DNA of 64,000 nucleotides from Paludibacterium sp. B53371 (GTDB taxonomy: Bacteria; Pseudomonadota; Gammaproteobacteria; Burkholderiales; Chromobacteriaceae). A program made the translations under genes and the position numbers. Below are positions 1-64,000 of the stretch, piece by piece (position 1 is the stretch's first letter; every line of letters starts with the position of its first letter). The notes beneath the pieces were generated by a model. The model was not told the DNA's origin. It searched no databases and worked only from the letters and a program-made list of their open reading frames with translations. The stretch covers positions 2,056,311-2,120,310 of the forward strand of contig NZ_CP069163.1 in the NCBI RefSeq assembly GCF_018802765.1, read 5' to 3'.

Positions 1-465
1 GTGCCGGTGGGCGAAGACATCGGCTTTCTGCCGGGGACCGAAGAAGAAAAGATGGCCCCGTGGATGGGCGCACTGGAGGACAACCTCGATGTGCTCAACA
101 AAACCGATGACGATGGCGGCGACTGGGGCCGTGCCGCCACGCGCGACCTGATCCGTTCGCGCATCAAGGTCAAGAGCCTGAATTTCATGCGCGGGCGCAC
201 CTTCCTCAATAAGTACCTGATCATCGACGAAGCGCAGAACCTGACGCCGAAGCAGATGAAGACCCTGATCACCCGGGCGGGCCCCGGTACCAAGGTGGTC
301 TGTCTCGGCAACATCTCGCAGATCGACACCCCCTACCTGACCGAGGGCAGCTCGGGTCTGACCTATGTGGTCGACCGCTTCAAAGGATGGGAGCACTCCG
401 GCCACATCACACTGCAACGCGGAGAACGTTCGCGCCTGGCAGATCACGCGGCCGAAGTCCTGTGA
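1..465 (+). CDS. PhoH-family ATPase, C-terminal part (5' end outside window)
   Basis: This is the carboxy-terminal 154 codons of a PhoH-like nucleotide-binding protein; the Walker A region lies upstream of the window. What is visible is typical of the family: a Walker B-type strand LIIDEAQN at fragment residues 73-80, followed by the conserved stretch TPKQMKTLITR, a GNISQID segment, and an ERS motif near the end. PhoH-family proteins are cytoplasmic ATPases linked to RNA metabolism or stress, but the exact substrate is not settled. The reading frame is open to the first base, so the true start is not in view. The stop overlaps the GTG start of the next gene (GTGA), which suggests translational coupling. 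Confidence 0.85.
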   Translation: MPVGEDIGFLPGTEEEKMAPWMGALEDNLDVLNKTDDDGGDWGRAATRDLIRSRIKVKSLNFMRGRTFLNKYLIIDEAQNLTPKQMKTLITRAGPGTKVVCLGNISQIDTPYLTEGSSGLTYVVDRFKGWEHSGHITLQRGERSRLADHAAEVL

Positions 466-1286
466 CCCCCAGACTTGAACTGATCCACCAGCCGGCAAGC
501 GGGGAGGCGCGCCAAGCGCCCCCCCTGTTGTTTTTGCATGGTGCCTTTTGCGGTGCCTGGGCCTGGCAGCCGCACTTCCTGCCGTGGTTCGCCAGCCAGG
601 GCTACGACTGCTGGGCGCTGAGCCTGGAAGGCCACGGCCAGAGCGAAGGTCGCCATTATCTGGCCGCAGTCAGCATTGAGGACTATCGCAAGAATCTGGC
701 CAGTGCCATCCGTCAGATCCGGCAACAGCCCGTGGTGATCGCCCACTCCATGGGCGGCTTTGTCCTGCAGCAATACCTGCGTCACAGCCCCCTGCCCGGC
801 GCTGTCCTGCTGGCCTCGGTGCCACCGGCCGGCCTGGCCGGCTCCAGCCTGCGCCTGTTGAGCAATGCGCCGGGGCTGTTCATCAAGCTCAACCTTTACC
901 AGCACGGTCAGTACAACCCCGACTACGACGAACTGCGCGCCTTGCTGTTCTCGCCGTCCACCCCGGATGAAGACATCGAATGGCTGATCCGCCACAGCCA
1001 GCAGGAAAGCCAGCGTGCCCTGATCGACATGACCCTGGTCAACCCGCTGGCCATCGGCCGCCCCCTGCCCACACCTGCCCTGGTGCTGGGCGGCGCCGGA
1101 GACCAGCTGATCCATGCCGATGATGTCGTCGCCACCGCCGGCCACTTCGGCGTCAGCGCAGAAATCCTGCCAGACACCGGCCATATGCTGATGCTGGATA
1201 CAAAATGGCGGCAATGCGCCGAACGCATTGCCGCCTGGCTGACCTTGCTGCCGCAGGTCAGGTCTGCTGACGGAACGACAGATTGA
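462..1286 (+). CDS. Alpha/beta hydrolase
   Basis: A 274-residue alpha/beta-hydrolase-fold protein. The oxyanion HG motif (LFLHGAF) is near residues 24-30. The nucleophile elbow AHSMGG puts the catalytic serine at about residue 96. An Asp (GGAGDQ) and a His (DTGHML) complete the triad near the C terminus. I chose the GTG at 462 because it overlaps the phoH stop as GTGA; a longer frame from 387 would run deep into phoH. The substrate cannot be read from sequence; esterase, lipase or thioester hydrolase are all possible. There is no signal peptide, so it is probably cytoplasmic. Its 3' end overlaps the convergent pilin gene by 29 bp. Confidence 0.8.
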   Translation: MTPRLELIHQPASGEARQAPPLLFLHGAFCGAWAWQPHFLPWFASQGYDCWALSLEGHGQSEGRHYLAAVSIEDYRKNLASAIRQIRQQPVVIAHSMGGFVLQQYLRHSPLPGAVLLASVPPAGLAGSSLRLLSNAPGLFIKLNLYQHGQYNPDYDELRALLFSPSTPDEDIEWLIRHSQQESQRALIDMTLVNPLAIGRPLPTPALVLGGAGDQLIHADDVVATAGHFGVSAEILPDTGHMLMLDTKWRQCAERIAAWLTLLPQVRSADGTTD

Positions 1287-1776
1287 CCGTGCCGGTATAG
1301 CTGCCGGCGGGTTTGGTACTGTCGGTACTCGCCTGCGTAATGTCCAGATTGATGGTGGCACCCGAAGTATGGGTGGTGCCATTCCAGTTCAGGCTGGTCG
1401 CCGGAATCGTGGTCCAGGTGCCATCCGGTGTGGTCTTGTAGGTCGTGGCCGCCGTGCCGATCTTGATGCCGACAGCCAGGTTCATGGTATCCGAACCCTT
1501 GGTCAGCGTGCTGCCGCTGGTCCAGGCCCACTCCACCCCCTTGGAGGTGTCACTGGTGGTAAACGTCAGCGCATTGGTCCCCGAGGTCAGCAAGCCGGTG
1601 TTGGGGTCATAGGCGCCCAGCGTCACAGCCCAACCACCAGTCGGTGTCACACTGAAAGTCACCGGCATGGTAGCCGACACGGTCACTGCGGCCGTTACCG
1701 GGGTGGCTGTCGCCCCTGCCTGCAACGACAAGGCCAGCGTTGCGGCCATCAGGCCGGACAATACAATCTTGTTCAT
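1258..1776 (-). CDS. CS1-type fimbrial pilin-like subunit (last gene of the pilus operon)
   Basis: 172 residues with an N-terminal signal peptide ending near AGATA, then a mature domain of the class 5 (CS1/CFA/cable) pilin type. The family-like motif FTTSDTSKGVE lies mid-protein, and the C-terminal strand (GSYTGTVNLSF) resembles a donor or closing strand. The ATG at 1776 has a GGAG site 8 bases upstream; an upstream in-frame GTG/ATG gives an implausible pre-signal extension. It is the most distal gene of the minus-strand pilus cluster and would be a minor or alternative shaft subunit. It overlaps the 3' end of the hydrolase gene on the opposite strand. Confidence 0.7.
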   Translation of the reverse strand: MNKIVLSGLMAATLALSLQAGATATPVTAAVTVSATMPVTFSVTPTGGWAVTLGAYDPNTGLLTSGTNALTFTTSDTSKGVEWAWTSGSTLTKGSDTMNLAVGIKIGTAATTYKTTPDGTWTTIPATSLNWNGTTHTSGATINLDITQASTDSTKPAGSYTGTVNLSFRQQT

Positions 1777-1810
1777 ACGATTTCTCCAAAGGTTATCAAA
1801 CATACTTACC

Positions 1811-2419
1811 TCAGACCGGCACACTCAGGGTCAAGGTCAATTGCCCGCTATAACTGCCGGCAGACACGCCACTGGCGGCCCCTGCCGTCGAGCCGTCACT
1901 TGTTGTGCTCAGATGCAGCGTGATGGGCAAGCAATAAAAGGGATAGGGAATGCTCGTCGTGGCCGCATGACTCACCGTCTTGCCTGGATAAGTGCTGCTA
2001 CTGAATGACTGGGCCACGCCGCGCTGCATCGGCCCCCAGGTCTGCCAGCCAACCGCCTCCACGGACAACAAATAGTCCATCCGGCTGCTACCGCTGGCCC
2101 CGGTCGCTCCGTTAAGCCCCAGCGAGAACAACCTGGGGTTGCTGCGGCTGCTGGTATTGTCATCCGTGAAGCTCAACTGCATGTCGCCACTGGGGGACGG
2201 CCTGCTGCCCGAGCCGCCGGATCCATCAAACAGACAGACACTGCCAAGCGTCCCGTCCGAACCATCGACTGGCAGGGTCACGCGTGTCGCGCCATCAAAC
2301 ACGATCTGCGGCGGATCGCGCGGCACCTGAAGCGACAGGTTGATCGTGGCACTGTCCGCCATTGCCAGCCCGGTCCCGCTCAGCAGTGCCAGTGCCCCCA
2401 CCCACGCCCTTCGGTCCAT
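1811..2419 (-). CDS. Secreted fimbrial subunit resembling the pilin domain of the tip adhesin
   Basis: 202 residues with a signal peptide (MDRRAWVGALALLSGTGLAMA). It lacks the T-D-x-S-K-G motif of the neighbouring pilins. Instead it matches the C-terminal half of the large adhesin-like protein at 3544-4782: both have a CLYDG or CLFDG cysteine segment, an LFSLGLNGA or LYFSLTGAS segment, a second cysteine in FYCLPI or FNCVPW, and an SGQLTLTLS or GGQLNLTLS end. I infer a stand-alone copy of the adhesin's pilin domain without the receptor-binding domain, possibly a minor tip or adaptor subunit. The start at 2419 follows a GGAAG-type site; the frame continues upstream only through a weak GTG. Confidence 0.6.
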   Translation of the reverse strand: MDRRAWVGALALLSGTGLAMADSATINLSLQVPRDPPQIVFDGATRVTLPVDGSDGTLGSVCLFDGSGGSGSRPSPSGDMQLSFTDDNTSSRSNPRLFSLGLNGATGASGSSRMDYLLSVEAVGWQTWGPMQRGVAQSFSSSTYPGKTVSHAATTSIPYPFYCLPITLHLSTTSDGSTAGAASGVSAGSYSGQLTLTLSVPV

Positions 2420-2445
2420 CTTGTCTTCCGCTTTCACCTGCCACC

Positions 2446-2967
2446 TCACAATCCGGGCATAAAGGCAATCACCGCCTGCCCGCTATAATGATCTGCCTGC
2501 GGCAGGCTGCCGCTGGCATTGACACGCAGCAGAAAGGCCTGACTATTGGCAAACCCGCTACTGCTGTCCCACTGCGCCTCGGCCACACTGAAGGGCACCG
2601 GCACACCGGCCGGCAGAGGGCGCATCAGGGCGCCGGACACGCCCAGCGCCGCCTCCAGCGGGAATGACTGGTGATAGGTAGCACCAACCATGGCCGCACC
2701 AGGCAACAGCGTTGCCTGCAGGCCACGTGACGCATCCGACGTCAGAAAGCGCAGCGACATGCTGGCCGGTTGAAAACGGTCCGCCAGCAGGTCATACCCC
2801 ACCACCATCGGGTCGGACAACGCACCGCTGGTCGCAGAGGCCACGACATAGGGATCCACTCGACCACTCACCGGAATGTCTGCTGAGCTGGTCGCCCAAG
2901 CCCAACCCGGGTAAGCCAGCCACAACGGCAGCGAAGCGCAACACAGAAAATGCCGGATCGCCCGCAT
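2446..2967 (-). CDS. CS1-type fimbrial pilin-like subunit
   Basis: 173 residues with a signal peptide rich in Leu/Ala/Trp (cleavage likely after GWAWA). The mature part begins SADIPVSGRVDPYVV, similar to the ADIPVTGSVPVYL start of the next upstream subunit. It carries the family-like motif FLTSDASRGLQ and the terminal HYSGQAVIAF strand. It lies between two other subunit genes with short gaps of 26 and 22 bp, so co-transcription is likely. I read it as a minor pilin or an alternative major pilin; sequence alone does not decide. Confidence 0.7.
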   Translation of the reverse strand: MRAIRHFLCCASLPLWLAYPGWAWATSSADIPVSGRVDPYVVASATSGALSDPMVVGYDLLADRFQPASMSLRFLTSDASRGLQATLLPGAAMVGATYHQSFPLEAALGVSGALMRPLPAGVPVPFSVAEAQWDSSSGFANSQAFLLRVNASGSLPQADHYSGQAVIAFMPGL

Positions 2968-2989
2968 GCTGTTCTCCTTGTCATTTTGA

Positions 2990-3511
2990 TCACGGCGCCA
3001 GAGAGAAGGTCAATTGCACATGACTGGAATACACGTCAGCCGGAATCCGGCCGGTCGGTACCCCCAGCACGTGCAAGGTGATATCCGGACTGGTCAGCGT
3101 CGTGTTATTCCAGTTCATGTTGGCGCGGGAGATCGTGGTGGTATCGTTGCGATTTTGCAGTACCGTCGAGGTGACGCCATTAGCGGTCAAAGTGAGCTGC
3201 AGCGGCACCTGGGCGGTGTTGCCCACGATGGCACCGGACATGTGGTCATCATTGGTCAGCTGAACCTGAACCCCTTTGCTGGTATCCGTGGTGTTGAATA
3301 CCAGATCGCGCGAGCCATCAAAGGTATTGCTGGTCGGGTCATAATTCAGTGGTAACTGCGTATTGAGCCCCCCGGGCGTTGACGAGTCCACGTTCAGATA
3401 AACCGGTACTGAACCGGTCACGGGAATATCCGCCGTATTGTCGGCCCAGGCAGATACCCCGGCGAGCAACAACCATGGTGTGGCAGCCAGCATCGTAAGC
3501 TTCATCTTCAT
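2990..3511 (-). CDS. CS1-type fimbrial pilin-like subunit
   Basis: 173 residues with a signal peptide (MKMKLTMLAATPWLLLAGVSAWA). The mature N terminus DNTADIPVTGSVPVYLNV and the motif FNTTDTSKGVQ fit the CS1/cable pilin family. The C terminus VYSSHVQLTFSLAP is the usual alternating beta-strand end. The start at 3511 has an AAAGGAA site 4-5 bases upstream, which favours it over a longer frame and over the second ATG at 3505. It sits 32 bp after the adhesin gene in the same direction. Probably a shaft or minor subunit assembled by the usher and chaperone encoded upstream. Confidence 0.75.
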   Translation of the reverse strand: MKMKLTMLAATPWLLLAGVSAWADNTADIPVTGSVPVYLNVDSSTPGGLNTQLPLNYDPTSNTFDGSRDLVFNTTDTSKGVQVQLTNDDHMSGAIVGNTAQVPLQLTLTANGVTSTVLQNRNDTTTISRANMNWNNTTLTSPDITLHVLGVPTGRIPADVYSSHVQLTFSLAP

Positions 3512-3543
3512 GTTTCCTTTCAGGTAAAAAAACAGCACGCACC

Positions 3544-4782
3544 TTACGGCGCACTACTCAGGGTCAAGTTCAGCTGACCGCCATAGGTGCCCGGCGCCTT
3601 GCCTTGCGGTGCGGCTTTCAGGCGCAGGTTCCATGGCACACAGTTGAACGAAGCGGGCAGACCGGTCAGATTGCCGCCGGTCGATGGGTCATAGGTGGCT
3701 TCATAGGCCGAATAATTGCGGTAGCTATAAGTCTGTGCACGATTAATCACCACTCCCTGATTGATCGGACTGGCACCGGTCAGGGAAAAATACAGCAACT
3801 GAGATGCCGGTGTGCCGGCCTGGCCATTGGGTGCCAGGGCGAAATTGCTGCTGCTGTTATTGGTCATGTTGTTGTCGACGCGCACTTGCAAGGCCCCACC
3901 CGCCGAGCCATCACCCGTGCCGTCATAAAGACATATCTTCTGCAGATACCCGCTGGCAGAGAACAGGCCGCTGCTGCTCGAAGCCAGGTCACCGGCGGGA
4001 GGATCGGACGTCAGGATGCGCGAGGGCGCCGTAACCTTGATCGTCAGCTTGTAGGTATTGGCCGGTAGATTGCTGCCGCTGATCGAGGTATAGGATCCCG
4101 GGTCGCGAGGGTCGTTGTAGTACTGCAGGCCATACTGACCTGTCGGGGAAAAGTTGGCGGTCCATTCCGTCGTCCCGCCATTTTGCAGATCGGCCGCCGA
4201 CAGAGTGGACAAACGCAGCGTCACCCCCAACTTGGGGGTATCACTGACACTCCAGTTGCCCCCGATACCCGAGTTGTAATGATTCTTGCGCGTCGAAGTC
4301 TGAGTACTGTTGTTGGCACAGACATTGGACGAGACCCCGCCCGAATCGGTTGGCGGCCCGTAATACAGGGCGCTGTACGCCCCGAACGTTGGCATGAGCT
4401 TGCTGCTGTTGCCGCTATAGTTGCCACTCGTCCCAATCCAGGGAGAGACCTGCGCCAGGTTACTGGTCGAAGCCCGCACCGGAAACTGACCGGTAATCGG
4501 TACCGTCAGCTTGATGCTGGAAGACTTGTTGGAGGTAAACACAATCGAGCCACCCAGATTGGTGGTCACTTGCACATTGTTCAGCGCACAGGGCGTATTG
4601 TAGTCCTGCAGGGTCGACGGATCCCTGGCCAGCACCACGATGCCGAACTGGGCATCCTGTCGGGCATCCGCATTGTAGTTAAAGTCGAGGTTATAGGTCG
4701 TCGCCCAAGCAGGCAGCGACAGCAGGCCGAAGACCAACCCCAGGCCAGACAATCGGAAAGACTCGCGAGAAAACGCAGACAT
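3544..4782 (-). CDS. CfaE/CblD-like pilus tip adhesin
   Basis: 412 residues, two to three times the size of the pilins, with a signal peptide ending at LPAWA. Size, position after the chaperone gene, and a two-part organisation (an N-terminal region with two cysteines, CALNN and VCANN, and a C-terminal pilin-like region with CLYDG and FNCVPW) match the tip adhesins of class 5 pili such as CfaE, CooD and CblD. The N-terminal half would carry receptor binding and the C-terminal half would dock to the pilus. The C-terminal half resembles the small protein at 1811-2419. The gene starts 13 bp after the chaperone stop. The receptor cannot be predicted. Confidence 0.7.
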   Translation of the reverse strand: MSAFSRESFRLSGLGLVFGLLSLPAWATTYNLDFNYNADARQDAQFGIVVLARDPSTLQDYNTPCALNNVQVTTNLGGSIVFTSNKSSSIKLTVPITGQFPVRASTSNLAQVSPWIGTSGNYSGNSSKLMPTFGAYSALYYGPPTDSGGVSSNVCANNSTQTSTRKNHYNSGIGGNWSVSDTPKLGVTLRLSTLSAADLQNGGTTEWTANFSPTGQYGLQYYNDPRDPGSYTSISGSNLPANTYKLTIKVTAPSRILTSDPPAGDLASSSSGLFSASGYLQKICLYDGTGDGSAGGALQVRVDNNMTNNSSSNFALAPNGQAGTPASQLLYFSLTGASPINQGVVINRAQTYSYRNYSAYEATYDPSTGGNLTGLPASFNCVPWNLRLKAAPQGKAPGTYGGQLNLTLSSAP

Positions 4783-4795
4783 GGCAGCCCCCGTC

Positions 4796-5584
4796 TCAGT
4801 GCGGCAACAGCGAAGCAGCCAGAATGTGCGTCACCGGTCCACCCTCATTGTCCGAGACATCAAACGTCAGCTTGTCCACCCCGCGCGCCGAGCCAATCAG
4901 CCGCTCCATGTCCGGATAGACATTGAACTCATCGCTCTTCCCTTCTTTGCTGATGGCCGGGCAACTGGCTTTTTCATCACAGTGCTGCACGTTCTTCACA
5001 TGAAAGCGGACATTGCCGGTATTTTTCAGATAGAACTTGCCGTCATGCACACTGGCACTCCAGGCGATCTTTGGCTCAGCCGGCAGCAGACGGATCAGCG
5101 CCCCCCAGGCAATCGCTACCGACACCTCGGTCTTGATGGCCTTGCTCTCGCCCCTGGCGGCAGAAGCAGTCCCCTCCAGCGCGCCGGCCAGATCGGCCAG
5201 TTGCTTGCTGTCAGTCACCGGGGTGGTATAGACCCGGAAATCGCGCTCTTTTTCGACGGTATCCATGAACACCAGCCGAACCTTTTTGTTGGCACCGGGG
5301 GCCAGCACAAATTTGGATGGCGAGGCAATCAGATCCTTGTCATCCAGCCCGGACAGCTCGACTTCCTTTTCCTGCGGCGTATTGGGTTTCAGAATCTCGG
5401 TCACTCTGGTCGAGACATAGGTTTTACTGTCGGGTGAGTTGATCACCGTCAGCGTCGGCAGGTGCGCCGTGCCGGCCGTCGCCTTGACCTCCATCGGGTA
5501 GAGGGAAATCTGCCCGGCCCTCACGGCAGGGGACAGCGCCAGTGCCAGCAGGCTGGCGCGTAAAACTACAGACTTGCAATGCAT
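4796..5584 (-). CDS. Class 5 pilus periplasmic chaperone (CfaA/CblB-like)
   Basis: 262 residues. An N-terminal signal peptide (ending PAVRA) precedes a two-domain Ig-like protein starting ISLYPMEVKATAG. The stretch FVLAPGANKKVRLVF resembles the G1-strand region of pilus chaperones that bind subunit C termini, and DFRVYTTPVT follows as in CS1-family chaperones. Two cysteines (HCDEKASC) near the C-terminal domain could form a disulfide. It would bind secreted pilins in the periplasm and deliver them to the usher encoded just upstream, 37 bp away. The family call rests on context and overall pattern. Confidence 0.8.
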   Translation of the reverse strand: MHCKSVVLRASLLALALSPAVRAGQISLYPMEVKATAGTAHLPTLTVINSPDSKTYVSTRVTEILKPNTPQEKEVELSGLDDKDLIASPSKFVLAPGANKKVRLVFMDTVEKERDFRVYTTPVTDSKQLADLAGALEGTASAARGESKAIKTEVSVAIAWGALIRLLPAEPKIAWSASVHDGKFYLKNTGNVRFHVKNVQHCDEKASCPAISKEGKSDEFNVYPDMERLIGSARGVDKLTFDVSDNEGGPVTHILAASLLPH

Positions 5585-5621
5585 GATTGCTCCTTGAACA
5601 GCATGAAATGTAGGGAAGACA

Positions 5622-8366
5622 TCAGGACGCCGGACTGGCCGGCAAATCAGAAGGCGGCGACTCGGCTGTCTGCTGCCATGCCTGTATCCGGGCAGCTACC
5701 TCGGCCGGCGCGGTCGCCACATCCACTGGCTCACAGGCCAGACTGCCAACGAAGACCACGTCAGCTCGGTCCCGGTGTTGCACGACCTTGCACTGATACA
5801 GACCACCGGCTTCAGCCCAGGCATACACCAGTCCGGCATCACGCCGATCCATCAACAGAGAAAAACCACCGACTTCCGAGCTGACCGAGCTACTGCTCCC
5901 CAACAGCAAGGCACCGGCAAACGGTTTGCCATCACGCAGCAGACGGCCGATATAGGTGTAGCTGGCATGGCCTTGCAGGGTTTCATCGTAGACATGGCCT
6001 GGCAGCAGGAAGCCTGAATAGTTGCGTCCCGCTCCGAGCGACAGATTGCCCACGGTGTTTTCATTTGCCTCACTGACGTTCACGGAGGCCACCGAATAGC
6101 CGTCGACCGGCACGCTGATAGCATGGCCAACAGATGCGTCATAGTTTCCGTTACTGGTTTGCAACAACAACATGGATTCGTTACCGATCGGCGGCAGATC
6201 GATCACCACCGCGGCAGGGGGCTGTCCGGCGCTGCTGGGTGCCGCACCGAAGGCCAGGCCCTTGTGACTGACACTGAAAGAGGAGTCATAACTCAGACTG
6301 AGAGAGGACGAATCGTTGCCGCCGCCACTATTGCCCAGCAGGGTCGCCGCGCCATGGCCGTATTGACCGTTGTAATCGCCACTGAGCGTCGCGTCTGTCG
6401 AGCCATCGCTGCCTGCATCGCCGCTGACGCTCCAGGCACGGTAACTGCCGTTCAACCAGCTCTCGCTGTGTGTGACGCCCAGCGTATGGCTCGCACGATC
6501 GCTGCCACCCTGATAGCGATAATCCAGCGCGGTATTGCTGGCATGGCCGGCACTGCTCAGGGTGGCATCCGGCATCAGATTGGCATTGAAACTCAGGAAG
6601 GCGCCATGGCGGCTGCGACCATCGTTATAGCTGTTCTGCGTCAGCCCCAGACTGGTATTCACCACCAGCCGCCCAAAGTTAAAGCTGCGGGTTGCAGTCA
6701 ATTGATAACTTCGGCTGACATCGTTGATCCCGCGGACAATCGGACCGGGCGGCCAGGTATAAGGGTCATCCGGCTGTTGCTCGACATCGACACCGTCATA
6801 GTCGCTGTGGGTGTAGAGCGCAGCCCAGGCCCATTTGCCGGTATTGAACGACAGGGAAGCTGTCAGTGACTGATTGCAGCCCTTGACTCCCAGCAACGGA
6901 GAGTATTCGGCACCACAGGCCGGTGCCCAGGAGCGGGTCTGATACAGCGAGGCCCCCATCCCGCCATCCGGCATCGACCAGCTGAAATTTTGCGCCACAC
7001 CACGAACACCGTTGTTGCCGGCAAAGGCAGACAACTGGCCATTGAACGTGCCCCAATCGGTGCTGTTCGACCAACTGAGCCCGGCCTCGCCATAACGCGC
7101 GATCATGTCAGACGAAAATCCGAGCGTCAGGCTGGCCGGCCAGCGCCCCAGCGGAATGCGCGCCCCGGCCTGAAACACCTCATCATCGCGTTGTCGGCCA
7201 TTGGCATCGGCCACGCTATCCTGAGTACGCAGTTCGCCCGCCTGGAGAAAACCATCAAAGCCATCCAGGCCCGGCGCTTGTAAGCCGCTGCGACGAGTAA
7301 ATGGCAGGGTTTGCTCATTCACCAGCCGGTCTCCCTCGAAGACGCGAATGGTGACGGGATAACTGCCATCCGGCAGCCGCGAGGCGTCCAGTAAATGTGC
7401 GCCAGGAGCAAGAACGTAAGATTGCAGCAGCTGCTTGCCGCGATACAGATCGACACGAGAATTATTCTGCAGCACCACCGGCAGGCTGCTGGCGGTAAAG
7501 TCATTACTCGCATTGATATAACTGCGCGAGGAGCCGATCCGCACCCCGCTGATGACCGGAATCGGCAGGAAGGAAAATGACTGCGATCCGCCGAGAGGGC
7601 CATACAGATCCTGCGCCCCCATGCGTCCGGCCTGCAGATACATACGTTCATTCAGATCACCGCGCAGATACAGGTCGGTGACATCAAAATCATTGTCGGT
7701 GCTGCCGCCACTCTGATCATGGCTTCCTTGCCAGCGCAAACCCGCAAAACCCCGGTCCCCCAGGCCCAGTGCACCGTTACCAAAGGCAGACATCACCTGG
7801 TTGCGGCTGCTGCCGGTCTGGCTTTGTACCGCCTGAAAGCGCTGCTCGTGCACCAGGCCGACTGAAGCGTCCGGATCAGGCTGATACAGTCGGGCACCGT
7901 GCGGGTTTTCATTACCATCCACTGCCAAGACATCTCCGGGCAGGAACAGCGACAAGCGGCTCTCGGCATCGTCGTAGATCACCTCGGCCTGTCGGGGTGC
8001 GGAAATCGTGCCACAACCCGCAGCCTGATACTGTGCCGCGCAGGTCAGCTCATCATGACGCGGCAACGCCACCGACAACCATTGCAGCACCAGGCCACGC
8101 GACTCGGGCCGCAGCTTGATTTTGCTCAGCAGTGCTTGTGGATGATCAAACTGCACGCTGTCCGCTGATAAATGCACGGGCTCCTGCCCCAGTGAGCGAC
8201 CGAACAACATGACGTCCAGAATCTCTTCATGGGGCTTTTCCAGCGCCTCAAAACCGGGTGGTGCCGCACGGACGCCGACCGAATAGGCCAGCAACAAGGC
8301 CAGCGTCAGGCGTGTCGGACGCCAACCCGTCCTGGCGTTCAGCATGCGTGGAAAACAGGTATTCAT
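5622..8366 (-). CDS. Class 5 pilus outer-membrane usher (CfaC/CblC/TcfC-like)
   Basis: 914 residues. A basic N terminus and hydrophobic stretch form a signal peptide cleaved around SVGVRA-APPG. The first ~150 residues are a periplasmic N-terminal domain with a cysteine pair (CAAQYQAAGC). The middle is a long beta-rich barrel with repeated aromatic-glycine patterns and a plug-like segment containing VDLYRGKQLLQSYVLAPG. The C-terminal domains are beta-rich with one CKVV and one CEPV cysteine. Ushers form the assembly pore for chaperone-pilin complexes. It lies between the two leading pilins and the chaperone, the expected place in an alternative chaperone-usher operon. Confidence 0.88.
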   Translation of the reverse strand: MNTCFPRMLNARTGWRPTRLTLALLLAYSVGVRAAPPGFEALEKPHEEILDVMLFGRSLGQEPVHLSADSVQFDHPQALLSKIKLRPESRGLVLQWLSVALPRHDELTCAAQYQAAGCGTISAPRQAEVIYDDAESRLSLFLPGDVLAVDGNENPHGARLYQPDPDASVGLVHEQRFQAVQSQTGSSRNQVMSAFGNGALGLGDRGFAGLRWQGSHDQSGGSTDNDFDVTDLYLRGDLNERMYLQAGRMGAQDLYGPLGGSQSFSFLPIPVISGVRIGSSRSYINASNDFTASSLPVVLQNNSRVDLYRGKQLLQSYVLAPGAHLLDASRLPDGSYPVTIRVFEGDRLVNEQTLPFTRRSGLQAPGLDGFDGFLQAGELRTQDSVADANGRQRDDEVFQAGARIPLGRWPASLTLGFSSDMIARYGEAGLSWSNSTDWGTFNGQLSAFAGNNGVRGVAQNFSWSMPDGGMGASLYQTRSWAPACGAEYSPLLGVKGCNQSLTASLSFNTGKWAWAALYTHSDYDGVDVEQQPDDPYTWPPGPIVRGINDVSRSYQLTATRSFNFGRLVVNTSLGLTQNSYNDGRSRHGAFLSFNANLMPDATLSSAGHASNTALDYRYQGGSDRASHTLGVTHSESWLNGSYRAWSVSGDAGSDGSTDATLSGDYNGQYGHGAATLLGNSGGGNDSSSLSLSYDSSFSVSHKGLAFGAAPSSAGQPPAAVVIDLPPIGNESMLLLQTSNGNYDASVGHAISVPVDGYSVASVNVSEANENTVGNLSLGAGRNYSGFLLPGHVYDETLQGHASYTYIGRLLRDGKPFAGALLLGSSSSVSSEVGGFSLLMDRRDAGLVYAWAEAGGLYQCKVVQHRDRADVVFVGSLACEPVDVATAPAEVAARIQAWQQTAESPPSDLPASPAS

Positions 8367-8435
8367 TGCACGGATGACTCCATACCAACAGCAACGGATC
8401 CCGGCCGGGCAACCGGCCGGGCCACATCAGGGCAC

Positions 8436-8945
8436 TCAGGCACCCATCTTGAAGTTGACGATGAAGCTGCCAACGTAGTGATCCGCCGCCGGGCTGGTGG
8501 CACTAGAAGTCACATCCAGTGACAACGGCACCTTGGTCGTGCCTTGCGTCCCATTGGCCACCCAGTCCATGGTGGTGGCATCGAATGAAACGTCATTGCC
8601 AACCGTCAACGGCTGACCACCAAACTTGATTTGCAGCGGGATCGCTCCACCGTGATTCTGGCCAGTGAGCACCGGCTGGGCACCCAGTTCAACCTTGATG
8701 CCCTTGGATTTGTCCGAAGTCCAGACATCCAGCAATTGGCTGGAAATACCGAACTTGTTAGTCGCAAGGGTGTAGGTCAGCGGTGGCATCTGGGTGTTGA
8801 GCGTGCTGGTGCCGTGGGTGTAGGCATAGACCGAGATATCGGACTGAGCCATGACATCAAAGGTGGCTTCCTGCGCCTGGGCAGAAGCAGCAAACGCACC
8901 CGCCAGCAACAAGCCAAGCACGGCCGAGATTTTCATGTAACGCAT
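8436..8945 (-). CDS. CS1-type major-pilin-like subunit (second of a tandem pair)
   Basis: 169 residues. The signal peptide ends in ASAQAQ; the mature protein begins EATFDVMAQSDISVYAYTH. It is a clear paralogue of the neighbouring first gene, whose mature start is EATFNIESDVDSQMMAYTH. The family-like motif WTSDKSKGIKVEL and the C-terminal HYVGSFIVNFKM strand are present. I chose the ATG at 8945 because the signal peptide starts there; the frame continues upstream without a sensible start. Placement first in the operon next to its twin suggests a major shaft pilin or an antigenic alternative. Confidence 0.8.
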   Translation of the reverse strand: MRYMKISAVLGLLLAGAFAASAQAQEATFDVMAQSDISVYAYTHGTSTLNTQMPPLTYTLATNKFGISSQLLDVWTSDKSKGIKVELGAQPVLTGQNHGGAIPLQIKFGGQPLTVGNDVSFDATTMDWVANGTQGTTKVPLSLDVTSSATSPAADHYVGSFIVNFKMGA

Positions 8946-8982
8946 GATGGTTTCTTTCTTTGAATGAAGTCGGAGCGTGGAA

Positions 8983-9495
8983 TTACAGGTCCACTGCAAA
9001 CTGAACGGTGAAGTTGCCGTGATACTCGTCCGAGACCGTGACCGGCCCATTGGCGGCCACCGTCAGCGGAAAGCCCGCCTTGCTTTCGCCACCGGCGCCA
9101 TGAACCGTCCAGGCCATCTGGTCCTTGGTCAGCGTGATCGCCGTGCCCGTCGTCATGGCGACACCATTGAAGCTGATGGTGGTCGCCGCGGTGTTGGCTG
9201 GATCGAAACGACCAACCAGACCGGTGTTATTGATCAACGTGACGGCCAGACCCTTGGTGGGATCCGTGGTCTGGAAGTCGAGCCGCATGGTGGACGGAGA
9301 AAAGGTCTTGCTCACTGGCGAATAACCCATGTCTGGCATATGGGTATCCAGCGTGGTGCTGTTATGGGTATACGCCATCATCTGGCTGTCCACGTCTGAC
9401 TCGATATTGAATGTCGCTTCCTGTGCCTGAGCCTGAAGCGCGAAGGCAGACAACATAAGCGTCGCCAGCAGAGATGAGAGTTTACGGTTAGTCAT
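8983..9495 (-). CDS. CS1-type major-pilin-like subunit (first gene of the pilus operon)
   Basis: 170 residues with a signal peptide (MTNRKLSSLLATLMLSAFALQAQA) and mature start QEATFNIESDVDS. The motif DFQTTDPTKGLAVTL and the terminal YHGNFTVQFAVDL strand mark it as a CS1/CFA/cable-type pilin. An AGGA site lies 8 bases before the ATG. It is the promoter-proximal gene of the cluster, with a 386-bp AT-rich upstream region shared with the divergent ToxR-like regulator. First position usually goes with highest expression, so it is the best candidate for the main structural pilin. Confidence 0.8.
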   Translation of the reverse strand: MTNRKLSSLLATLMLSAFALQAQAQEATFNIESDVDSQMMAYTHNSTTLDTHMPDMGYSPVSKTFSPSTMRLDFQTTDPTKGLAVTLINNTGLVGRFDPANTAATTISFNGVAMTTGTAITLTKDQMAWTVHGAGGESKAGFPLTVAANGPVTVSDEYHGNFTVQFAVDL

Positions 9496-9881
9496 AAATT
9501 TTCCTGATCAAAGTGGCCTGCATCACCCTATACGGGCAATAGTCAGGCCCGTTGAGATAACAGCCTGTTGGCCTGGAAAAATGTACGACACCCCACTCAG
9601 AAATCGAAATTAAATCCTATTTAAAATAATGATTTTTCCGTCAGCAAAAATCAATATGGCTGATATTTAATTCACCAAGCCAAAAGGCAAGAAAATTCTG
9701 ATTCAAACAATGCACATCCTTTCTCATGATCAGCTGAGATCCCGCAAGGCAGAGGTCAGAATCCTCCGTGATCTAGGCATACGGACGCCAGGACCAGGTC
9801 AGAAACCGGAGTAAAACCCTGAAATGACCAACGTCAAACATTCGGAGAAGGCGGGAATAACACCAAGCAGAGAAAATCAAA
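9496..9881. promoter_or_regulatory. Divergent regulatory region between pilus operon and ToxR-like gene
   Basis: A 386-bp gene-free stretch separating the first pilin gene (minus) from the ToxR-like regulator (plus). Positions 9590-9700 are much richer in A/T than the surroundings. A dyad GATTTTT-N8-AAAAATC lies at 9631-9652, a plausible binding site for a winged-helix regulator since ToxR-class boxes are T-rich. I could not pick a convincing -35/-10 pair by eye. That the neighbouring regulator acts here is inference from position. Confidence 0.45.
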
Positions 9882-10607
9882 ATGGCCAATATCACTCATT
9901 TCATTCATGAGCTGAAAACAAAATTCATGAAAAAGGAGACACAAAAGCCAAACAAACCTGGATATTTACTGAATGGTCATTTTGAATACTGGCCGTCATG
10001 CGGAAAAATATATGCCAGGCGTGAAAAGAAAATGTACGAGCTGAATGCCAACTGCAATATTTTATTGCAGGCATTATTAAATGGTGTTTCACGCAAGGAA
10101 CAACTGATTGAAACCGTATGGCATCAGCGCGGCATGATCGTGGCTGAAAACAGCTACCACCAGCTGGTCAAACTGCTGCGCGACCGCTTCAGCGAGATTG
10201 GGCTGGACCCTGCCCAGATCAAAACGATTCCAAGGCATGGGGTTCTTTTCCAGGGAGAGGCGCTGGCACTTGAGCCCATGGCGCCCAAATCGCAACGTCG
10301 CTTTCAGCTGAGGATGCTTTGTCTACTGCTCATCGGCTGCGCTTATCTGGTGGCCTGGCGCTACCAACCGCTGCAACCGCCAGTTTTCCGTCCACTGATG
10401 CAAGTGGGGAGCCGCACCGTCTACGTGCATGTCAGCACGACAACGGTAGATCGAACCCACCTCACGCAACTGGTCCGATCCGTGGCGCCGTCACAGCCTT
10501 TCATTTACTACATCAAAAGAGGAAATGCCGAATGGATTGCCGCCTGCCCAACCCAGATCGCCCTGGATACCGAATCCTGTACTTCACACTTGTATTACTG
10601 GCCCTGA
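9882..10607 (+). CDS. ToxR/CadC/PsaE-like membrane winged-helix regulator
   Basis: 241 residues. The first ~120 form a winged-helix DNA-binding domain of the OmpR/ToxR type: NCNILLQALLNGVSRKEQLIETVWHQRG, then a recognition-helix region (NSYHQLVKLLRDRF) and the wing (IKTIPRHGVLFQ). One transmembrane segment follows (LRMLCLLLIGCAYLVAWRY, about residues 143-162), then a ~78-residue periplasmic tail with two cysteines (ACPT and SCTS). This single-pass layout is that of ToxR, CadC and the fimbrial regulators PsaE/MyfE. It overlaps the next gene by 76 bp and faces the pilus operon, so control of pilus expression is the obvious inference. The start is uncertain: the ribosome site is weak and an ATG at 9927 is also possible. 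Confidence 0.75.
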   Translation: MANITHFIHELKTKFMKKETQKPNKPGYLLNGHFEYWPSCGKIYARREKKMYELNANCNILLQALLNGVSRKEQLIETVWHQRGMIVAENSYHQLVKLLRDRFSEIGLDPAQIKTIPRHGVLFQGEALALEPMAPKSQRRFQLRMLCLLLIGCAYLVAWRYQPLQPPVFRPLMQVGSRTVYVHVSTTTVDRTHLTQLVRSVAPSQPFIYYIKRGNAEWIAACPTQIALDTESCTSHLYYWP

Positions 10608-11041
10608 TCCCAGCACTGATCGCAGCCTGGCACAAACAGCATCTCAATCCGCCCTACCCGCGCGGGCGCTGCTTTGCCGACAACAACCAGCTGTTTCGCA
10701 GTGATGCCCCTGGTGGACAACAAACCAGTGGCAGCGTGGTGTTCTGGATTGACGCCGGCAGCATCCTGATCGACTCGCGGGTCGCCATCGACGACAAGGT
10801 TGAACACCGATGGCGGGAAATCCAGTTCGACAAGGAATTTCAGGAAGGACATGACCTGCGCCTGCGCGTCAGGGCCAATCAGAGCAAACAGGAGACCGAC
10901 CAGCCTTTACCGGTCTGGCTGGCACCGCTGCCCAGCCCGGGCAGTGCCCTGAACCTGACTTTTGAACCGCTCGGCACCAACAGTTATCTGGTTTATATCG
11001 GCTCACAGATGACGTTCATGTGCCATGAGGGCAATGCCTGA
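10532..11041 (+). CDS. ToxS/PsaF-like small membrane partner of the upstream regulator
   Basis: 169 residues with a short cytoplasmic head, one transmembrane segment (ILYFTLVLLALIPALIAAW, about residues 15-33) and a periplasmic domain of ~135 residues. I do not recognise a named domain. Size, topology and the 76-bp overlap with a ToxR-like gene mirror ToxR-ToxS and PsaE-PsaF pairs, in which the second protein stabilises or activates the first in the periplasm. Two periplasmic cysteines (RCFAD near the start, TFMCH near the end) could form a disulfide or pair with those of the partner. The ATG at 10532 puts the membrane segment near the N terminus; the longer frame to 10319 is coding sequence of the partner. 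Confidence 0.6.
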   Translation: MDCRLPNPDRPGYRILYFTLVLLALIPALIAAWHKQHLNPPYPRGRCFADNNQLFRSDAPGGQQTSGSVVFWIDAGSILIDSRVAIDDKVEHRWREIQFDKEFQEGHDLRLRVRANQSKQETDQPLPVWLAPLPSPGSALNLTFEPLGTNSYLVYIGSQMTFMCHEGNA

Positions 11042-11052
11042 AACAACAAAAA

Positions 11053-11076
11053 GCCCCGGTGATGAATCACCGGGGC
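11053..11076 (-). terminator. Rho-independent terminator of valS
   Basis: An 11-bp GC-rich perfect stem (GCCCCGGTGAT and its complement) with a 2-base loop. Read on the minus strand it is followed by TTTTTGTTGTTT. It lies 29 bp after the valS stop. The plus side has no T-run, so it mainly serves valS. Confidence 0.85.
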
Positions 11077-11104
11077 GACAGGGAACCGTTTCGGGGGGGC
11101 GTGA

Positions 11105-13918
11105 TCAGCCAAGCTTGGCCAGCTGCTCGCGCACCTTGGTCAGACGGGCTTCCAGCTCGGCCTGCTGCGCACGGTCACGTTCAACCAGATGCGCCGGCGC
11201 ACGATCGACATAACCCGGCTTTTCCAGCTTGGCCATCAGCTTGGCGTACTCCGCCTCGGTCTTGGTCAGATCCTTGTTGAGACGGGCCGCTTCAGCCTCG
11301 CGGTCGATCTCCACCTTCAGCATCATGCGGGCACCGTTGCTGATGGCCACCGGGGCATCGTCCTGCGGCAATTGCGCCACGACCGCGGCATCGGACAGTT
11401 TGGCCAGCGGCTTCAGATACGGCAGGAAGTCATTGAGGGCTGCGTCGCCCTCCACAAACAACGGTGCCTTCTGTGCCGGGGACAGCCCCATCTCGCCACG
11501 CAGATTGCGCACCGCATTGACCAGGTCCTTGAACTCAGCCATGCGCGCGCTGGCCGCAGCATCAATCTTCTCCGGCTGAGCGATCGGCCAGCCGGCCAGC
11601 ATGATCGACTCGGTCTTCTTGGCATTGGCCAGCGGGGCCACGGTCTGCCACAGCTCTTCGGTGATGAAGGGCATGATCGGATGCGTCAGGCGCAGGGCCA
11701 CTTCCAGCACCCGCACCAGCGTGCGGCGTGTGGCGCGCTGCTGCGCCTCATTGCCCTGCTGCAGCTGAACCTTGGCCAGCTCCAGATACCAGTCGCAATA
11801 CTCGTTCCAGATGAACTCGTAAATCGCCTGGGCGGCCAGGTCGAAGCGATAGGTATTGAGGGCTTCGGTCACATCGATTTCCGCCTGTTGCAGACGACCG
11901 ATGATCCACTGGTCGACAAAGCTGAACTCAAGCGGCAGCGACTCGTCCTGGCCGCAGTCCTTGCCTTCCAGATTCATCATGGCGAAGCGGGTCGCATTCC
12001 ACAGCTTATTGCAGAAGTTGCGATAGCCTTCACAGCGCTTGAAGTCGAAGTTGACCGAACGCCCCAGCGAGGCATAGCTGGCCATGGTGAAGCGCAGGGC
12101 GTCGGTCCCGTAGGCCGGAATACCTTCCGGGAACAGCTTCTTGGTCGCCGTGGCAATCTGCGGTGCCTTCTCCGGACGACGCAGACCGGTGGTGCGCTTC
12201 TCTACCAGACGCTCGAGATCGATACCGTCGATCAGATCCACCGGGTCAATGACATTGCCCTCGGACTTCGACATCTTCTTGCCTTCGTGATCGCGCACGA
12301 TACCGTGGATGTACACGTCGCGGAACGGTACCTTGCCGAGGAAGTGGGTGGTCATCATGATCATGCGCGCCACCCAGAAGAAAATGATCTCGTAACCGGT
12401 GACCAGTACATTGGACGGCAGGAAGGCCTTGAGCGCATCGGTCTCGGCCGGCCAGCCCAGCGTGGAGAACGGCACCAGCGCCGACGAGAACCAGGTGTCG
12501 AGCACGTCATCGTCGCGGGTCAGCGGCTTGCCGCCGGACAGCTTGAGTGCCGCAGCTTCATCGCGCGCCACATAGACCTTGCCGTCGGCATCGTACCAGG
12601 CCGGAATCTGATGTCCCCACCACAGCTGACGCGAAATGCACCAGTCCTGGATATTGTTCATCCACTGGTTGTAGGTGTTGACCCACTGCTCCGGCACAAA
12701 ACGGACCTCCCCGCTTTCCACCGCATCGATGGCTTTCTGGGTAATCGACTTGCCGGTCGGATCATCCTTGCCCACGCGGGTCATGGCCACAAACCACTGA
12801 TCGGTCAGCATCGGTTCGATCACCGAGCCGGTACGGTCGCCACGCGGCACCATCAGTTTGTGCGGCTTGACCTCGACCAGGAAGCCCTGAGCCTCCAGAT
12901 CGGCTACCAGCGCCTTGCGTGCCGCACGGGTATCCAGACCGGCATACGCCGCCGGCAGGTCGATGGCGTCGAACTGTTCGCCTTCAAAGCCCCACACTTC
13001 AGCACGCGCACGCAGCGTGGCATCCAGATTGAGCACGCTGATCAGCTGCGTGTTGTGACGCTTGCCGACTTGATAGTCGTTGAAATCATGCGCCGGGGTA
13101 ATCTTGACGCAGCCGGTACCGAAGGCCGCATCGACATACTCGTCGGCGATCAGCGGAATCTGGCGGCCGGTCAGCGGCAGCACCAGCATCTTGCCGATCA
13201 GGTGTGCATAGCGTTCATCCGTCGGGCTCACTGCCACCGCCACGTCACCGAGCATGGTTTCCGGACGGGTGGTGGCCACCACGATGGATTCGTCACTGCC
13301 CACCACCGGGTAACGGATATGCCACATATGGCCGTCTTCTTCGACCGATTCCACTTCCAGGTCGGAGACGGCGGTACCCAGCTTCGGATCCCAGTTGACC
13401 AGTCGCTTGCCACGGTAGATCAGACCCTGTTCGAACAGGCGCACGAACACCTCGGTCACCACCTCGGCACGGGTGTCGTCCATGGTGAAATACTCGCGCG
13501 ACCAGTCGACCGAGCAGCCGACACGACGCATTTGCGAGGTGATGGTGCCGCCGGACACACCCTTCCAGTCCCAGACCTTGCTGATGAACGCGTCGCGGCC
13601 CAGATCATGACGCGAAACGCCCTGCTCGCCCAATTGGCGTTCCACCACGATCTGAGTGGCAATCCCGGCGTGGTCGGTTCCCGGAATCCAGGCCGCATTG
13701 TGGCCCTGCATGCGGTAATAGCGCGTCAGGCCATCCATGATGGTCTGGTTGAAGGCATGGCCCATGTGCAAGGTGCCGGTCACATTCGGCGGCGGCAGCT
13801 GGATGCAGAAAGACGGACGGGAGAGGTCCATGCTCGGCTGAAAATAGCCGGCCTGTTCCCAGTGTTGGTACCAGCGACGCTCGATGTCGCCCGGTTCAAA
13901 GCTCTTGGCAAGTTCCAT
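11105..13918 (-). CDS. valS: Valine--tRNA ligase
   Basis: 937 residues, the normal length for bacterial ValRS. It charges tRNA-Val in the cytoplasm and edits mischarged threonine. The class I signature HMGH is at residues 51-54 within [15 protein letters not shown], and the KMSKS loop (KKMSKSEGN) is near residue 548. The editing insertion with [15 protein letters not shown] is present between them. The C-terminal coiled-coil arm ([37 protein letters not shown] pattern) closes the protein. Start at 13918 gives the expected N terminus [20 protein letters not shown] hexamer sits about 40 bases upstream. Confidence 0.98.
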
Positions 13919-13957
13919 GTTTACTTGTGCGCTTGGAAAATTCGGAAAAATGGGACG

Positions 13958-13963
13958 ATTATA
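13958..13963 (-). promoter_or_regulatory. Candidate -10 box of valS
   Basis: Perfect TATAAT on the minus strand, 40 bases before the valS ATG. The -35 region 17 bases further up is poor (CACCGG), so the promoter call is moderate. Confidence 0.5.
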
Positions 13964-14020
13964 ACCTGACCAGGCAAAATCCGGTGAGCCGATTCACCCC
14001 CCCGGACTGCCACAGTCGCC

Positions 14021-14082
14021 ACCACGGGGTCAGGTCTTGTATTTTGCGTCTCGATGCAAAATACAAGACCTGACCCCGTGGT
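14021..14082. repeat. Long palindromic repeat (GGGGTCAGGTCTTG family), copy 1; terminator-like
   Basis: A 27-bp perfect inverted repeat (arms 14021-14047 and 14056-14082) with an 8-base loop. It shares the core GGGGTCAGGTCTTGT with the copy at 33403-33470. On the plus strand it is followed by a T-run (GTTTTTTT). It lies between the end of the SDR gene and the start of valS, both on the minus strand, so it can act as a terminator or insulator. The core resembles REP-type intergenic palindromes seen in many proteobacteria; this is from memory. Confidence 0.8.
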
Positions 14083-14089
14083 TGTTTTT

Positions 14090-14917
14090 TTACGTTGCCA
14101 GGGCGGCCAGACGATCCAGCCAGCGGGTTGGCAGCAGCCGCTTCAGGTACCAGAAAACCTTGGTGGGCAGGGTCACACGGTAGCGCGCTGCCGGATGACG
14201 GGCGTTGAGCGCGCGCCAGACGGCAGCAAACACCGCCTCGGGGCCTTCGGTGAAGGGGGTCGGCTTGCTGACGCGCTGCAGGCGATCGAGCTGACTGCGA
14301 TACGAGTCGGCATGCACCCCGCGCGTCGGATCGACCTGCTGCAGAAAGTGCCCCAGTGCATTGTCGCGAAACGGAGTGGCAATCGGCCCCGGTTCAATCA
14401 GCACCACCGCCACCCCGGAACCGGCAAGCTCCAGCCGCATGGTGTCACACAGCCCTTCCAGCGCAAATTTGCTGGCATTGTAGGCGCCGCGATAGCGCAT
14501 GGCGGCAAAACCGAGAATGGAACTGGTGAACAGAATGCGGCCATGTCCCTGCCGGCGCATGACCGGCAGCAGCAGATTGGTCAGTTCCCAGGCGCCGAAC
14601 ACATTGGTTTCAAACTGGGCTCGCATGGCCTGGCGACCGATGTCCTCCACCGCCCCCGGCTGACCGAAGCCTGCATTATTGAACAGGGCATCGAGCCTGC
14701 CGCCAGTCAGCGACAGGGTTTTTTCCACGCCGGCACGCAGTGAGTCCGAATCATCAACATCCATCTGCAGCGCCTCCAGCCCCTCCCCCTGCAACCGCGC
14801 CACATCCTCGGCCCGGCGACAAGTCGCCAGCACCCGCCAACCCCTGGCCTGCAAGGCTTTGGCGCAGTGATAACCAATACCGCTGGAGCAGCCGGTGATG
14901 AGAATGGTTTTATTCAT
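14090..14917 (-). CDS. Short-chain dehydrogenase/reductase
   Basis: 275 residues of the classical SDR type. The NAD(P)-binding motif TGCSSGIG is near residues 7-14, NNAG is mid-domain, a serine lies in LFTSSILG, and the catalytic pair Y-x-x-x-K appears in YNASKFALEG. An Arg-rich TCRR after the second beta strand suggests NADP preference. The substrate is unknown. The start at 14917 is chosen because the Rossmann strand (KTILITG) begins there; an in-frame ATG at 14941 is the alternative and the ribosome site does not decide. It is divergent from the TerC gene. Confidence 0.85.
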   Translation of the reverse strand: MNKTILITGCSSGIGYHCAKALQARGWRVLATCRRAEDVARLQGEGLEALQMDVDDSDSLRAGVEKTLSLTGGRLDALFNNAGFGQPGAVEDIGRQAMRAQFETNVFGAWELTNLLLPVMRRQGHGRILFTSSILGFAAMRYRGAYNASKFALEGLCDTMRLELAGSGVAVVLIEPGPIATPFRDNALGHFLQQVDPTRGVHADSYRSQLDRLQRVSKPTPFTEGPEAVFAAVWRALNARHPAARYRVTLPTKVFWYLKRLLPTRWLDRLAALAT

Positions 14918-15000
14918 GATGAAGAAAGAACCTTTGTTCAATGGTAAAGTCTGACTGCGTTTGCAGAATGTTGCCTGATTATCTCTGGAGAGTCTTGTTC

Positions 15001-15969
15001 ATGACCAGTTCCGTTCCTTCGGTCGGATCCCCGTTGTTCTATTTGCTGTTTTTTGTGATGGTCCTTGGCATGATCGCCCTCGACATGCTGGCGCTGAAGC
15101 AAAAGGGCCCTCACCGGGTGACCACCAGGGAGGCGCTGGGATGGAGTCTGGTCTGGTTCAGCGTGGCACTGGCCTTCGGATTCGGCCTGTGGGCCTGGCT
15201 GGCACATGACCCGGCGGTCGGGCCGGTGATTGCCCGGCAAAAGGCGCTGGAGTTCTTTACCGGCTACGTCATCGAAAAAGCACTGGCCGTGGACAACATC
15301 TTTGTTTTCCTGGTGATTTTCGGCTTTTTCGGCGTCCCGGCCGAACACCAGCGCAAGGTGCTGTTGTACGGTGTCCTGGGGGCTCTGGTGCTGCGCGCAC
15401 TGATGGTTGGCCTGGGCGCCGCACTGGTGGCGGAGTTCTCCTGGGTGCTGTACCTGTTCGGGGCCTTTTTGCTGCTGACCGGGATCAAGATGCTCAAGGG
15501 CAATGACAGCGACCCGGACCTGAGCCAGAGCCGGTTGCTGGCCTGGTTGCGGCGCCACATGCGCCTGAGCGACCGGCTGGAGGGCGAGGCCTTCTTTACC
15601 CGGCGCAACGGCATGCTGTACGCCACCCCGCTGCTGCTGTGCCTGGTGATGATCGAGCTGTCGGACGTGGTGTTTGCCGTCGACAGCATTCCGGCCATCT
15701 TTGCCGTGACACTCGATCCGTTCATCGTGCTGACCTCCAACATCCTGGCGATTCTCGGTCTGCGCGCGCTGTTCTTCCTGCTGACCGGCATGCTCGACCG
15801 CTTTCATCTGCTGCAGATCGGTCTGGCACTGGTTCTGTGCTTCATCGGCCTGAAGATGCTGCTGGTCAACTGGCTGCACATCGCCGCCGGCTGGTCGCTG
15901 CTGGTGGTCTTCCTGCTGCTGGGCGGCTCGGTGGTACTGTCGCTGCTGAGACCGCAACCCGCCCAATAA
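15001..15969 (+). CDS. TerC/Alx-family integral membrane protein (putative metal exporter)
   Basis: 322 residues with about eight to nine hydrophobic segments. It carries the two TerC acidic membrane motifs: KALAVDNIFVFLVIF and the later SDVVFAVDSIPAIFAVT. Alx and related TerC proteins handle divalent metals such as Mn2+ (family knowledge). The ATG at 15001 has a GGAGAG site 9 bases upstream and gives the usual N terminus leading into the first helix; the frame extends to 14941 without a better start. I see no yybP-ykoY-type riboswitch fold in the short 83-bp divergent gap. Confidence 0.9.
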   Translation: MTSSVPSVGSPLFYLLFFVMVLGMIALDMLALKQKGPHRVTTREALGWSLVWFSVALAFGFGLWAWLAHDPAVGPVIARQKALEFFTGYVIEKALAVDNIFVFLVIFGFFGVPAEHQRKVLLYGVLGALVLRALMVGLGAALVAEFSWVLYLFGAFLLLTGIKMLKGNDSDPDLSQSRLLAWLRRHMRLSDRLEGEAFFTRRNGMLYATPLLLCLVMIELSDVVFAVDSIPAIFAVTLDPFIVLTSNILAILGLRALFFLLTGMLDRFHLLQIGLALVLCFIGLKMLLVNWLHIAAGWSLLVVFLLLGGSVVLSLLRPQPAQ

Positions 15970-16072
15970 ATCATTGTCTCACTAGCTTCACAGATCGCCG
16001 ACGTAGGGTGCCGCGTGTCCCGCCCCGGGATTCGTGGCATCATGTCCGACCCGATTTCATCCGGACTGTCTC

Positions 16073-17017
16073 ATGACCCGTACCCTGACCCGACTGTTTC
16101 CGCTCTGGGCCATCCTGCTTTCGCTGGTGGCATTCATGCTGCCCGCCCGCTTCACCCCCCTGCTGCCGCATACCGGGCTGATGCTCGGCCTGATCATGTT
16201 CGGCATGGGCCTGACCCTGACGGCAGCAGATTTCCGACGTGTCCTGCAGCGTCCGGCACCGGTGCTGGCAGGCATTGGTCTGCATTATCTGATCATGCCG
16301 CTGGCCGCCTGGCTGCTGGCACGTGCCTTTCACCTGTCCCCGGAGCTGACCGCCGGCATGGTGCTGGTCGGCAGCGTGGCCAGCGGTACAGCCTCCAATG
16401 TCATCATCTATCTGGCCGGTGGTGACGTGGCCCTCTCGGTCACTGTCTCGGCGCTCTCCACCCTGGTCGGCGTCTTTGCCACCCCGCTGCTGGCTCGGCT
16501 CTACATTGATGCCTCGATCAGCGTCGACATCCTCGGCATGCTGCTGGGCATCCTGCAAGTCGTGATCCTGCCCATTGGCCTCGGCGTGCTGGCTCACCGC
16601 TTTGCCGCCCCGCTGGTACGACGCATCGAGCCGGCGCTGCCGCTGGTCTCCATGGCGGCCATCGTGCTGCTGATCGCCGCCATTGTCGCCGGCAGCCAGA
16701 AAAACATCGCCAGTGTCGGACCGGTGCTGATCCTGGCCGTGATGCTGCACAACCTGACCGGACTGTTCTGTGGCTACTGGGGGGCGCGCCTGCTGGGCTT
16801 CAGCGAATCGGTATGCCGCACGCTGGCCATCGAGGTCGGCATGCAGAATTCCGGTCTGGCCGCCCAGCTGGGCAAGACTTATTTCTCGGTACTGGCCGCT
16901 CTGCCGGGGGCGTTGTTCTCGGTCTGGCACAATCTGTCGGGCTCGCTGCTGGCGGGTTACTGGCGCAGCCGGCCCTGTGGACAAGCGAACTCGGTACGCC
17001 CCGACGTCGGGCGCTGA
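16073..17017 (+). CDS. Bile acid:sodium symporter (BASS/PanS) family transporter
   Basis: 314 residues with nine to ten transmembrane segments. Family features are [19 protein letters not shown] in the second helix, the [24 protein letters not shown] crossover region, and [14 protein letters not shown] near the end. These make up the sodium-binding crossover region of BASS proteins. Members move bile acids, pantothenate, pyruvate or other organic anions; the substrate here cannot be told. I chose the ATG at 16073 ([12 protein letters not shown]) because it sits just before the first helix; the ribosome site is weak. Confidence 0.85.
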
Positions 17018-17133
17018 CCGCCACCCCAACAAAAATCATTGTTATCTGGCACAGCTCAGTAGATGGGCATAAAATATGCCGTTTCCGTTCGCGCTACGCG
17101 CGCGAGCCAACCACATCGCGCAAGGGACTTCTG

Positions 17134-17367
17134 ATGGCCAAATCCGCCAAGACGCCGGAGAGCTTCGAATCTGCATTGGCCGAGCTGGAAAGCATCATTC
17201 AGGCCATGGAAGGCGGCGAAATGCCGCTGGATGCGGCGCTGACGGCTTACAAGGACGGTATCGAACTGCTCAAGTTCTGCCAGGGCAAGCTGTCCGATGC
17301 CGAAGGCCAGCTGAAAGTGCTGGAAGAAGGTCAACTTAAGCCGCTGGAGCTGAAAAATGGTGCCTGA
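17134..17367 (+). CDS. xseB: Exodeoxyribonuclease VII small subunit
   Basis: 77 residues, the normal size for XseB. It contains the family pattern SFESALAELESIIQAMEGGEMPLDAALTAYKDGIELL. The small subunits wrap around XseA in the nuclease that degrades single-stranded DNA. The ATG at 17134 has an AAGGGA site. The 3' end overlaps the ispA start (ATGGTGCCTGA), the usual xseB-ispA-dxs arrangement in proteobacteria. No large subunit gene is in the window. Confidence 0.95.
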   Translation: MAKSAKTPESFESALAELESIIQAMEGGEMPLDAALTAYKDGIELLKFCQGKLSDAEGQLKVLEEGQLKPLELKNGA

Positions 17368-18253
17368 GCCATTTCTCGGCTGGATGACCGACATTCAGCA
17401 GCAAATCGAGCGCACGCTGGCGCACACGCTGCCATCCGAAAACTGTGCACCGGTCGAACTGCACCAGGCCATGCGCTACGCCACGCTGGAAGGCGGCAAG
17501 CGCGTGCGGCCGCTGCTGGTCTGCGCCGCCGGCGCACTGACTGGCGCCGGGCAGGACAACCTGCTGCGCATCGGCGCCGCCATCGAGATGATCCACGCCT
17601 ATTCGCTGGTGCATGACGACATGCCCTGCATGGACAACGACGTGCTACGCCGAGGCAAGCCAACCTGTCACGTGGCCTATGGTGAAGCCAATGCCCTGCT
17701 GGTGGGCGATGCCCTGCAGACGCTGGCCTTCGAGCTGCTGGCCACGCCGTTGCCGGGCGTCGAGGCCGCCACCCAGCTGTCGATGGTCGCCACGCTGGCG
17801 CAGGCCTCCGGTCAGGCCGGCATGGCCGGTGGTCAGGCCATCGATCTGGCCAGTGTCGGGCAGCAACTGTCGCTGCCGGAGCTGGAATACATGCACATGC
17901 TGAAAACCGGCGCCCTGATCCGAGCCTCGGTACTGCTGGGCGCCCGTGCCGGCCGTGCGCTGAGCAATGAACAGCAACACAAGCTGGACCACTTCGCCAA
18001 ATGCATCGGTCTGGCCTTTCAGGTGGTCGACGATGTCCTTGACTGCGAGGCCGACACCCAGACTCTGGGCAAGACCGCCGGCAAGGACGCCGCCAATGAC
18101 AAACCCACCTATGTCAGTCTGATGGGCTTCTCCGAAGCCAAACGCTTTGCACGCGAGCTGCGTGACGATGCCTTTGCCGCCCTGGCGGACTTCGGCCCCG
18201 ATGCCCAACGCCTGAAAGAGCTGGCCGATTATATCGTCGCCCGCTCGTTCTAA
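17357..18253 (+). CDS. ispA: Farnesyl diphosphate synthase
   Basis: 298 residues, matching the usual length. It condenses IPP with DMAPP and GPP to make farnesyl diphosphate. The first aspartate-rich motif is DDMPCMD (preceded by LVHD) and the second is DDVLD, both with the short-chain synthase spacing. GGKRVRP near residue 48 binds IPP. The start overlaps the xseB stop by 11 bp; an internal ATG at 17384 is a possible alternative start. It sits directly before dxs, so this block supplies the isoprenoid pathway at both ends. Confidence 0.96.
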
Positions 18254-18273
18254 CGCACACGAACAGAACGACC

Positions 18274-20127
18274 ATGTACCCGTTGCTAGACACCATTGAC
18301 ACCCCCGCCGACCTCAAGCGGCTGACCCGCCAGCAGTTGCCGCAGCTGGCCAGCGAGTTGCGCGCTTTCCTGCTGGAATCGGTCAGCAAGACCGGCGGCC
18401 ATCTGGCTTCCAATCTGGGCAGCATCGAGCTGACCATTGCCCTGCACTACGTCTTTGACACGCCGCATGACCGACTGGTGTGGGATGTGGGGCATCAGAC
18501 CTACCCGCACAAGATCCTGACCAACCGCAAGGCGCGCATGCACACCATGCGTCAACAAGGCGGCCTGGCCGGTTTCCCCAAGCGTGAAGAATCCGAGTAC
18601 GACACTTTCGGTGTCGGCCACTCCTCGACTTCGATCGGTGCGGCGCTGGGCATGGCGGTCGCGGCACGCCAACAAGGCATCGAGCGCAAGAGCATCGCCG
18701 TGATCGGCGATGGCGCCATGACCGCAGGCATGGCCTTCGAGGCGCTCAACAATGCCGGCGACATGGAGGTCGATCTGCTGGTGGTGCTCAACGACAACGA
18801 CATGTCGATTTCGCCCAACGTCGGCGCGCTCAACCACTACTTCTCGCGTCTGCTGTCCGGTCGCTTCTACTCGGCCATGCGCAGCGGTTCGAGCAAGGTG
18901 CTCGGCATGGTGCCGCCGATGAAGGAAATCGCCAGCAAGGTGGAAGAGCACGTCAAGGGCATGTTCACGCCGGGCACGCTGTTCGAGGAGTTCGGTTTCA
19001 ACTACCTCGGCCCGATCGACGGCCACGACCTGAATGCCCTGGTCGACATGCTGAGCAATATCAAAAACCTCAAGGGTCCGCAGTTCCTGCACATCGTCAC
19101 CAAGAAGGGGCAGGGCTACAAGCTGGCGGAAAATGACCCGGTGGCCTATCACGGCGTCACCCGCTTTGATCCGGCCAACGGCCTCGCCGGCGGCAAGAAG
19201 GATGGCAAGCCGGCCTACACCCAGATCTTTGGTGACTGGCTGTGCGATATGGCGGCACTCGACAAGCGGCTGGTCGGCATTACCCCGGCCATGCGCGAGG
19301 GCTCCGGCCTGGTGCGCTTTGCCCGCGAATACCCTGAGCGCTACTTTGATGTCGGCATTGCCGAGCAACATGCGGTCACCTTTGCGGCCGGCCTGGCCTG
19401 TGACGGCATCAAGCCGGTGGTGGCCATCTATTCGACCTTCCTGCAACGCGCCTACGACCAGTTGATTCACGACGTGGCGCTGCAGAACCTGCCGGTGGTC
19501 TTTGCCATCGATCGCGCCGGACTGGTGGGCGCCGACGGACCGACCCATGCCGGATCCTTCGATATCTCCTTCCTGCGCTGCATCCCGAACATGACGGTCA
19601 TGACGCCTTCGGACGAAAACGAATGCCGCCAGATGCTGTATACCGCCTTCATGCTGGATAGCCCGACCGCGGTACGTTACCCGCGCGGCACCGGCCCGGG
19701 CCGTCCCATCGAGACGGTCATGCAGGCTCTGCCGCTCGGGCGCGGCATCGTACGCCGCCAGGGTCAGGGCAAGGTCGCCATCCTGGCCTTCGGCAGCATG
19801 GTCACCCCGGCCCTGGCTGCCGCCGAAGCGCTGGATGCCACCGTGGCCGACATGCGCTTCGTCAAGCCGATTGACCGCGAGCTGATCGCCGAACTGGCCG
19901 CCCGCCATGCACTGATCGTCACGGTGGAAGAAAACGCCATCATGGGCGGCGCCGGCTCTGCCTGCGTCGAAGTGATGGAGGCGCTCGGCCTGCAGACCCC
20001 GGTCTTGCAACTGGGCTTGCCGGACGACTATATCGAGCATGGCGACCCCGGCCTGCTGCTGGCCGGCTGCGGCCTCGACGCCAATGGCATCGGCGCCGCC
20101 ATCCGGCTCAGGCTGGAGACACTTTGA
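18274..20127 (+). CDS. dxs: 1-deoxy-D-xylulose-5-phosphate synthase
   Basis: 617 residues, the normal DXS length. It is a thiamine diphosphate enzyme joining pyruvate and glyceraldehyde-3-phosphate in the first step of the MEP pathway. The ThDP-binding motif [18 protein letters not shown] is near residues 148-165. The N-terminal stretch [12 protein letters not shown] and [14 protein letters not shown] are family hallmarks, and the transketolase-type central and C-terminal domains follow ([29 protein letters not shown]). It is the last gene of the xseB-ispA-dxs operon, 20 bp after ispA, and ends at a clear terminator. Confidence 0.98.
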
Positions 20128-20135
20128 TGCAAACC

Positions 20136-20160
20136 AAAGCCGGCGCATGCCGGCTTTTTG
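20136..20160 (+). terminator. Rho-independent terminator after dxs
   Basis: Stem AAAGCCGGC pairing with GCCGGCTTT around a GCAT loop, ending in a T-run, 9 bp after the dxs stop. It ends the isoprenoid operon only 20 bp before the next start codon. Confidence 0.85.
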
Positions 20161-20179
20161 CTTGCCGGAAGGGGCTCAC

Positions 20180-21475
20180 ATGAACGGCTTTCACCCTGCA
20201 GACTGGCTGCAGCTGACCGGCACCCCGCTGGAAGCGCTGCCCGCCTTGCTGACCAGCCTGGGCATCGGCCTGCTGGTCGGCATCGAACGCGAGCGCAAAC
20301 GCCATGTCCTGGCCGGGATTCGCACGTTTCCGCTGGGCGCCATGTTCGGCACCCTGTGCGCCATGATCGGCCAGCACAGCGGCGAACCACTGTTCCCGCT
20401 GGCGGGCCTGCTGGTACTGACGGCCTTCGGTTTTCTGCCCGGCGTGCATGGCGTCGACGAAAACAGCGACCCGCACACCACGACCATTGCAGCCTTTGTG
20501 GTGGTCTACTGCCTGGGCGTACTGGTTTATTACGGCTACGCGCCGCTGGCCGTGGCCGGGGCCATCCTGGTCACGGCCCTGCTCTACCTCAAGCCGGAGC
20601 TGGTCGGGCTGACCCGCAAGCTAGACCGGCGCGACATCTACTCCCTGCTGCAGTTCGGTGCACTGAGCTTCATTATCCTGCCGCTGCTGCCCAACCGGGC
20701 CATTGGGCCCTTCGAGGCCTTCAACCCGCATCAGGTCTGGCTGATGGTGGTATTGATCGTCGGTCTGGGTCAGGTCGGCTATCTGTCGGTACGCCTGTTT
20801 GGCAACCGGGTGGGCGCACCACTGCTGGGACTGCTCGGCGGCCTGGTGTCCTCCACCGTCACCAGTCTGATCTATGCCCGCCAGGTCAAGCGCGAGCCCG
20901 CCAGCCTGGTGCGCGCCAGTACCATCATCCAGCTGGCCAATCTGGTACTGAACTTGCGCATGATGCTGTTTGCCGCCGCACTGGCACCGGCCGCCCTGCC
21001 CTTTGTCGCCACGGTCATGGCCCCCGGCATGTTGCTCGGGCTGGCCATCGCGTTATTGCGCCACCACCGGCAACAACGACAGGAAGACCAGCAACAGCTG
21101 GCGCTGAGCAACCCGGCCGACCTCAAGATGGCACTGGGCTTTGCCGCCGCTTTCGCACTGATCCTGCTGGTCTCGGCCTGGCTGAATGCCGAATTCGGAC
21201 GCTCGGGGGTCTATACCGTCGCGGTGATCTCCGGCGCCAACGAAGTCGACGCCATCGTACTGACCGTGCTGAACCTGTTTGCCCAGCAACGCTTTGAAGC
21301 CGTGTCCTGCGCGACGGCCATTGCCCTGGCGGTCGGTGCCAACGCACTGTTCAAGATGGGGTTGATCTTCAGCATGGGCGGACGTGAGCTGGCCCTGCGC
21401 TGCCTGCCCACTTTCCTCGCCATCCTCGGCGGGTTGATGCTGGGCACCCTGGCGCTGCAACTGGGCTGGCTGTAA
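20180..21475 (+). CDS. MgtC/SapB-type membrane protein with DUF4010 domain
   Basis: 431 residues and about 12 hydrophobic segments. The first ~150 residues are MgtC-like: LGIGLLVGIERERKRH, then AGIRTFPLGAMFGTL. The rest matches the DUF4010 architecture often fused to it (DIYSLLQFGALSFIILPLLPN; GLLGGLVSSTVTSLIYARQ; VAVISGANEVDAIVL). The function of the fusion is not established; a transport or magnesium-related role is often guessed. The ATG at 20180 has a strong GGAAGGGG site, and the upstream frame is dxs coding sequence. Confidence 0.85.
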   Translation: MNGFHPADWLQLTGTPLEALPALLTSLGIGLLVGIERERKRHVLAGIRTFPLGAMFGTLCAMIGQHSGEPLFPLAGLLVLTAFGFLPGVHGVDENSDPHTTTIAAFVVVYCLGVLVYYGYAPLAVAGAILVTALLYLKPELVGLTRKLDRRDIYSLLQFGALSFIILPLLPNRAIGPFEAFNPHQVWLMVVLIVGLGQVGYLSVRLFGNRVGAPLLGLLGGLVSSTVTSLIYARQVKREPASLVRASTIIQLANLVLNLRMMLFAAALAPAALPFVATVMAPGMLLGLAIALLRHHRQQRQEDQQQLALSNPADLKMALGFAAAFALILLVSAWLNAEFGRSGVYTVAVISGANEVDAIVLTVLNLFAQQRFEAVSCATAIALAVGANALFKMGLIFSMGGRELALRCLPTFLAILGGLMLGTLALQLGWL

Positions 21476-21488
21476 AGCCAGACAGCGC

Positions 21489-21519
21489 CCGGGCGCCTTC
21501 TGGTGGCTCAGGCGCCCGG
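21489..21519. terminator. Hairpin between convergent genes
   Basis: Ten-bp stem CCGGGCGCCT/AGGCGCCCGG with an 11-base loop, placed between the convergent MgtC-like and AI-2E-family genes and reaching into the last codons of the latter. No T-run is present, so factor-independent termination is uncertain. Confidence 0.45.
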
Positions 21520-22581
21520 CGGCAGCGACCCGTCGCCGCGCAACCAGTGGACAAACAGGGTGTAGCAGACGGCGAGCAAGGTCGGGCCGATGAACAGGCC
21601 GATCATGCCCCAGGCCAGCAGGCCGCCGATGACGCCGATGAAAATCAGCGACAGCGGCAATTTGGCCCCCTGACTGATCAGCACCGGCTTGATGAAGTTA
21701 TCGATGGTATTGACCAGCAGGAACCCCCACAGCGTCAGGAAAATCGCCAGGCCATTGTGCCCGGTGTAGAACACCCACAGCGCCGCCGGCAGCCATACCA
21801 GCAGCGTCGGCAACTGCGCCACCGCCAGCATGAAACACAGGAAACCCAGCACCACCGGCGCCGGCACGCCGGCAATCACCAGACCGATCACACACAGCAG
21901 GGTCTGCACCAGTGCGGTACCGATCACCCCGGTGGTCACGCCGCGAATCGTACGCGAGACCACCTCGGGCAATTCGATGGCCGGCGCACCACCCAGTTTG
22001 ATGATGGTGGCCTCGGCAACACGCCAGGCATGCTCGCCATTGATCAGCAGCAAACCGGCCACCACCAGCGCCAGCACGATCTCCAGCAGGCTCAGCACCA
22101 GCTGCGCGCCATAGGACAGGGACCACAGTGCGCCGCGATTGATGGCCGGCATCAGCTTGCCCAGCATCGCCGGCAGATCGTTCTGTGCCCCGCGCCAGAT
22201 CTGGCCGAGCGGGTCACCGACAAACGGCAGGTTGAGCAGCCAGGCCGGCGCATCGGGCAGGTGGTAGTTGCCCAGCCCGCGCGCAATCTGGCTCAGGAAC
22301 GGCCACAGATCCCCCAGAGACAGAATCATCAGGGCAATCGGTGCGGCAATCGCCAGGGCGATCGCCCCGATCATCACCAGCGCCGCCAGCCGGCGACGAT
22401 TATGCAGTTTGTAGACCAGCCAGTTGTAGGCCGGCCAGACTGACACGGCAATGATCACCGCCCAGATCAGCGCACCGAGAAACGGCTGGATGATGCGATA
22501 ACAGGCCACCACCAGCAACAGCACCACGGCGATGCGCATGACACCCATCACGCTGACATTCGACAGACTCTTGGCAAACAT
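21508..22581 (-). CDS. AI-2E transporter (PerM/YdiK) family permease
   Basis: 357 residues. Paired N-terminal helices, a ~100-residue soluble middle region, and a C-terminal helical block containing GAKLPLSLIFIGVIGGLLAWGMIGLFIGP, the hallmark of this family. Members export small molecules or antiport sodium; few are proven AI-2 exporters. I chose the ATG at 22581 because of the GGAGAAGGA site just before it; a GTG at 22614 overlapping the dsbD stop is the alternative. It is likely co-transcribed with dsbD. Confidence 0.85.
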   Translation of the reverse strand: MFAKSLSNVSVMGVMRIAVVLLLVVACYRIIQPFLGALIWAVIIAVSVWPAYNWLVYKLHNRRRLAALVMIGAIALAIAAPIALMILSLGDLWPFLSQIARGLGNYHLPDAPAWLLNLPFVGDPLGQIWRGAQNDLPAMLGKLMPAINRGALWSLSYGAQLVLSLLEIVLALVVAGLLLINGEHAWRVAEATIIKLGGAPAIELPEVVSRTIRGVTTGVIGTALVQTLLCVIGLVIAGVPAPVVLGFLCFMLAVAQLPTLLVWLPAALWVFYTGHNGLAIFLTLWGFLLVNTIDNFIKPVLISQGAKLPLSLIFIGVIGGLLAWGMIGLFIGPTLLAVCYTLFVHWLRGDGSLPPGA

Positions 22582-22610
22582 TCCTTCTCCCGGCGCCACT
22601 GGCGCCCGAC

Positions 22611-24371
22611 TCACTGTGCGGACTGCAACGCCGCCAGCCTTTTGGCCAGCGCCGCTGCATCGATATAACCAATGATACGATCACGTTCCTGTCCGCGGGC
22701 ATCCAGCAGAATAATGCCCGGCGGGCCGTACAGGCCGAAACGGCGCAGCAGCGCGGCATGCGCTTCACTGTTCTGCGTCACGTCGGCACGCAGCAGGGTC
22801 ATGCCCGAGAGCGGCCCGACCAGCGATGCTGCGCGCCAGGTGGTGTCGTCCATCTCCTTGCAGCTGACACACCAGTCGGCATAGAAATCGAGCACCACCG
22901 GCCGCCCGGCCGCTGCCTGCAAGGCAGCATCAAAGCCGGTGACATCGGCCACCGGCGCAAAATGCGGCAGGCTGCCCGGCGCGGCCGCCGCCGCACGCCC
23001 CCCCAGCCAGGCCAGCGGCGCCCGCGGATTTGACTCGCCCGCCAGCGCACCAACCAGTTCGGCTGCCCCGATCAGAAACAGGACCAGTCCCAGCGCCTTG
23101 CCCAGGCGGGTCAGGGAGTGAGCATTGACCGGCAGCGCATCAAATGCCCGCAGAAACACCGCCGAGCCGATGCACAACCCCCCCCAGGCCGTCAGCACCA
23201 GCCAGCCGGGCAGAAAGGGCGTCGCCAGTTGCAGGGCCACCGCCAGCATCACCACGCCGAAGACCGCCCGTACCCCGTTCATCCAGCGGCCGGCACGCGG
23301 CAGCAGGTGTGCGCCGAAGGTCCCGACCAGCATCAGGGGCACCCCCATGCCCAGCGCCATCAGATACAAAGCCAGCCCGCCCAGCCAGGCATCACCGGTG
23401 CTGCCGATATAGCCCAGCGCCAGCGCCAGCGGCGGGGCCACGCAGGGCCCGACAATCAGCGCCGACAAAGCCCCCATCAGCAACACCGTCAGCAGTCGCC
23501 CGCCCGGCAGGCGATTGGCGCACGCGGCCAGCTGCGACTGCAAGGCATTGGGCAACTGGATGTTGAACAGCCCGAACATCGACAGGGCCAGCAACACCAT
23601 CAGGGCGCAGGCCGACAGGATCACCGCCGGCTGCTGCAGCCAGACGGTCAACAGCGAGCCGGTCAGCCCGGCCACCACGCCGACGGCGGTATAGGTCAGC
23701 GCCAGTCCCTGCACATAAGCCAGCGACAGGGCAAATCCGCGCCGGCGCGTCAGCGTGCCCCCCTGCCCGGCAATCAGTGAGGCCAGGATGGGCAGCAGCG
23801 GGTACATGCAGGCGGTGAAGGCCATGCCGACCCCGGCGGCAAAGAAAGCCAGCAGCGTCAGCGGCAGCCCCCGGGGGGCCGGCTGACTGCCGGCCGGGGA
23901 CGGGGTCTGCCAGCCGGTCAGCCAGGCACCGGCCGAAGCATCGGTCCCGCCGACCTGCAGCTTGCGGGTATATGGCGGATAGCAGACCCCCACCTTGGCG
24001 CAGCCTTGCAGGCGTACCGACAGGGTGAACTGCGCCGGCGCACCGGGTCGCAATGGCACCACGATGCGATTCTGGCGCTCGAAGATCACCTGACGGCCGA
24101 AATAGGGATCGTTTTTCACCTCACCGGCAGGGAAACGCACCGCCTGCAGCAGGTCCGGCGGGGTGGTGGTCAATTGCATACGATCACGGTAGACGTAATA
24201 ACCCTCTGCCACGTCCAGCGTCAGCATCAGTTCATCGCCGGTTCTCTGCACCGAAGTGACAAAGGCCTTTTCCGGGCGCAGCAAATCGCCCTGCTCCAGC
24301 GCCTGGGCGGGACGAATCAACATGGCAAGCGATGCCAGCAAGATAAAAAAGAGGAAAAAACGCTGTTTCAT
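22611..24371 (-). CDS. dsbD: Thiol:disulfide interchange protein DsbD
   Basis: 586 residues. It passes electrons from cytoplasmic thioredoxin across the inner membrane to periplasmic partners. All three domains are visible: a signal peptide (MKQRFFLFFILLASLAMLI) and N-terminal domain with the cysteine pair CAKVGVC; a membrane domain of eight helices with cysteines in FTACMYPLLP and VGPCVAPPLALALGY; and a C-terminal thioredoxin domain with DWCVSCKEMD. The start at 24371 has an AAGG site and begins the signal peptide; the longer frame to 24413 does not fit a signal peptide. Confidence 0.96.
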   Translation of the reverse strand: MKQRFFLFFILLASLAMLIRPAQALEQGDLLRPEKAFVTSVQRTGDELMLTLDVAEGYYVYRDRMQLTTTPPDLLQAVRFPAGEVKNDPYFGRQVIFERQNRIVVPLRPGAPAQFTLSVRLQGCAKVGVCYPPYTRKLQVGGTDASAGAWLTGWQTPSPAGSQPAPRGLPLTLLAFFAAGVGMAFTACMYPLLPILASLIAGQGGTLTRRRGFALSLAYVQGLALTYTAVGVVAGLTGSLLTVWLQQPAVILSACALMVLLALSMFGLFNIQLPNALQSQLAACANRLPGGRLLTVLLMGALSALIVGPCVAPPLALALGYIGSTGDAWLGGLALYLMALGMGVPLMLVGTFGAHLLPRAGRWMNGVRAVFGVVMLAVALQLATPFLPGWLVLTAWGGLCIGSAVFLRAFDALPVNAHSLTRLGKALGLVLFLIGAAELVGALAGESNPRAPLAWLGGRAAAAAPGSLPHFAPVADVTGFDAALQAAAGRPVVLDFYADWCVSCKEMDDTTWRAASLVGPLSGMTLLRADVTQNSEAHAALLRRFGLYGPPGIILLDARGQERDRIIGYIDAAALAKRLAALQSAQ

Positions 24372-24474
24372 GCAGGGCCTTATTATCGGGTCGACCAGAA
24401 TGGACTGATACACAACCGGCCAGTTCCCCGAGCCTTCCGATGCTTACCAATCAGTAAAAAATTCCGCTACTATG

Positions 24475-24486
24475 ACAAACGTTTGT
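24475..24486. promoter_or_regulatory. 12-bp palindrome, candidate operator
   Basis: Perfect palindrome ACAAACGTTTGT in the gap between divergent dsbD and the hydrolase gene. It lies just after a possible plus-strand -10 (TACTAT, about 24467-24472), where a repressor would block initiation. The shape suits a TetR-family operator; the regulator is unknown. Confidence 0.4.
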
Positions 24487-24503
24487 TCCAATTTGCATAG
24501 ACC

Positions 24504-25301
24504 ATGACAGAACACCTGTATTTTGCCCATGCAAACAGCTTCCCCGCCAGTGTTTATCAAAAAATGCTGACGGCGCTGGGCCAGCACTACACCGTGTCCT
24601 ACACCGACTGCATCGGTCACAACCCGGCCTATGCCATCCGTGACTGCTGGCCACAGCTGGTAGATGAAACCATCGCTGCCATCGAACAAGGCGGCCAGGG
24701 CCCCGTATGGGCAGTCGGGCACTCCCTCGGCGGCATCCTGGTGCTGTACGCCGCCATCGAGCGCCCCGACCTGTTCAAAGGACTGGTCATTCTGGACTCC
24801 CCCCTGTTCGCGCCACGCCGCGCCTGGAGCATCTGGCTGGCCAAGAAGCTGGGCTTCATCGACCGCGTCACCCCGGGCGGCAACACCCTGAAGCGACGCG
24901 ACAGCTGGGCTTCGGTCGAGATGGTGCACGATTATTTCGGCCGCAAGCCGATGTTCAGCCGTTTTGATCCGGACTGTCTGTGGGACTATGCCCGTCATGG
25001 CACGATCGACGACGGGCATGGTGGCCGCCAGCTCAAGTTCCGGCCGGCCATCGAGCATCAGATCTACTGCACCCTGCCACACAATATGCACCGCTACCGT
25101 GATCGCAACCGGGTACCGGGGCTCTACCTGGCCGCCGGCGACAAACCGGTGCTCAACGCGCACGACCTGCACTATGTGCGCCAGCGTCTGGGGCTGCAAA
25201 CCGATCATCAGCCCGGCAGCCACCTGTTCCCGCTGGAACAGCCACTGGCCACTGCCGAGCGCATCATCCAGGCCTTTGCCGCCATGCGGCAGGCCGACTG
25301 A
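24504..25301 (+). CDS. Alpha/beta hydrolase
   Basis: 265 residues. It starts with a beta strand and FAHANSFP (oxyanion region), carries the nucleophile elbow GHSLGG near residue 74, a DSPLFAPR stretch, and a late Asp/His pair (AAGDKPVL and PGSHLFPLEQP). No signal peptide. The substrate is unknown; the length and the lack of a lid insertion fit small esterases. It is divergent from dsbD and 8 bp ahead of a GNAT gene that it probably shares a transcript with. Confidence 0.8.
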   Translation: MTEHLYFAHANSFPASVYQKMLTALGQHYTVSYTDCIGHNPAYAIRDCWPQLVDETIAAIEQGGQGPVWAVGHSLGGILVLYAAIERPDLFKGLVILDSPLFAPRRAWSIWLAKKLGFIDRVTPGGNTLKRRDSWASVEMVHDYFGRKPMFSRFDPDCLWDYARHGTIDDGHGGRQLKFRPAIEHQIYCTLPHNMHRYRDRNRVPGLYLAAGDKPVLNAHDLHYVRQRLGLQTDHQPGSHLFPLEQPLATAERIIQAFAAMRQAD

Positions 25302-25309
25302 GGCCCCCC

Positions 25310-25816
25310 ATGGACATCACACTCCGCCTGTTGCAAGCCAACGATGCCGAAGCCTTTCGTGCGCTGCGGCTGCACAGCCTGCACACCGACCCACTGTCCT
25401 TCGTCCCCTACCCGGATGAAGAAGCATCCCTCTCCGTAGCGCAATTTGCCCAGCGGCTGACCGAGCCGCCCTGCGTCGGCATGATCGGCGCCTTCTGCGA
25501 CGGACAGCTGGTCGGCATGGTCGGTCTGCTGCAGCACGCACGGCGCAAACAACAGCACAAACTGACCATCGTCAGCATGTATGTCGCCGAAAGCGCGCGC
25601 GGCAGCGGTACGGGAAGAAAGCTGATGCAGGCCGCCATTGCCCATGCCAGGCAACAGCCCGGCGTCAGCCGTCTTTTGCTGAGCGTCCACGGCACCAATG
25701 TTCCGGCCATCCGTCTGTACCGTTCGCTGGGATTTGTGCCCTATGGCGTCGAACCCGAGGCCATGGTTGTCCATGGCCAGCCTCAGGATGAGATCCTGAT
25801 GGGGCTGGCACTGTAG
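25310..25816 (+). CDS. GNAT-family N-acetyltransferase
   Basis: 168 residues with the GNAT fold: an N-terminal LRLLQANDAEAFRALR strand-helix, the central strand KLTIVSMYVAESARGSGTGRKLMQAAI (motif A, with the acetyl-CoA loop R-G-S-G-T-G), and LLLSVHGTNVPAIRLYRSLGF (motif B), typical of RimI-like enzymes. It would transfer an acetyl group from acetyl-CoA to an amine, but the acceptor cannot be predicted. It starts 8 bp after the hydrolase stop. Confidence 0.85.
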   Translation: MDITLRLLQANDAEAFRALRLHSLHTDPLSFVPYPDEEASLSVAQFAQRLTEPPCVGMIGAFCDGQLVGMVGLLQHARRKQQHKLTIVSMYVAESARGSGTGRKLMQAAIAHARQQPGVSRLLLSVHGTNVPAIRLYRSLGFVPYGVEPEAMVVHGQPQDEILMGLAL

Positions 25817-25899
25817 CCATGGCGCCCGCCGGGGAGGTTGTTGACACCCCCTGGCGGAACTGCCAACCTTCCCGCTTTGTTCATCAGCCCTCAGCAATC

Positions 25900-26376
25900 A
25901 TGAAAATTACCTCGAACAGCGCCGTCACCTTGCGGATGAAAGTCACCGACAGCCAGGGACATGTTTACGACGATGGCAAGTCGCCGGTGTCCTACCTGCA
26001 TGGGGGTTACGACAACCTCTTCCCCAAACTGGAGGCCGCGCTGGAAGGTCAGGAAGCGGGCTTTCAGACCACACTGGAACTCGTCAGCGAAGACACCTTT
26101 GGCGAACGTGACGAGGCGCTGGTCACCAGCATGCCCAAAGCCGACTTCCCGCCCGGCATCAAGGTTGGCGGCCAGATCCGCCGCCTCGGCCCGGATGGCG
26201 AGCCCCGCTACTACTTCGTCACCAAGATCAAGGGCCCGGTGGTCCTGCTGGATGGCAACCACCCGCTGTGCGGCAAGACCCTGCGCTTCCAGATCAAAGT
26301 ACTGGACGTGCGCGAGGCCAGCCAGGAAGAAATTGCCCATCAGCATGTCCATGGCGAGCACGGCCATCAGCACTAA
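25900..26376 (+). CDS. slyD: SlyD-type FKBP peptidyl-prolyl isomerase
   Basis: 158 residues. A split FKBP domain (VTLRMKVTDSQGHVYDD, then SPVSYLHGGYDNLFPKLEAALEGQEAG) with the insert-in-flap region in the middle and a return strand (LRFQIKVLDVREAS). The C terminus is short and histidine-rich (HQHVHGEHGHQH), as in metal-binding SlyD. It catalyses prolyl isomerisation and helps nickel enzyme assembly in known cases. The ATG at 25900 starts the first FKBP strand; the upstream frame to 25819 has no family content. Confidence 0.9.
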   Translation: MKITSNSAVTLRMKVTDSQGHVYDDGKSPVSYLHGGYDNLFPKLEAALEGQEAGFQTTLELVSEDTFGERDEALVTSMPKADFPPGIKVGGQIRRLGPDGEPRYYFVTKIKGPVVLLDGNHPLCGKTLRFQIKVLDVREASQEEIAHQHVHGEHGHQH

Positions 26377-26410
26377 GCATTGTCTGCACGCGATTGGCAG
26401 TTGCGGACAA

Positions 26411-26443
26411 CAGAAGGCCCTCCCCGACGGGGAGGGCCTTCTG
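26411..26443. terminator. Strong hairpin, copy 1
   Basis: Fifteen-bp perfect stem CAGAAGGCCCTCCCC with a GAC loop, 34 bp after slyD. No clean T-run, but stem strength and position suggest a terminator. Nearly identical to the copy 170 bp downstream. Confidence 0.6.
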
Positions 26444-26612
26444 CCCAGGCTGTTAACAATGGTGGTTTGCGACCATATTGGAGGACCCGGCAAAGCCGGG
26501 CCTTGTCACCAACTGACTGATTTTCCAGCCTGCCCATCGACGCCTTAACCCCCCGCCCTTGCCCTGCAAGGGAGCGTCCGCTACGCGGACAAGGGTTTGT
26601 CAGCAAGCTGAA

Positions 26613-26645
26613 CAGAAGGCCCTCCCTGACGGGGAGGGCCTTCTG
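26613..26645. terminator. Strong hairpin, copy 2
   Basis: CAGAAGGCCCTCCC with its complement around a short loop, one base different from copy 1. It sits 33 bp beyond the end of the thiolase gene, so each convergent gene has its own copy. Confidence 0.6.
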
Positions 26646-26677
26646 CCAAACCAAACAGGTGCCGTGGACATACCTGC

Positions 26678-27850
26678 TTACATCAGCTCAATCGCCATGG
26701 CGGTCGCTTCGCCACCGCCGATACACAGACTGGCCACCCCGCGACGACCACCGGTCTGACGCAGGGCCGAAATCAGCGTCACCAGAATGCGTGCACCGGA
26801 CGCACCGATCGGATGCCCGAGTGCGCAGGCCCCGCCGCGAACATTCAGACGGGCATGTGGCAGATCCAGTTCGCGCATCGCCGCCATCGCCACCACGGCA
26901 AACGCCTCGTTGACCTCGAACAGATCCACCTCGCTCACCGACCAGCCGGTCTGCGCCAGCAGCTTCTTCATCGCCCCCACCGGGGCGGTGGTGAACCAGG
27001 CCGGGGCCTGCGCGTGGGTGGCATGGCCAACAATGCGTGCCAGCGGCGTCAGGCCACGACGCGCCGCCTCGGCGGCTGTCATCAGCACCAGCGCCGCCGC
27101 GCCGTCGGAAATCGAACTGGCATTGGCCGCCGTCACCGTGCCATCTTTCCTGAACGCCGGCTTGAGCTGCGGAATCTTGTCCGGACGGGCCTTGAGCGGC
27201 TGCTCGTCCTGGCTGACCGCACGCTCGCCTTCCAGCGCCACGATCTCGTCCGAGAAGGCCCCGCTCTCGATCGCCTGCTGCGCGCGCGCCAGCGACTCCA
27301 GCGCATAGGCATCCTGCGCGGCCCGGGTGAAACCGTAATGCTCGGCGCACTGCTCGGCAAACACCCCCATCAGCTGGCCCTTGTCATAGGCATCCTCCAG
27401 CCCGTCGAGGAACATATGATCCTTCAGCTCGCCATGGCCCAGCCGCAAACCGGTACGTGCCTTGGGGATGATATACGGGGCGCGGCTCATGCTTTCCATT
27501 CCGCCCGCCACCATCACCGCCGCCGACCCGGCCTTCAGTTGGTCATGCGCCAGCATCACCGCCTTCATACCCGAACCACACATCTTGTTGATCGTCAGGC
27601 AGGCCGTCGATTCGGGCAGTCCGCCCTTGAGTGCGGCCTGACGTGCCGGTGCCTGGCCCTGCCCCGCCCCCAGCACATTGCCCATGATGACTTCTTCGAC
27701 CTGATCGGCCGCCACACCGGCACGCACCACCGCAGCGCGAATCGCCGCCGCTCCCAGTTCACCGGCGCTCAGGTGCGCCAGATCGCCCTGCAGCCCCCCC
27801 ATCGGGGTACGCGCCATACCAACAATCACGATGTCTTGCTGTTGCATCAT
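26678..27850 (-). CDS. Acetyl-CoA C-acyltransferase (thiolase)
   Basis: 390 residues, normal for type II thiolases. It condenses or cleaves acyl-CoA with acetyl-CoA in the cytoplasm. The acylated cysteine is in NKMCGSGMKAV near residue 90. The NEAFA motif and GGACALGHPIGASGAR carry the catalytic His, and SLCIGGGEATA carries the second Cys. An AxxALGHP variant with Cys where most family members have Ile or Val is a small oddity. A GGAG site precedes the ATG pair at 27850/27847. It is divergent from the beta-oxidation operon and shares its regulatory gap. Confidence 0.92.
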   Translation of the reverse strand: MMQQQDIVIVGMARTPMGGLQGDLAHLSAGELGAAAIRAAVVRAGVAADQVEEVIMGNVLGAGQGQAPARQAALKGGLPESTACLTINKMCGSGMKAVMLAHDQLKAGSAAVMVAGGMESMSRAPYIIPKARTGLRLGHGELKDHMFLDGLEDAYDKGQLMGVFAEQCAEHYGFTRAAQDAYALESLARAQQAIESGAFSDEIVALEGERAVSQDEQPLKARPDKIPQLKPAFRKDGTVTAANASSISDGAAALVLMTAAEAARRGLTPLARIVGHATHAQAPAWFTTAPVGAMKKLLAQTGWSVSEVDLFEVNEAFAVVAMAAMRELDLPHARLNVRGGACALGHPIGASGARILVTLISALRQTGGRRGVASLCIGGGEATAMAIELM

Positions 27851-27898
27851 TGCTCTCCACAGGAAGGAAAATCAGGGTCAGTCCATGATAGATCACAA

Positions 27899-27918
27899 TT
27901 GACGTTAACGTAAACGTT
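27899..27918. promoter_or_regulatory. Candidate MerR-type (LiuR-like) operator
   Basis: Two overlapping palindromes, ACGTTAACGT (27902-27911) and AACGT-AA-ACGTT (27907-27918), in the 125-bp gap between the divergent thiolase and hydroxyacyl-CoA dehydrogenase genes. The layout resembles LiuR boxes known upstream of branched-chain amino acid degradation genes. No regulator gene lies nearby. Confidence 0.5.
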
Positions 27919-27975
27919 ACGCTATGGTAAAAGCACCATTTGTCATAAGAACAAGCCACAAAAAGGGATCTGCCA

Positions 27976-28824
<849 letters not shown>

Positions 28825-28836
28825 GCGGAGACAGAC

Positions 28837-29997
28837 ATGGACTTTGCCCTCACCGATGACCAGCGCGCCTTTCAGGACGCCGCCCGCCGCTTTGCCCAGG
28901 ACGCGCTGGCGCCGCATGCCGCCGAATGGGACGAACAGGAGCACTTCCCGCTGGACGCCATCCGCCAGGCGGCCGACCTCGGTTTCTGCGGTCTGTACAT
29001 CCCGGAAACGTTCGGTGGCCTCGGTCTGGGACGGCAGGATGCCGCCCTGATCTTTGAAGAACTGGCCGCCGGCTGCACCGCTACCGCCGCCTACCTGACC
29101 ATCCACAATATGGTCGGCTGGATGATCGCCCGCTTCGCCCGACCGGAGGTTGCCGGACACTGGGTGCCGCAAATGGTGGCCGGCGACAAACTGGGCAGCT
29201 ACTGTCTGACTGAGCCGAATGCCGGCTCGGATGCCGCCTCACTGCAAACGCGCGCCGAGCGCACGGCCGGCGGCTACCGCCTGAGCGGCTCGAAAATGTT
29301 CATTTCCGGCGCCGGCAGCACCGATGTGCTGGTGGTCATGGCCCGTACTGGCGGCCCTGGCGCAGGCGGGATCTCCGCCTTTGTTGTCCCCGCTGATGCA
29401 CCCGGCATTGGATATGGCAAAAAAGAACGTAAAATGGGTTGGTGCAACCAGCCGACCCGCGCCGTGACCTTCGACCAGGTGGAGATTCCGGCCGACAACC
29501 TGCTGGGCGAAGAAGGTCAGGGTTTCAAACTGGCCATGCGCGGTCTGGATGGCGGGCGCATCAACATTGCCGCCTGCGCCCTTGGCTGCGCCCAGGCAGC
29601 CCTGAATGCCGCCGGGACCTATGTGCAGCAGCGACGGCAGTTCGGGCAGCATCTGGCCGAGATGCAGAGCGTGCAATTCCGCCTGGCCGACATGCTGACC
29701 GAGCTGGTGGCCGCCCGACAGATGGTGCGTCTGGCCGCCTGGCAGCTTGACAGTGGCAGCCCGGAGGCCGGCACCTATTGCGCCATGGCCAAACGGTTTG
29801 CCACCGACGCCGGCTTCAAGGTGGCCAATGAAGCGCTGCAATTGTTCGGCGGATACGGCTATCTGAAAGACTTCCCGCTCGAACGCCATGTGCGCGACGC
29901 CCGGGTCCACCAGATTCTGGAAGGCACCAACGAAATCATGCGACTGATCATCGCCCGTAAACTGCTGAGCGCCGGCGCGCTCGACACCCTGCGCTAG
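28837..29997 (+). CDS. Acyl-CoA dehydrogenase
   Basis: 386 residues. A flavoenzyme that makes the alpha-beta double bond and passes electrons to ETF. The FAD/substrate segment YCLTEPNAGSDAASLQTRAE is near residues 128-147, and KMFISGAGSTDVLVVMAR and QLFGGYGYLKDFPLERHVRDARV follow. The catalytic Glu is in ILEGTNEIMRLII near residue 363. The size and the late Glu position fit short- and branched-chain enzymes such as isobutyryl-CoA dehydrogenase, and the next genes support that. The start is 12 bp after the previous stop with a GGAG site. Confidence 0.93.
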   Translation: MDFALTDDQRAFQDAARRFAQDALAPHAAEWDEQEHFPLDAIRQAADLGFCGLYIPETFGGLGLGRQDAALIFEELAAGCTATAAYLTIHNMVGWMIARFARPEVAGHWVPQMVAGDKLGSYCLTEPNAGSDAASLQTRAERTAGGYRLSGSKMFISGAGSTDVLVVMARTGGPGAGGISAFVVPADAPGIGYGKKERKMGWCNQPTRAVTFDQVEIPADNLLGEEGQGFKLAMRGLDGGRINIAACALGCAQAALNAAGTYVQQRRQFGQHLAEMQSVQFRLADMLTELVAARQMVRLAAWQLDSGSPEAGTYCAMAKRFATDAGFKVANEALQLFGGYGYLKDFPLERHVRDARVHQILEGTNEIMRLIIARKLLSAGALDTLR

Positions 29998-30006
29998 GAG
30001 AGATGC

Positions 30007-30783
30007 GTGACTGACACCATTCAACTGGAACGCCTGGGCCATACTGCCCTGCTGACACTGGCCAACCCGCCGGCCAACACCTTCACCCGCGACAATCTGG
30101 CTGCGCTGAAACAATGCGTGCTGCAGCTCAATGCCGAGCGCGACATTTACGCCCTGGTGATCACTGGCCAGGGCGAAAAATTCTTCTCGGCCGGAGCCGA
30201 CCTCAAGCAATTTGCCGACAGCGACAAGGCCGTGGCACAGACGCTGACCATCCTGTTCGCCGAAGCCTTCGAGACACTGAGCGCCTTCCGCGGCCTGAGC
30301 ATTGCCGCCATCAACGGCTATGCCATGGGCGGCGGGCTGGAGTGTGCGCTGGCCTGCGACCTGCGCATTGCCGAAGAACAGGTGCAACTGGCACTGCCGG
30401 AAGCCTCGGTCGGCCTGCTGCCCTGTGCCGGCGGCACGCAGAACCTGCCCTGGCTGGTTGGCGAAGGCTGGGCCAAACGCATGATTTTGTGCGGTGAGCG
30501 CGTTGATGCGCCGACCGCCCTGCGCATCGGCCTGATCGAACAGATGGTGCCGCGTGGCGAAGCGCTGAACAGCGCCCTGAAGCTGGCCGAACAGGCTGCG
30601 CGCCAGTCCCCCGGCTCGCTGGCTGCCTGCAAGACCCTGATCCAGGCTGGCCGCCATCAGCCGATGGCCAGCAACCTGATCCGCGAACGCGAAGCCTTTG
30701 TGCGCCTGTTCGACAGCCAGGACCAGCACGAAGGGGTCAACGCCTTTCTGGAAAAGCGCAGCCCGCAATGGAAAAACGCATGA
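30007..30783 (+). CDS. Enoyl-CoA hydratase
   Basis: 258 residues, crotonase fold. It hydrates enoyl-CoA. The oxyanion segments are FFSAGADLKQFA and GYAMGGGLECALACDLRIA. Both acid/base glutamates are present, one in GGLE and the other in LALPEASVGLLP. It uses a GTG start at 30007 with a GGAG-type site overlapping the end of the acyl-CoA dehydrogenase gene region. It overlaps the next gene by 16 bp. Confidence 0.92.
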   Translation: MTDTIQLERLGHTALLTLANPPANTFTRDNLAALKQCVLQLNAERDIYALVITGQGEKFFSAGADLKQFADSDKAVAQTLTILFAEAFETLSAFRGLSIAAINGYAMGGGLECALACDLRIAEEQVQLALPEASVGLLPCAGGTQNLPWLVGEGWAKRMILCGERVDAPTALRIGLIEQMVPRGEALNSALKLAEQAARQSPGSLAACKTLIQAGRHQPMASNLIREREAFVRLFDSQDQHEGVNAFLEKRSPQWKNA

Positions 30784-31892
30784 ACCCGGTTGAATTCAGC
30801 ACCCTGCCTTGCGGCGCGGGCCAACAGCTCGGCATCGCCACCCTCAACAGCGAAAAGAGCCTCAATGCCCTGACGCTGCCCATGATCCGCGCACTTGATC
30901 GCCAACTGATCGCCTGGCAGCACGATGCCGCCGTGGTCGGCGTCGTGCTGCGCGGCGCCGGCGACAAAGCCTTCTGCGCCGGCGGCGATGTGCGCGCCCT
31001 GCGCCAGGCGTTGATCGACCGCCCGGGCAACGCCCCGCACCCGGACGCAGAAAGCTTCTTCAGCGAGGAGTACACCCTCGACTACCGCATCCATTGCTAC
31101 CCGAAACCCCTGATCGTCTGGGGCAGCGGTATCGTCATGGGCGGCGGCCTGGGCCTGCTGGCCGGTGCCAGCCACCGCGTGTTGACCGCCACCAGCCGCA
31201 TCGCCATGCCGGAAATCACCATCGGCCTGTACCCGGATGTCGGTGGCAGCTGGTTTCTGTCACGCATGCCGGCCAGGGTCGGCCTGTTCCTGGCACTGAC
31301 CGGCGCCCCGGTCAATGCGGCCGATGCGTTGTGGCTCAACCTGGGTGACCACATCCTGGCAGCCGGCGCCTTCGACAGCATGCTCGACCGCCTGGTCAGC
31401 GCACCCTGGCCGGCCGATCCGCGCGACCACAAGGCCTATGTCAGCCAACTGCTGGGCGCCATGGAGGACCATCCGGCACTCGACAGCCCGGTGCAACGCC
31501 ACTTCGACACCATCCGCCGCCTGATGAACCAGGGCACCCTGCAGGATGTGCGGCAAAGCCTGGAATGCGCCAGCTTCGACGATCCCTGGCTGGCCAAAGC
31601 GCGCGAAGGCTTCCTGCATGGCTGCCCGACCAGTGCGGCATTGTCGTGGGAGATTGAACGGCGTACCGCCCACCAGTCGCTGGCCGATGTGTTACGCATG
31701 GAACTGACGCTGTCGGTCAATGTCTGCGCGCGCAGCGAATTCGTCGAAGGCGTTCGCGCCCTGCTGGTGGACAAGGACCGGCAGCCCAGATGGTCACACA
31801 GCTGGAGCCAGCTCAGCCACGACTGGATTGACAGCCACTTCGACAGCCCCTGGCCGGACAACGCCCACCCGCTGCGCCAGTTGGGGCACTGA
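30768..31892 (+). CDS. 3-hydroxyisobutyryl-CoA hydrolase-type crotonase
   Basis: 374 residues, longer than plain hydratases. It has the crotonase oxyanion segment FCAGGDVRALRQA and the HIBYL-CoA hydrolase pattern AMPEITIGLYPDVGGSWFLSRM, in which Glu and Asp both matter. The C-terminal half (ECASFDDPWLAKAREGF; SPTSAALSWEIERR-like) matches the ECH_2-type extension. It would release 3-hydroxyisobutyrate from its CoA ester in valine catabolism. An internal ATG at 30780 overlapping the upstream stop as ATGA is an equally good start. Missing from the window are the dehydrogenase and semialdehyde dehydrogenase needed to finish that pathway. Confidence 0.85.
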   Translation: MEKRMNPVEFSTLPCGAGQQLGIATLNSEKSLNALTLPMIRALDRQLIAWQHDAAVVGVVLRGAGDKAFCAGGDVRALRQALIDRPGNAPHPDAESFFSEEYTLDYRIHCYPKPLIVWGSGIVMGGGLGLLAGASHRVLTATSRIAMPEITIGLYPDVGGSWFLSRMPARVGLFLALTGAPVNAADALWLNLGDHILAAGAFDSMLDRLVSAPWPADPRDHKAYVSQLLGAMEDHPALDSPVQRHFDTIRRLMNQGTLQDVRQSLECASFDDPWLAKAREGFLHGCPTSAALSWEIERRTAHQSLADVLRMELTLSVNVCARSEFVEGVRALLVDKDRQPRWSHSWSQLSHDWIDSHFDSPWPDNAHPLRQLGH

Positions 31893-31900
31893 GCCGCAGA

Positions 31901-31930
31901 CAACAAGCCCCGGCTCGCCGGGGCTTGTTG
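31901..31930 (+). terminator. Terminator of the acyl-CoA catabolic operon
   Basis: Fourteen-bp perfect stem (CAACAAGCCCCGGC) with a 2-base loop, 8 bp after the operon's last stop. The T-rich part lies within the stem (CTTGTTG), so it may be bidirectional. Confidence 0.75.
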
Positions 31931-31971
31931 CAACGCAAGGCAAATCTGGCAAAAACCGCTACCATGGCGCC

Positions 31972-32475
31972 ATGACCTCGCTTCACTACCTCCATGGCTA
32001 TCCCGCCACCTTGCAGGAACAGGTACTGACCCTGCTGCAAACCAACAAACTCGGTGACTGGCTCGCACGGCGCTACCCGGTCCGCCACACCATCCAGACC
32101 GACAAGGCGCTGTACCAGTACGTCAGCGATCTGAAACAGCGCTACCTGAAGAACGCGCCCGCCCTGGCCAAGGTGCAGTTCGACGGCCAGCAGCATCCGG
32201 TCAAGGGCACGCTGGGGACGAATACCTTCGTGGCGCGGGTACAGGGCAACAAGCTCAAGAGCAAGAACGAAATCCGCATTGCCTCGCTGATGCGCGAGGC
32301 ACCGGAAGACTTTCTGCGCATGCTGGTGGTGCACGAGCTGGCACACCTGAAGGAAAAAGACCACAACAAGGCGTTCTATCAACTGTGCTGCCATATGGAG
32401 CCGGACTACCACCAGCTCGAGTTCGATATGCGAGTCTGGCTGACCTGGCGCGATGCCCAGCCGGAGTCAGCCTGA
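31972..32475 (+). CDS. YgjP-like (DUF45/WLM-type) metallopeptidase domain protein
   Basis: 167 residues. The zinc site HELAHLKEKDHNKAFY (HExxH with a third His and an acidic stretch) is near residues 121-136, matching YgjP/M48-related predicted metalloproteases. Upstream is a basic, beta-rich region (KNEIRIASLMREAPEDFLRMLVV). No signal or membrane segment, so it is cytoplasmic. The physiological substrate is unknown. The ATG at 31972 is the first plausible start after the terminator; its ribosome site is weak. Confidence 0.8.
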   Translation: MTSLHYLHGYPATLQEQVLTLLQTNKLGDWLARRYPVRHTIQTDKALYQYVSDLKQRYLKNAPALAKVQFDGQQHPVKGTLGTNTFVARVQGNKLKSKNEIRIASLMREAPEDFLRMLVVHELAHLKEKDHNKAFYQLCCHMEPDYHQLEFDMRVWLTWRDAQPESA

Positions 32476-32477
32476 CC

Positions 32478-33392
32478 ATGTCCAAGCCGTCCGCCCCCCT
32501 CCCTGCACGCCAGGGCCTGACACCCAGCAGACTGCACTTGCCCCCTGGCAGCTGGCCGACCCTGCTGGCCTTTCTCTGCGAGCGCTTTGCCCATGTGGAT
32601 CAGGCTAGCTGGCAACAACGCCTGACAGAGGGACGGATCTTCGATGCCCAGGGACGGCCCTTCCAGCCCGACAGCCCCTATCCGGCACGCCAGCTGATCT
32701 GGTACTACCGCGAAGTGGCTGCCGAAACCCCGATCCCGTTCAATGCCCCCGTTCTCTACCGTGACGAGCATCTGATCGTCGCCGACAAACCGCATTTTCT
32801 CGCCAGCATTCCCGGAGGCCGCCATGTGCACGAGACCCTGCTCGGCCGCCTGCGACGTGAACTGGCCCTGCCGGCGCTGACGCCGATCCACCGGCTGGAC
32901 CGGGAAACGGCCGGCGTCATGCTGTTCTGCTGTCGGCCACAAGAGCGCGGCGCCTACCAGACCCTGTTCCAGCAACACCAGGTGCAAAAAGAATACGAGG
33001 CCATCGGTGCCTGGCGGCCGGAGCTGACCTTGCCCATGGTCTACCGCAGTCGCCTGCAGGAGGCCGAGGGCCACTTTCGCATGATCGAAGTAGCGGGCGA
33101 AGCCAACAGCGAAACCCATATTGCGTTGATCGAGCGGCGCGGGATGCTGGCGCGCTACCACCTGCAACCGCGTAGCGGCAAGAAACACCAGCTGCGCGCC
33201 CACCTGGCCGCACTGGGCATCGGCATCTGCGGTGATCCTTGGTACCCGGACTTATTACCCGACAAGGCCGCCGATGACTTCAGCGCACCGCTGTGCCTGC
33301 TGGCACGCGCCATTCACTTCACCGACCCGATCGACGGTCAGGCACGCAGCTTCTATAGCCAACGCACGCTCGACTGGCCGGGCGAGGATTAA
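32478..33392 (+). CDS. RluA-family pseudouridine synthase
   Basis: 304 residues. The catalytic loop HRLDRETAGVMLF carries the essential Asp near residue 141. VLYRDEHLIVADKPHFLASIPGG and the RSGKKHQLRAHLAALGIGI motif are the other RluA hallmarks. The N-terminal ~80 residues lack a clear S4 domain. Members isomerise uridines in rRNA or tRNA; the target here is unknown. The start codon lies 2 bp after the preceding stop. Confidence 0.9.
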   Translation: MSKPSAPLPARQGLTPSRLHLPPGSWPTLLAFLCERFAHVDQASWQQRLTEGRIFDAQGRPFQPDSPYPARQLIWYYREVAAETPIPFNAPVLYRDEHLIVADKPHFLASIPGGRHVHETLLGRLRRELALPALTPIHRLDRETAGVMLFCCRPQERGAYQTLFQQHQVQKEYEAIGAWRPELTLPMVYRSRLQEAEGHFRMIEVAGEANSETHIALIERRGMLARYHLQPRSGKKHQLRAHLAALGIGICGDPWYPDLLPDKAADDFSAPLCLLARAIHFTDPIDGQARSFYSQRTLDWPGED

Positions 33393-33402
33393 ACACCCAT
33401 CC

Positions 33403-33470
33403 AGAAAGACGGGGTCAGGTCTTGTTTTTTGCATCGAGATGCAAAAAACAAGACCTGACCCCGTCTTTCT
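33403..33470. repeat. Long palindromic repeat (GGGGTCAGGTCTTG family), copy 2
   Basis: A perfect 33-bp inverted repeat with only a 2-base loop (arms 33403-33435 and 33438-33470), between the convergent pseudouridine synthase and LysR genes. Its core is identical to copy 1 at 14021-14082. T-runs within the arms could let it end transcripts from both sides. Confidence 0.85.
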
Positions 33471-33480
33471 CCGTCTTTCG

Positions 33481-34398
33481 CTACCCTTGACCGCCAAAAT
33501 TTTGCTGCAGGAAATCCAGCATGGCCGTCAGTTTGGCCTGATGTTGCCGGCCGGGCGGAAACAGTGCCGTCAGTGGCATGGGGTCATCGACACGCCAGGG
33601 CTTCAGCACTTCGACCAGCCGCCCTGACTGCAGGGCTGGCTCGAGCATGAAGGCCGACTGGCGAATGATGCCGCCGCCAGCCAGGGCCAGACTCAGCAGG
33701 GACTCGGCACTATCCACGCGCAGGCGGGCGCCGACGTCGATCATCCTTTGCTGTCCGTCGACCCGGAACGGCCATTGATCGGCCTGTGCCACATCGGCCA
33801 CCACCAGACACTGATGCTGTGCCAGCTCTGCCGGATGTCGCGGCTCACCAGCCTGCTGCAGATAGGCCGGCGCGGCACACACTTTGCGCGGCAACGCGGT
33901 AATGGGCCGGGCCACCAGATCATCCACCGGGCCCAGCGGCCCCAGCCGCAAGCCCAGATCAAATCCGTCGGCCGCAATATCCACCAGATGATCCGTGACC
34001 GAGACCTCCAGACTGACCTGAGGATACATCGCCAGAAAGCGCGGAAGCGCCGGCAGCAGTTGATGGTTACCAAAGGCGGTCCCCACGGTCAGCCGCAAGG
34101 TGCCTTGCGGTATGCGGCGGCCCAGGCGCAGATCAGCTTCGGCCGCCGCCAGATCATCCACAATGCGCCGCGCATGCGCGATAAAGCGTTCGCCCTCGGC
34201 GGTGGGCACCACACGCCGGGTACTGCGGGCAAACAACCGGCTGCCGAGGCGTTTTTCCAGCCGGTCTATCGCTTTGGACAAGGCTGAAGCGGTCAGCCCC
34301 AGGCGCTCGGCGGCGCGCGTAAAGCTGCCGGTTTCGGCGAGCTGCACGACCGCCAGCAGCTCGATTGTCTGTGTGCCGATCATATTAATGAAATCCAT
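33481..34398 (-). CDS. LysR-family transcriptional regulator
   Basis: 305 residues, typical LTTR length. The N-terminal winged helix-turn-helix reads GSFTRAAERLGLTASALSKAIDRLEKRLGSRLF at about residues 24-56, and a periplasmic-binding-like effector domain follows (TLRLTVGTAFGNHQLLP onward). LTTRs usually control the divergent neighbour, here the DinB gene 79 bp away, but this is only positional. An ATG five codons in (34383) is an alternative start. Confidence 0.9.
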   Translation of the reverse strand: MDFINMIGTQTIELLAVVQLAETGSFTRAAERLGLTASALSKAIDRLEKRLGSRLFARSTRRVVPTAEGERFIAHARRIVDDLAAAEADLRLGRRIPQGTLRLTVGTAFGNHQLLPALPRFLAMYPQVSLEVSVTDHLVDIAADGFDLGLRLGPLGPVDDLVARPITALPRKVCAAPAYLQQAGEPRHPAELAQHQCLVVADVAQADQWPFRVDGQQRMIDVGARLRVDSAESLLSLALAGGGIIRQSAFMLEPALQSGRLVEVLKPWRVDDPMPLTALFPPGRQHQAKLTAMLDFLQQNFGGQG

Positions 34399-34476
34399 TC
34401 ATCAATGAGTTTCCAGATGAACTGATTATAAATTCACGAATAAGGAATACGCTGAAGCTTTGACGGAGGACATCGG

Positions 34477-34959
34477 ATGCAGCAGACATTGCAGACCCTG
34501 TTTCAATACAAGGCATGGGCCCATGAACAGCTTCACGCCCTGCTGGCGGTGCACCTGAGCAGCCTGTCGGCGCAGGACCAGACCACAGTCCTGCGTCTCC
34601 TGAATCATGTCTGGGTGGTCGAGCAGATCTTTCAGGCCAATCTGCAGGGACTGCCGCACGGCTGGGCTGCCCTCAATACCACGGACACACCGACACTGGC
34701 GACGCTGCTTACCCGCCAGCAAGACAGTGACCGCTGGTTCCAGCACTACCTGCACACGCTGGATAACACCGACCTGGCACAACAGCTGGATTTCTGTTTT
34801 GTCGATGGCCAGGCCGGCAGCATGCAACGCGATCAAATGCTGATGCACCTGCTGACGCATGGCAATTATCACCGTGGCATGGTGGGCAATGTGCTGGCAC
34901 GCGCCGGCATCCAGCCACCCAAGGACAGCCTGACGGTCTTTCTGCATCGCCACACTTGA
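34477..34959 (+). CDS. DinB-family four-helix metal-binding protein
   Basis: 160 residues, all-helical. The likely metal-ligand histidines occur in LLNHVWVVEQIF (near residue 42) and LLTHGNYHRGMVGNVLARAG (near residues 125-130), the DinB/YfiT pattern. Members include thiol transferases and damage-inducible proteins; the activity here is unknown. It is followed 19 bp later by an OsmC gene, suggesting a shared stress or thiol theme. Confidence 0.82.
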   Translation: MQQTLQTLFQYKAWAHEQLHALLAVHLSSLSAQDQTTVLRLLNHVWVVEQIFQANLQGLPHGWAALNTTDTPTLATLLTRQQDSDRWFQHYLHTLDNTDLAQQLDFCFVDGQAGSMQRDQMLMHLLTHGNYHRGMVGNVLARAGIQPPKDSLTVFLHRHT

Positions 34960-34977
34960 GAAAATGAGAGGCAAACC

Positions 34978-35451
34978 ATGGCGTCATTTGTCGTCGAAGT
35001 CTTGTGGCAGCGCGGCGAGCAGCCGTTTCTCGACCGCCGCTACAGCCGGCAGCATTGGCTGCGTTTTGATGGGGGTACCATCGTGCCCGGCTCGTCCTCA
35101 CCAGCGGTGGTACCGCCGCCCATGTCCGATGCCGCCGCGGTCGATCCGGAGGAGGCCTTTGTCGCGGCCCTGTCCAGCTGCCATATGCTGTGGTTTCTGG
35201 ATATCGCCGCGGGCCGGCAATACTGCGTGGATCATTATCAGGACAAGGCGCAGGGCTTCATGGGCAAGAACGCCGAAGGCAGGCTGGCCATGACGCGGGT
35301 AACTTTGCGCCCGGCGGTGCAGTTTGCCGGCCCCCAATGCCCGGACAGAGAGGAGATTGTCGCCATGCATCAGTTGGCCCACGAGGCATGCTTCATCGCC
35401 AACTCAGTTAAAAGCGAAGTCCGTTGCGAACCGGTGCTGCCGGGCATGTAA
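34978..35451 (+). CDS. OsmC-family peroxiredoxin-like protein
   Basis: 157 residues. The two redox cysteines expected of OsmC proteins are at about residues 68 (SSCHMLWFLDIAA) and 138 (HEACFIANSVKSEV). The long helix between them and the VCVDHY/YDKA-like strand are in the usual order. Members reduce organic hydroperoxides using paired cysteines. It lies downstream of a DinB gene with an AGAGG-type site. Confidence 0.88.
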   Translation: MASFVVEVLWQRGEQPFLDRRYSRQHWLRFDGGTIVPGSSSPAVVPPPMSDAAAVDPEEAFVAALSSCHMLWFLDIAAGRQYCVDHYQDKAQGFMGKNAEGRLAMTRVTLRPAVQFAGPQCPDREEIVAMHQLAHEACFIANSVKSEVRCEPVLPGM

Positions 35452-35460
35452 GACCCAATG

Positions 35461-35486
35461 GGTGCAATGCCGTCGGCGATTGCACC
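35461..35486. repeat. Single REP-like palindrome, same family as the large arrays
   Basis: GGTGCAAT pairing with ATTGCACC around a GCCGTCGGCG core, followed by CTAC, between the convergent OsmC and PaiB genes. It is the one-copy form of the element that is expanded at 47904-48250 and 49614-50369 (GGTGCATTC-GCCGGAGGC-AATGCACC). Confidence 0.75.
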
Positions 35487-36140
35487 CTACAGGTTATCCG
35501 GGGTGGCGTGGGGGTGCTGCGCATGGGTGATGACCCGTGACATCTCGTCTTTGCCCAGTCGTTGCATCTGTCCGGCGACTGATTCGCGGTCATGTGCCTC
35601 TTTGTTCTGACTGGCCTTGGAGATGCCGACGATCTCGGTGATGTCGATTTCGATCACCACGATTTGCTTCAGCAGTGCATCGATATAATCAGGCGCCGAG
35701 TCCGTCATTTTCCACGGTCTGGCTTCCTGTACCCGTACCTCGTGGGTGCGCGTCAGGCGGGCCACAACGCCCCTTGCCGCCTTCTCGTCATCGATCGCGC
35801 GAAAGCGACCACGCACATGCACGGCCTGGTAATTCCAGGTCGGTACCTGACGATGGAGCGCGTGTTTGCTGGGGTACCAGTTGGGCGAGACATAGGCATC
35901 CTCGCCGCGGAACAACACCAGCACCTCGGCACCGGTGGTCAGCTCGGTCCAGAGCGGGTTGGCACGGGCGATATGGGCCCGCAGCACGCCCCCCTGCGGC
36001 GAAGGCTCGAATTCGAACGGCACATGAATGGCATCGAGCCGCCCGTCGACACAATACGACAGGCTGCCCAGCGGGAACTGACGAATCAGTCGCGCCAGCT
36101 CTGCCGGGCGCTGTTCAGTGAATTTTTCCGGGATATACAT
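35487..36140 (-). CDS. PaiB-like FMN-binding negative regulator
   Basis: 217 residues of the PaiB type: MYIPEKFTEQRPAELARLIRQFPLGSL at the start, IHVPFEFE, HIARANPLW and SPNWYPSKHALHRQVPTWNYQAVHVRGRF in the flavin-binding split barrel. PaiB reduces expression of protease and sporulation genes in Bacillus; in proteobacteria the role is unclear. The ATG at 36140 has a GGAG site and matches the family N terminus; the frame to 36218 is upstream noise. Confidence 0.88.
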   Translation of the reverse strand: MYIPEKFTEQRPAELARLIRQFPLGSLSYCVDGRLDAIHVPFEFEPSPQGGVLRAHIARANPLWTELTTGAEVLVLFRGEDAYVSPNWYPSKHALHRQVPTWNYQAVHVRGRFRAIDDEKAARGVVARLTRTHEVRVQEARPWKMTDSAPDYIDALLKQIVVIEIDITEIVGISKASQNKEAHDRESVAGQMQRLGKDEMSRVITHAQHPHATPDNL

Positions 36141-36287
36141 CCAGACTCCATCAACCATGCTTGCGTGATTCGGATAACCTGTCCGCCCGAGCCGCATGCG
36201 GCGTGCGAACGACATCATGGTACCGCCGACAAGCGCGTGTCCCCAGAGCCACTTCCCTGTTTCTCCGCCGGACCACTTCCCCGGCTA

Positions 36288-37868
36288 TCAATAGCGATAT
36301 AGCGCCAGCGTGGTCCGCTGCTCATCGGCCAGTTGACGCACCTGCAGAGCGGCGCTGGCAAGTTGTTGCGCCACTTGGTGTCCTTGTCCGGACAGCGTTG
36401 CCGTATGCGCAATTTCACGGGTCACTTCGTCATACAGTCCCTGCTGATCACTCAGCGCATTGGTCATGCTGCCGACCATGCCGGCGGCTTCGGCAATGGC
36501 ATGGCGAATCTTTTCAATCGCAATGCCGGCCTCATCGGCTTGTCCCTTGCTCACCGCCATCATGTCTTCCACGCTCGCCATCTGGCTGGTGGCCTGGGTC
36601 GCGCTCTGAATCATCGTCTCGATGGTCCGGGTGATTTCGTGCGTTGACTGGGTGGTGCGCTCGGCCAGTTTGCGAACCTCATCGGCGACCACGGCAAAAC
36701 CACGCCCGGCCTCACCGGCCCGGGCTGCCTCAATGGCGGCATTCAAGGCCAGCAGATTGGTCTGGTCGGCAATCGCGCCGATCAGGCCAATGACAGTCTG
36801 AATTTCGCTGCTGTGTGACTCAACCTCGCGAATGCGGTGCGAGGCTTCGGTGATGGTCGAAAGAATGCCGTGGATATGCTTGAGTGTCTGGCTGATGACT
36901 TCGTGACCTTCGTCTGCATGACTCTCGGCCGAGGTGGACAAGGTCAGCGTCTCTTCGGCCTGATGGACGACGCGGAAGATATTGTTGGAAAGCGCCTGCT
37001 GACGGTCTGCCATCAGTGTCGATGCCGAGCCCTGCTCATGCGCGGTTTGGCTGACCGCTGCCGCGGTACTGGTCAGTTGCTCTGCGGCTGCCGCGAGAGA
37101 AACCGCACGTTGCTGCAACTGGTTGAAATCCTGCTGCAACGCAGTCATCAATCCATTGAACGCGGCAGCCGTCTGCCCGATTTCATCATGCCCCAGGGCA
37201 GGGAGCCGCAGTGACAGATTCTTTTCTTGTGCCGTCTGGATGATGCGCTGCTGGACCTGGGCGAGAGAGACGTGAATCTGCTGGCCCAGCCGCAGCAGGG
37301 CCGCACTCAGCAATACCGCCAGAGCCATTGCCAGACTGGTCGTCCACCACAGTGTGCGCACTTGCTCCTGATCCGCACGATGCTTGCTCGCCAGCGCATC
37401 TTCCTGCAGCGTTTTCACCAGGGATTCGATACTGGCCTGCAGGGGTAAAAAACGGCTGTGATACAGCGCCACGACTTTCTCGTTGGCCACCTTGCTGTCC
37501 CTGGACGCCTCGGCAATGATCGACGCCGACTCGCTGCTGTATTGCTGCCACTGCGACAACACCAGCCGGATCTTGTCCTGGTAGGGAACGGCAGTATCGC
37601 TGTGATTCAACTGATCGGCCATGCGACCGATGTTGCCATTGGCATCAGCAAAAACCTTGACCGTATCCTGAGAAGCGGGATCGAGGATGATGGTGGACAG
37701 GGCGCTGGCCTTGACCTCGATGATGGCCTGGGCATCCAGTGCCTGGTGATAGACCTTGGCATCGCTTGCCGACACCGATTGCATGCCAAAGAAAATGACG
37801 CCGGCCAATAAAGCCAGCAGGGTAAACACCGAAAGCACCAGAAGCTGAAGCTTGCTGCGAATCGTCAC
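36288..37868 (-). CDS. Methyl-accepting chemotaxis protein
   Basis: 526 residues from a GTG start at 37868, which has a strong AAGGGG site 5 bases upstream; the longer frame to 37958 lacks one. Layout: transmembrane segment near residues 8-28, helical periplasmic ligand domain (four-helix type by pattern), second segment near residues 176-198, HAMP-like linker, and the conserved signalling hairpin [41 protein letters not shown]. It would sense a chemical and control CheA. There is no C-terminal CheR pentapeptide; it ends LYRY. Confidence 0.92.
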
Positions 37869-38079
37869 AATGGCCCCTTTGAACGATGTCAGGTCCTCGC
37901 TGCAGGCTGCTTTTTTATCTGGATGACCAAGCTGACACGCTGTCAGTAAGGCCTGCACAATATGACTTATAGCTTTTTATTCGGCTGATTCAATGACAAA
38001 TTAAAGACACGTGCGACACAAGGCTCCCGTCAATGGCCGTATGACACATTTGGGTAAGGCGTCCCTACAACAGCTCACC

Positions 38080-38976
38080 TCAACGCCGATAGCGCAACGC
38101 TTCGACCAGCAAGGCAAACGCCGGAGAAGACTGCCGACGGCTGGGATAGTACAGGTGGTATCCGGTCAGGGTGGGCCACCAGTCCTCCAGCACCGTCACC
38201 AGTTCGCCTCGCGCAAGATAGGGCGCAAGCAGATCTTCGGGCACATAGGCCATGCCATAACCGGCCAAGGCAGCGCGCAGCATCTGTGGCGTGGTATTGA
38301 ACACGAACTGGCCATCGATACGCACCTCCAGCGCCTTGCCGTCTTTCTCGAACTCCCAGGCATACAGGCCGCCGTGGGTCGGCAAACGCAGGCCAATGCA
38401 CGCATGCGTGGCCAGATCCTGCGGGATGAGCGGCCTGGACCGGCCGGCCAGATAATCGGGGGAGCAGGCAACGGCGAGACGATAGTCCGGTCCGATCCGC
38501 ACGGCGACCATGTCCTTGGCCACCTGGTCGCCACTGCGCACCCCGGCATCGAAGCGCTCCGCAACGATGTCGATCAGCCCATAGTGGATATTGATCTCGA
38601 CCTTGATCTCAGGGTAATCGTGCAGCAGGTCTTTTAACCTGGGCCACAGGACGGTATCCACCGCATGATCGTGCGAGGTGATGCGCACCGTGCCGGCCGG
38701 TTTCTCTTTCAGCTCGCTCAGCGCCGCCAGCTCAAACTCAATCCCTTCGTAATAGGGACCGATATTGGACAACAAGCGCTCCCCCGCCTCGGTGGGAGAG
38801 ACCCCGCGGGTGGTGCGCGTGAGTAGTCGAAGGCCAAGGCGCTCTTCCAGGCCACGAATTGCATGGCTCAGTGCCGACTGCGAGACCCCAAGCTGCGCCG
38901 CCGCCCGGGTAAAGCTGCGCTCGCGCGCCACGACGACGAAAGTTTGCAAGGTGTTGAAGTCCATACGCGCCATCAT
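38080..38976 (-). CDS. LysR-family transcriptional regulator
   Basis: 298 residues. HTH pattern SFTRAAAQLGVSQSALSHAIRGLEERLGLRLL near residues 21-52, then an effector-binding domain. The sequence groups with regulators of quinone or aldehyde stress by general pattern only. Two start ATGs are four codons apart (38976 and 38964). It is divergent from the carboxymuconolactone decarboxylase-like gene, and a T-N11-A dyad lies in between. Confidence 0.9.
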   Translation of the reverse strand: MMARMDFNTLQTFVVVARERSFTRAAAQLGVSQSALSHAIRGLEERLGLRLLTRTTRGVSPTEAGERLLSNIGPYYEGIEFELAALSELKEKPAGTVRITSHDHAVDTVLWPRLKDLLHDYPEIKVEINIHYGLIDIVAERFDAGVRSGDQVAKDMVAVRIGPDYRLAVACSPDYLAGRSRPLIPQDLATHACIGLRLPTHGGLYAWEFEKDGKALEVRIDGQFVFNTTPQMLRAALAGYGMAYVPEDLLAPYLARGELVTVLEDWWPTLTGYHLYYPSRRQSSPAFALLVEALRYRR

Positions 38977-38993
38977 GAATTTTCCTCATATCA

Positions 38994-39008
38994 CTATCTC
39001 AATGATAG
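38994..39008. promoter_or_regulatory. LysR-type binding box candidate
   Basis: Interrupted palindrome CTATC-N5-GATAG containing T-N11-A, the core of LysR-type boxes, 17 bp before the LysR start and 136 bp before the divergent CMD gene. Confidence 0.5.
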
Positions 39009-39143
39009 CGACTACTGGCATGACTGTGGGACTGATAAAGTTCAACCATCGCCATGGCAATGTGCTCGCAGCCCAGGCAAACCCGGGCGTGCAGGCCTTT
39101 CCCGGCGTCCCGCACCATGAATCAACCTTGCAGGAAGTACGCC

Positions 39144-39473
39144 ATGAACCAACCCAAAGTAACGGCCGGCCGGGATCAACTGGGTGATTTTGCCCCCCAG
39201 TTTGCCGCGCTCAACGACGATGTGCTGTTCGGTCAGATCTGGTCACGAGACACCGAGCTTTCAGCCCGAGACCGCAGCCTGATCACCGTGACTGCGCTGA
39301 TGGCCAGCGGCATGCTCGACAGCGCACTTGACTTCCATTTGCAGACCGCCAGGCGCAACGGGATCACCCGGGAAGAAATCGTGGCGGTGATCACTCACCT
39401 GGCTTTTTACGCGGGCTGGCCCAAAGCCTGGGCCGCCTTCCGTATGGCCCGGGCGATTTGGCAGCAAGACTGA
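39144..39473 (+). CDS. Carboxymuconolactone decarboxylase-like (AhpD fold) protein
   Basis: 109 residues with the CMD pattern: SARDRSLITVTALMASG, HLQTARRNGITREEIVAVITHLAFYAGWPKAW. No cysteines at all, so it cannot be an AhpD-type CxxC peroxidase; it is closer to the decarboxylase or YurZ side of the family. The ATG at 39144 has an AGGAAG site and fits the domain; the frame to 39054 is spurious. Likely co-transcribed with the cupin gene 51 bp downstream. Confidence 0.85.
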   Translation: MNQPKVTAGRDQLGDFAPQFAALNDDVLFGQIWSRDTELSARDRSLITVTALMASGMLDSALDFHLQTARRNGITREEIVAVITHLAFYAGWPKAWAAFRMARAIWQQD

Positions 39474-39524
39474 CAGGCCTCGCGACAAGAGCGCTTTCTC
39501 TGGTACTGAAAGGAATCAGAAATC

Positions 39525-39959
39525 ATGAAATACACAGATCAGAACGAGTTTGAAAAAGCCAATGTGTTTGGCACCGGCATGCCCAATGAGGCCTATGCGC
39601 AATACTTCTCCGGTGCGTCCTTCCTGAATGCACTGGTTCCGCCGGGAGAGGCCCCGCTGTTTCTGGCCAATGTCACTTTTGCCCCTGGCTGCCGGAATCA
39701 CTGGCATATCCATCACGCCAGGCAGGGGGGCGGCCAGATGCTGATCTGTACCGCGGGGGAAGGCTGGTATCAACAGGAAGGGGAAGACGCCATCAGCCTG
39801 AAGGAAGGCGTCTGTGTCTATATCCCGGCAGGCGTGAAGCATTGGCACGGGGCCAAAGCCGATAGCTGGTTCAGCCACATTGCGGTCGAGATTCCGGGGC
39901 TTGAAGGCCGCAATGAGTGGCTGGAGCCGGTCAGCGACGCGGTCTACGACGCCCTGTGA
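39525..39959 (+). CDS. Cupin-domain protein
   Basis: 144 residues. The first cupin motif includes CRNHWHIHHARQGGGQMLICTAGEGWYQQEG and the second VCVYIPAGVKHWHGAKADSWFSHIAV, giving three to four histidine ligands for a metal. It is a single-cupin protein often found next to CMD proteins and quinone reductases in small redox operons. Substrate unknown. The AAAGGAATC site precedes the ATG. Confidence 0.88.
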   Translation: MKYTDQNEFEKANVFGTGMPNEAYAQYFSGASFLNALVPPGEAPLFLANVTFAPGCRNHWHIHHARQGGGQMLICTAGEGWYQQEGEDAISLKEGVCVYIPAGVKHWHGAKADSWFSHIAVEIPGLEGRNEWLEPVSDAVYDAL

Positions 39960-39972
39960 GACGCGGCGGGCA

Positions 39973-40887
39973 TCAGCCCGGCCGGGCGCCAGACAGCAGG
40001 GCTTGCGCTTCACCGACCAACTCCGCCAGAAGATCGGCAAGCAGCCGTACCCGTGGCGAGCGTTTGACGTCAGGATGCATCGCCAGCCAGATCTGCCGAA
40101 CCGTCGGGCAGGCCGGGTTGACGAGCAACGCCAGAGCCTCATCGCCGGCAGCCAGAAAATGCGGCAGCACGGCAATGCCCAATCCGGCGCGAGCAGCATT
40201 GAGCAATGCCGCCAGATCGTTGCTTCTGAAGACGAAAGGCCGCGAGCCGGCAAACTGAGCCAGCCATCGCTGCTGCGGCACCTGGACAAGGTGATCGTCG
40301 TAACCGAGAAACGCCCACGCTTCTGCGGGCCTGCTGGTATAACCATGGGCAGCATACAGTCCGTATCCCATGTCCCCGATGCAACGGGCAGCCAGGCCCG
40401 GCGCCGTGGGGCGCGACATCCTGATGGCCAGGTCGGCCTCCCCCCGTGCCAGATTGGCCTCGCGCGATTCACCAATCACTTCCAGTTCGATGTTCTGCCA
40501 GCGTGAGCGGATGGCGGCCAGGCGAGGCACCAGAAAATGCCCGGCCAGCACCGGGGGCGCGGAGATGCGGACTGTTCCCTGCAGGGATGAAACGCCGAGG
40601 GCAATCCGCGAGAATGCCTGCGCCTCGTCATCGAGCCGACCGGCCTGGGCGACCAGGGTTTCGCCTTCCGTCGTCAATGTCCACGCTTTGGGCAAGCGGT
40701 CAAAGAGCCGGATACCCAGAGACTGCTCCAGCGCCTCGACCCGTCTCGCGACGGTCGAGTGTTCGACCTTGAGCCGCCGGGCGGCACCCGACAGGCTGCC
40801 AGTGCGCGCAAGCTCGAGGAAGTAGCGGATGTCATCCCATTGCAGGCCACGCTTCTCAGCACCAGGATTTTTTGTGTTTTTTTGCAC
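39973..40887 (-). CDS. LysR-family transcriptional regulator
   Basis: 304 residues if begun at the GTG at 40887. The HTH reads GSLSGAARRLKVEHSTVARRVEALEQSLGIRLF, starting about 30 residues in, which is later than usual; a CTG just before QWDDIRYFL would be a more typical N terminus. No ribosome site decides. The effector domain runs to the end (PPVLAGHFLVPRL, LPHFLAAGDEALALLV). It is divergent from the quinone reductase gene, which it probably controls; a GCGCA-N8-TGCGC dyad lies at 40926-40943. Confidence 0.85.
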   Translation of the reverse strand: MQKNTKNPGAEKRGLQWDDIRYFLELARTGSLSGAARRLKVEHSTVARRVEALEQSLGIRLFDRLPKAWTLTTEGETLVAQAGRLDDEAQAFSRIALGVSSLQGTVRISAPPVLAGHFLVPRLAAIRSRWQNIELEVIGESREANLARGEADLAIRMSRPTAPGLAARCIGDMGYGLYAAHGYTSRPAEAWAFLGYDDHLVQVPQQRWLAQFAGSRPFVFRSNDLAALLNAARAGLGIAVLPHFLAAGDEALALLVNPACPTVRQIWLAMHPDVKRSPRVRLLADLLAELVGEAQALLSGARPG

Positions 40888-40971
40888 AGTAAATGTCAAT
40901 GTTTTGCGAATTGATGAGCTATTTTGCGCAACGTATGCTGCGCTGGCAAGCTGATTCATCAGGAGCCAAAC

Positions 40972-41979
40972 ATGAGCAAGTACGCATCTTTTCCAGCATC
41001 CTCCACAACGACGCAGATCGTCATCGGCCAGTATGGCGACGCTGCCACACTGACCACGACCGAGACCGTCCTTCCTCCGCCGGCGGCCGGTGAAATCCGT
41101 GTCCGCCATACGGCAATCGGCGTGAATTATGTCGACATCTACCATCGCACCGGCCTTTACCCGTTACCCTCGCTGCCGGCGGTTCTGGGGGTCGAGGCAG
41201 CCGGGGTGGTCGAGGCGCTCGGCCCGGATGTCGATACGGTACAGATTGGCCAGCGCATCGCCTACGCCGGGCCACCCACCGGCAGCTATGCCGGGGCACG
41301 CAACCTGCCGGCCGCAAGGGCTATCCCCTTGCCTGACGATGTCACCGATGACGCAGTCGCCAGCCTGTTGTTGCGCGGCATCACCACCCACATGCTGCTG
41401 AACGATGTTCGCCCCCTGAAAGCCGGCGAGACCGTCCTCGTTCACGCGGCCGCCGGCGGTCTGGGGCTGGTCATCGTGCAATGGGCAAAAACCATGGGGG
41501 CCCGCGTCATTGGCACGGTCAGTTCGCCGGCCAAGGCGGCGCTCGCCACCGCACATGGACTGGACCACGCGATCCATTACCGAGAGGAGGACTTCGTGGC
41601 GGCGGTCATGCGCCTGACCGATGGCCAAGGGGTCGATTACGCGATTGATGGTATTGGCGGAAAGACGCTGCTCGACACGCTCGGCTGCGTCCGCCCCTAC
41701 GGCATGGTCGCCAGCGTCGGGCAGGTCGCTGGCGACAGCGGTCCACTGGATCTGTCGCTGCTCGGCCCGGCACGTTCGGTCGCACTCATCCGCCCCGGCG
41801 TCTTCCGCTTCATGACGGATCTGGCCCGCTACCGCGAAGGTGCCAGGGCGACCATCCGGCAGTTGCAAATGGGCTTGCGGCCAAGCATTGGTGCCGTTCT
41901 GCCCCTGAACCAGGCGGCAGAAGCGCATCGCCGTCTCGAGTCGGGCGCCACGGTCGGCGCCACACTCCTGCAACCTTAA
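40972..41979 (+). CDS. Quinone oxidoreductase (zeta-crystallin type)
   Basis: 335 residues, medium-chain reductase fold. The N-terminal GroES-like half contains GVNYVDIYHRTGLYPLPSLPAVLGVEAAGVVEALG; the Rossmann half has HAAAGGLGLVIVQWAKTMGARVIGTV. No zinc cysteines, as expected for NADPH:quinone reductases. The ATG at 40972 has an AGGAG site. It lies next to a divergent LysR gene and ahead of an SDR gene, 91 bp apart. Confidence 0.92.
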   Translation: MSKYASFPASSTTTQIVIGQYGDAATLTTTETVLPPPAAGEIRVRHTAIGVNYVDIYHRTGLYPLPSLPAVLGVEAAGVVEALGPDVDTVQIGQRIAYAGPPTGSYAGARNLPAARAIPLPDDVTDDAVASLLLRGITTHMLLNDVRPLKAGETVLVHAAAGGLGLVIVQWAKTMGARVIGTVSSPAKAALATAHGLDHAIHYREEDFVAAVMRLTDGQGVDYAIDGIGGKTLLDTLGCVRPYGMVASVGQVAGDSGPLDLSLLGPARSVALIRPGVFRFMTDLARYREGARATIRQLQMGLRPSIGAVLPLNQAAEAHRRLESGATVGATLLQP

Positions 41980-42070
41980 GCACATACCGAAGGGGGATTG
42001 GCTGATGACAGCCCAGCGGCGTGATCGACTCTCCGGATCCCTTGCAGCAAACAAGAAAGAGAAACTCGAC

Positions 42071-42814
42071 ATGAGCAATTCACAAAAAGCCGTTGCCATC
42101 ATTACCGGTGGCGGCACAGGTATCGGCCGGGCCACCAGCGAGATGCTGGGCGCCGCCGGATGTATGGTGGTGATTGTCTACTCACGCAGTAGTGCAGCAG
42201 CACTGGACACCGTTGACACGATCCGCGCGGCAGGCGGGGAAGCCATCGCCATCCAGGCGGATGTCGCTGACGATGACCAGGTAAGGCGAATGATGACCAA
42301 GATCGCCGAAGCCTTCGGCAACATCACCTATCTGGTGAATAATGCCGGCATCACCCGACAATTGCCGTTCGCTGAACTGGAAGCCATCAGCGACAACACC
42401 TGGGACGAACTCTTTGCGGTCAATGTCAAAGGGGCATTCCATTGCAGCCGGGCTGCCGCCCCATATCTGCGCACCACACCCGGCAGCGCCATCGTCAATG
42501 TAGGCAGCATCGCCGGAGAAACAGGCTATGGTTCATCCCTGCCTTATGCTGTCTCCAAGGCCGCCCTGCACGGCATGACCAAATCCCTCGCACGGGCCCT
42601 GGCGCCGGACATCCGCGTCAATTGCATTGCCCCTGGGGCTGTCGATACCCGCTGGTGGTCAGGCAATGAGGCCAAGATGCGCCAACTCTCGGGCCACCTT
42701 CCCCTGCAACGCATTTCGACAGCGGAAGACATCGCACACACCATCTGGCTTCTGCTCACTTCGCGCTCCATGACCGGACAAGTCATCCGCGCCGAGAATG
42801 GACAGACCCTGTGA
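42071..42814 (+). CDS. Short-chain dehydrogenase/reductase (FabG-like)
   Basis: 247 residues, classical SDR: TGGGTGIG near residues 14-21, NNAG, VGSIAGETG with the catalytic Ser, YAVSKAALHG with Tyr and Lys, and APGAVDTRWW after it. Closest in layout to FabG-type ketoreductases, but it stands outside any fatty-acid cluster and is probably part of the small redox group here. The ATG at 42071 is preferred because the N-terminal extension from 42005 has no family content. Confidence 0.88.
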   Translation: MSNSQKAVAIITGGGTGIGRATSEMLGAAGCMVVIVYSRSSAAALDTVDTIRAAGGEAIAIQADVADDDQVRRMMTKIAEAFGNITYLVNNAGITRQLPFAELEAISDNTWDELFAVNVKGAFHCSRAAAPYLRTTPGSAIVNVGSIAGETGYGSSLPYAVSKAALHGMTKSLARALAPDIRVNCIAPGAVDTRWWSGNEAKMRQLSGHLPLQRISTAEDIAHTIWLLLTSRSMTGQVIRAENGQTL

Positions 42815-43068
42815 TGGTATGGGTAACGGTGCACCTGAAGCGAGTGCACCGCCGGCATTCGCGCACCACCTTTCTCCGGGCCCTGAAGGCGTATGCCCCC
42901 TTCCGCTCCTTGCCTCGTCTGACCGCGCTGATTTGCTGGTCTGTCACCTCCTTCGCTAGGGTATGTGGCGCGGCAGGTTTGCCGTGTTAAAGGGCCCGGG
43001 GGGGTGCAACCACCCCCGGACCCGCTGACCACACCAAGGCAGCCGAGGAGTCAGTATGGCTGACAGGC

Positions 43069-43221
43069 ATGGTTAATCACCCCCTGTACGTCACAACTCG
43101 CCGTCTGCATCCGTCGCCGTTGCTGCCGTTGTTTGACCTGGTGGCACGGCGGTGTCTGCCGCGCGATGTGTCGGCTGACGGCCGGCCGCTGGCAGGTTGC
43201 ACGATGTTGCTGGCGAAGTAG
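43069..43221 (+). CDS. Possible 50-residue small protein, unknown
   Basis: A 50-codon ORF, ATG 43069 to TAG 43221, basic and leucine-rich (MVNHPLYVTTRRLHPSPL at the start, CTMLLAK at the end). I do not recognise a domain. A seven-base-spaced AGGAG precedes an overlapping ATG at 43055 that runs only six codons. What argues for it: the frame stays open where all other plus frames are blocked, and it is bracketed by two GC-rich hairpins. It could instead be part of a structured RNA. Confidence 0.35.
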   Translation: MVNHPLYVTTRRLHPSPLLPLFDLVARRCLPRDVSADGRPLAGCTMLLAK

Positions 43222-43232
43222 GCAATCACTCT

Positions 43233-43296
43233 GGAGGCCGGGGGCGAAAGCCCTCCGGGGGGGATCCTCCCCGATGAGGCATGGCGGGAGCCATGC
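43233..43296 (+). ncRNA. Structured leader ahead of the coiled-coil gene (candidate)
   Basis: Three successive stems with short loops: a GGGC-GAAA-GCCC GNRA-type hairpin (about 43233-43256), a CGGGG/CCCCG stem (43256-43273) and GCATGGC-GGGA-GCCATGC (43279-43296). They run from just after the small ORF to 34 bp before the next start codon. The compact tetraloop pattern looks like folded RNA rather than coding DNA; class unknown. Confidence 0.4.
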
Positions 43297-43330
43297 ATGG
43301 ACAAACATCGCGAAAGGACGACAGCGCAAC

Positions 43331-44293
43331 ATGCAGAAAACCCGCAGAGCCCATGCTCGCAGCCATGCGCATAGCCATTTCCCACCTCACACGGAGGACT
43401 TGCACGGCATTCGCATGGCGACTCGCCGTCAATTCGCCGTTGCCAGCGGACATCTCGATGCCTGCCTGGGGGTGATTGAGCAACGGATGCACGGTCGGAT
43501 CCAACGGGTAGACCATCGCATCACGGCACTGCAAGAGCAGGTCCGGCAATCCGCCGAACAGAGCAAAATCACCACCACCACCCTGGGGGACAGTGTCAGA
43601 CAGCAATTGAAGCAGCAGGCGTCAGAACAGGTTTCATTGCGTCGAAGCATCGAGCAGTTGCAGGACAGCATCAGCACTTTATGCGAGGGGCAACGGGCTG
43701 ACGACGATAAACAGCTGAACACCATCATGCAGCTTCGCGAGATGCAGCACGCTGACTACACAGCGTTACGTGAGGCTCAGCGCATCGACTTCAACAAGCT
43801 GCAGGACGCCATGACACAACAACGTGAATTGCAGCGTTCGGATTACGCTGCGTTGCGCGAAGCCCAGCGCATCGATTTTGACAAACTGCTCGAAACCATC
43901 ATCCAGTTGCGCGAGATGCAGCGTGCTGACTGCGCAGCGTTACGAGAGGCTCAGCGCATCGACTTCGACAGGCTGCAAGACGTCATCATCCAGCAACGCG
44001 AGATGCAGCGCGCAGACCATCACAGCCTGATGACTGCCCTGGCGCAGCAGTCTCAGGCGTTCAACATCAAGCTCGAGCAGCAGCGCGAATCACAGCACAA
44101 GGAAGTCTCCTCCCTGCGCAACAATCTCATCCTGACGGCCATCAGCTGTGGGCTGGCGATTGTGGGTGCCATCGCTGCGATGAATGCCAACCTGATTTCG
44201 GCATTCGAGTCTGGCAAAGGACTGGCAGCACAGTCTGGCAAGACCACGCAGGCCATGCAGATTCAGCAGCACCCTCCCATCGCCCTCCCCTGA
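43331..44293 (+). CDS. Coiled-coil membrane-anchored protein with 29-residue repeats, unknown
   Basis: 320 residues of unknown function. After a His/Arg-rich start (ARSHAHSHF) comes a long helical coiled coil. From 43736 to about 44030 it is built of a 29-residue repeat, three full copies of 87 bp (43736, 43823, 43910) and a fourth partial one, each with REMQRAD-YAALREAQRIDFDKL-type content. A single transmembrane helix (LILTAISCGLAIVGAIAAM) lies near residues 262-280, with a short tail after it. The start is uncertain (AAGGA site 13 bases off; an ATG at 43415 is possible). It precedes an HTH gene by 22 bp. Confidence 0.7.
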   Translation: MQKTRRAHARSHAHSHFPPHTEDLHGIRMATRRQFAVASGHLDACLGVIEQRMHGRIQRVDHRITALQEQVRQSAEQSKITTTTLGDSVRQQLKQQASEQVSLRRSIEQLQDSISTLCEGQRADDDKQLNTIMQLREMQHADYTALREAQRIDFNKLQDAMTQQRELQRSDYAALREAQRIDFDKLLETIIQLREMQRADCAALREAQRIDFDRLQDVIIQQREMQRADHHSLMTALAQQSQAFNIKLEQQRESQHKEVSSLRNNLILTAISCGLAIVGAIAAMNANLISAFESGKGLAAQSGKTTQAMQIQQHPPIALP

Positions 44294-44315
44294 GTCAACA
44301 TAAGGAACAAGGTCA

Positions 44316-44615
44316 ATGAGCGCTCAACGCCCTGCCAGTGTCTGGGACATTTTTATGCAAACCACCGAAACGCCCGCCAATATGCAATTGCGCGCCGAGT
44401 TGATTCTGGCTTTAAAAACCTTCATCAGCGACAACCACATGAATCAGAGTCAGGCAGCCCGCTTCTTCGGCATCACGACCACGCGTATCTCGGACCTGGT
44501 AAACGACAAAGTCGAAGCATTTGGTCTCGATGTGCTGGTGAAATTGGCCACCAAAGCCAACTTGAAGATCGATATGAAAATTCGTGCGCGGCGTACGGCA
44601 TCAACTGAACGTTAA
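44316..44615 (+). CDS. HigA/XRE-type HTH protein (antitoxin-like)
   Basis: 99 residues. The helix-turn-helix MNQSQAARFFGITTTRISDLVN lies at about residues 42-63, then a VLVKLATKANLKIDMKI region, the usual build of HigA2-type antitoxins. Such proteins normally sit beside a RelE/HigB-like toxin gene, but none is present; the upstream neighbour is the coiled-coil membrane protein. An AAGGAACAAGG site precedes the ATG. It may be a plain regulator or an orphan antitoxin. A terminator follows 15 bp after. Confidence 0.8.
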   Translation: MSAQRPASVWDIFMQTTETPANMQLRAELILALKTFISDNHMNQSQAARFFGITTTRISDLVNDKVEAFGLDVLVKLATKANLKIDMKIRARRTASTER

Positions 44616-44630
44616 GCTCTCCGGAACAAG

Positions 44631-44655
44631 AAAAAGCCCGCCTTGCGGGCTTTTT
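44631..44655 (+). terminator. Rho-independent terminator after the HTH gene
   Basis: Eleven-bp stem AAAAAGCCCGC with a CTT loop and a T-run within the right arm. Symmetric A/T flanks let it also end transcripts from the minus strand. Confidence 0.85.
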
Positions 44656-44770
44656 GCGCTTACAAAGCGGAGTCGGCCACCCGTTCATGAGCGATTTACC
44701 TGCACCCACCCCTCGCAACAGATCCGCAGCCGGCCATGATTGACCGGTCCTGACATGCGTCCCGGTCAAA

Positions 44771-45670
44771 CTAAGATCCATCTGCCACCCCCCTGTTCAA
44801 GGGGACGACATCTTTCAACCGCAGATAATCAACATGATCATTACCGTTTTCGTCGGCGTAGATCAGATCGACGAAGGCATGATCCCAGCGGATGTCCTGA
44901 TGCGAAAAAACCTGCCGGGCAATCACTGACTGAACAGTGGTTTCATCAATACCGCTGATGGTCAGGACAAGCTGGGCTTTTTTCTCGGCCAGTGAGGCGG
45001 CATCTCGCCCGAACAGCGGACTGTTTTCATCCAGTTTGTGGATCATGGTCCAACCGAGCAAAAACATCGGATGCTCATGCCGAATCAGCGGCAAATCGTA
45101 GAACTTGCGAAATGACACCCCCTCGTCGGTCAGCTCATGCTGCAGCAAACGCAGGCGGGCACTGGCATCAATGATGAAATTGGTTCTGGCATTGCCGGCC
45201 CGGAACATCAGCACCCGCTCGCCGTTGAAAGTGCGCACAATCGGATGGGGCGTAAAGACAATACGGGAGTGCGGACGGGAGAAGCGGGCAAAGGTCACCC
45301 CGGTAATCAGCGCCAGGCTCATCATGCCGATGAAGATTTCCAGCATGGAAATCCAGTGGGTATAAAGAGTCTGCGGGTGCATGTCGCCATAACCCACCGT
45401 GGCCAGCGTTTCCACACTGAAGAAAAAAGCGCCGAGAAAACCTTGCGGATATTGATTGGCAATGCCGCCAGACTGAAGCTGATAGAGCGCGGCAAACACC
45501 AGGTTCAACACGACAAACGCCAGCGCAATGAACCAATAAAACCGTGGCCAGCTGATCGTCATACAGTAGTGATACAGGTCTTGCGGTGAATGTGCCGGCA
45601 GGTTGTGAATGAACAGGTCGCGCCCGCCCACTGAGATGCGCCGCTGGCGCTTGCCCTGGTGAAAGAACAT
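44771..45670 (-). CDS. KirBac-type inward-rectifier potassium channel
   Basis: 299 residues. Two membrane helices (about 42-63 and 106-129) frame the pore loop with the selectivity filter TVGYGD at residues 91-96. The long C-terminal cytoplasmic domain (VRTFNGERVLMFRAGNARTNFIIDASARLRLL onward) is the Kir-type immunoglobulin-like domain, with PIVRTF and WTMIHKLDENSPL as in KirBac. It passes K+ across the inner membrane. It is divergent from the chemoreceptor at 45957 with a 286-bp gap in which I see no clear promoter. Confidence 0.92.
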   Translation of the reverse strand: MFFHQGKRQRRISVGGRDLFIHNLPAHSPQDLYHYCMTISWPRFYWFIALAFVVLNLVFAALYQLQSGGIANQYPQGFLGAFFFSVETLATVGYGDMHPQTLYTHWISMLEIFIGMMSLALITGVTFARFSRPHSRIVFTPHPIVRTFNGERVLMFRAGNARTNFIIDASARLRLLQHELTDEGVSFRKFYDLPLIRHEHPMFLLGWTMIHKLDENSPLFGRDAASLAEKKAQLVLTISGIDETTVQSVIARQVFSHQDIRWDHAFVDLIYADENGNDHVDYLRLKDVVPLNRGVADGS

Positions 45671-45956
45671 TTCACATCCCTTTTATCATCGTCGGCGAGC
45701 TCTCGATTGTGGAGAGAATAGCCCCCCTGGTCAACGACGGCGCCTGCCGGCCCTCGGCAGCGTTCCCCCAGCCTGCTGCAGATTCTCAATTTGATAGCAA
45801 ATGGTATTGCTTTGATACGGCAATCACCGTTTATCGCTTCAAAAACCCCCTCTTCCCCATGGCGCGTTAATTGCTCTGTCATAGAAAACTCAGATCCAGG
45901 CACCGCAAGGTGGCCGGATCCATCTTGCCGTTTTCCTCCTTTGATGGATTCTTATC

Positions 45957-47903
45957 ATGTTCAGAACAATGTCGGTTCGTTCAAAAATGCTGATCAGCGT
46001 CGTGGGCATTCTGGCCGCCGCGCTGCTGGTCACCGGCCTGTTGACAGCCCGTCTGGTGCATCGGGCGCTGGCCGATCGCCTGGAGCAATATGAATTGGTA
46101 CGCACGGTCGAGGCTATCCGCAATGGTCTGGATACGGCGGTATCGGTGCCCATGGCACAAACCCGGCAAATGGCGGGCAATGTATTTCTGCTCGACTGGA
46201 TGGCACAGGGAGAACCCGCCAGCGGGATTGGCACCTGGCAACGTTATGCCCGTCAGGTGAAGGCCATCAGCGGGGCTGAATCAGTAGACTGGATCTCCGA
46301 GGCGACGCTGAATTATTACGACGACGGCAAAGGGCTGTCGCGCAAGGTGGAACCGAAGTCGGCCAGCGATGGCTGGTTCTCGGCATTTCTCAATAGCGGC
46401 AAGACCGTGGACTTCAACCTCGGGGTCGAACCGGGCAGCCCGAATGTGATGATGTTCATCAATGCCCTAGCCAAAGATGCGGCCGGACATCGTGCCATTG
46501 CCAGTATCGGGCTGAATGTGACCGCCATTGCCAATCAGGTGCGTCAAACCTCGATCGGCAAGGACGGCCAGGTCTTTCTGGTGGACCAGAACGGCGGGAT
46601 CCAGATTCATCGCGACCTGAGTCTGGTGAAGGTGAGCAACAAGGTCGGCATGCAGACACTGCCGGGCATGGCGGAGGTATCGGCAACCTTGCTGCAGAAG
46701 AACAACTTCAATCTCGGGCATTTTGTCGGGCCGGAGGGGCCGATGGTGGTCGCCTCGAGCTATATGCCCAGCACCGGCTGGTTTGTCGTGGTGCAGGTCT
46801 CGGAGGCAGAGGCCTATCAGGCGGTCAATACGACGGTGATGTGGCTGGCCGGGGTGAGTGCGCTGGTCCTGCTGGTGGCGGTATTGCTGATCTGGATGGT
46901 GGCCAATTCGATTACCCGTCCACTGGATAAGCTGCAGCGTGCGATGGCAGCACTGACCTCGGGCCATGGAGACCTGACCAGCCGCCTGCAGGTGGAAAGT
47001 CGTGACGAAATCGGACAAATTGCCAGCAGTTTCAATATTCATATGGAACAGTTGCATCAGCAGTTGCTGACGGTGCGACAACAATCGCAAAACCTGAATG
47101 GCAATGTTGATCGCCTGGGAGACATGGCCCATGCCCTGACGCAGGACTCGGTCAACACCACCGAACTGGCCGAATCGACAGCGGCCACCATCGAACAAAT
47201 CACCGTGAGCGTGACCCACATTGCCGACAATACCCGGCAGACCACCCAGGTGGTCGAGCAGGCCGGACGCCTGTCGAACGACAGCGTCAAAGCCATGCAC
47301 AGCGTGGCGGGCGAGATCGGTCAAGTCTCTCATTCGATGGTCGACTTGCTCAGCGACATGACGGCACTCGGTGAACGTTCGCGGCAAATCGGTTCGATTG
47401 CCGCCGAGATCAAGGAAATTTCCGATCAGACCAATCTGCTGGCGCTGAATGCCTCGATCGAAGCTGCCCGCGCCGGGGAGCAAGGACGCGGCTTTGCCGT
47501 GGTCGCCGATGAAGTGCGTAAACTGGCTGAGCGCACTGGCAAGGCCACGGTGGAAATCGACCAGATGGTCGAGTCGATGGGCCAGGCGGCCGGTCAGGCG
47601 ATTCAGCGTGGTCAGCAAACCAATCATGCCGTAAGCAGCGGCGTGGCCCAGATCGAAGCGGCACTGGCGTCCATCTCGGCCATCCAGCAATGTATGGACG
47701 ATGTAAGACAGAAGATCATCGAGATTCGCGACGCCGCCAACGAGCAGTCACACGCGGCAGAGACCATGGCCCAGGCCGCGGAGAGAATGTCGCAGAGCGC
47801 CCAGAACGAGAACGGCCAGATCCAGCAGACCGAGCACATCATTCAGGACTTGCAAAAACTGTCCAATGGCCTGGCACAAGTCGTCAACAGCTTTACCCTG
47901 TAA
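45957..47903 (+). CDS. Methyl-accepting chemotaxis protein with dCache sensor
   Basis: 648 residues. Transmembrane segment near residues 11-33, a ~250-residue periplasmic double-Cache domain ([54 protein letters not shown]), a second segment near 291-316, HAMP, and the signalling hairpin [41 protein letters not shown] near residue 485. dCache receptors often bind amino acids, but the ligand-contact residues cannot be assigned here. There is no CheR-binding pentapeptide. Its stop lies 15 bp before the first repeat array. Confidence 0.94.
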
Positions 47904-48250
47904 AGGTTAGGCGCATTCGCCCGATGCAATGCGCCGATGCCATACCGGATGATGGCGCAATTGAAGATTGCGCCCTACGGATGAGCGCATTTTCGACCGG
48001 TGCATTCACGTAGGGTGCATTCGCGTAGGGTGCATTCGCGTAGGGTGCATTCGCGTAGGGTGCATTCGCGTAGGGTGCATTCGCGTAGGGTGCATTCGCC
48101 GGAGGCAATGCACCGATGCAATGCACCAATGCAATGCACCAATGCAATGCACCAATGCAATGCACCAATGCAATGCACCAATGCAATGCGCCATTTGCAA
48201 CTCACTTTTATTTTTCATGAAATTCCACCATGCTGACAGGATATCGCAAC
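47904..48250. repeat. Expanded REP array, left of the HD-GYP gene
   Basis: The whole 360-bp gap is repetitive. After a BIME-like part (47930-47999, CCATACCGGATGATGGCGC...ATTGCGCCCTAC) come six 15-bp units GTAGGGTGCATTCGC (48010-48099), a CGGAGGC centre, then about six and a half 13-bp units AATGCACCAATGC (48107-48192). The 15-mers contain GGTGCATT and the 13-mers contain its complement AATGCACC, so the two arms face each other and a transcript could fold back on itself. No gene is supportable here. Confidence 0.9.
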
Positions 48251-48263
48251 CGATGGATTCTCC

Positions 48264-49613
48264 ATGACCACCAGCCTGAAACTGTCAGAACTGATCAGCT
48301 CGCTCAGTTACGCCCTCGACATTACCGAAGGGCAGCCTGAAGGCCATTGCATCCGCAGTTGCTGGATTGGCATGCACATCGGTGCCGCAATCGGCCTGGA
48401 CGAGCAACAAAAGTGGGAGCTCTATTACGCCATCCTGCTGAAAGACCTGGGTTGCAGCAGTAACGCTTCTCGCATTTGCGAGTTGTATTTGACGGATGAT
48501 CGTCACTTCAAACAAGCGTTCAAAATGGTGGGGGCCAATCTGCCGCAGATGTTGAATTTCGTCTTCAACCATACCGGCACTCATGCCGGCAATTGGCCGC
48601 AACGGGTGAAATCCATTCTCAATGTACTGCGGCACGGCAAGCAGATGGCCGATGAGCTGATCAATACCCGCTGCCACCGAGGCGCCGATATTGCCCGGCA
48701 GTTGCGCTTCAACGAACAGGTCGCCCGCGGCATTCAGTCGCTGGATGAACACTGGGATGGCTCGGGTCGGCCACTGGGTCTTCAGGGTGAGGCCATCCCG
48801 CTCAATGCCCGTATTGCCCTGCTGTCCCAAGTGCTGGATGTGTTCAACATTACCCATGGCCGGGAGGCCGCACTGGCGGAGGTCACGGCGCGAGCCGGGG
48901 GCTGGCTGGATCCCGCCCTGGTGAAAGTGGCCCAGGGCCTGGCCAGGGATGACGCGTTCTGGCAGCAGCTGGAGGCCGAGGACATCGATTCGGCAGTGCT
49001 GGCGCTGGAACCGGCCCATTGCACGGTGCCACTGGACGAGGACTATCTGGACGAAATCGCCGATGGCTTTGGCCGGGTGGTCGACTCGAAAAGCCCATTC
49101 ACCGCGGGTCACAGCCAGCGAGTAGGCCATTACGCCGACTGCATCGCCGCCGAGCTGGGCATGGACGAGACGCGTCGGCGGTGGCTGAAGCGCGGCGCCC
49201 TGCTGCATGACGTCGGCAAGCTGGGGGTCAGCAACACTATCCTCGACAAGCCCGGACGACTGGATGCGGAAGAATGGGCGGCAGTACAGCGTCACGCCGG
49301 CTTTACCGAAGATATCCTGCGGCGTATCACCCAGTTTGCCGAACTGGCCCAAGTGGCGGGTGCCCATCACGAAAAGCTGGATGGCAGCGGATATCCCAAA
49401 GGGCTAAAGGCGGCACAGATCGCGCTGGAAACCCGCATTATCACCACCGCCGATATCTTTGACGCCATCAACGCCGAACGGCCCTACCACCCGGCCACCC
49501 CGGTCGACAAAACACTGGAGATCATGCGATCCAACCTGAACAGCGCCATCGATCCGGTTTGTTTTGACGCGCTGGAAACCGTCCTGAGACAGGAAGGCGC
49601 ATTAGCCGCATAA
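48264..49613 (+). CDS. HD-GYP protein with a second, degenerate HD domain
   Basis: 449 residues. The second domain is canonical: HSQRVGHYADCIAAELG, LLHDVGKLGVS with the HD pair near residues 315-316, and HHEKLDGSGYPKGL with GYP near residue 375. The first domain (about 1-195) has the same order but KD where HD is expected (LLKDLGCSSNASR) and DEHWDGSGRP in place of the GYP part. HD-GYP enzymes break cyclic-di-GMP, so the C-terminal domain is probably active and the N-terminal one regulatory. No signal or membrane part. Repeat arrays lie on both sides and reach its stop codon. Confidence 0.9.
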   Translation: MTTSLKLSELISSLSYALDITEGQPEGHCIRSCWIGMHIGAAIGLDEQQKWELYYAILLKDLGCSSNASRICELYLTDDRHFKQAFKMVGANLPQMLNFVFNHTGTHAGNWPQRVKSILNVLRHGKQMADELINTRCHRGADIARQLRFNEQVARGIQSLDEHWDGSGRPLGLQGEAIPLNARIALLSQVLDVFNITHGREAALAEVTARAGGWLDPALVKVAQGLARDDAFWQQLEAEDIDSAVLALEPAHCTVPLDEDYLDEIADGFGRVVDSKSPFTAGHSQRVGHYADCIAAELGMDETRRRWLKRGALLHDVGKLGVSNTILDKPGRLDAEEWAAVQRHAGFTEDILRRITQFAELAQVAGAHHEKLDGSGYPKGLKAAQIALETRIITTADIFDAINAERPYHPATPVDKTLEIMRSNLNSAIDPVCFDALETVLRQEGALAA

Positions 49614-50369
49614 GGTGCATTCACGTAGGGTGCATTCACGTAGGGTGCATTCACGTAGGGTGCATTCACGTAGGGTGCATTCGCGTAGGGTGCATTCGCC
49701 GGAGGCAATGCACCAATGCAATGCACCGATGCAATGCGCCGATGCAATGCGCCAATGCCATACCGGATGATGGCGCAATTGAAGATTGCGCCCTACGGAT
49801 GAGCGCATTTTCGACCGGTGCATACGCGCAGGGTGCATTCACGTAGGGTGCATTCGCGTAGGGTGCATTCGCCGGAGGCAATGCACCGATGCCATGCACC
49901 GATGCCATGCGCCGATGCCATGCGCCAATGCCATACCGGATGATGGCGCAATTGAAGATTGCGCCCTACGAATGGGCGCATTTTCGACCGGTGCATACGC
50001 GTAGGGTGCATTCGCGTAGGGTGCATTCGCGTAGGGTGCATTCGCGTAGGGTGCATTCGCCGGAGGCAATGCGCCGATGCAATGCGCCGATGCAATGCGC
50101 CGATGCAATGCGCCGATGCAATGCACCAATGCAATGCACCGATGCCATGCGCCAATGCCATACCGGATGATGGCGCAATTGAAGATTGCGCCCTACGGAT
50201 GAGCGCATTTTCGACCGGTGCATACGCGCAGGGTGCATTCGCGTAGGGTGCATTCGCCGGAGGCAATGCACCAATGCAATGCGCCGATGCCATACCGGAT
50301 GATGGCGCACTTGAAGAGTGCGCCTTACAAGAGTGCGCCTTACAAGCGTGCGCCTTACAAGAGCACGCC
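49614..50369. repeat. Four to five further REP array modules, right of the HD-GYP gene
   Basis: 756 bp made only of repeat modules. Each has 2-5 units of GTAGGGTGCATTCRC, a CGGAGGC centre, 2-7 units of the 13-mer AATGCRCCRATGC, then a ~70-bp conserved linker starting CCATACCGGATGATGGCGC and containing an inverted second palindrome (GGCGCAATTGAAG-ATTGCGCC-CTAC). Linker copies start near 49758, 49931, 50158 and, degraded, 50291. The last ~60 bp switch to a CGCCTTACAAGAGTG variant. The array starts inside the HD-GYP stop codon context and ends inside the trpE(G) stop codon. Confidence 0.9.
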
Positions 50370-52529
50370 CTACAAGCATGCGCCCTCACCGGTTGCCCCC
50401 AGCTTCGCCATCACCGCATTCATCAAGGCCTGCCCCACCCCGAGTGTCATGATCGACTCGGGGTGGAACTGCACGGCGGCCAGCGGCAGCTGGTGGTGCT
50501 CAATGGCCATGATCACACCATCCTCGCTGCGGGCAGTGACCTGCAGGCAGGTCGGCAAGTGTGCCGGGTCGGCATACAGCGAATGGTAGCGCCCCACCTC
50601 GAAGCGCTCTGGCAAGTCCGCCAGCAGGCGGCCGCCCAGCCGGCTGACCGGCGAGGGCTTGCCGTGCACCGGCAGCGGCAACTGGCCCAGCCGACCTCCG
50701 AAATACTCCACCATGCCCTGCAGACCAAGGCAGACACCAAACACCGGAATCGACAGGCCGATCAGGATTTCCAGTGTCTGGCGCATGGCAAAGTCCTCCG
50801 GTCTGCCCGGCCCCGGCGACAACAGCACCAGGTCGGGACGCAGGCCCTGGGCCAGTTGCTGACGAGCCAGCGGCGCACGCAGGGTGTGCACTTCGGCGCC
50901 GGACACACGCAGGTAGCCGGCCAGGGTATGCACGAAGGAATCTTCATGATCGATCAGCAGTACCTGCTTGCCGGCACCCGGCAGGGACACCACCCCGGTC
51001 GCGAGACTGGCGGTGACGGCAGGACGCAGGATGGCACGCTGGGCCGAGGCCTTGAGGTGGCACTCGGCGTCCTCCGCCGCGGCATCACTGTCGTACAGCA
51101 ATGTGGCTCCGGCACGTACTTCGGCCACACCATCCTTGAGGCGCAGGGTACGCAGCGTCAGGCCGGTGTTCATGTTGCCGTCGAAGGTCAGGCGTCCGAT
51201 GGCACCACCGTACCAGCGGCGGGGCGAGTGTTCGTGGGCCTCGATGAAGGCAATGGCCGAGCGCTTGGGGGCACCGGTGACGGTCACGGCCCAGGCATGG
51301 CTGAGAAAGGCATCCAGCGCGTCGAACTCTGGGCGCAGCAGGCCTTCGACGTGATCGACGGTATGGATCAGGCGCGAGTACATCTCGATCTGACGCCGAC
51401 CGATGACGCGCACCGAGCCCGGCTGACAAACGCGTGACTTGTCGTTGCGATCAACGTCGGTACACATGGTGAGCTCCGACTCGTCCTTGCCGGAGTTGAG
51501 CAAGGTACGAATCTGGGCGGCATCTTGCAGGGCGTCCTGACCACGGGCAATGGTCCCGCTGATCGGACAGGTCTCGACACGCTGGCCTTCGACGCGCACA
51601 AACATCTCCGGCGAGGCCGCGACCAGAAACTCGCCCTCCCCCAGGTTCATCAGGGCGCCATACGGTGCCGGGTTGCTGGCCTGCAGCCGGTCGAACAGCA
51701 CGCCGGGCTGTTCGCTGCAGGGCTCGACAAACAATTGGCCCAGCACCACTTCAAACAGATCGCCGCGGGCAAAGGCCTGTCGTGCGCGTTCGACCTGGGC
51801 AGCATATTCGCCGGGGGCATGGTCGCAGGCCGCCGGGGTCTGGCTGGCCAGGGAGTGGTACGGGGCAGCAGCCCCCAGGCGCGGCAGGCCGTGGGTGCGC
51901 TCCCCCTGCAGGCTGAAGTCATAACGCACGGTACGGGCACGTTGTTGCATGTGGTCCACCAGCAGCAGTTCGTCGGGCAGATACAGGACCAGATCACGCT
52001 GATCATCAGCCCGGGGCAAGCGCAGCGTCATCGGCTCGAACTGGAACACCAGGTCGTAGCCGAAGGCCCCATACAGACCGAGATCACTGTCTTGCGGGCT
52101 GGCGAACAGACGGCTCAGGGCGCGCACCAGACTGAAAGCCGAGGGTTGCCGGCTGCGCAGCTCTTCGCTGAAATCCTCGCCGGCCGGCAGAATCTGGCCA
52201 CTCAGCGTCTGCTCGTCTTGCTGCAACTGACTCAGCGCCGGCTCATCTGCCAGCATGGCAGCCAGCCCGGGCAGCAGAGCCTGACCACGCGCGTTGAGGG
52301 CCTCAAGACGAAAAGTTCTGCCACGGGTGGTCAGCACCAGAGGCGGATTAACGAAACCCATATCCCAGCGGGTGTAACGCCCGGGAAATTCAAAGCGGGA
52401 AGAGAACCAGACACCACGCGACTGATTCAGCGCCTCGACCAGCGCGCGGCCCGCCTGTGGGTAGGCACATTCTTCGGTCTGGCGCAGCACTTCGATGCCG
52501 CCCTGGGTGCAGTAACTGACTTCTTGCAT
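50370..52529 (-). CDS. trpE(G): Anthranilate synthase, fused large and small subunits TrpE(G)
   Basis: 719 residues. It turns chorismate and glutamine into anthranilate, the first tryptophan step. The N-terminal ~520 residues are the chorismate-binding subunit (SNPAPYGALMNLGEGEFLVAASPEMFV; CPISGTIARGQD; VTVTGAPKRSAIAFIE). The C-terminal part from about residue 527 is the glutaminase (LLIDHEDSFVHTLAGYL, the nucleophile in FGVCLGLQG near residue 600, and FHPESIMT). The ATG at 52529 has a GGAG site 7 bases upstream. Regulation by a tryptophan attenuator in the leader is clearly visible. Its last codons and stop lie in repeat sequence. Confidence 0.95.
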   Translation of the reverse strand: MQEVSYCTQGGIEVLRQTEECAYPQAGRALVEALNQSRGVWFSSRFEFPGRYTRWDMGFVNPPLVLTTRGRTFRLEALNARGQALLPGLAAMLADEPALSQLQQDEQTLSGQILPAGEDFSEELRSRQPSAFSLVRALSRLFASPQDSDLGLYGAFGYDLVFQFEPMTLRLPRADDQRDLVLYLPDELLLVDHMQQRARTVRYDFSLQGERTHGLPRLGAAAPYHSLASQTPAACDHAPGEYAAQVERARQAFARGDLFEVVLGQLFVEPCSEQPGVLFDRLQASNPAPYGALMNLGEGEFLVAASPEMFVRVEGQRVETCPISGTIARGQDALQDAAQIRTLLNSGKDESELTMCTDVDRNDKSRVCQPGSVRVIGRRQIEMYSRLIHTVDHVEGLLRPEFDALDAFLSHAWAVTVTGAPKRSAIAFIEAHEHSPRRWYGGAIGRLTFDGNMNTGLTLRTLRLKDGVAEVRAGATLLYDSDAAAEDAECHLKASAQRAILRPAVTASLATGVVSLPGAGKQVLLIDHEDSFVHTLAGYLRVSGAEVHTLRAPLARQQLAQGLRPDLVLLSPGPGRPEDFAMRQTLEILIGLSIPVFGVCLGLQGMVEYFGGRLGQLPLPVHGKPSPVSRLGGRLLADLPERFEVGRYHSLYADPAHLPTCLQVTARSEDGVIMAIEHHQLPLAAVQFHPESIMTLGVGQALMNAVMAKLGATGEGACL

Positions 52530-52580
52530 GAGTTTCTCCGGGGTTGGCGCCCGGAGATTTCGGCGGGGGACAGGCAAGAC

Positions 52581-52608
52581 AAAGCCGCTCGAAACTTCCG
52601 GGCGGCTT
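52581..52608 (-). terminator. Attenuator terminator (3:4 hairpin) before trpE(G)
   Basis: Stem AAGCCGC/GCGGCTT around a 13-base loop, followed by T-rich TGTCTTG, 52-79 bases before the gene. The left arm can instead pair with GCGGC just after the leader peptide (about 52631-52636), the antiterminator. The GCTCGA/TCGAGC stem spanning the leader stop is the 1:2 hairpin. Confidence 0.8.
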
Positions 52609-52640
52609 GGTTGGGTTTCAGACACAGGCAGGCCGCTCGA

Positions 52641-52685
52641 TCAGTCGAGCCACCACCAGCCTTGTGTAAGAAATTTGCTATTCAT
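52641..52685 (-). CDS. trpL: Tryptophan leader peptide with three tandem Trp codons
   Basis: A 14-residue reading frame, ATG at 52685 to TGA at 52641, reading MNSKFLTQGWWWLD. Three consecutive TGG codons near the end are the sensor of classical attenuation: starved ribosomes stall there and let the antiterminator form. The stop sits inside the 1:2 hairpin (GCTCGA-CTGA-TCGAGC). No Shine-Dalgarno is visible, and the predicted transcription start lies at or within a base or two of the ATG, so it may be read as a leaderless message. It precedes trpE(G) by 111 bases. Confidence 0.85.
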   Translation of the reverse strand: MNSKFLTQGWWWLD

Positions 52686-52692
52686 GCGGAAT

Positions 52693-52721
52693 AATCTATC
52701 AGGGCATGCCCTGCTGGTAAA
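52693..52721 (-). promoter_or_regulatory. Candidate trp promoter with palindrome in the spacer
   Basis: -35 TTTACC (52721-52716) and -10 TAGATT (52698-52693) with exactly 17 bases between, which hold the perfect 14-bp palindrome CAGGGCATGCCCTG (52700-52713). The start point predicted from the -10 falls at about 52686, next to the leader ATG. The palindrome does not match the enteric TrpR operator. Confidence 0.55.
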
Positions 52722-52739
52722 GAGGTATTTTCCGATCCC

Positions 52740-53510
52740 TCATTCGGCACGCGGCGCCGTGACACTGTCGAGCAACGTGTAGCCACGCGCCTTCAGGGCA
52801 GCAGCGAATTCGGCCAGCGCCATTTCGGCCAGGGCGGCCTTGCCGTTGAAGCCGAATTCGATGTGCATCTGGCTGATGCGCTGGTTGCCGAAACTGGGCA
52901 GGCTGGACAGGCGCAGCGCCGGGTAACGGCGGACGAAATCCTGCATCAGGTCGATCAGATCGCCTTCACGCGCCTCGAGGGCAATCAGGGTGCGGTCAAC
53001 ATCCGGCTGGTCACTGAACAGGTGGCGGTAATCACGATCCAGAACGGACTCGATCATCGGCCAGGCCATGGCCGGAAAGCCCGGCACGAAGTGAACGTCC
53101 GCGACGGAGAAGCCGGGCACCTGATTGACCGGATTGAGGATCAGCCGCGCGCCTTGCGGAAAGTACCCCATCTGGATGCGGTGCGGGTAGGCATCGGCAC
53201 CGAAGCGCTGCTCCAGCAGGATTTTGGCCTCGGGATGCAACTCAAGCGGCTGGCCGCAGGCGGCAGCGGCACAGGCGCGGGTGAAGTCGTCCGGGGTGGC
53301 GCCAATGCCGCCGAAGCTGAACACCAGGTCGCCGCTGCCGAAGGCGCGTGTCAGGGCGGCCTGAATGCGCAGCGGATCGTCGCCAAGGTAATCGGCCCAG
53401 GCGAGTTTCATGCCACGGGCGGCGAGGAGGCGGATCAGGGCGGGCAGATGCTTATCGCTGCGTTTGCCGGACAATAATTCGTCACCGATGATGATGGCAC
53501 CGACATCCAT
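52740..53510 (-). CDS. CinA/MoaB-fold (molybdopterin-binding domain) protein
   Basis: 256 residues. The start VGAIIIGDELLSGKRSDKHL and FSFGGIGATPDDFTR are the MoCF-biosynthesis domain hallmarks shared by CinA N-terminal domains. There is no CinA C-terminal amidase domain, so it belongs to the short form found alone in many proteobacteria, with unclear function (nucleotide or pyrazinopterin hydrolysis has been proposed for relatives). The ATG at 53510 has a GGGAG site and starts the fold. Confidence 0.85.
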   Translation of the reverse strand: MDVGAIIIGDELLSGKRSDKHLPALIRLLAARGMKLAWADYLGDDPLRIQAALTRAFGSGDLVFSFGGIGATPDDFTRACAAAACGQPLELHPEAKILLEQRFGADAYPHRIQMGYFPQGARLILNPVNQVPGFSVADVHFVPGFPAMAWPMIESVLDRDYRHLFSDQPDVDRTLIALEAREGDLIDLMQDFVRRYPALRLSSLPSFGNQRISQMHIEFGFNGKAALAEMALAEFAAALKARGYTLLDSVTAPRAE

Positions 53511-53544
53511 GAGACGCTCCCTGAGTATATTTGAATGGCTGATG

Positions 53545-54300
53545 CTACTCGCCTGCCCCATTGGCATGCAAATTCATCCAGGCGATGCCGACCCACTCGC
53601 GCAGCGCAATCCAGCTCTGTCGCTGGGCAGTACCGCTGGGCAACCAGTTGATCAGGGCACTGGGAGACGGATGGCTCAAGCCTGTCGGTGCCGACAGCAC
53701 GTCAAACCCCTGGCGCACAAACAGGGCGCGTGCCCGGCGCAGGTGCCAGGCATTGGAGACCAGCGCGATACGCTGCACGCCGGCTGCCTTAAGCAAGGGA
53801 GCGCTGTAGCGGGCATTCTCTTCGGTGGTGTTGGCACGGCTCTCTGCCCAGCGTACGTCGAGGTGGTAGTCACGCTGCAGGGTTCGGGCCATCACGACAG
53901 CCTCGGGTTCGCCACCCAGCGGCGAACCGCCGGTCACCAGCAGCGGCTTGCCGAGTTGCTTGGCCAGCCAGCTGGCATAGCGCACACGCAGCAACGAGTC
54001 GGACGAGAGCTCTTCATCACCGTACTCGGGCGCGAAGTCTTTGCCACCGCCGAGGACCACGATGGCATCAATGGTCTGCAGGGCGCCGGGTGACGCCACC
54101 ACCGGTTCCAGCGGGCGGGTCAGCCACCAGGCCACTTGCGGGGTCGCCAGCAGGTAAATGCCGGCCAGGGCCAGGCCCACCAGCCAGCGGCGCCGGAACC
54201 ACAGCCCGAGCAGGGCCAGCCAGAGGAGGCACAGGGGGGGGAGTAAAAGAGCCCCGGCGGCCTGATGGATCAGGACGACGGGGCTGAACGTTGCGCTCAT
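53545..54300 (-). CDS. ElyC/SanA/YdcF-family (DUF218) membrane protein
   Basis: 251 residues with two N-terminal helices (about 14-34 and 40-58) and a C-terminal DUF218 domain: AIVVLGGGKDFAPEYGDEELSSDSLLRVRYASWLAKQLGKPLLVTGGSP and NTTEENARYSAPLLKAAGVQRIALVSNAWHLRRARALF. ElyC is linked to envelope polymer synthesis in E. coli; whether this is a true orthologue is not clear. It follows livF by 15 bp on the same strand, so readthrough from the liv genes is possible. Confidence 0.85.
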   Translation of the reverse strand: MSATFSPVVLIHQAAGALLLPPLCLLWLALLGLWFRRRWLVGLALAGIYLLATPQVAWWLTRPLEPVVASPGALQTIDAIVVLGGGKDFAPEYGDEELSSDSLLRVRYASWLAKQLGKPLLVTGGSPLGGEPEAVVMARTLQRDYHLDVRWAESRANTTEENARYSAPLLKAAGVQRIALVSNAWHLRRARALFVRQGFDVLSAPTGLSHPSPSALINWLPSGTAQRQSWIALREWVGIAWMNLHANGAGE

Positions 54301-54315
54301 TGCTTGCTTACTACC

Positions 54316-55026
54316 CTACTCACCGAGATAGGCGTTGCGCACGCGCTCATCGTCGAGCAGCTCGCGGGCATCGCCACCGATGGTGATCTTGCCACTTTCC
54401 ATGACATAGCCGCGCTGACTGACTTCCAGCGCCAGGCGGGCGTTCTGCTCCACCAGCAGCATGGTGACCCCTTCGGCCGCCACCATCTGGATGATTTCGA
54501 AGATCTTTTGCACGATGATCGGTGCCAGCCCCATGGAAGGCTCATCCAGCAGCAACAGCTTCGGCTTGGACAGCATGGCACGTCCCATGGCCACCATCTG
54601 CTGCTCACCACCGGACAGGGTGCCCGCCAGCTGCTTGCAACGTTCCTTCAGCCGCGGGAACAGGTCGTAGATGCGAACCAGTTCATCCTGGATCTGCGCT
54701 TTGTCGTTACGGATGTAAGCCCCCATCAGCAGGTTTTCTTCGACGGTCAGTTTGGGGAAGATGCCGCGCCCTTCCGGCACCATCACCAGGCCATGCCGCA
54801 CAAAGTCGTGGGAATGAATGGCGGCACAGTCCTTGCCTTCAAACTCGATGCTGCCGCCACTCTTCTTGACCATGCCGATCAGGGTCTTGAGGGTGGTGGT
54901 CTTGCCGGCACCGTTGGCGCCGATCAAAGTGACCAGCTCACCCTGCTTGATGTGAAAATCGATCCCCTTGACGGCCTGGATGCCGCCGTAGGCCACTTGC
55001 AGATTTTTAACTTCCAAGAGATTCAT
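54316..55026 (-). CDS. livF: Branched-chain amino acid ABC transporter ATPase LivF
   Basis: 236 residues. Walker A GANGAGKTTT near residues 36-45, signature LSGGEQQMVAMGRAM, and LLLDEPSMGLAP with Walker B. The VAYGGIQAVKGIDFHIKQGE start and VMESGKITIGGDARELLDD end are LivF-like. One of two cytoplasmic ATPases driving uptake through LivH/LivM. Its start overlaps the livG stop by 4 bp. Confidence 0.94.
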   Translation of the reverse strand: MNLLEVKNLQVAYGGIQAVKGIDFHIKQGELVTLIGANGAGKTTTLKTLIGMVKKSGGSIEFEGKDCAAIHSHDFVRHGLVMVPEGRGIFPKLTVEENLLMGAYIRNDKAQIQDELVRIYDLFPRLKERCKQLAGTLSGGEQQMVAMGRAMLSKPKLLLLDEPSMGLAPIIVQKIFEIIQMVAAEGVTMLLVEQNARLALEVSQRGYVMESGKITIGGDARELLDDERVRNAYLGE

Positions 55027-55793
55027 TCTTGTGGCACCCCCAGGTAGGCTTCGATCACTTTCGGGTTCTTGCGTACCTCTTCGGGCACCCCTTCAGCGAT
55101 GCGCTTGCCATAGTCGAGCACGGCGATGCGATCGCACAGGCCCATCACCAGTTTGACATCGTGCTCGATCAGCAGGATGGTGACGCCGCCGTCACGGATC
55201 TTGCTCATCAGTTGCTTGAGGTCGTCGGTTTCGCGCGGGTTCATGCCGGCCGCCGGTTCGTCCAGCGCCAGCAACTTGGGCTCGGTCGCCAGAGCGCGGG
55301 CGATTTCCAGCCGGCGCTGGTGGCCGTAGGACAGGTTGCGTGCCCGTTCTTCGGCCACATCGGCGATACCGACATACTCAAGCAGCTCCCAGGCCTTTTC
55401 ACGAATGGCGGCTTCTTCGGCCCGGGTGCGCGGATCACGCAGCACCGCGCCCAGCGCACCGGCACGGCTCTTGATATGGCGGCCCACCATGACGTTTTCC
55501 AGTGCGGTCATTTCGGCAAACAGCCGGATGTTCTGGAAGGTACGGGCAATACCGGCTGCTACCACTTTGTGCGGCTTGGCGCGGAACAGGTCATGGCCGT
55601 CGAAGTCGAACTTGCCTTCGTCGGGCATGTACAGGCCGGTCAGTACGTTGAACAGTGTGGTCTTGCCGGCGCCGTTCGGGCCAATCAGGCCGTAGATCGC
55701 ACCGCGAGGAATTTCCAGGCTGACGCCGGACAGGGCGTGCAGACCACCGAATCGTTTGTTGATGCCTTCAATTTTCAGCAAAGCTTCTGCCAT
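55023..55793 (-). CDS. livG: Branched-chain amino acid ABC transporter ATPase LivG
   Basis: 256 residues. Walker A GPNGAGKTTLFN near residues 37-48, the LivG insertion TFQNIRLFAEMTALENVMVGRHIKSR, signature LSYGHQRRLEIARAL, and LLALDEPAAGMNPRET. It pairs with LivF under the LivHM permease. It lies between livM (3 bp gap) and livF (4 bp overlap), the standard operon order. Confidence 0.95.
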   Translation of the reverse strand: MAEALLKIEGINKRFGGLHALSGVSLEIPRGAIYGLIGPNGAGKTTLFNVLTGLYMPDEGKFDFDGHDLFRAKPHKVVAAGIARTFQNIRLFAEMTALENVMVGRHIKSRAGALGAVLRDPRTRAEEAAIREKAWELLEYVGIADVAEERARNLSYGHQRRLEIARALATEPKLLALDEPAAGMNPRETDDLKQLMSKIRDGGVTILLIEHDVKLVMGLCDRIAVLDYGKRIAEGVPEEVRKNPKVIEAYLGVPQE

Positions 55794-55796
55794 GAT

Positions 55797-56879
55797 TTAC
55801 CCCTTCTGTACCCTGGCCTTGGCCTTGGCATCGGAAAACTCGAGTGCGCGGCGCTTGGAAGGCCACATCCCGGCCGGACGTACCAGCATCATCACCACCA
55901 GTGCCAGACCAAACAGCAATTGGCGGGCATTTTCCGGATCGACGATCATGCGTCCGAAGGTATTCATTTGCAGCGGTCCGATGGTATCGCGCAGGATTTC
56001 CGGCGCGATGGTCAGCACCACGGCCCCCAGTACCACGCCCGGGATATGCCCCATGCCGCCCAGCACCACCATGGCCAGAATCATGATCGATTCCATCAGG
56101 CCGAAGGATTCGGGCGAAATGAAGCCCTGGAACGAGGCAAACAGGCCGCCGGCGATACCGCCGGACAAGGCGCCGAGGGCAAAGGCCAGCAGCTTGATGT
56201 TGCGGATGTTGATACCCATCGCGGCGGCGGCCACGTCGTCCTCTCGCAGGGCGACCCAGGCACGACCGATGCGCGAGTGCTGCAGGCGGGTGGCCATGAT
56301 GACCACGGCGACCGACAGGAACAGGAACAGATAGTAGTGCAGGTAAACCACCGGGAAGGACAGGCCGCCGATTTCCAGGGTCTTGCCCAGGGTGAAGCCG
56401 CCAAGATGGATCGGGTCAATCAGGTTCACGCCTTGCGGGCCATTGGTGATATTGATCGGCTGGTTGAGGTTATTCATGAAGATACGAATGATCTCACCGA
56501 AGCCGAGGGTCACGATGGCCAGGTAGTCACCCTTGAGGCGCAGCACCGGGGTGCCGAGCATCAGGCCGAAGCAGGCGGCAAACACCGCGCCCAGCGGGAT
56601 GGTGACATAGAACGGCCAGTGCAGGCCGAACTGCGGCGAGCTCATCAGACCATAGCTGTAGGCGCCGACGGCATAGAAGGCGATGTAGCCCATGTCGAGC
56701 AGGCCGGCAAAGCCCACCACAATGTTCAGGCCGAGGGCCAGCATGATGTACAGCAGGGCGAAGTCGACGATGCGCACCCAGGAGTTGCCGAGGAAGCCGC
56801 CGACCACGAAGGGCAACACGGCCAGCACGATGGCACTGGCGATGTAGATACCCAGCTTGTTGCGAATGGTGTTGTTCAT
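55797..56879 (-). CDS. livM: Branched-chain amino acid ABC permease LivM
   Basis: 360 residues with nine or so membrane segments. The family pattern is visible in ALGLNIVVGFAGLLDMGYIAFYAVGAYSYGL and in the later GRAWVALREDDVAAAAMGINIRNIKLLAFALGALSGGIAGG (EAA-like loop region). The ATG at 56879 has an AGGAG site; the longer frame to 56918 is not supported. It is one of two membrane subunits. Confidence 0.94.
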   Translation of the reverse strand: MNNTIRNKLGIYIASAIVLAVLPFVVGGFLGNSWVRIVDFALLYIMLALGLNIVVGFAGLLDMGYIAFYAVGAYSYGLMSSPQFGLHWPFYVTIPLGAVFAACFGLMLGTPVLRLKGDYLAIVTLGFGEIIRIFMNNLNQPINITNGPQGVNLIDPIHLGGFTLGKTLEIGGLSFPVVYLHYYLFLFLSVAVVIMATRLQHSRIGRAWVALREDDVAAAAMGINIRNIKLLAFALGALSGGIAGGLFASFQGFISPESFGLMESIMILAMVVLGGMGHIPGVVLGAVVLTIAPEILRDTIGPLQMNTFGRMIVDPENARQLLFGLALVVMMLVRPAGMWPSKRRALEFSDAKAKARVQKG

Positions 56880-56892
56880 GGTGTTCTCCTGA

Positions 56893-57822
56893 TCAGGCGC
56901 GATCGGCCAGTTTTTCACCCAGCAGGCCGGATGGACGGAAGATCAGTACCAGGATCAGGACGACGAAGGCGAAGACGTCCTGGTAGTTACTGCCCATGAA
57001 GCCACCGGTCAGGTCGCCGATATAGCCAGCCCCCAGGCTTTCGATGATGCCGAGCAAAATCCCGCCCAGTACCGCCCCGCCCAGGTTGCCGATGCCGCCC
57101 AGCACCGCTGCGGTAAAGGCCTTCATACCGATCATGTAGCCCATGTAGTAGTGAGCCTGATCGTAGTTGGTGGCAACCATCACACCGGCCACGGCGCCGA
57201 GGCCGGAGCCGATGACGAAGGTGGCGGAGATGATGCTGTTGACGTTGACGCCCATCAGGCCGGCCACAGCCGGGTTCTGGCTGGTGGCGCGCATGGCGCG
57301 GCCAAGCTTGGTTTTCTCGACCATGAGCAGCAGACCGACCATGATCGCCAGGCACAGGGCGATGATCACGATCTGCAACTTGGTGATGCTGGCGCCGAAG
57401 ATGGAGATGACGTCATGGTTGAGGATGGGCGGGAACGGAATGTAGTTGCGCCCCCAGATCAGGATGGCCACCTGCTGCAAGCAGATAGACAGGCCGATGG
57501 CGGTGATCAGCGGCGCCAGTCTCGGCGCGCCCCGCAGCGGCCGGTAGGCAATCCGTTCGATGGTGAAGCCGATCAGCATACAAGCAGGAATGGCGATCAG
57601 GAGACCGATGATCACCAGAATCGGTCCCGGCAGATTGATGCCGGCGCCGACCAGTGTGCTGATGACGGTGATGGTCACCATGGCGCCGAACATCACCACT
57701 TCGCCGTGGGCGAAGTTGATCAGGCCCATGATCCCGTACACCATGGTGTAGCCGAGGGCAATGAGGGCGTAAATGCTGCCCAGCACCAGCCCGTTGAGGA
57801 TCTGCTGCAGAAAAATGTCCAC
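56893..57822 (-). CDS. livH: Branched-chain amino acid ABC permease LivH
   Basis: 309 residues, LivH-like: MDIFLQQILNGLVLGSIYALIALGYTMVYGIMGLINFAHGEVVMFGA at the start, and GRAMRATSQNPAVAGLMGVNVNSIISATF in the coupling loop. First gene of livHMGF. No periplasmic binding protein (LivJ/K) gene lies next to it, which is usual only in some genomes. A GGAGA-type site precedes the ATG. Upstream is a long AT-rich gap. Confidence 0.95.
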   Translation of the reverse strand: MDIFLQQILNGLVLGSIYALIALGYTMVYGIMGLINFAHGEVVMFGAMVTITVISTLVGAGINLPGPILVIIGLLIAIPACMLIGFTIERIAYRPLRGAPRLAPLITAIGLSICLQQVAILIWGRNYIPFPPILNHDVISIFGASITKLQIVIIALCLAIMVGLLLMVEKTKLGRAMRATSQNPAVAGLMGVNVNSIISATFVIGSGLGAVAGVMVATNYDQAHYYMGYMIGMKAFTAAVLGGIGNLGGAVLGGILLGIIESLGAGYIGDLTGGFMGSNYQDVFAFVVLILVLIFRPSGLLGEKLADRA

Positions 57823-58440
57823 GAGGGAAATCTCCTTGTTCTATTTATCCCGGCGGCAGACAGTGTTGTGCACCGTCCTCCGTGTCGGTCTTCCATGTCC
57901 TGCAGGGTGGTTTTTTTCCCGTTACCTTGCCCCGCCATCCATGCAATCCGACACTGGCACCGCATGCTGTCGTTTATTGTGTTCTGTCCGACAGTCGTTC
58001 GGATTATGCTTGCGCGCTCAATAAACTGTCAATCTTAACAATTGGTTAAATGGCACATTTTTCGAAACTATTTTTGATTTTTGCATGTCTTTGAATTTAT
58101 TGGATTTTTACCGCACAAAACACCCACATCGCCAGATGTTTTGTATATCAGAAACCATTGATATGAAGACATTTTAAGGGGGCAAAATATCCGCCATTTT
58201 GTTGGAAATGGAATAATTCACCCTGTCTGTCACGCCATTTGGTGCAATCATTGTTCGCAAACGAAAATCCGCCAGAGAACAGATCGGTACAAGATTCGCT
58301 TGTATACAAAATACAAGTACACAAAACAAAAGGCCGCACCAAGGTGCGGCCTGCAGATGGAATATTCATGCCTGGAGCATGTCAGCCAGCCATGACGCAG
58401 TTATTGCCATGCATCATGTCATCGGGATGTCTCTCAGACA
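57823..58440. other. Long AT-rich intergenic region upstream of livH
   Basis: 618 bp. The part from 58020 to 58330 is much more A/T-rich than the flanks and should hold the livH promoter. A palindrome TTGTATACAA lies at 58300-58309, close to a GntR-type site. The only open frame here (58148-58369, minus) has no ribosome site and no domain and overlaps a terminator; I do not call it. The terminator of the ast operon lies at 58332-58351. Confidence 0.6.
58332..58351 (-). terminator. Rho-independent terminator of the ast genes
   Basis: Nine-bp stem GGCCGCACC/GGTGCGGCC, followed on the minus strand by TTTTGTTTTGTG, 90 bp after the aruG stop. It closes the operon without the usual astB, astD and astE. 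Confidence 0.85.
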
Positions 58441-59478
58441 TCAACCCGGGGTTTGTGCGCGCGGCGAGAGGCTGACGCAGCGCACTTTGCCCCCCTCCTC
58501 CAGGCCCAGTGCGTCGTACTGCACCGCACTGAGCGATACACTGGCTGCGGCGGCATCGCCATAGACCAGGATCGCCCGGAAGCCGGCAAAGTCGGTATTG
58601 CACACCAACAACCGTTCCCCTTGCTCAACGGCCTGTTCGACCAGATTCACCGACCTCAGCTGGCTGTCGCGCACGGCGCGGATCTCCCGACGATAGGCCT
58701 GTACGGTCGGGCCACCATCAAAGATGTCGACATAGCCCTCGCAGCGGAAGCCTTCAGCACGCAGCATTTCCAGCGCCGGCCGGGTATCAGCATGAGGCTG
58801 GCGGATCACCGCCTGGGCCGCATCGGGCAGCATCTCGATATAGATCGGGTGCTTGGGCATCAACTCGGCGACAAAGGTCTTTTCACCCAGGCCGGTGAGG
58901 TAATCGGCATGCGAGAAGTCCATCGAGAAGAAGTGGCGCCCCAGTCCCTCCCAGAATGGCGAAGAGCCCCTGGCATCGGAAACGCCGCGCAGCTCGGCCA
59001 CCACCACGTCGCTGAACAGGTCGGGGAACTGCGCCATGAACAGCAGGCGACTTTTGGACAGCAGGGAACCATTGCGGTTGGCGCGGTACTCCGGATGCAT
59101 GAACAGGCTGCACAACTCGGAAAAGCCGGTATGGTCGTTGGACAGAAACAGCGCATCGTGGCGCTTGTAGACCCCGAGCTCTTCCGAGGCGTGCACCACG
59201 GTACCGATACGGTAGTTGTACCAGGGCGTCTTGAGACCGACGGCGGCTTCCAGGGCGCAAGTGCCGGCAATGGTCCCGCGCACCGTATCTTCCAGCACGA
59301 AGATATAGCCCTGCTCGACCTGGGGCAGTTCTCCGGCGAAGGATTTGACCGAGCGCTCAATGCGCTCGGCCAGGCAATGCTCGTCGGCCGGCAGCGAAGT
59401 CATGCCCACACCGGCCTCTTTGGCCAGGGCCATGAAGCGATCCAGATCGCCGCGTGCGATAGGTCGGATGATCATCAT
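58441..59478 (-). CDS. aruG: Arginine N-succinyltransferase, beta subunit
   Basis: 345 residues of the AstA family: IRPIARGDLDRFMALAKEAGVGMTSLPAD at the start, FVLEDTVRGTIAGTCALEAAVG, FSELCSLFMHPEYRANRNGSLLSKSRLLFMAQFP and FVAELMPKHPIYIEMLP. It adds succinate from succinyl-CoA to arginine, the first step of the AST route. Two tandem AstA genes here match the heterodimeric AruF/AruG of Pseudomonas; I assign AruG to this one by order. It is 61 bp after aruF. Confidence 0.9.
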   Translation of the reverse strand: MMIIRPIARGDLDRFMALAKEAGVGMTSLPADEHCLAERIERSVKSFAGELPQVEQGYIFVLEDTVRGTIAGTCALEAAVGLKTPWYNYRIGTVVHASEELGVYKRHDALFLSNDHTGFSELCSLFMHPEYRANRNGSLLSKSRLLFMAQFPDLFSDVVVAELRGVSDARGSSPFWEGLGRHFFSMDFSHADYLTGLGEKTFVAELMPKHPIYIEMLPDAAQAVIRQPHADTRPALEMLRAEGFRCEGYVDIFDGGPTVQAYRREIRAVRDSQLRSVNLVEQAVEQGERLLVCNTDFAGFRAILVYGDAAAASVSLSAVQYDALGLEEGGKVRCVSLSPRAQTPG

Positions 59479-59539
59479 GATTGTCTATTCCCGATTTGGC
59501 TTTGGCGGGCCCGCCCTGTCTGCGCAGGCCCGACCGGTT

Positions 59540-60559
59540 TCACCCCAGTTGCAACTCGGCGACGCGGACCCAGGTCCCGGCGCTCACGCCCAGTGCCTCG
59601 ATGGCATCGGCCTCCAGCTGCACCACGCCGTCCGCCAGCACGCTGGGCGCCAGTGCCGCCACATAATTGGCGCAACGCTCGTTGCTGACCAGGCGCACCT
59701 TGGCACCTGCCGGCTGGCTGCCGACCTGCTCGATGCGATACAGCCGTGAGTGCTGCAGGGTGTGCAGGCGGTCAATTTCGGCGGTCAGGACAGCACCGCC
59801 GTCGAAGATATCGATGTACTGATCCATTTCGAAGCCCTCGCGCGACAGGATCTGGCAGGTGCGCTCGGAGCGGGGATGAACCTGGCTGATGGCATCCTGT
59901 GCATCGTCGGGCAACAAGGGGACATAGATCGGGTAGTTAGGCATCAGCTCGGCAATAAAAGACTTGCTGTGGCTGATGAAGGCCTGTTCGACCTGGGGGA
60001 AATCCATGTCGAAGAAAATGCGACCGATGGCATTCCAGAACGGCGACTGACCGGCCTCGTCATGCAAGCCCTGCATCTCGGCAATGATGCGTTTGCCAAA
60101 TCGCAGGCGCTGGCCGGCAACGAACATCAGCCGGGCACGCGACAGCAGCTCGGCGCCCAGCTGATTGAACTGCGGATCAACGTGGAAGCCGCACAGCTGC
60201 ACCATGCCGGTCAGATCGTGACACAGATTGAGCACATGCACGCGGTTATGCACGCGCAAGGTTCTGGAGGCATGCACGAAGATCTCGTTGCGGTAGCTGT
60301 AGAAAGGCTCATCAAAGCCCGCCGCCGAAGCCAGGGCGGCGGTACCGACGACCTGGCCATCGTTCTCCAGCACAAAGGCGTAGTACTCGTAGCCGGCGCC
60401 GGCAGTGGCCTCGTGCTCGAAGGACGAGACCGAGCGCTGAATACGATCAAACAGCCGATCGCGGTCGGCCGGCAAGCTGGTCACGCCGATACCACTGTCG
60501 TAGGCCAGACGTTCAATGACCGGCAAATCCGCGATGCGGACAGGTCGGACGGTCAGCAT
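59540..60559 (-). CDS. aruF: Arginine N-succinyltransferase, alpha subunit
   Basis: 339 residues, an AstA paralogue of the next gene: VRPVRIADLPVIERLAYDSGIGVTSLPADRDRLF at the start, FVLENDGQVVGTAALASAAG, MVQLCGFHVDPQFNQLGAELLSRARLMFVAGQ and FIAELMPNYPIYVPLLPDDAQ. In Pseudomonas the F and G subunits form one enzyme acting on arginine and ornithine. Which copy is alpha or beta is assigned by gene order only. It follows the aminotransferase gene by 95 bp. Confidence 0.88.
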   Translation of the reverse strand: MLTVRPVRIADLPVIERLAYDSGIGVTSLPADRDRLFDRIQRSVSSFEHEATAGAGYEYYAFVLENDGQVVGTAALASAAGFDEPFYSYRNEIFVHASRTLRVHNRVHVLNLCHDLTGMVQLCGFHVDPQFNQLGAELLSRARLMFVAGQRLRFGKRIIAEMQGLHDEAGQSPFWNAIGRIFFDMDFPQVEQAFISHSKSFIAELMPNYPIYVPLLPDDAQDAISQVHPRSERTCQILSREGFEMDQYIDIFDGGAVLTAEIDRLHTLQHSRLYRIEQVGSQPAGAKVRLVSNERCANYVAALAPSVLADGVVQLEADAIEALGVSAGTWVRVAELQLG

Positions 60560-60654
60560 GGTGTCACTCCCGTTACGTTCTGGCAGCGGACTCGCGTCCG
60601 CGCCAGGATTGGACCCAGTTCAAAGTCGATATGCCATGCCCGCCGGGCGGGCAC

Positions 60655-61863
<1,209 letters not shown>

Positions 61864-61999
61864 TCATCCTTTATGGCTAAAGTCAGTCAGGGAGAAGATG
61901 GCATGCAGACGGAATGAGCGCCTGCAGCCACTCATTTTAACCCCGATGCAGGAAAAAAGGCCGCTCGCGAGAGGATTTTTCCGGAGAGCAGCAAACAGA

Positions 62000-62054
62000 A
62001 GGGGGCCCGGTCTTTCATTGTGCTTGCCATGCACAATGAAAGACCGGGCCCCCT
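62000..62054. repeat. Long palindrome at the end of the autotransporter gene, copy 3
   Basis: A 24-bp perfect inverted repeat (62000-62023 and 62031-62054) with a 7-base loop. It shares the GG-N-CxxGGTCTT layout but not the exact core of the copies at 14021 and 33403. It lies 15 bp after the autotransporter stop and before the divergent side of astC, so it likely ends the former's transcript (the minus side is followed by TTCTGTTTG). Confidence 0.75.
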
Positions 62055-62068
62055 GGATGACGACTTGA

Positions 62069-64000
62069 TCAGAACTGGTGAGTCATGCCGAAGCGCACGC
62101 CATTGACGGCATTGCCATAGGCCTGTTGCCCCCAGAAGGTCTGGGCCTGCAGGCGGGTGGCCTTGTCCATGCTGTAATTCACCGTCAGCTCGCTGTGCAG
62201 ACGAGTGCGCTTGGCATCGTCGGCGTTGCTCTGGTAACGGCCCAGCACATCGATATCAGCAGCAAACTGGCTGTCGGCACGATTCAGGTCATGGTCCACG
62301 CCAAGGTTGGTGCTCAGGCTCCACTTGTCGCCGAACGGATGCTCGGTGCGCAGGCCGAGGACGGCAGCCGTCGCTCGACGCTGGAAGGCGTCGTAGCCGG
62401 CGAGGAATTCACCGCCGCTGGCTTCGTCATAGGCCGAACGCTCGATCGAGGTGTATTGCAGACCACCGTAGGGGGCCAGCGAGCCGGCGCCATGGCGCAG
62501 GCGATAGCTGGCCAGCAGGCTGGCGGCCTTGCCGGTCAGGCGGGCGCTGCCGGTGCCGGCTTCGGTGTTCTCCGCCAGATCACGGGTCATGTCCAGATCC
62601 AGACGGCTCCAGGCGAGCGCCATACGGGCCGAGAAGCCTTCGCCATCACGCTGTTGCTGGAAGTTGGCATAGGCACCAAGGGACGGGATGGTATTGCCGT
62701 GGGTCTGGTACTGACCCGGCAGCGTTTGCTGCAGGCTGCTGTCGACGCTCATGCCCAGCTGCCACTGACTGTCGAGACGGTAGCCCAGCGTCGCCAGACC
62801 ATCGCTCACCTGCTCGCCATTGCCCCCACGGTAGCCGCCCTGGATGCCCAGGCACAGCTGGCCGATCACTTCACTGCCACAACCACTGCCCAGCAAGCCG
62901 TCCAGCTGGCTGGCCGCGGTATCGAGCAGCACTTGCTGGCGCTGGGCGCTGGTGCCCATGGCGCTCAGGGTGTTGTCGACGTCGATCATGTGGCCGCCAC
63001 CCGAGGATGGATCGGTAGCCGATGCCTTCCAGACGAACATGTGGCTGTCGCCACCGGCGGTGGTGGAGGTGCCGCTGACGATACGACCATCATCCGACAC
63101 CGCGAGCGCGGTAGACGTATCGCCACCCAGGGTGCCCAGGTCGTTCATGGTCGCGCCGTCAACCGAGCGGAAGGCATGAACCGTACCGGCGCCAGTATCA
63201 CTGTAGCCGACGACGGTGCTGCCATCGTGCGAGATCGCTGTGGCTTCAGAGTTGGTGCCACCCAGGGTACCCAGATCCTGCATCAGCAGGGTGCTGTCAT
63301 AGCGATAGGCGTGCTTGCTGCCATCAGCCATCTCGGAGGTGCCGGTCATCTGGTTGCCCGTTCCGGACATGCCGACGAAGGTGACGTTATCGCCGCCCAG
63401 GGTGCCGATATCTTCCATCGGACCAGAGCCATCTATCCTGAAGACATGGTTATTACCAAATGCATCGTCAGATTCGCCGGCAATAACGTAGTTACCGCTA
63501 AAGCCATCCGAGACCGCCATGGCGGTCGAGTTGGTTCCACCCAGCGTCCCCAGATCACGCCATGCGCCGTAGCTGGTAGGACTGTTAGGGATGGCCACGG
63601 TAGCGTGCGTGGCAGAGGAGGCAACGGTGGCATCACCGACAATCATATTGCCATCCGCCGCTACGGCATTGACGTGCGAGGCCCCGCCCGCCACCAGCGT
63701 GCCCATATCCTGAACCGGGGCGCCATTGACCGAATAGAAACCATGCACGGTATCGCCAGGAATGTAGCCCGACCCGACGACGACAGCACCCGTCTTCGAG
63801 ATACCGCTGACCATCATGGTACTGCCGAATGAACCGAGATCCTCGAAAGCACCGGTGGTGGTATTCACCCGGAAGGCCTTCTCGCGGGCGACGGCATCCA
63901 GCCCGGAACCAGCGGCATAGTGTCCGTCATCCGAGAGCACCACATCGGTGACCAGCCCCATGCCGAGCGAGCCAAGATTGCGTACGCCCGTGTCGGCGGT
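62069..64000 (-). CDS. Autotransporter with HAF repeats (5' end outside window)
   Basis: The frame is open to the last base; the signal peptide is not in view. At least 644 residues. The passenger is made of HAF-type beta repeats, each with a DLGTLGGxxSxAxAVSxDGxxVxG pattern (DLGSFG, DIGTLGG, DLGTLGG and so on), about seven in view. The C-terminal ~280 residues form an autotransporter beta-barrel: GGLQYTSIERSAYDEASGGEF, LGLRTEHPFGDKWSL, and the final strand GVRFGMTHQF with a terminal Phe. The passenger is exported to the cell surface; its ligand or activity is unknown. Confidence 0.9.
   Translation of the reverse strand, partial: TADTGVRNLGSLGMGLVTDVVLSDDGHYAAGSGLDAVAREKAFRVNTTTGAFEDLGSFGSTMMVSGISKTGAVVVGSGYIPGDTVHGFYSVNGAPVQDMGTLVAGGASHVNAVAADGNMIVGDATVASSATHATVAIPNSPTSYGAWRDLGTLGGTNSTAMAVSDGFSGNYVIAGESDDAFGNNHVFRIDGSGPMEDIGTLGGDNVTFVGMSGTGNQMTGTSEMADGSKHAYRYDSTLLMQDLGTLGGTNSEATAISHDGSTVVGYSDTGAGTVHAFRSVDGATMNDLGTLGGDTSTALAVSDDGRIVSGTSTTAGGDSHMFVWKASATDPSSGGGHMIDVDNTLSAMGTSAQRQQVLLDTAASQLDGLLGSGCGSEVIGQLCLGIQGGYRGGNGEQVSDGLATLGYRLDSQWQLGMSVDSSLQQTLPGQYQTHGNTIPSLGAYANFQQQRDGEGFSARMALAWSRLDLDMTRDLAENTEAGTGSARLTGKAASLLASYRLRHGAGSLAPYGGLQYTSIERSAYDEASGGEFLAGYDAFQRRATAAVLGLRTEHPFGDKWSLSTNLGVDHDLNRADSQFAADIDVLGRYQSNADDAKRTRLHSELTVNYSMDKATRLQAQTFWGQQAYGNAVNGVRFGMTHQF

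Follow-up and report, generated by a model that had tools for sequence, protein, structure and literature searches.

The element that precedes the fused anthranilate synthase gene trpE(G) of Paludibacterium sp. B53371 is best read as a ribosome-mediated tryptophan attenuator of the leaderless trpL class, which an ancestor within the genus would have co-acquired together with trpE(G); we put the probability of this reading at roughly 0.87. It would represent a new case of a known type of switch, the leaderless trpE(G) attenuator of alphaproteobacteria, placed most likely by transfer in a betaproteobacterial genus. The element lies within the window, by which we mean the whole stretch of 64,000 nucleotides that was analysed and to which all positions below refer.

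The leader element and its surroundings

The regulated gene (50370..52529, minus strand) encodes a fused anthranilate synthase of 719 aa that contains both chorismate-binding and glutamine-amidotransferase domains and exceeds both curated cut-offs (NF010081, 1091.5 bits; TIGR01815, 1062.9 bits against a cut-off of 739.15). A preliminary description of this DNA had claimed a 14-codon reading frame ending in GWWWLD before the gene, and such a frame is indeed present on the minus strand as trpL (MNSKFLTQGWWWLD, 14 codons and a stop, 52641..52685; ATG 52685-52683, stop 52643-52641), with corresponding peptides in two other genus members and in alphaproteobacteria, and with the trpE(G) start 156 nt downstream. 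Three tandem Trp codons occupy its codons 10-12 (52650..52658, minus strand). Before the ATG, the sequence can be read as a promoter composed of a -35 element TTTACC (52716..52721, minus strand), 17 nt, a -10 element TAGATT (52693..52698, minus strand) and a further 7 nt; in relatives the first of these stands at an equal distance from the ATG, and the second is identical in the related loci L004 and L006.

The mutually exclusive 1:2, 2:3 and 3:4 stems that had been proposed around GCGGC and GCCGC are legible in the sequence, recur in relatives and covary. Strand 1 (52645..52654, minus strand, as are those that follow) is seen in the single-sequence and the consensus fold and would pair with strand 2 if the ribosome is absent. 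Strand 2 (UCGAGCGGCC, 52631..52640) stands immediately 3' of the leader stop, and strand 3 (AGCCGCCCGGA, 52597..52607) is the partner either of strand 2, as an antiterminator, or of strand 4 (UCGAGCGGCUU, 52582..52592), as a terminator; strands 2 and 4 are both backed by alignment and covariation. The motif UCGAGCGGC is present in strand 2 and again in strand 4, and each copy pairs with the GCCGC of strand 3. For the leader RNA the calculated folding energy is -44.9 kcal/mol (z -2.1), a value equalled by 4 of 200 shuffled sequences.

A 14-bp palindrome, CAGGGCATGCCCTG, lies inside the promoter spacer (52698-52715), and we rejected it as a conserved operator, as it is absent from L006 and a different inverted repeat is found in L004. 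TrpR was detected in none of the six genus genomes, and in the E. coli control it was detected. On the far side of the gene, positions 49614-50384 are filled by repeats of 15 bp (GGTGCATTCGCGTAG-like) and 13 bp (GCAATGCACCAAT-like), arranged in part as 173-bp units; they separate the end of trpE(G) from a gene that ends at 49613.

Proposed mechanism

We infer the 5' end, the termination step and the response to tryptophan in what follows from the arrangement of these parts. RNA polymerase would begin with the first base of the trpL start codon, and a ribosome would load on the resulting 5'-terminal AUG without the aid of a Shine-Dalgarno sequence. When tRNA-Trp is charged, the ribosome would get to the stop codon and hide strand 2, so that 3:4 could pair and transcription would presumably terminate, with release of an RNA of ~105-110 nt. 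When tRNA-Trp is uncharged, the ribosome would stall at the UGG codons 10-12 and leave strand 2 free, and the ensuing 2:3 pairing would allow trpE(G) to be transcribed.

Constrained folds behave in a manner compatible with this scheme. With nt 1-57 masked to mimic a ribosome on the stop codon, 2:3 is gone and 3:4 remains (-15.7); with nt 1-45 masked to mimic a stalled one, and with strand 4 still to be synthesized, 2:3 forms at -13.5 kcal/mol. When strands 2, 3 and 4 are all free the fold prefers 3:4 over 2:3, so 2:3 must form first; we have assumed this kinetic order, with 2:3 in place before strand 4 is synthesized, as it is assumed for other attenuators. Taken together, the leader, its Trp codons and the mutually exclusive stems support attenuation as the probable function.

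A crude pairing test of the leader RNA against the start regions of the native trpD, trpG and trpE genes gave z-scores of -0.5 to 0.2, with controls at -1.6 to 1.4, and thus no pairing that stood out there. The best pairing internal to trpD (-83.3) lies beyond those of six controls (-74 to -79), and we gave it no weight, as it comes from a crude score that takes no account of accessibility and was compared over few genes.

Promoter spacing and predicted leaderless translation

The preliminary description had placed a -35/-10 pair with a 17-bp spacer such that transcription starts at the leader ATG, and had seen no Shine-Dalgarno sequence there. The pair is present with the spacing found in relatives, and because the -10 element stands 7 nt upstream of the ATG, the start point is predicted to fall at the A of that codon. 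The anti-Shine-Dalgarno duplex is calculated at +0.4 kcal/mol at the leader versus -6.6 at the trpE(G) start, where a GGAG (52536..52539, minus strand) serves as the Shine-Dalgarno sequence; the leader is accordingly without one. As such, leaderless translation of trpL in the window is a supported prediction from promoter spacing and the missing Shine-Dalgarno sequence.

The same geometry extends well beyond the window. Among 30 non-redundant leaders (near-identical ones having been removed), 21 carry TTG at -39 to -35 and TA at -15 to -11 of the leader ATG, whereas shuffled sequences average 0.30 and never exceed 3, a control which overstates significance because the 30 leaders are related. 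The window itself is outside these 21, with TTTACC in place of a TTG element at the same spacing. Across the 30, the median anti-Shine-Dalgarno duplex is -1.9 kcal/mol before the leader versus -6.3 before trpE(G), and a match of -4.5 or better precedes 5 leaders versus 23 trpE(G) starts; given those five Shine-Dalgarno-like matches, leaderlessness is not universal in the class.

One may argue that the attenuator is real and not leaderless, its transcript starting further upstream or arising by read-through from the cinA-like gene, and its leader being translated from a longer 5' UTR. This gene lies on the same strand and ends at 52740, only 54 nt upstream of the leader ATG, which makes read-through possible, and the promoter hexamers are weak (8 of 12 positions agree with consensus, and a simple scan did not call them). 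We nonetheless consider this account unlikely: the leader ATG is devoid of a Shine-Dalgarno sequence in all three genus members that carry the gene, in each of which trpE(G) has one; for most of the clade the promoter-like pair stands at a constant spacing from the ATG; in the relatives G040 and G042 a ydcF-like gene replaces the cinA-like gene upstream and the promoter is still retained; and Sinorhizobium meliloti, whose spacing is equal, is reported to have its 5' end at the ATG. From the constancy of this distance, leaderless translation would seem to be a design feature that the class has conserved, and no oddity of Sinorhizobium.

Conservation of the leader and its stems

Within the genus, the trpL peptide and its register are kept in all three genomes that bear trpE(G), namely the window genome, G040 and G042. 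The leaders of the latter two, MDTTFYTYGWWRLD and MDATFHTFGWWWLD, begin 156 and 154 nt before trpE(G) and are preceded by TTGCTT-17-TAGATT, with 7 or 6 nt then remaining to the ATG. Of a wider collection of trpE(G) loci, 102 in number, 82 carry a leader in which Trp codons are adjacent (some genomes being counted twice, and many being Bradyrhizobium), 11 have none, and 9 have less than 150 nt of upstream sequence. The leaders recovered from Bradyrhizobium resemble MSTAVAPARLWWRTS, the leader given for that genus in PMC7298713, and serve as a positive control. Of the 11 loci that lack such a leader, L062 is matched by our RNA model at 39.4 bits, and the model has no match at the other ten (the six fused genes L034-L039 of the order and class samples, one MAG each of Legionellaceae and Acidimicrobiales, and the alphaproteobacterial L071 and L072).

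Trp-codon leaders also precede trpE(G) in two further MAGs, one labelled as Pseudomonadales (L118) and the other as Chloroflexi (L065), and the model match at L062 stands before trpE(G) in a MAG labelled Deltaproteobacteria; these may reflect either further transfers or misplaced contigs.

By script, a terminator was found in 26 of the 30 non-redundant leaders, starting between +69 and +83 in 21 of these, and for 18 of the 26 the 2:3 pairing was superior to that of shuffled sequences (p <= 0.05); L074, L080, L137 and L145 gave weak hairpins only (-2.7 to -7.6 kcal/mol). The covariation search in related genomes that had been suggested earlier was carried out on an alignment of 18 leaders, three from the genus and 15 others, in which some rows start a few codons inside the leader by choice of coordinates. 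Eight of the 26 leaders with a terminator by script were omitted (L065, L066, L068, L074, L080, L118, L137 and L145), and as these include the weakest, conservation in the alignment is biased upwards. No variation is seen across the 18 in the TGGTGG of the leader, in CGGCC (strand 2), in GCCG (strand 3) or in GCGGC (strand 4). The consensus fold comprises stems 1:2 and 3:4, in which four pairs are double-changed. Of the two competing stems, 2:3 shows the stronger covariation, greater than in any of 500 shuffles; its pairing amounts to 96.8%, and two of its pairs are double-changed, a number that 7 of 500 shuffles attain. For 3:4 the pairing amounts to 97.6%, with a single double-changed pair (no fewer in 210 of 500 shuffles) and a covariation that 4 of 500 reach. 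Columns 51 and 52 of strand 2, which have columns 38 and 37 as partners in 1:2 and columns 87 and 86 in 2:3, tend to change together with both sets, as is consistent with alternative pairing.

A covariance model of the 15 leaders from outside the genus (model R2) finds the window at 51.8 bits (E 6e-13) and the loci L133 and L132 at 49.7 bits each. The full model finds four leaders absent from its training at 58-83 bits, from lineages near its members, and gives the Bradyrhizobium locus L074 only 13.2 bits.

One weakness of the element is its terminator. The T-rich tail of the preliminary description is there (UUUGUCUU, 52576..52583, minus strand), and yet it is only moderately U-rich; after the longest stem the tail reads UUGUCUUG, and a simple terminator scan made no call on the minus strand. 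Moreover, a C in strand 3 (nt 85) stands opposite A in both 2:3 and 3:4, where the two relatives have a pairing T. Such features are what one would expect of a decayed, non-functional relic in which the stems persist and termination has been lost. We judge this very improbable, however, in that the three Trp codons, the reading frame, the position of the stop and the 3:4 stem (-13.1 kcal/mol) have all been retained, and the corresponding stems of the two genus relatives are stronger.

Origin of the gene and its switch

The fused gene is sparsely distributed. Proteins over the TIGR01815 cut-off occur in 3 of 61 family genomes, all three in this genus (the window, G040 and G042, out of six genus genomes), and fused trpE(G) occurs in 2 of 399 order genomes and 6 of 369 class genomes sampled, each count including the window's own. 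The six genus genomes all possess a trpE-like gene (a TIGR01815 match below cut-off) and trpG as well. No leader with adjacent Trp codons is found within ~200 nt upstream of the native trpE start; short reading frames with such codons occur elsewhere in the 14-kb native locus and have not been placed as leaders, and a search for a relocated leader in the genus members that lack trpE(G) gave no convincing match.

The surroundings of trpL-trpE(G), for which the gene names livG, livF, ydcF and cinA were assigned from sequence, are shared in the genus: livG, livF and ydcF are clustered in the five loci with enough sequence, and ydcF is present in all six. A cinA-like gene follows ydcF in G039, G041 and G043, which have no fused gene over the cut-off, while trpL-trpE(G) follows cinA in the window and directly follows ydcF in G040 and G042. 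The TrpE(G) of G042 is identical to the protein of a Paludibacterium MAG record, L040.

Among the best 80 of 141 loci, the closest trpE(G) genes after those of Paludibacterium (78%) are alphaproteobacterial, at 64-68%, with Telmatospirillum at 66%. In a midpoint-rooted tree of 57 rows, 48 of them different and several on long branches, the genus genes join a set of 35 rows that are alphaproteobacterial, labelled only Proteobacteria, or unnamed; the branch has a support of 94/95, just below the mark for strong support. Seven fused genes of Gamma- and Betaproteobacteria form a separate clade, and a topology that puts these seven and the genus into one group is rejected (AU p 0.0002), by a test in which the group was picked after inspection of the tree. 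The preliminary description had left a choice between deep conservation and transfer of the leader with the fused gene; the sparse distribution, the alphaproteobacterial branching and the AU rejection argue for transfer over deep conservation, and gene and switch most likely arrived together, it would seem from alphaproteobacteria. As GC and GC3 of trpE(G) match those of neighbouring genes, the transfer would not be recent.

Fused trpE(G) genes are also found in other Gamma- and Betaproteobacteria (L034-L039, L111 and L167), one of them on a 63-kb plasmid of Legionella adelaidensis, and the attenuator model has no match at these eight loci. The existence of such sparse genes in the order and class is what could be said for deep vertical conservation, under which gene and attenuator would be ancestral to Betaproteobacteria and mostly lost since, a highly improbable account in that the six such genes sampled have neither an adjacent-Trp-codon leader nor a model match and fall in another clade, in that grouping those six and L111 with the genus is rejected, and in that the family genomes with the gene are so few and have trpE-like and trpG besides.

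A second Trp-codon leader, before a transporter gene

The attenuator model also matches, at E <= 0.1, in 54 of 61 family genomes, many of these matches being weak and probably due to chance. Of the listed matches, 49 were inspected besides the three trpE(G) loci, and 21, from 21 family genomes, precede a gene for a ~437-aa sodium-dependent transporter of the SNF family; two further such loci, L221 and L222, belong to another family. These transporter leaders (L171-L188, L191, L192, L206, L221 and L222; for example L173:1486-1597 in G018) are short and in 20 of the 21 family cases contain adjacent Trp codons, L187 having WRW, and 22 of the 23 are headed by TTGAC[G/A], 18 nt, a CATGCT-like element, 6 to 10 nt and the ATG, L191 being the one that differs. 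Their 3:4 stem is nearly invariant and its covariation negligible; their 2:3 pairing reaches p <= 0.05 in 6 of 22 and lies between 0.05 and 0.1 in most others, and in rows so closely related this is no more than suggestive. The nearest solved chain to the transporter is 4us3, which we take to be MhsT, its structure presumably solved with tryptophan. No Rfam family matched above gathering in six transporter-leader loci; the L175 leader has a sub-threshold match to CC0196 (27.6 bits against a gathering score of 35). A homologue of the transporter (E <= 1e-60) is found in 78 of 399 order genomes, and among 30 order loci inspected, two of which were short of upstream sequence, adjacent Trp codons are seen in L222 and doubtfully in L246. 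The window genome has only a 42% relative of the transporter. We regard the transporter leader as a probable Trp attenuator of an amino-acid importer with a near-leaderless layout; within the titles and abstract openings of open-licence papers, we found no description of a trp or transporter attenuator in Paludibacterium or Chromobacteriaceae.

These leaders raise the question of whether the window attenuator could be home-made, recruited from a Chromobacteriaceae transporter leader, with its alphaproteobacterial likeness a matter of convergence. The two kinds share TGGTGG, GGCCGCC, GGGCGGCC and a near-leaderless promoter, a transporter leader (L191) occurs in a genus member without trpE(G), and several transporter leaders outscore S. 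meliloti under the trpE(G) model: with the model from outside the genus, S. meliloti, the experimental reference, scores 28.8 bits, and four of the eight transporter leaders to which this model was applied score higher (29.6-40.1), so that the classes overlap and scores alone do not separate them. A recruitment of this kind seems to us very doubtful all the same, since the window scores 51.8 bits with that model versus 27.3 with the transporter-leader model, since L191, held out of both, gives the reverse (25.9 versus 52.0), since the promoters are unlike (TTGCTT-17-TAGATT in the genus relatives versus TTGACG-18-CATGCT), and since the trpE(G) gene itself groups with alphaproteobacterial genes.

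On these comparisons the window leader looks to be of the trpE(G) type, and the two kinds of leader may be related, perhaps through one ancestor. We advance only tentatively, at somewhat less than even odds, the broader notion that leaderless Trp-codon attenuators form a broader, reusable class which moved with trpE(G) from one bacterial class to another and in a second version sets tryptophan import in many Chromobacteriaceae. If this were true, tryptophan import in this family, beyond synthesis, would be set by ribosomes on a 5'-terminal AUG; in any case, the transporter leaders offer a second setting in which to pursue the question of the leaderless design.

Comparison with known systems

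The co-acquired attenuator proposed here suggests that a complete unit of promoter, leaderless leader, attenuator and enzyme gene can outlast transfer between bacterial classes. Survival of the attenuator after such a transfer would be expected, given that ribosomes, tRNA-Trp and RNA polymerase are all it requires.

With the classical trpL of E. coli the window shares its tandem Trp codons, its alternative stems and a terminator placed ahead of trpE. The latter differs in having a 5' UTR with a Shine-Dalgarno sequence, a TrpR operator and a separate trpE.

Among the alphaproteobacteria, the leaders of Telmatospirillum, Roseomonas and Bradyrhizobium are like that of the window in length, position of the Trp codons, stems and ATG-anchored promoter, and in most the terminator starts near +76. 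Outside Bradyrhizobium their peptides often end in WWWPV or WWWPL, in contrast to GWWWLD in the window, and the core of strands 2 and 4 is GGCGGCC, where the window has UCGAGCGGC.

The closest described parallel is S. meliloti, as the preliminary description had proposed for Sinorhizobium, and this likeness is borne out in the promoter-ATG geometry, the WWW leader and the fused gene. The S. meliloti trpL RNA is reported to start at the ATG (PMC7298713, PMC10117765), and the former paper reports roles in trans for rnTrpL and peTrpL. In the annotated trpL of CP090106.1 we observe TTGCGC and TAACAC at nearly equal distances to the ATG, the promoter standing 8 nt before it, together with a 14-codon WWW leader in a leaderless layout, GCCGCC/GGCGGC stems and the fused trpE(G). 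The two peptides are unrelated outside WWW, and the trpE(G) of the window, in contrast to that of S. meliloti, adds an anthranilate synthase to a genome that also has trpE-like and trpG genes. The S. meliloti attenuator RNA (L166:625-720) matches the Rfam family RF02552 (RcsR1) at 98.1 bits; Rfam has no match at gathering in the window, and RF02552 is not reached up to E 5 in the window locus L005. In a permissive search of four loci, RF02552 is found in that of S. meliloti and misses the corresponding element in those of G000, Telmatospirillum and Rhizobium sp. Q54. By its testable features, then, a strong U-tract and a match to RF02552 excepted, the predicted switch of the window belongs with the leaderless trpE(G) attenuators of alphaproteobacteria.
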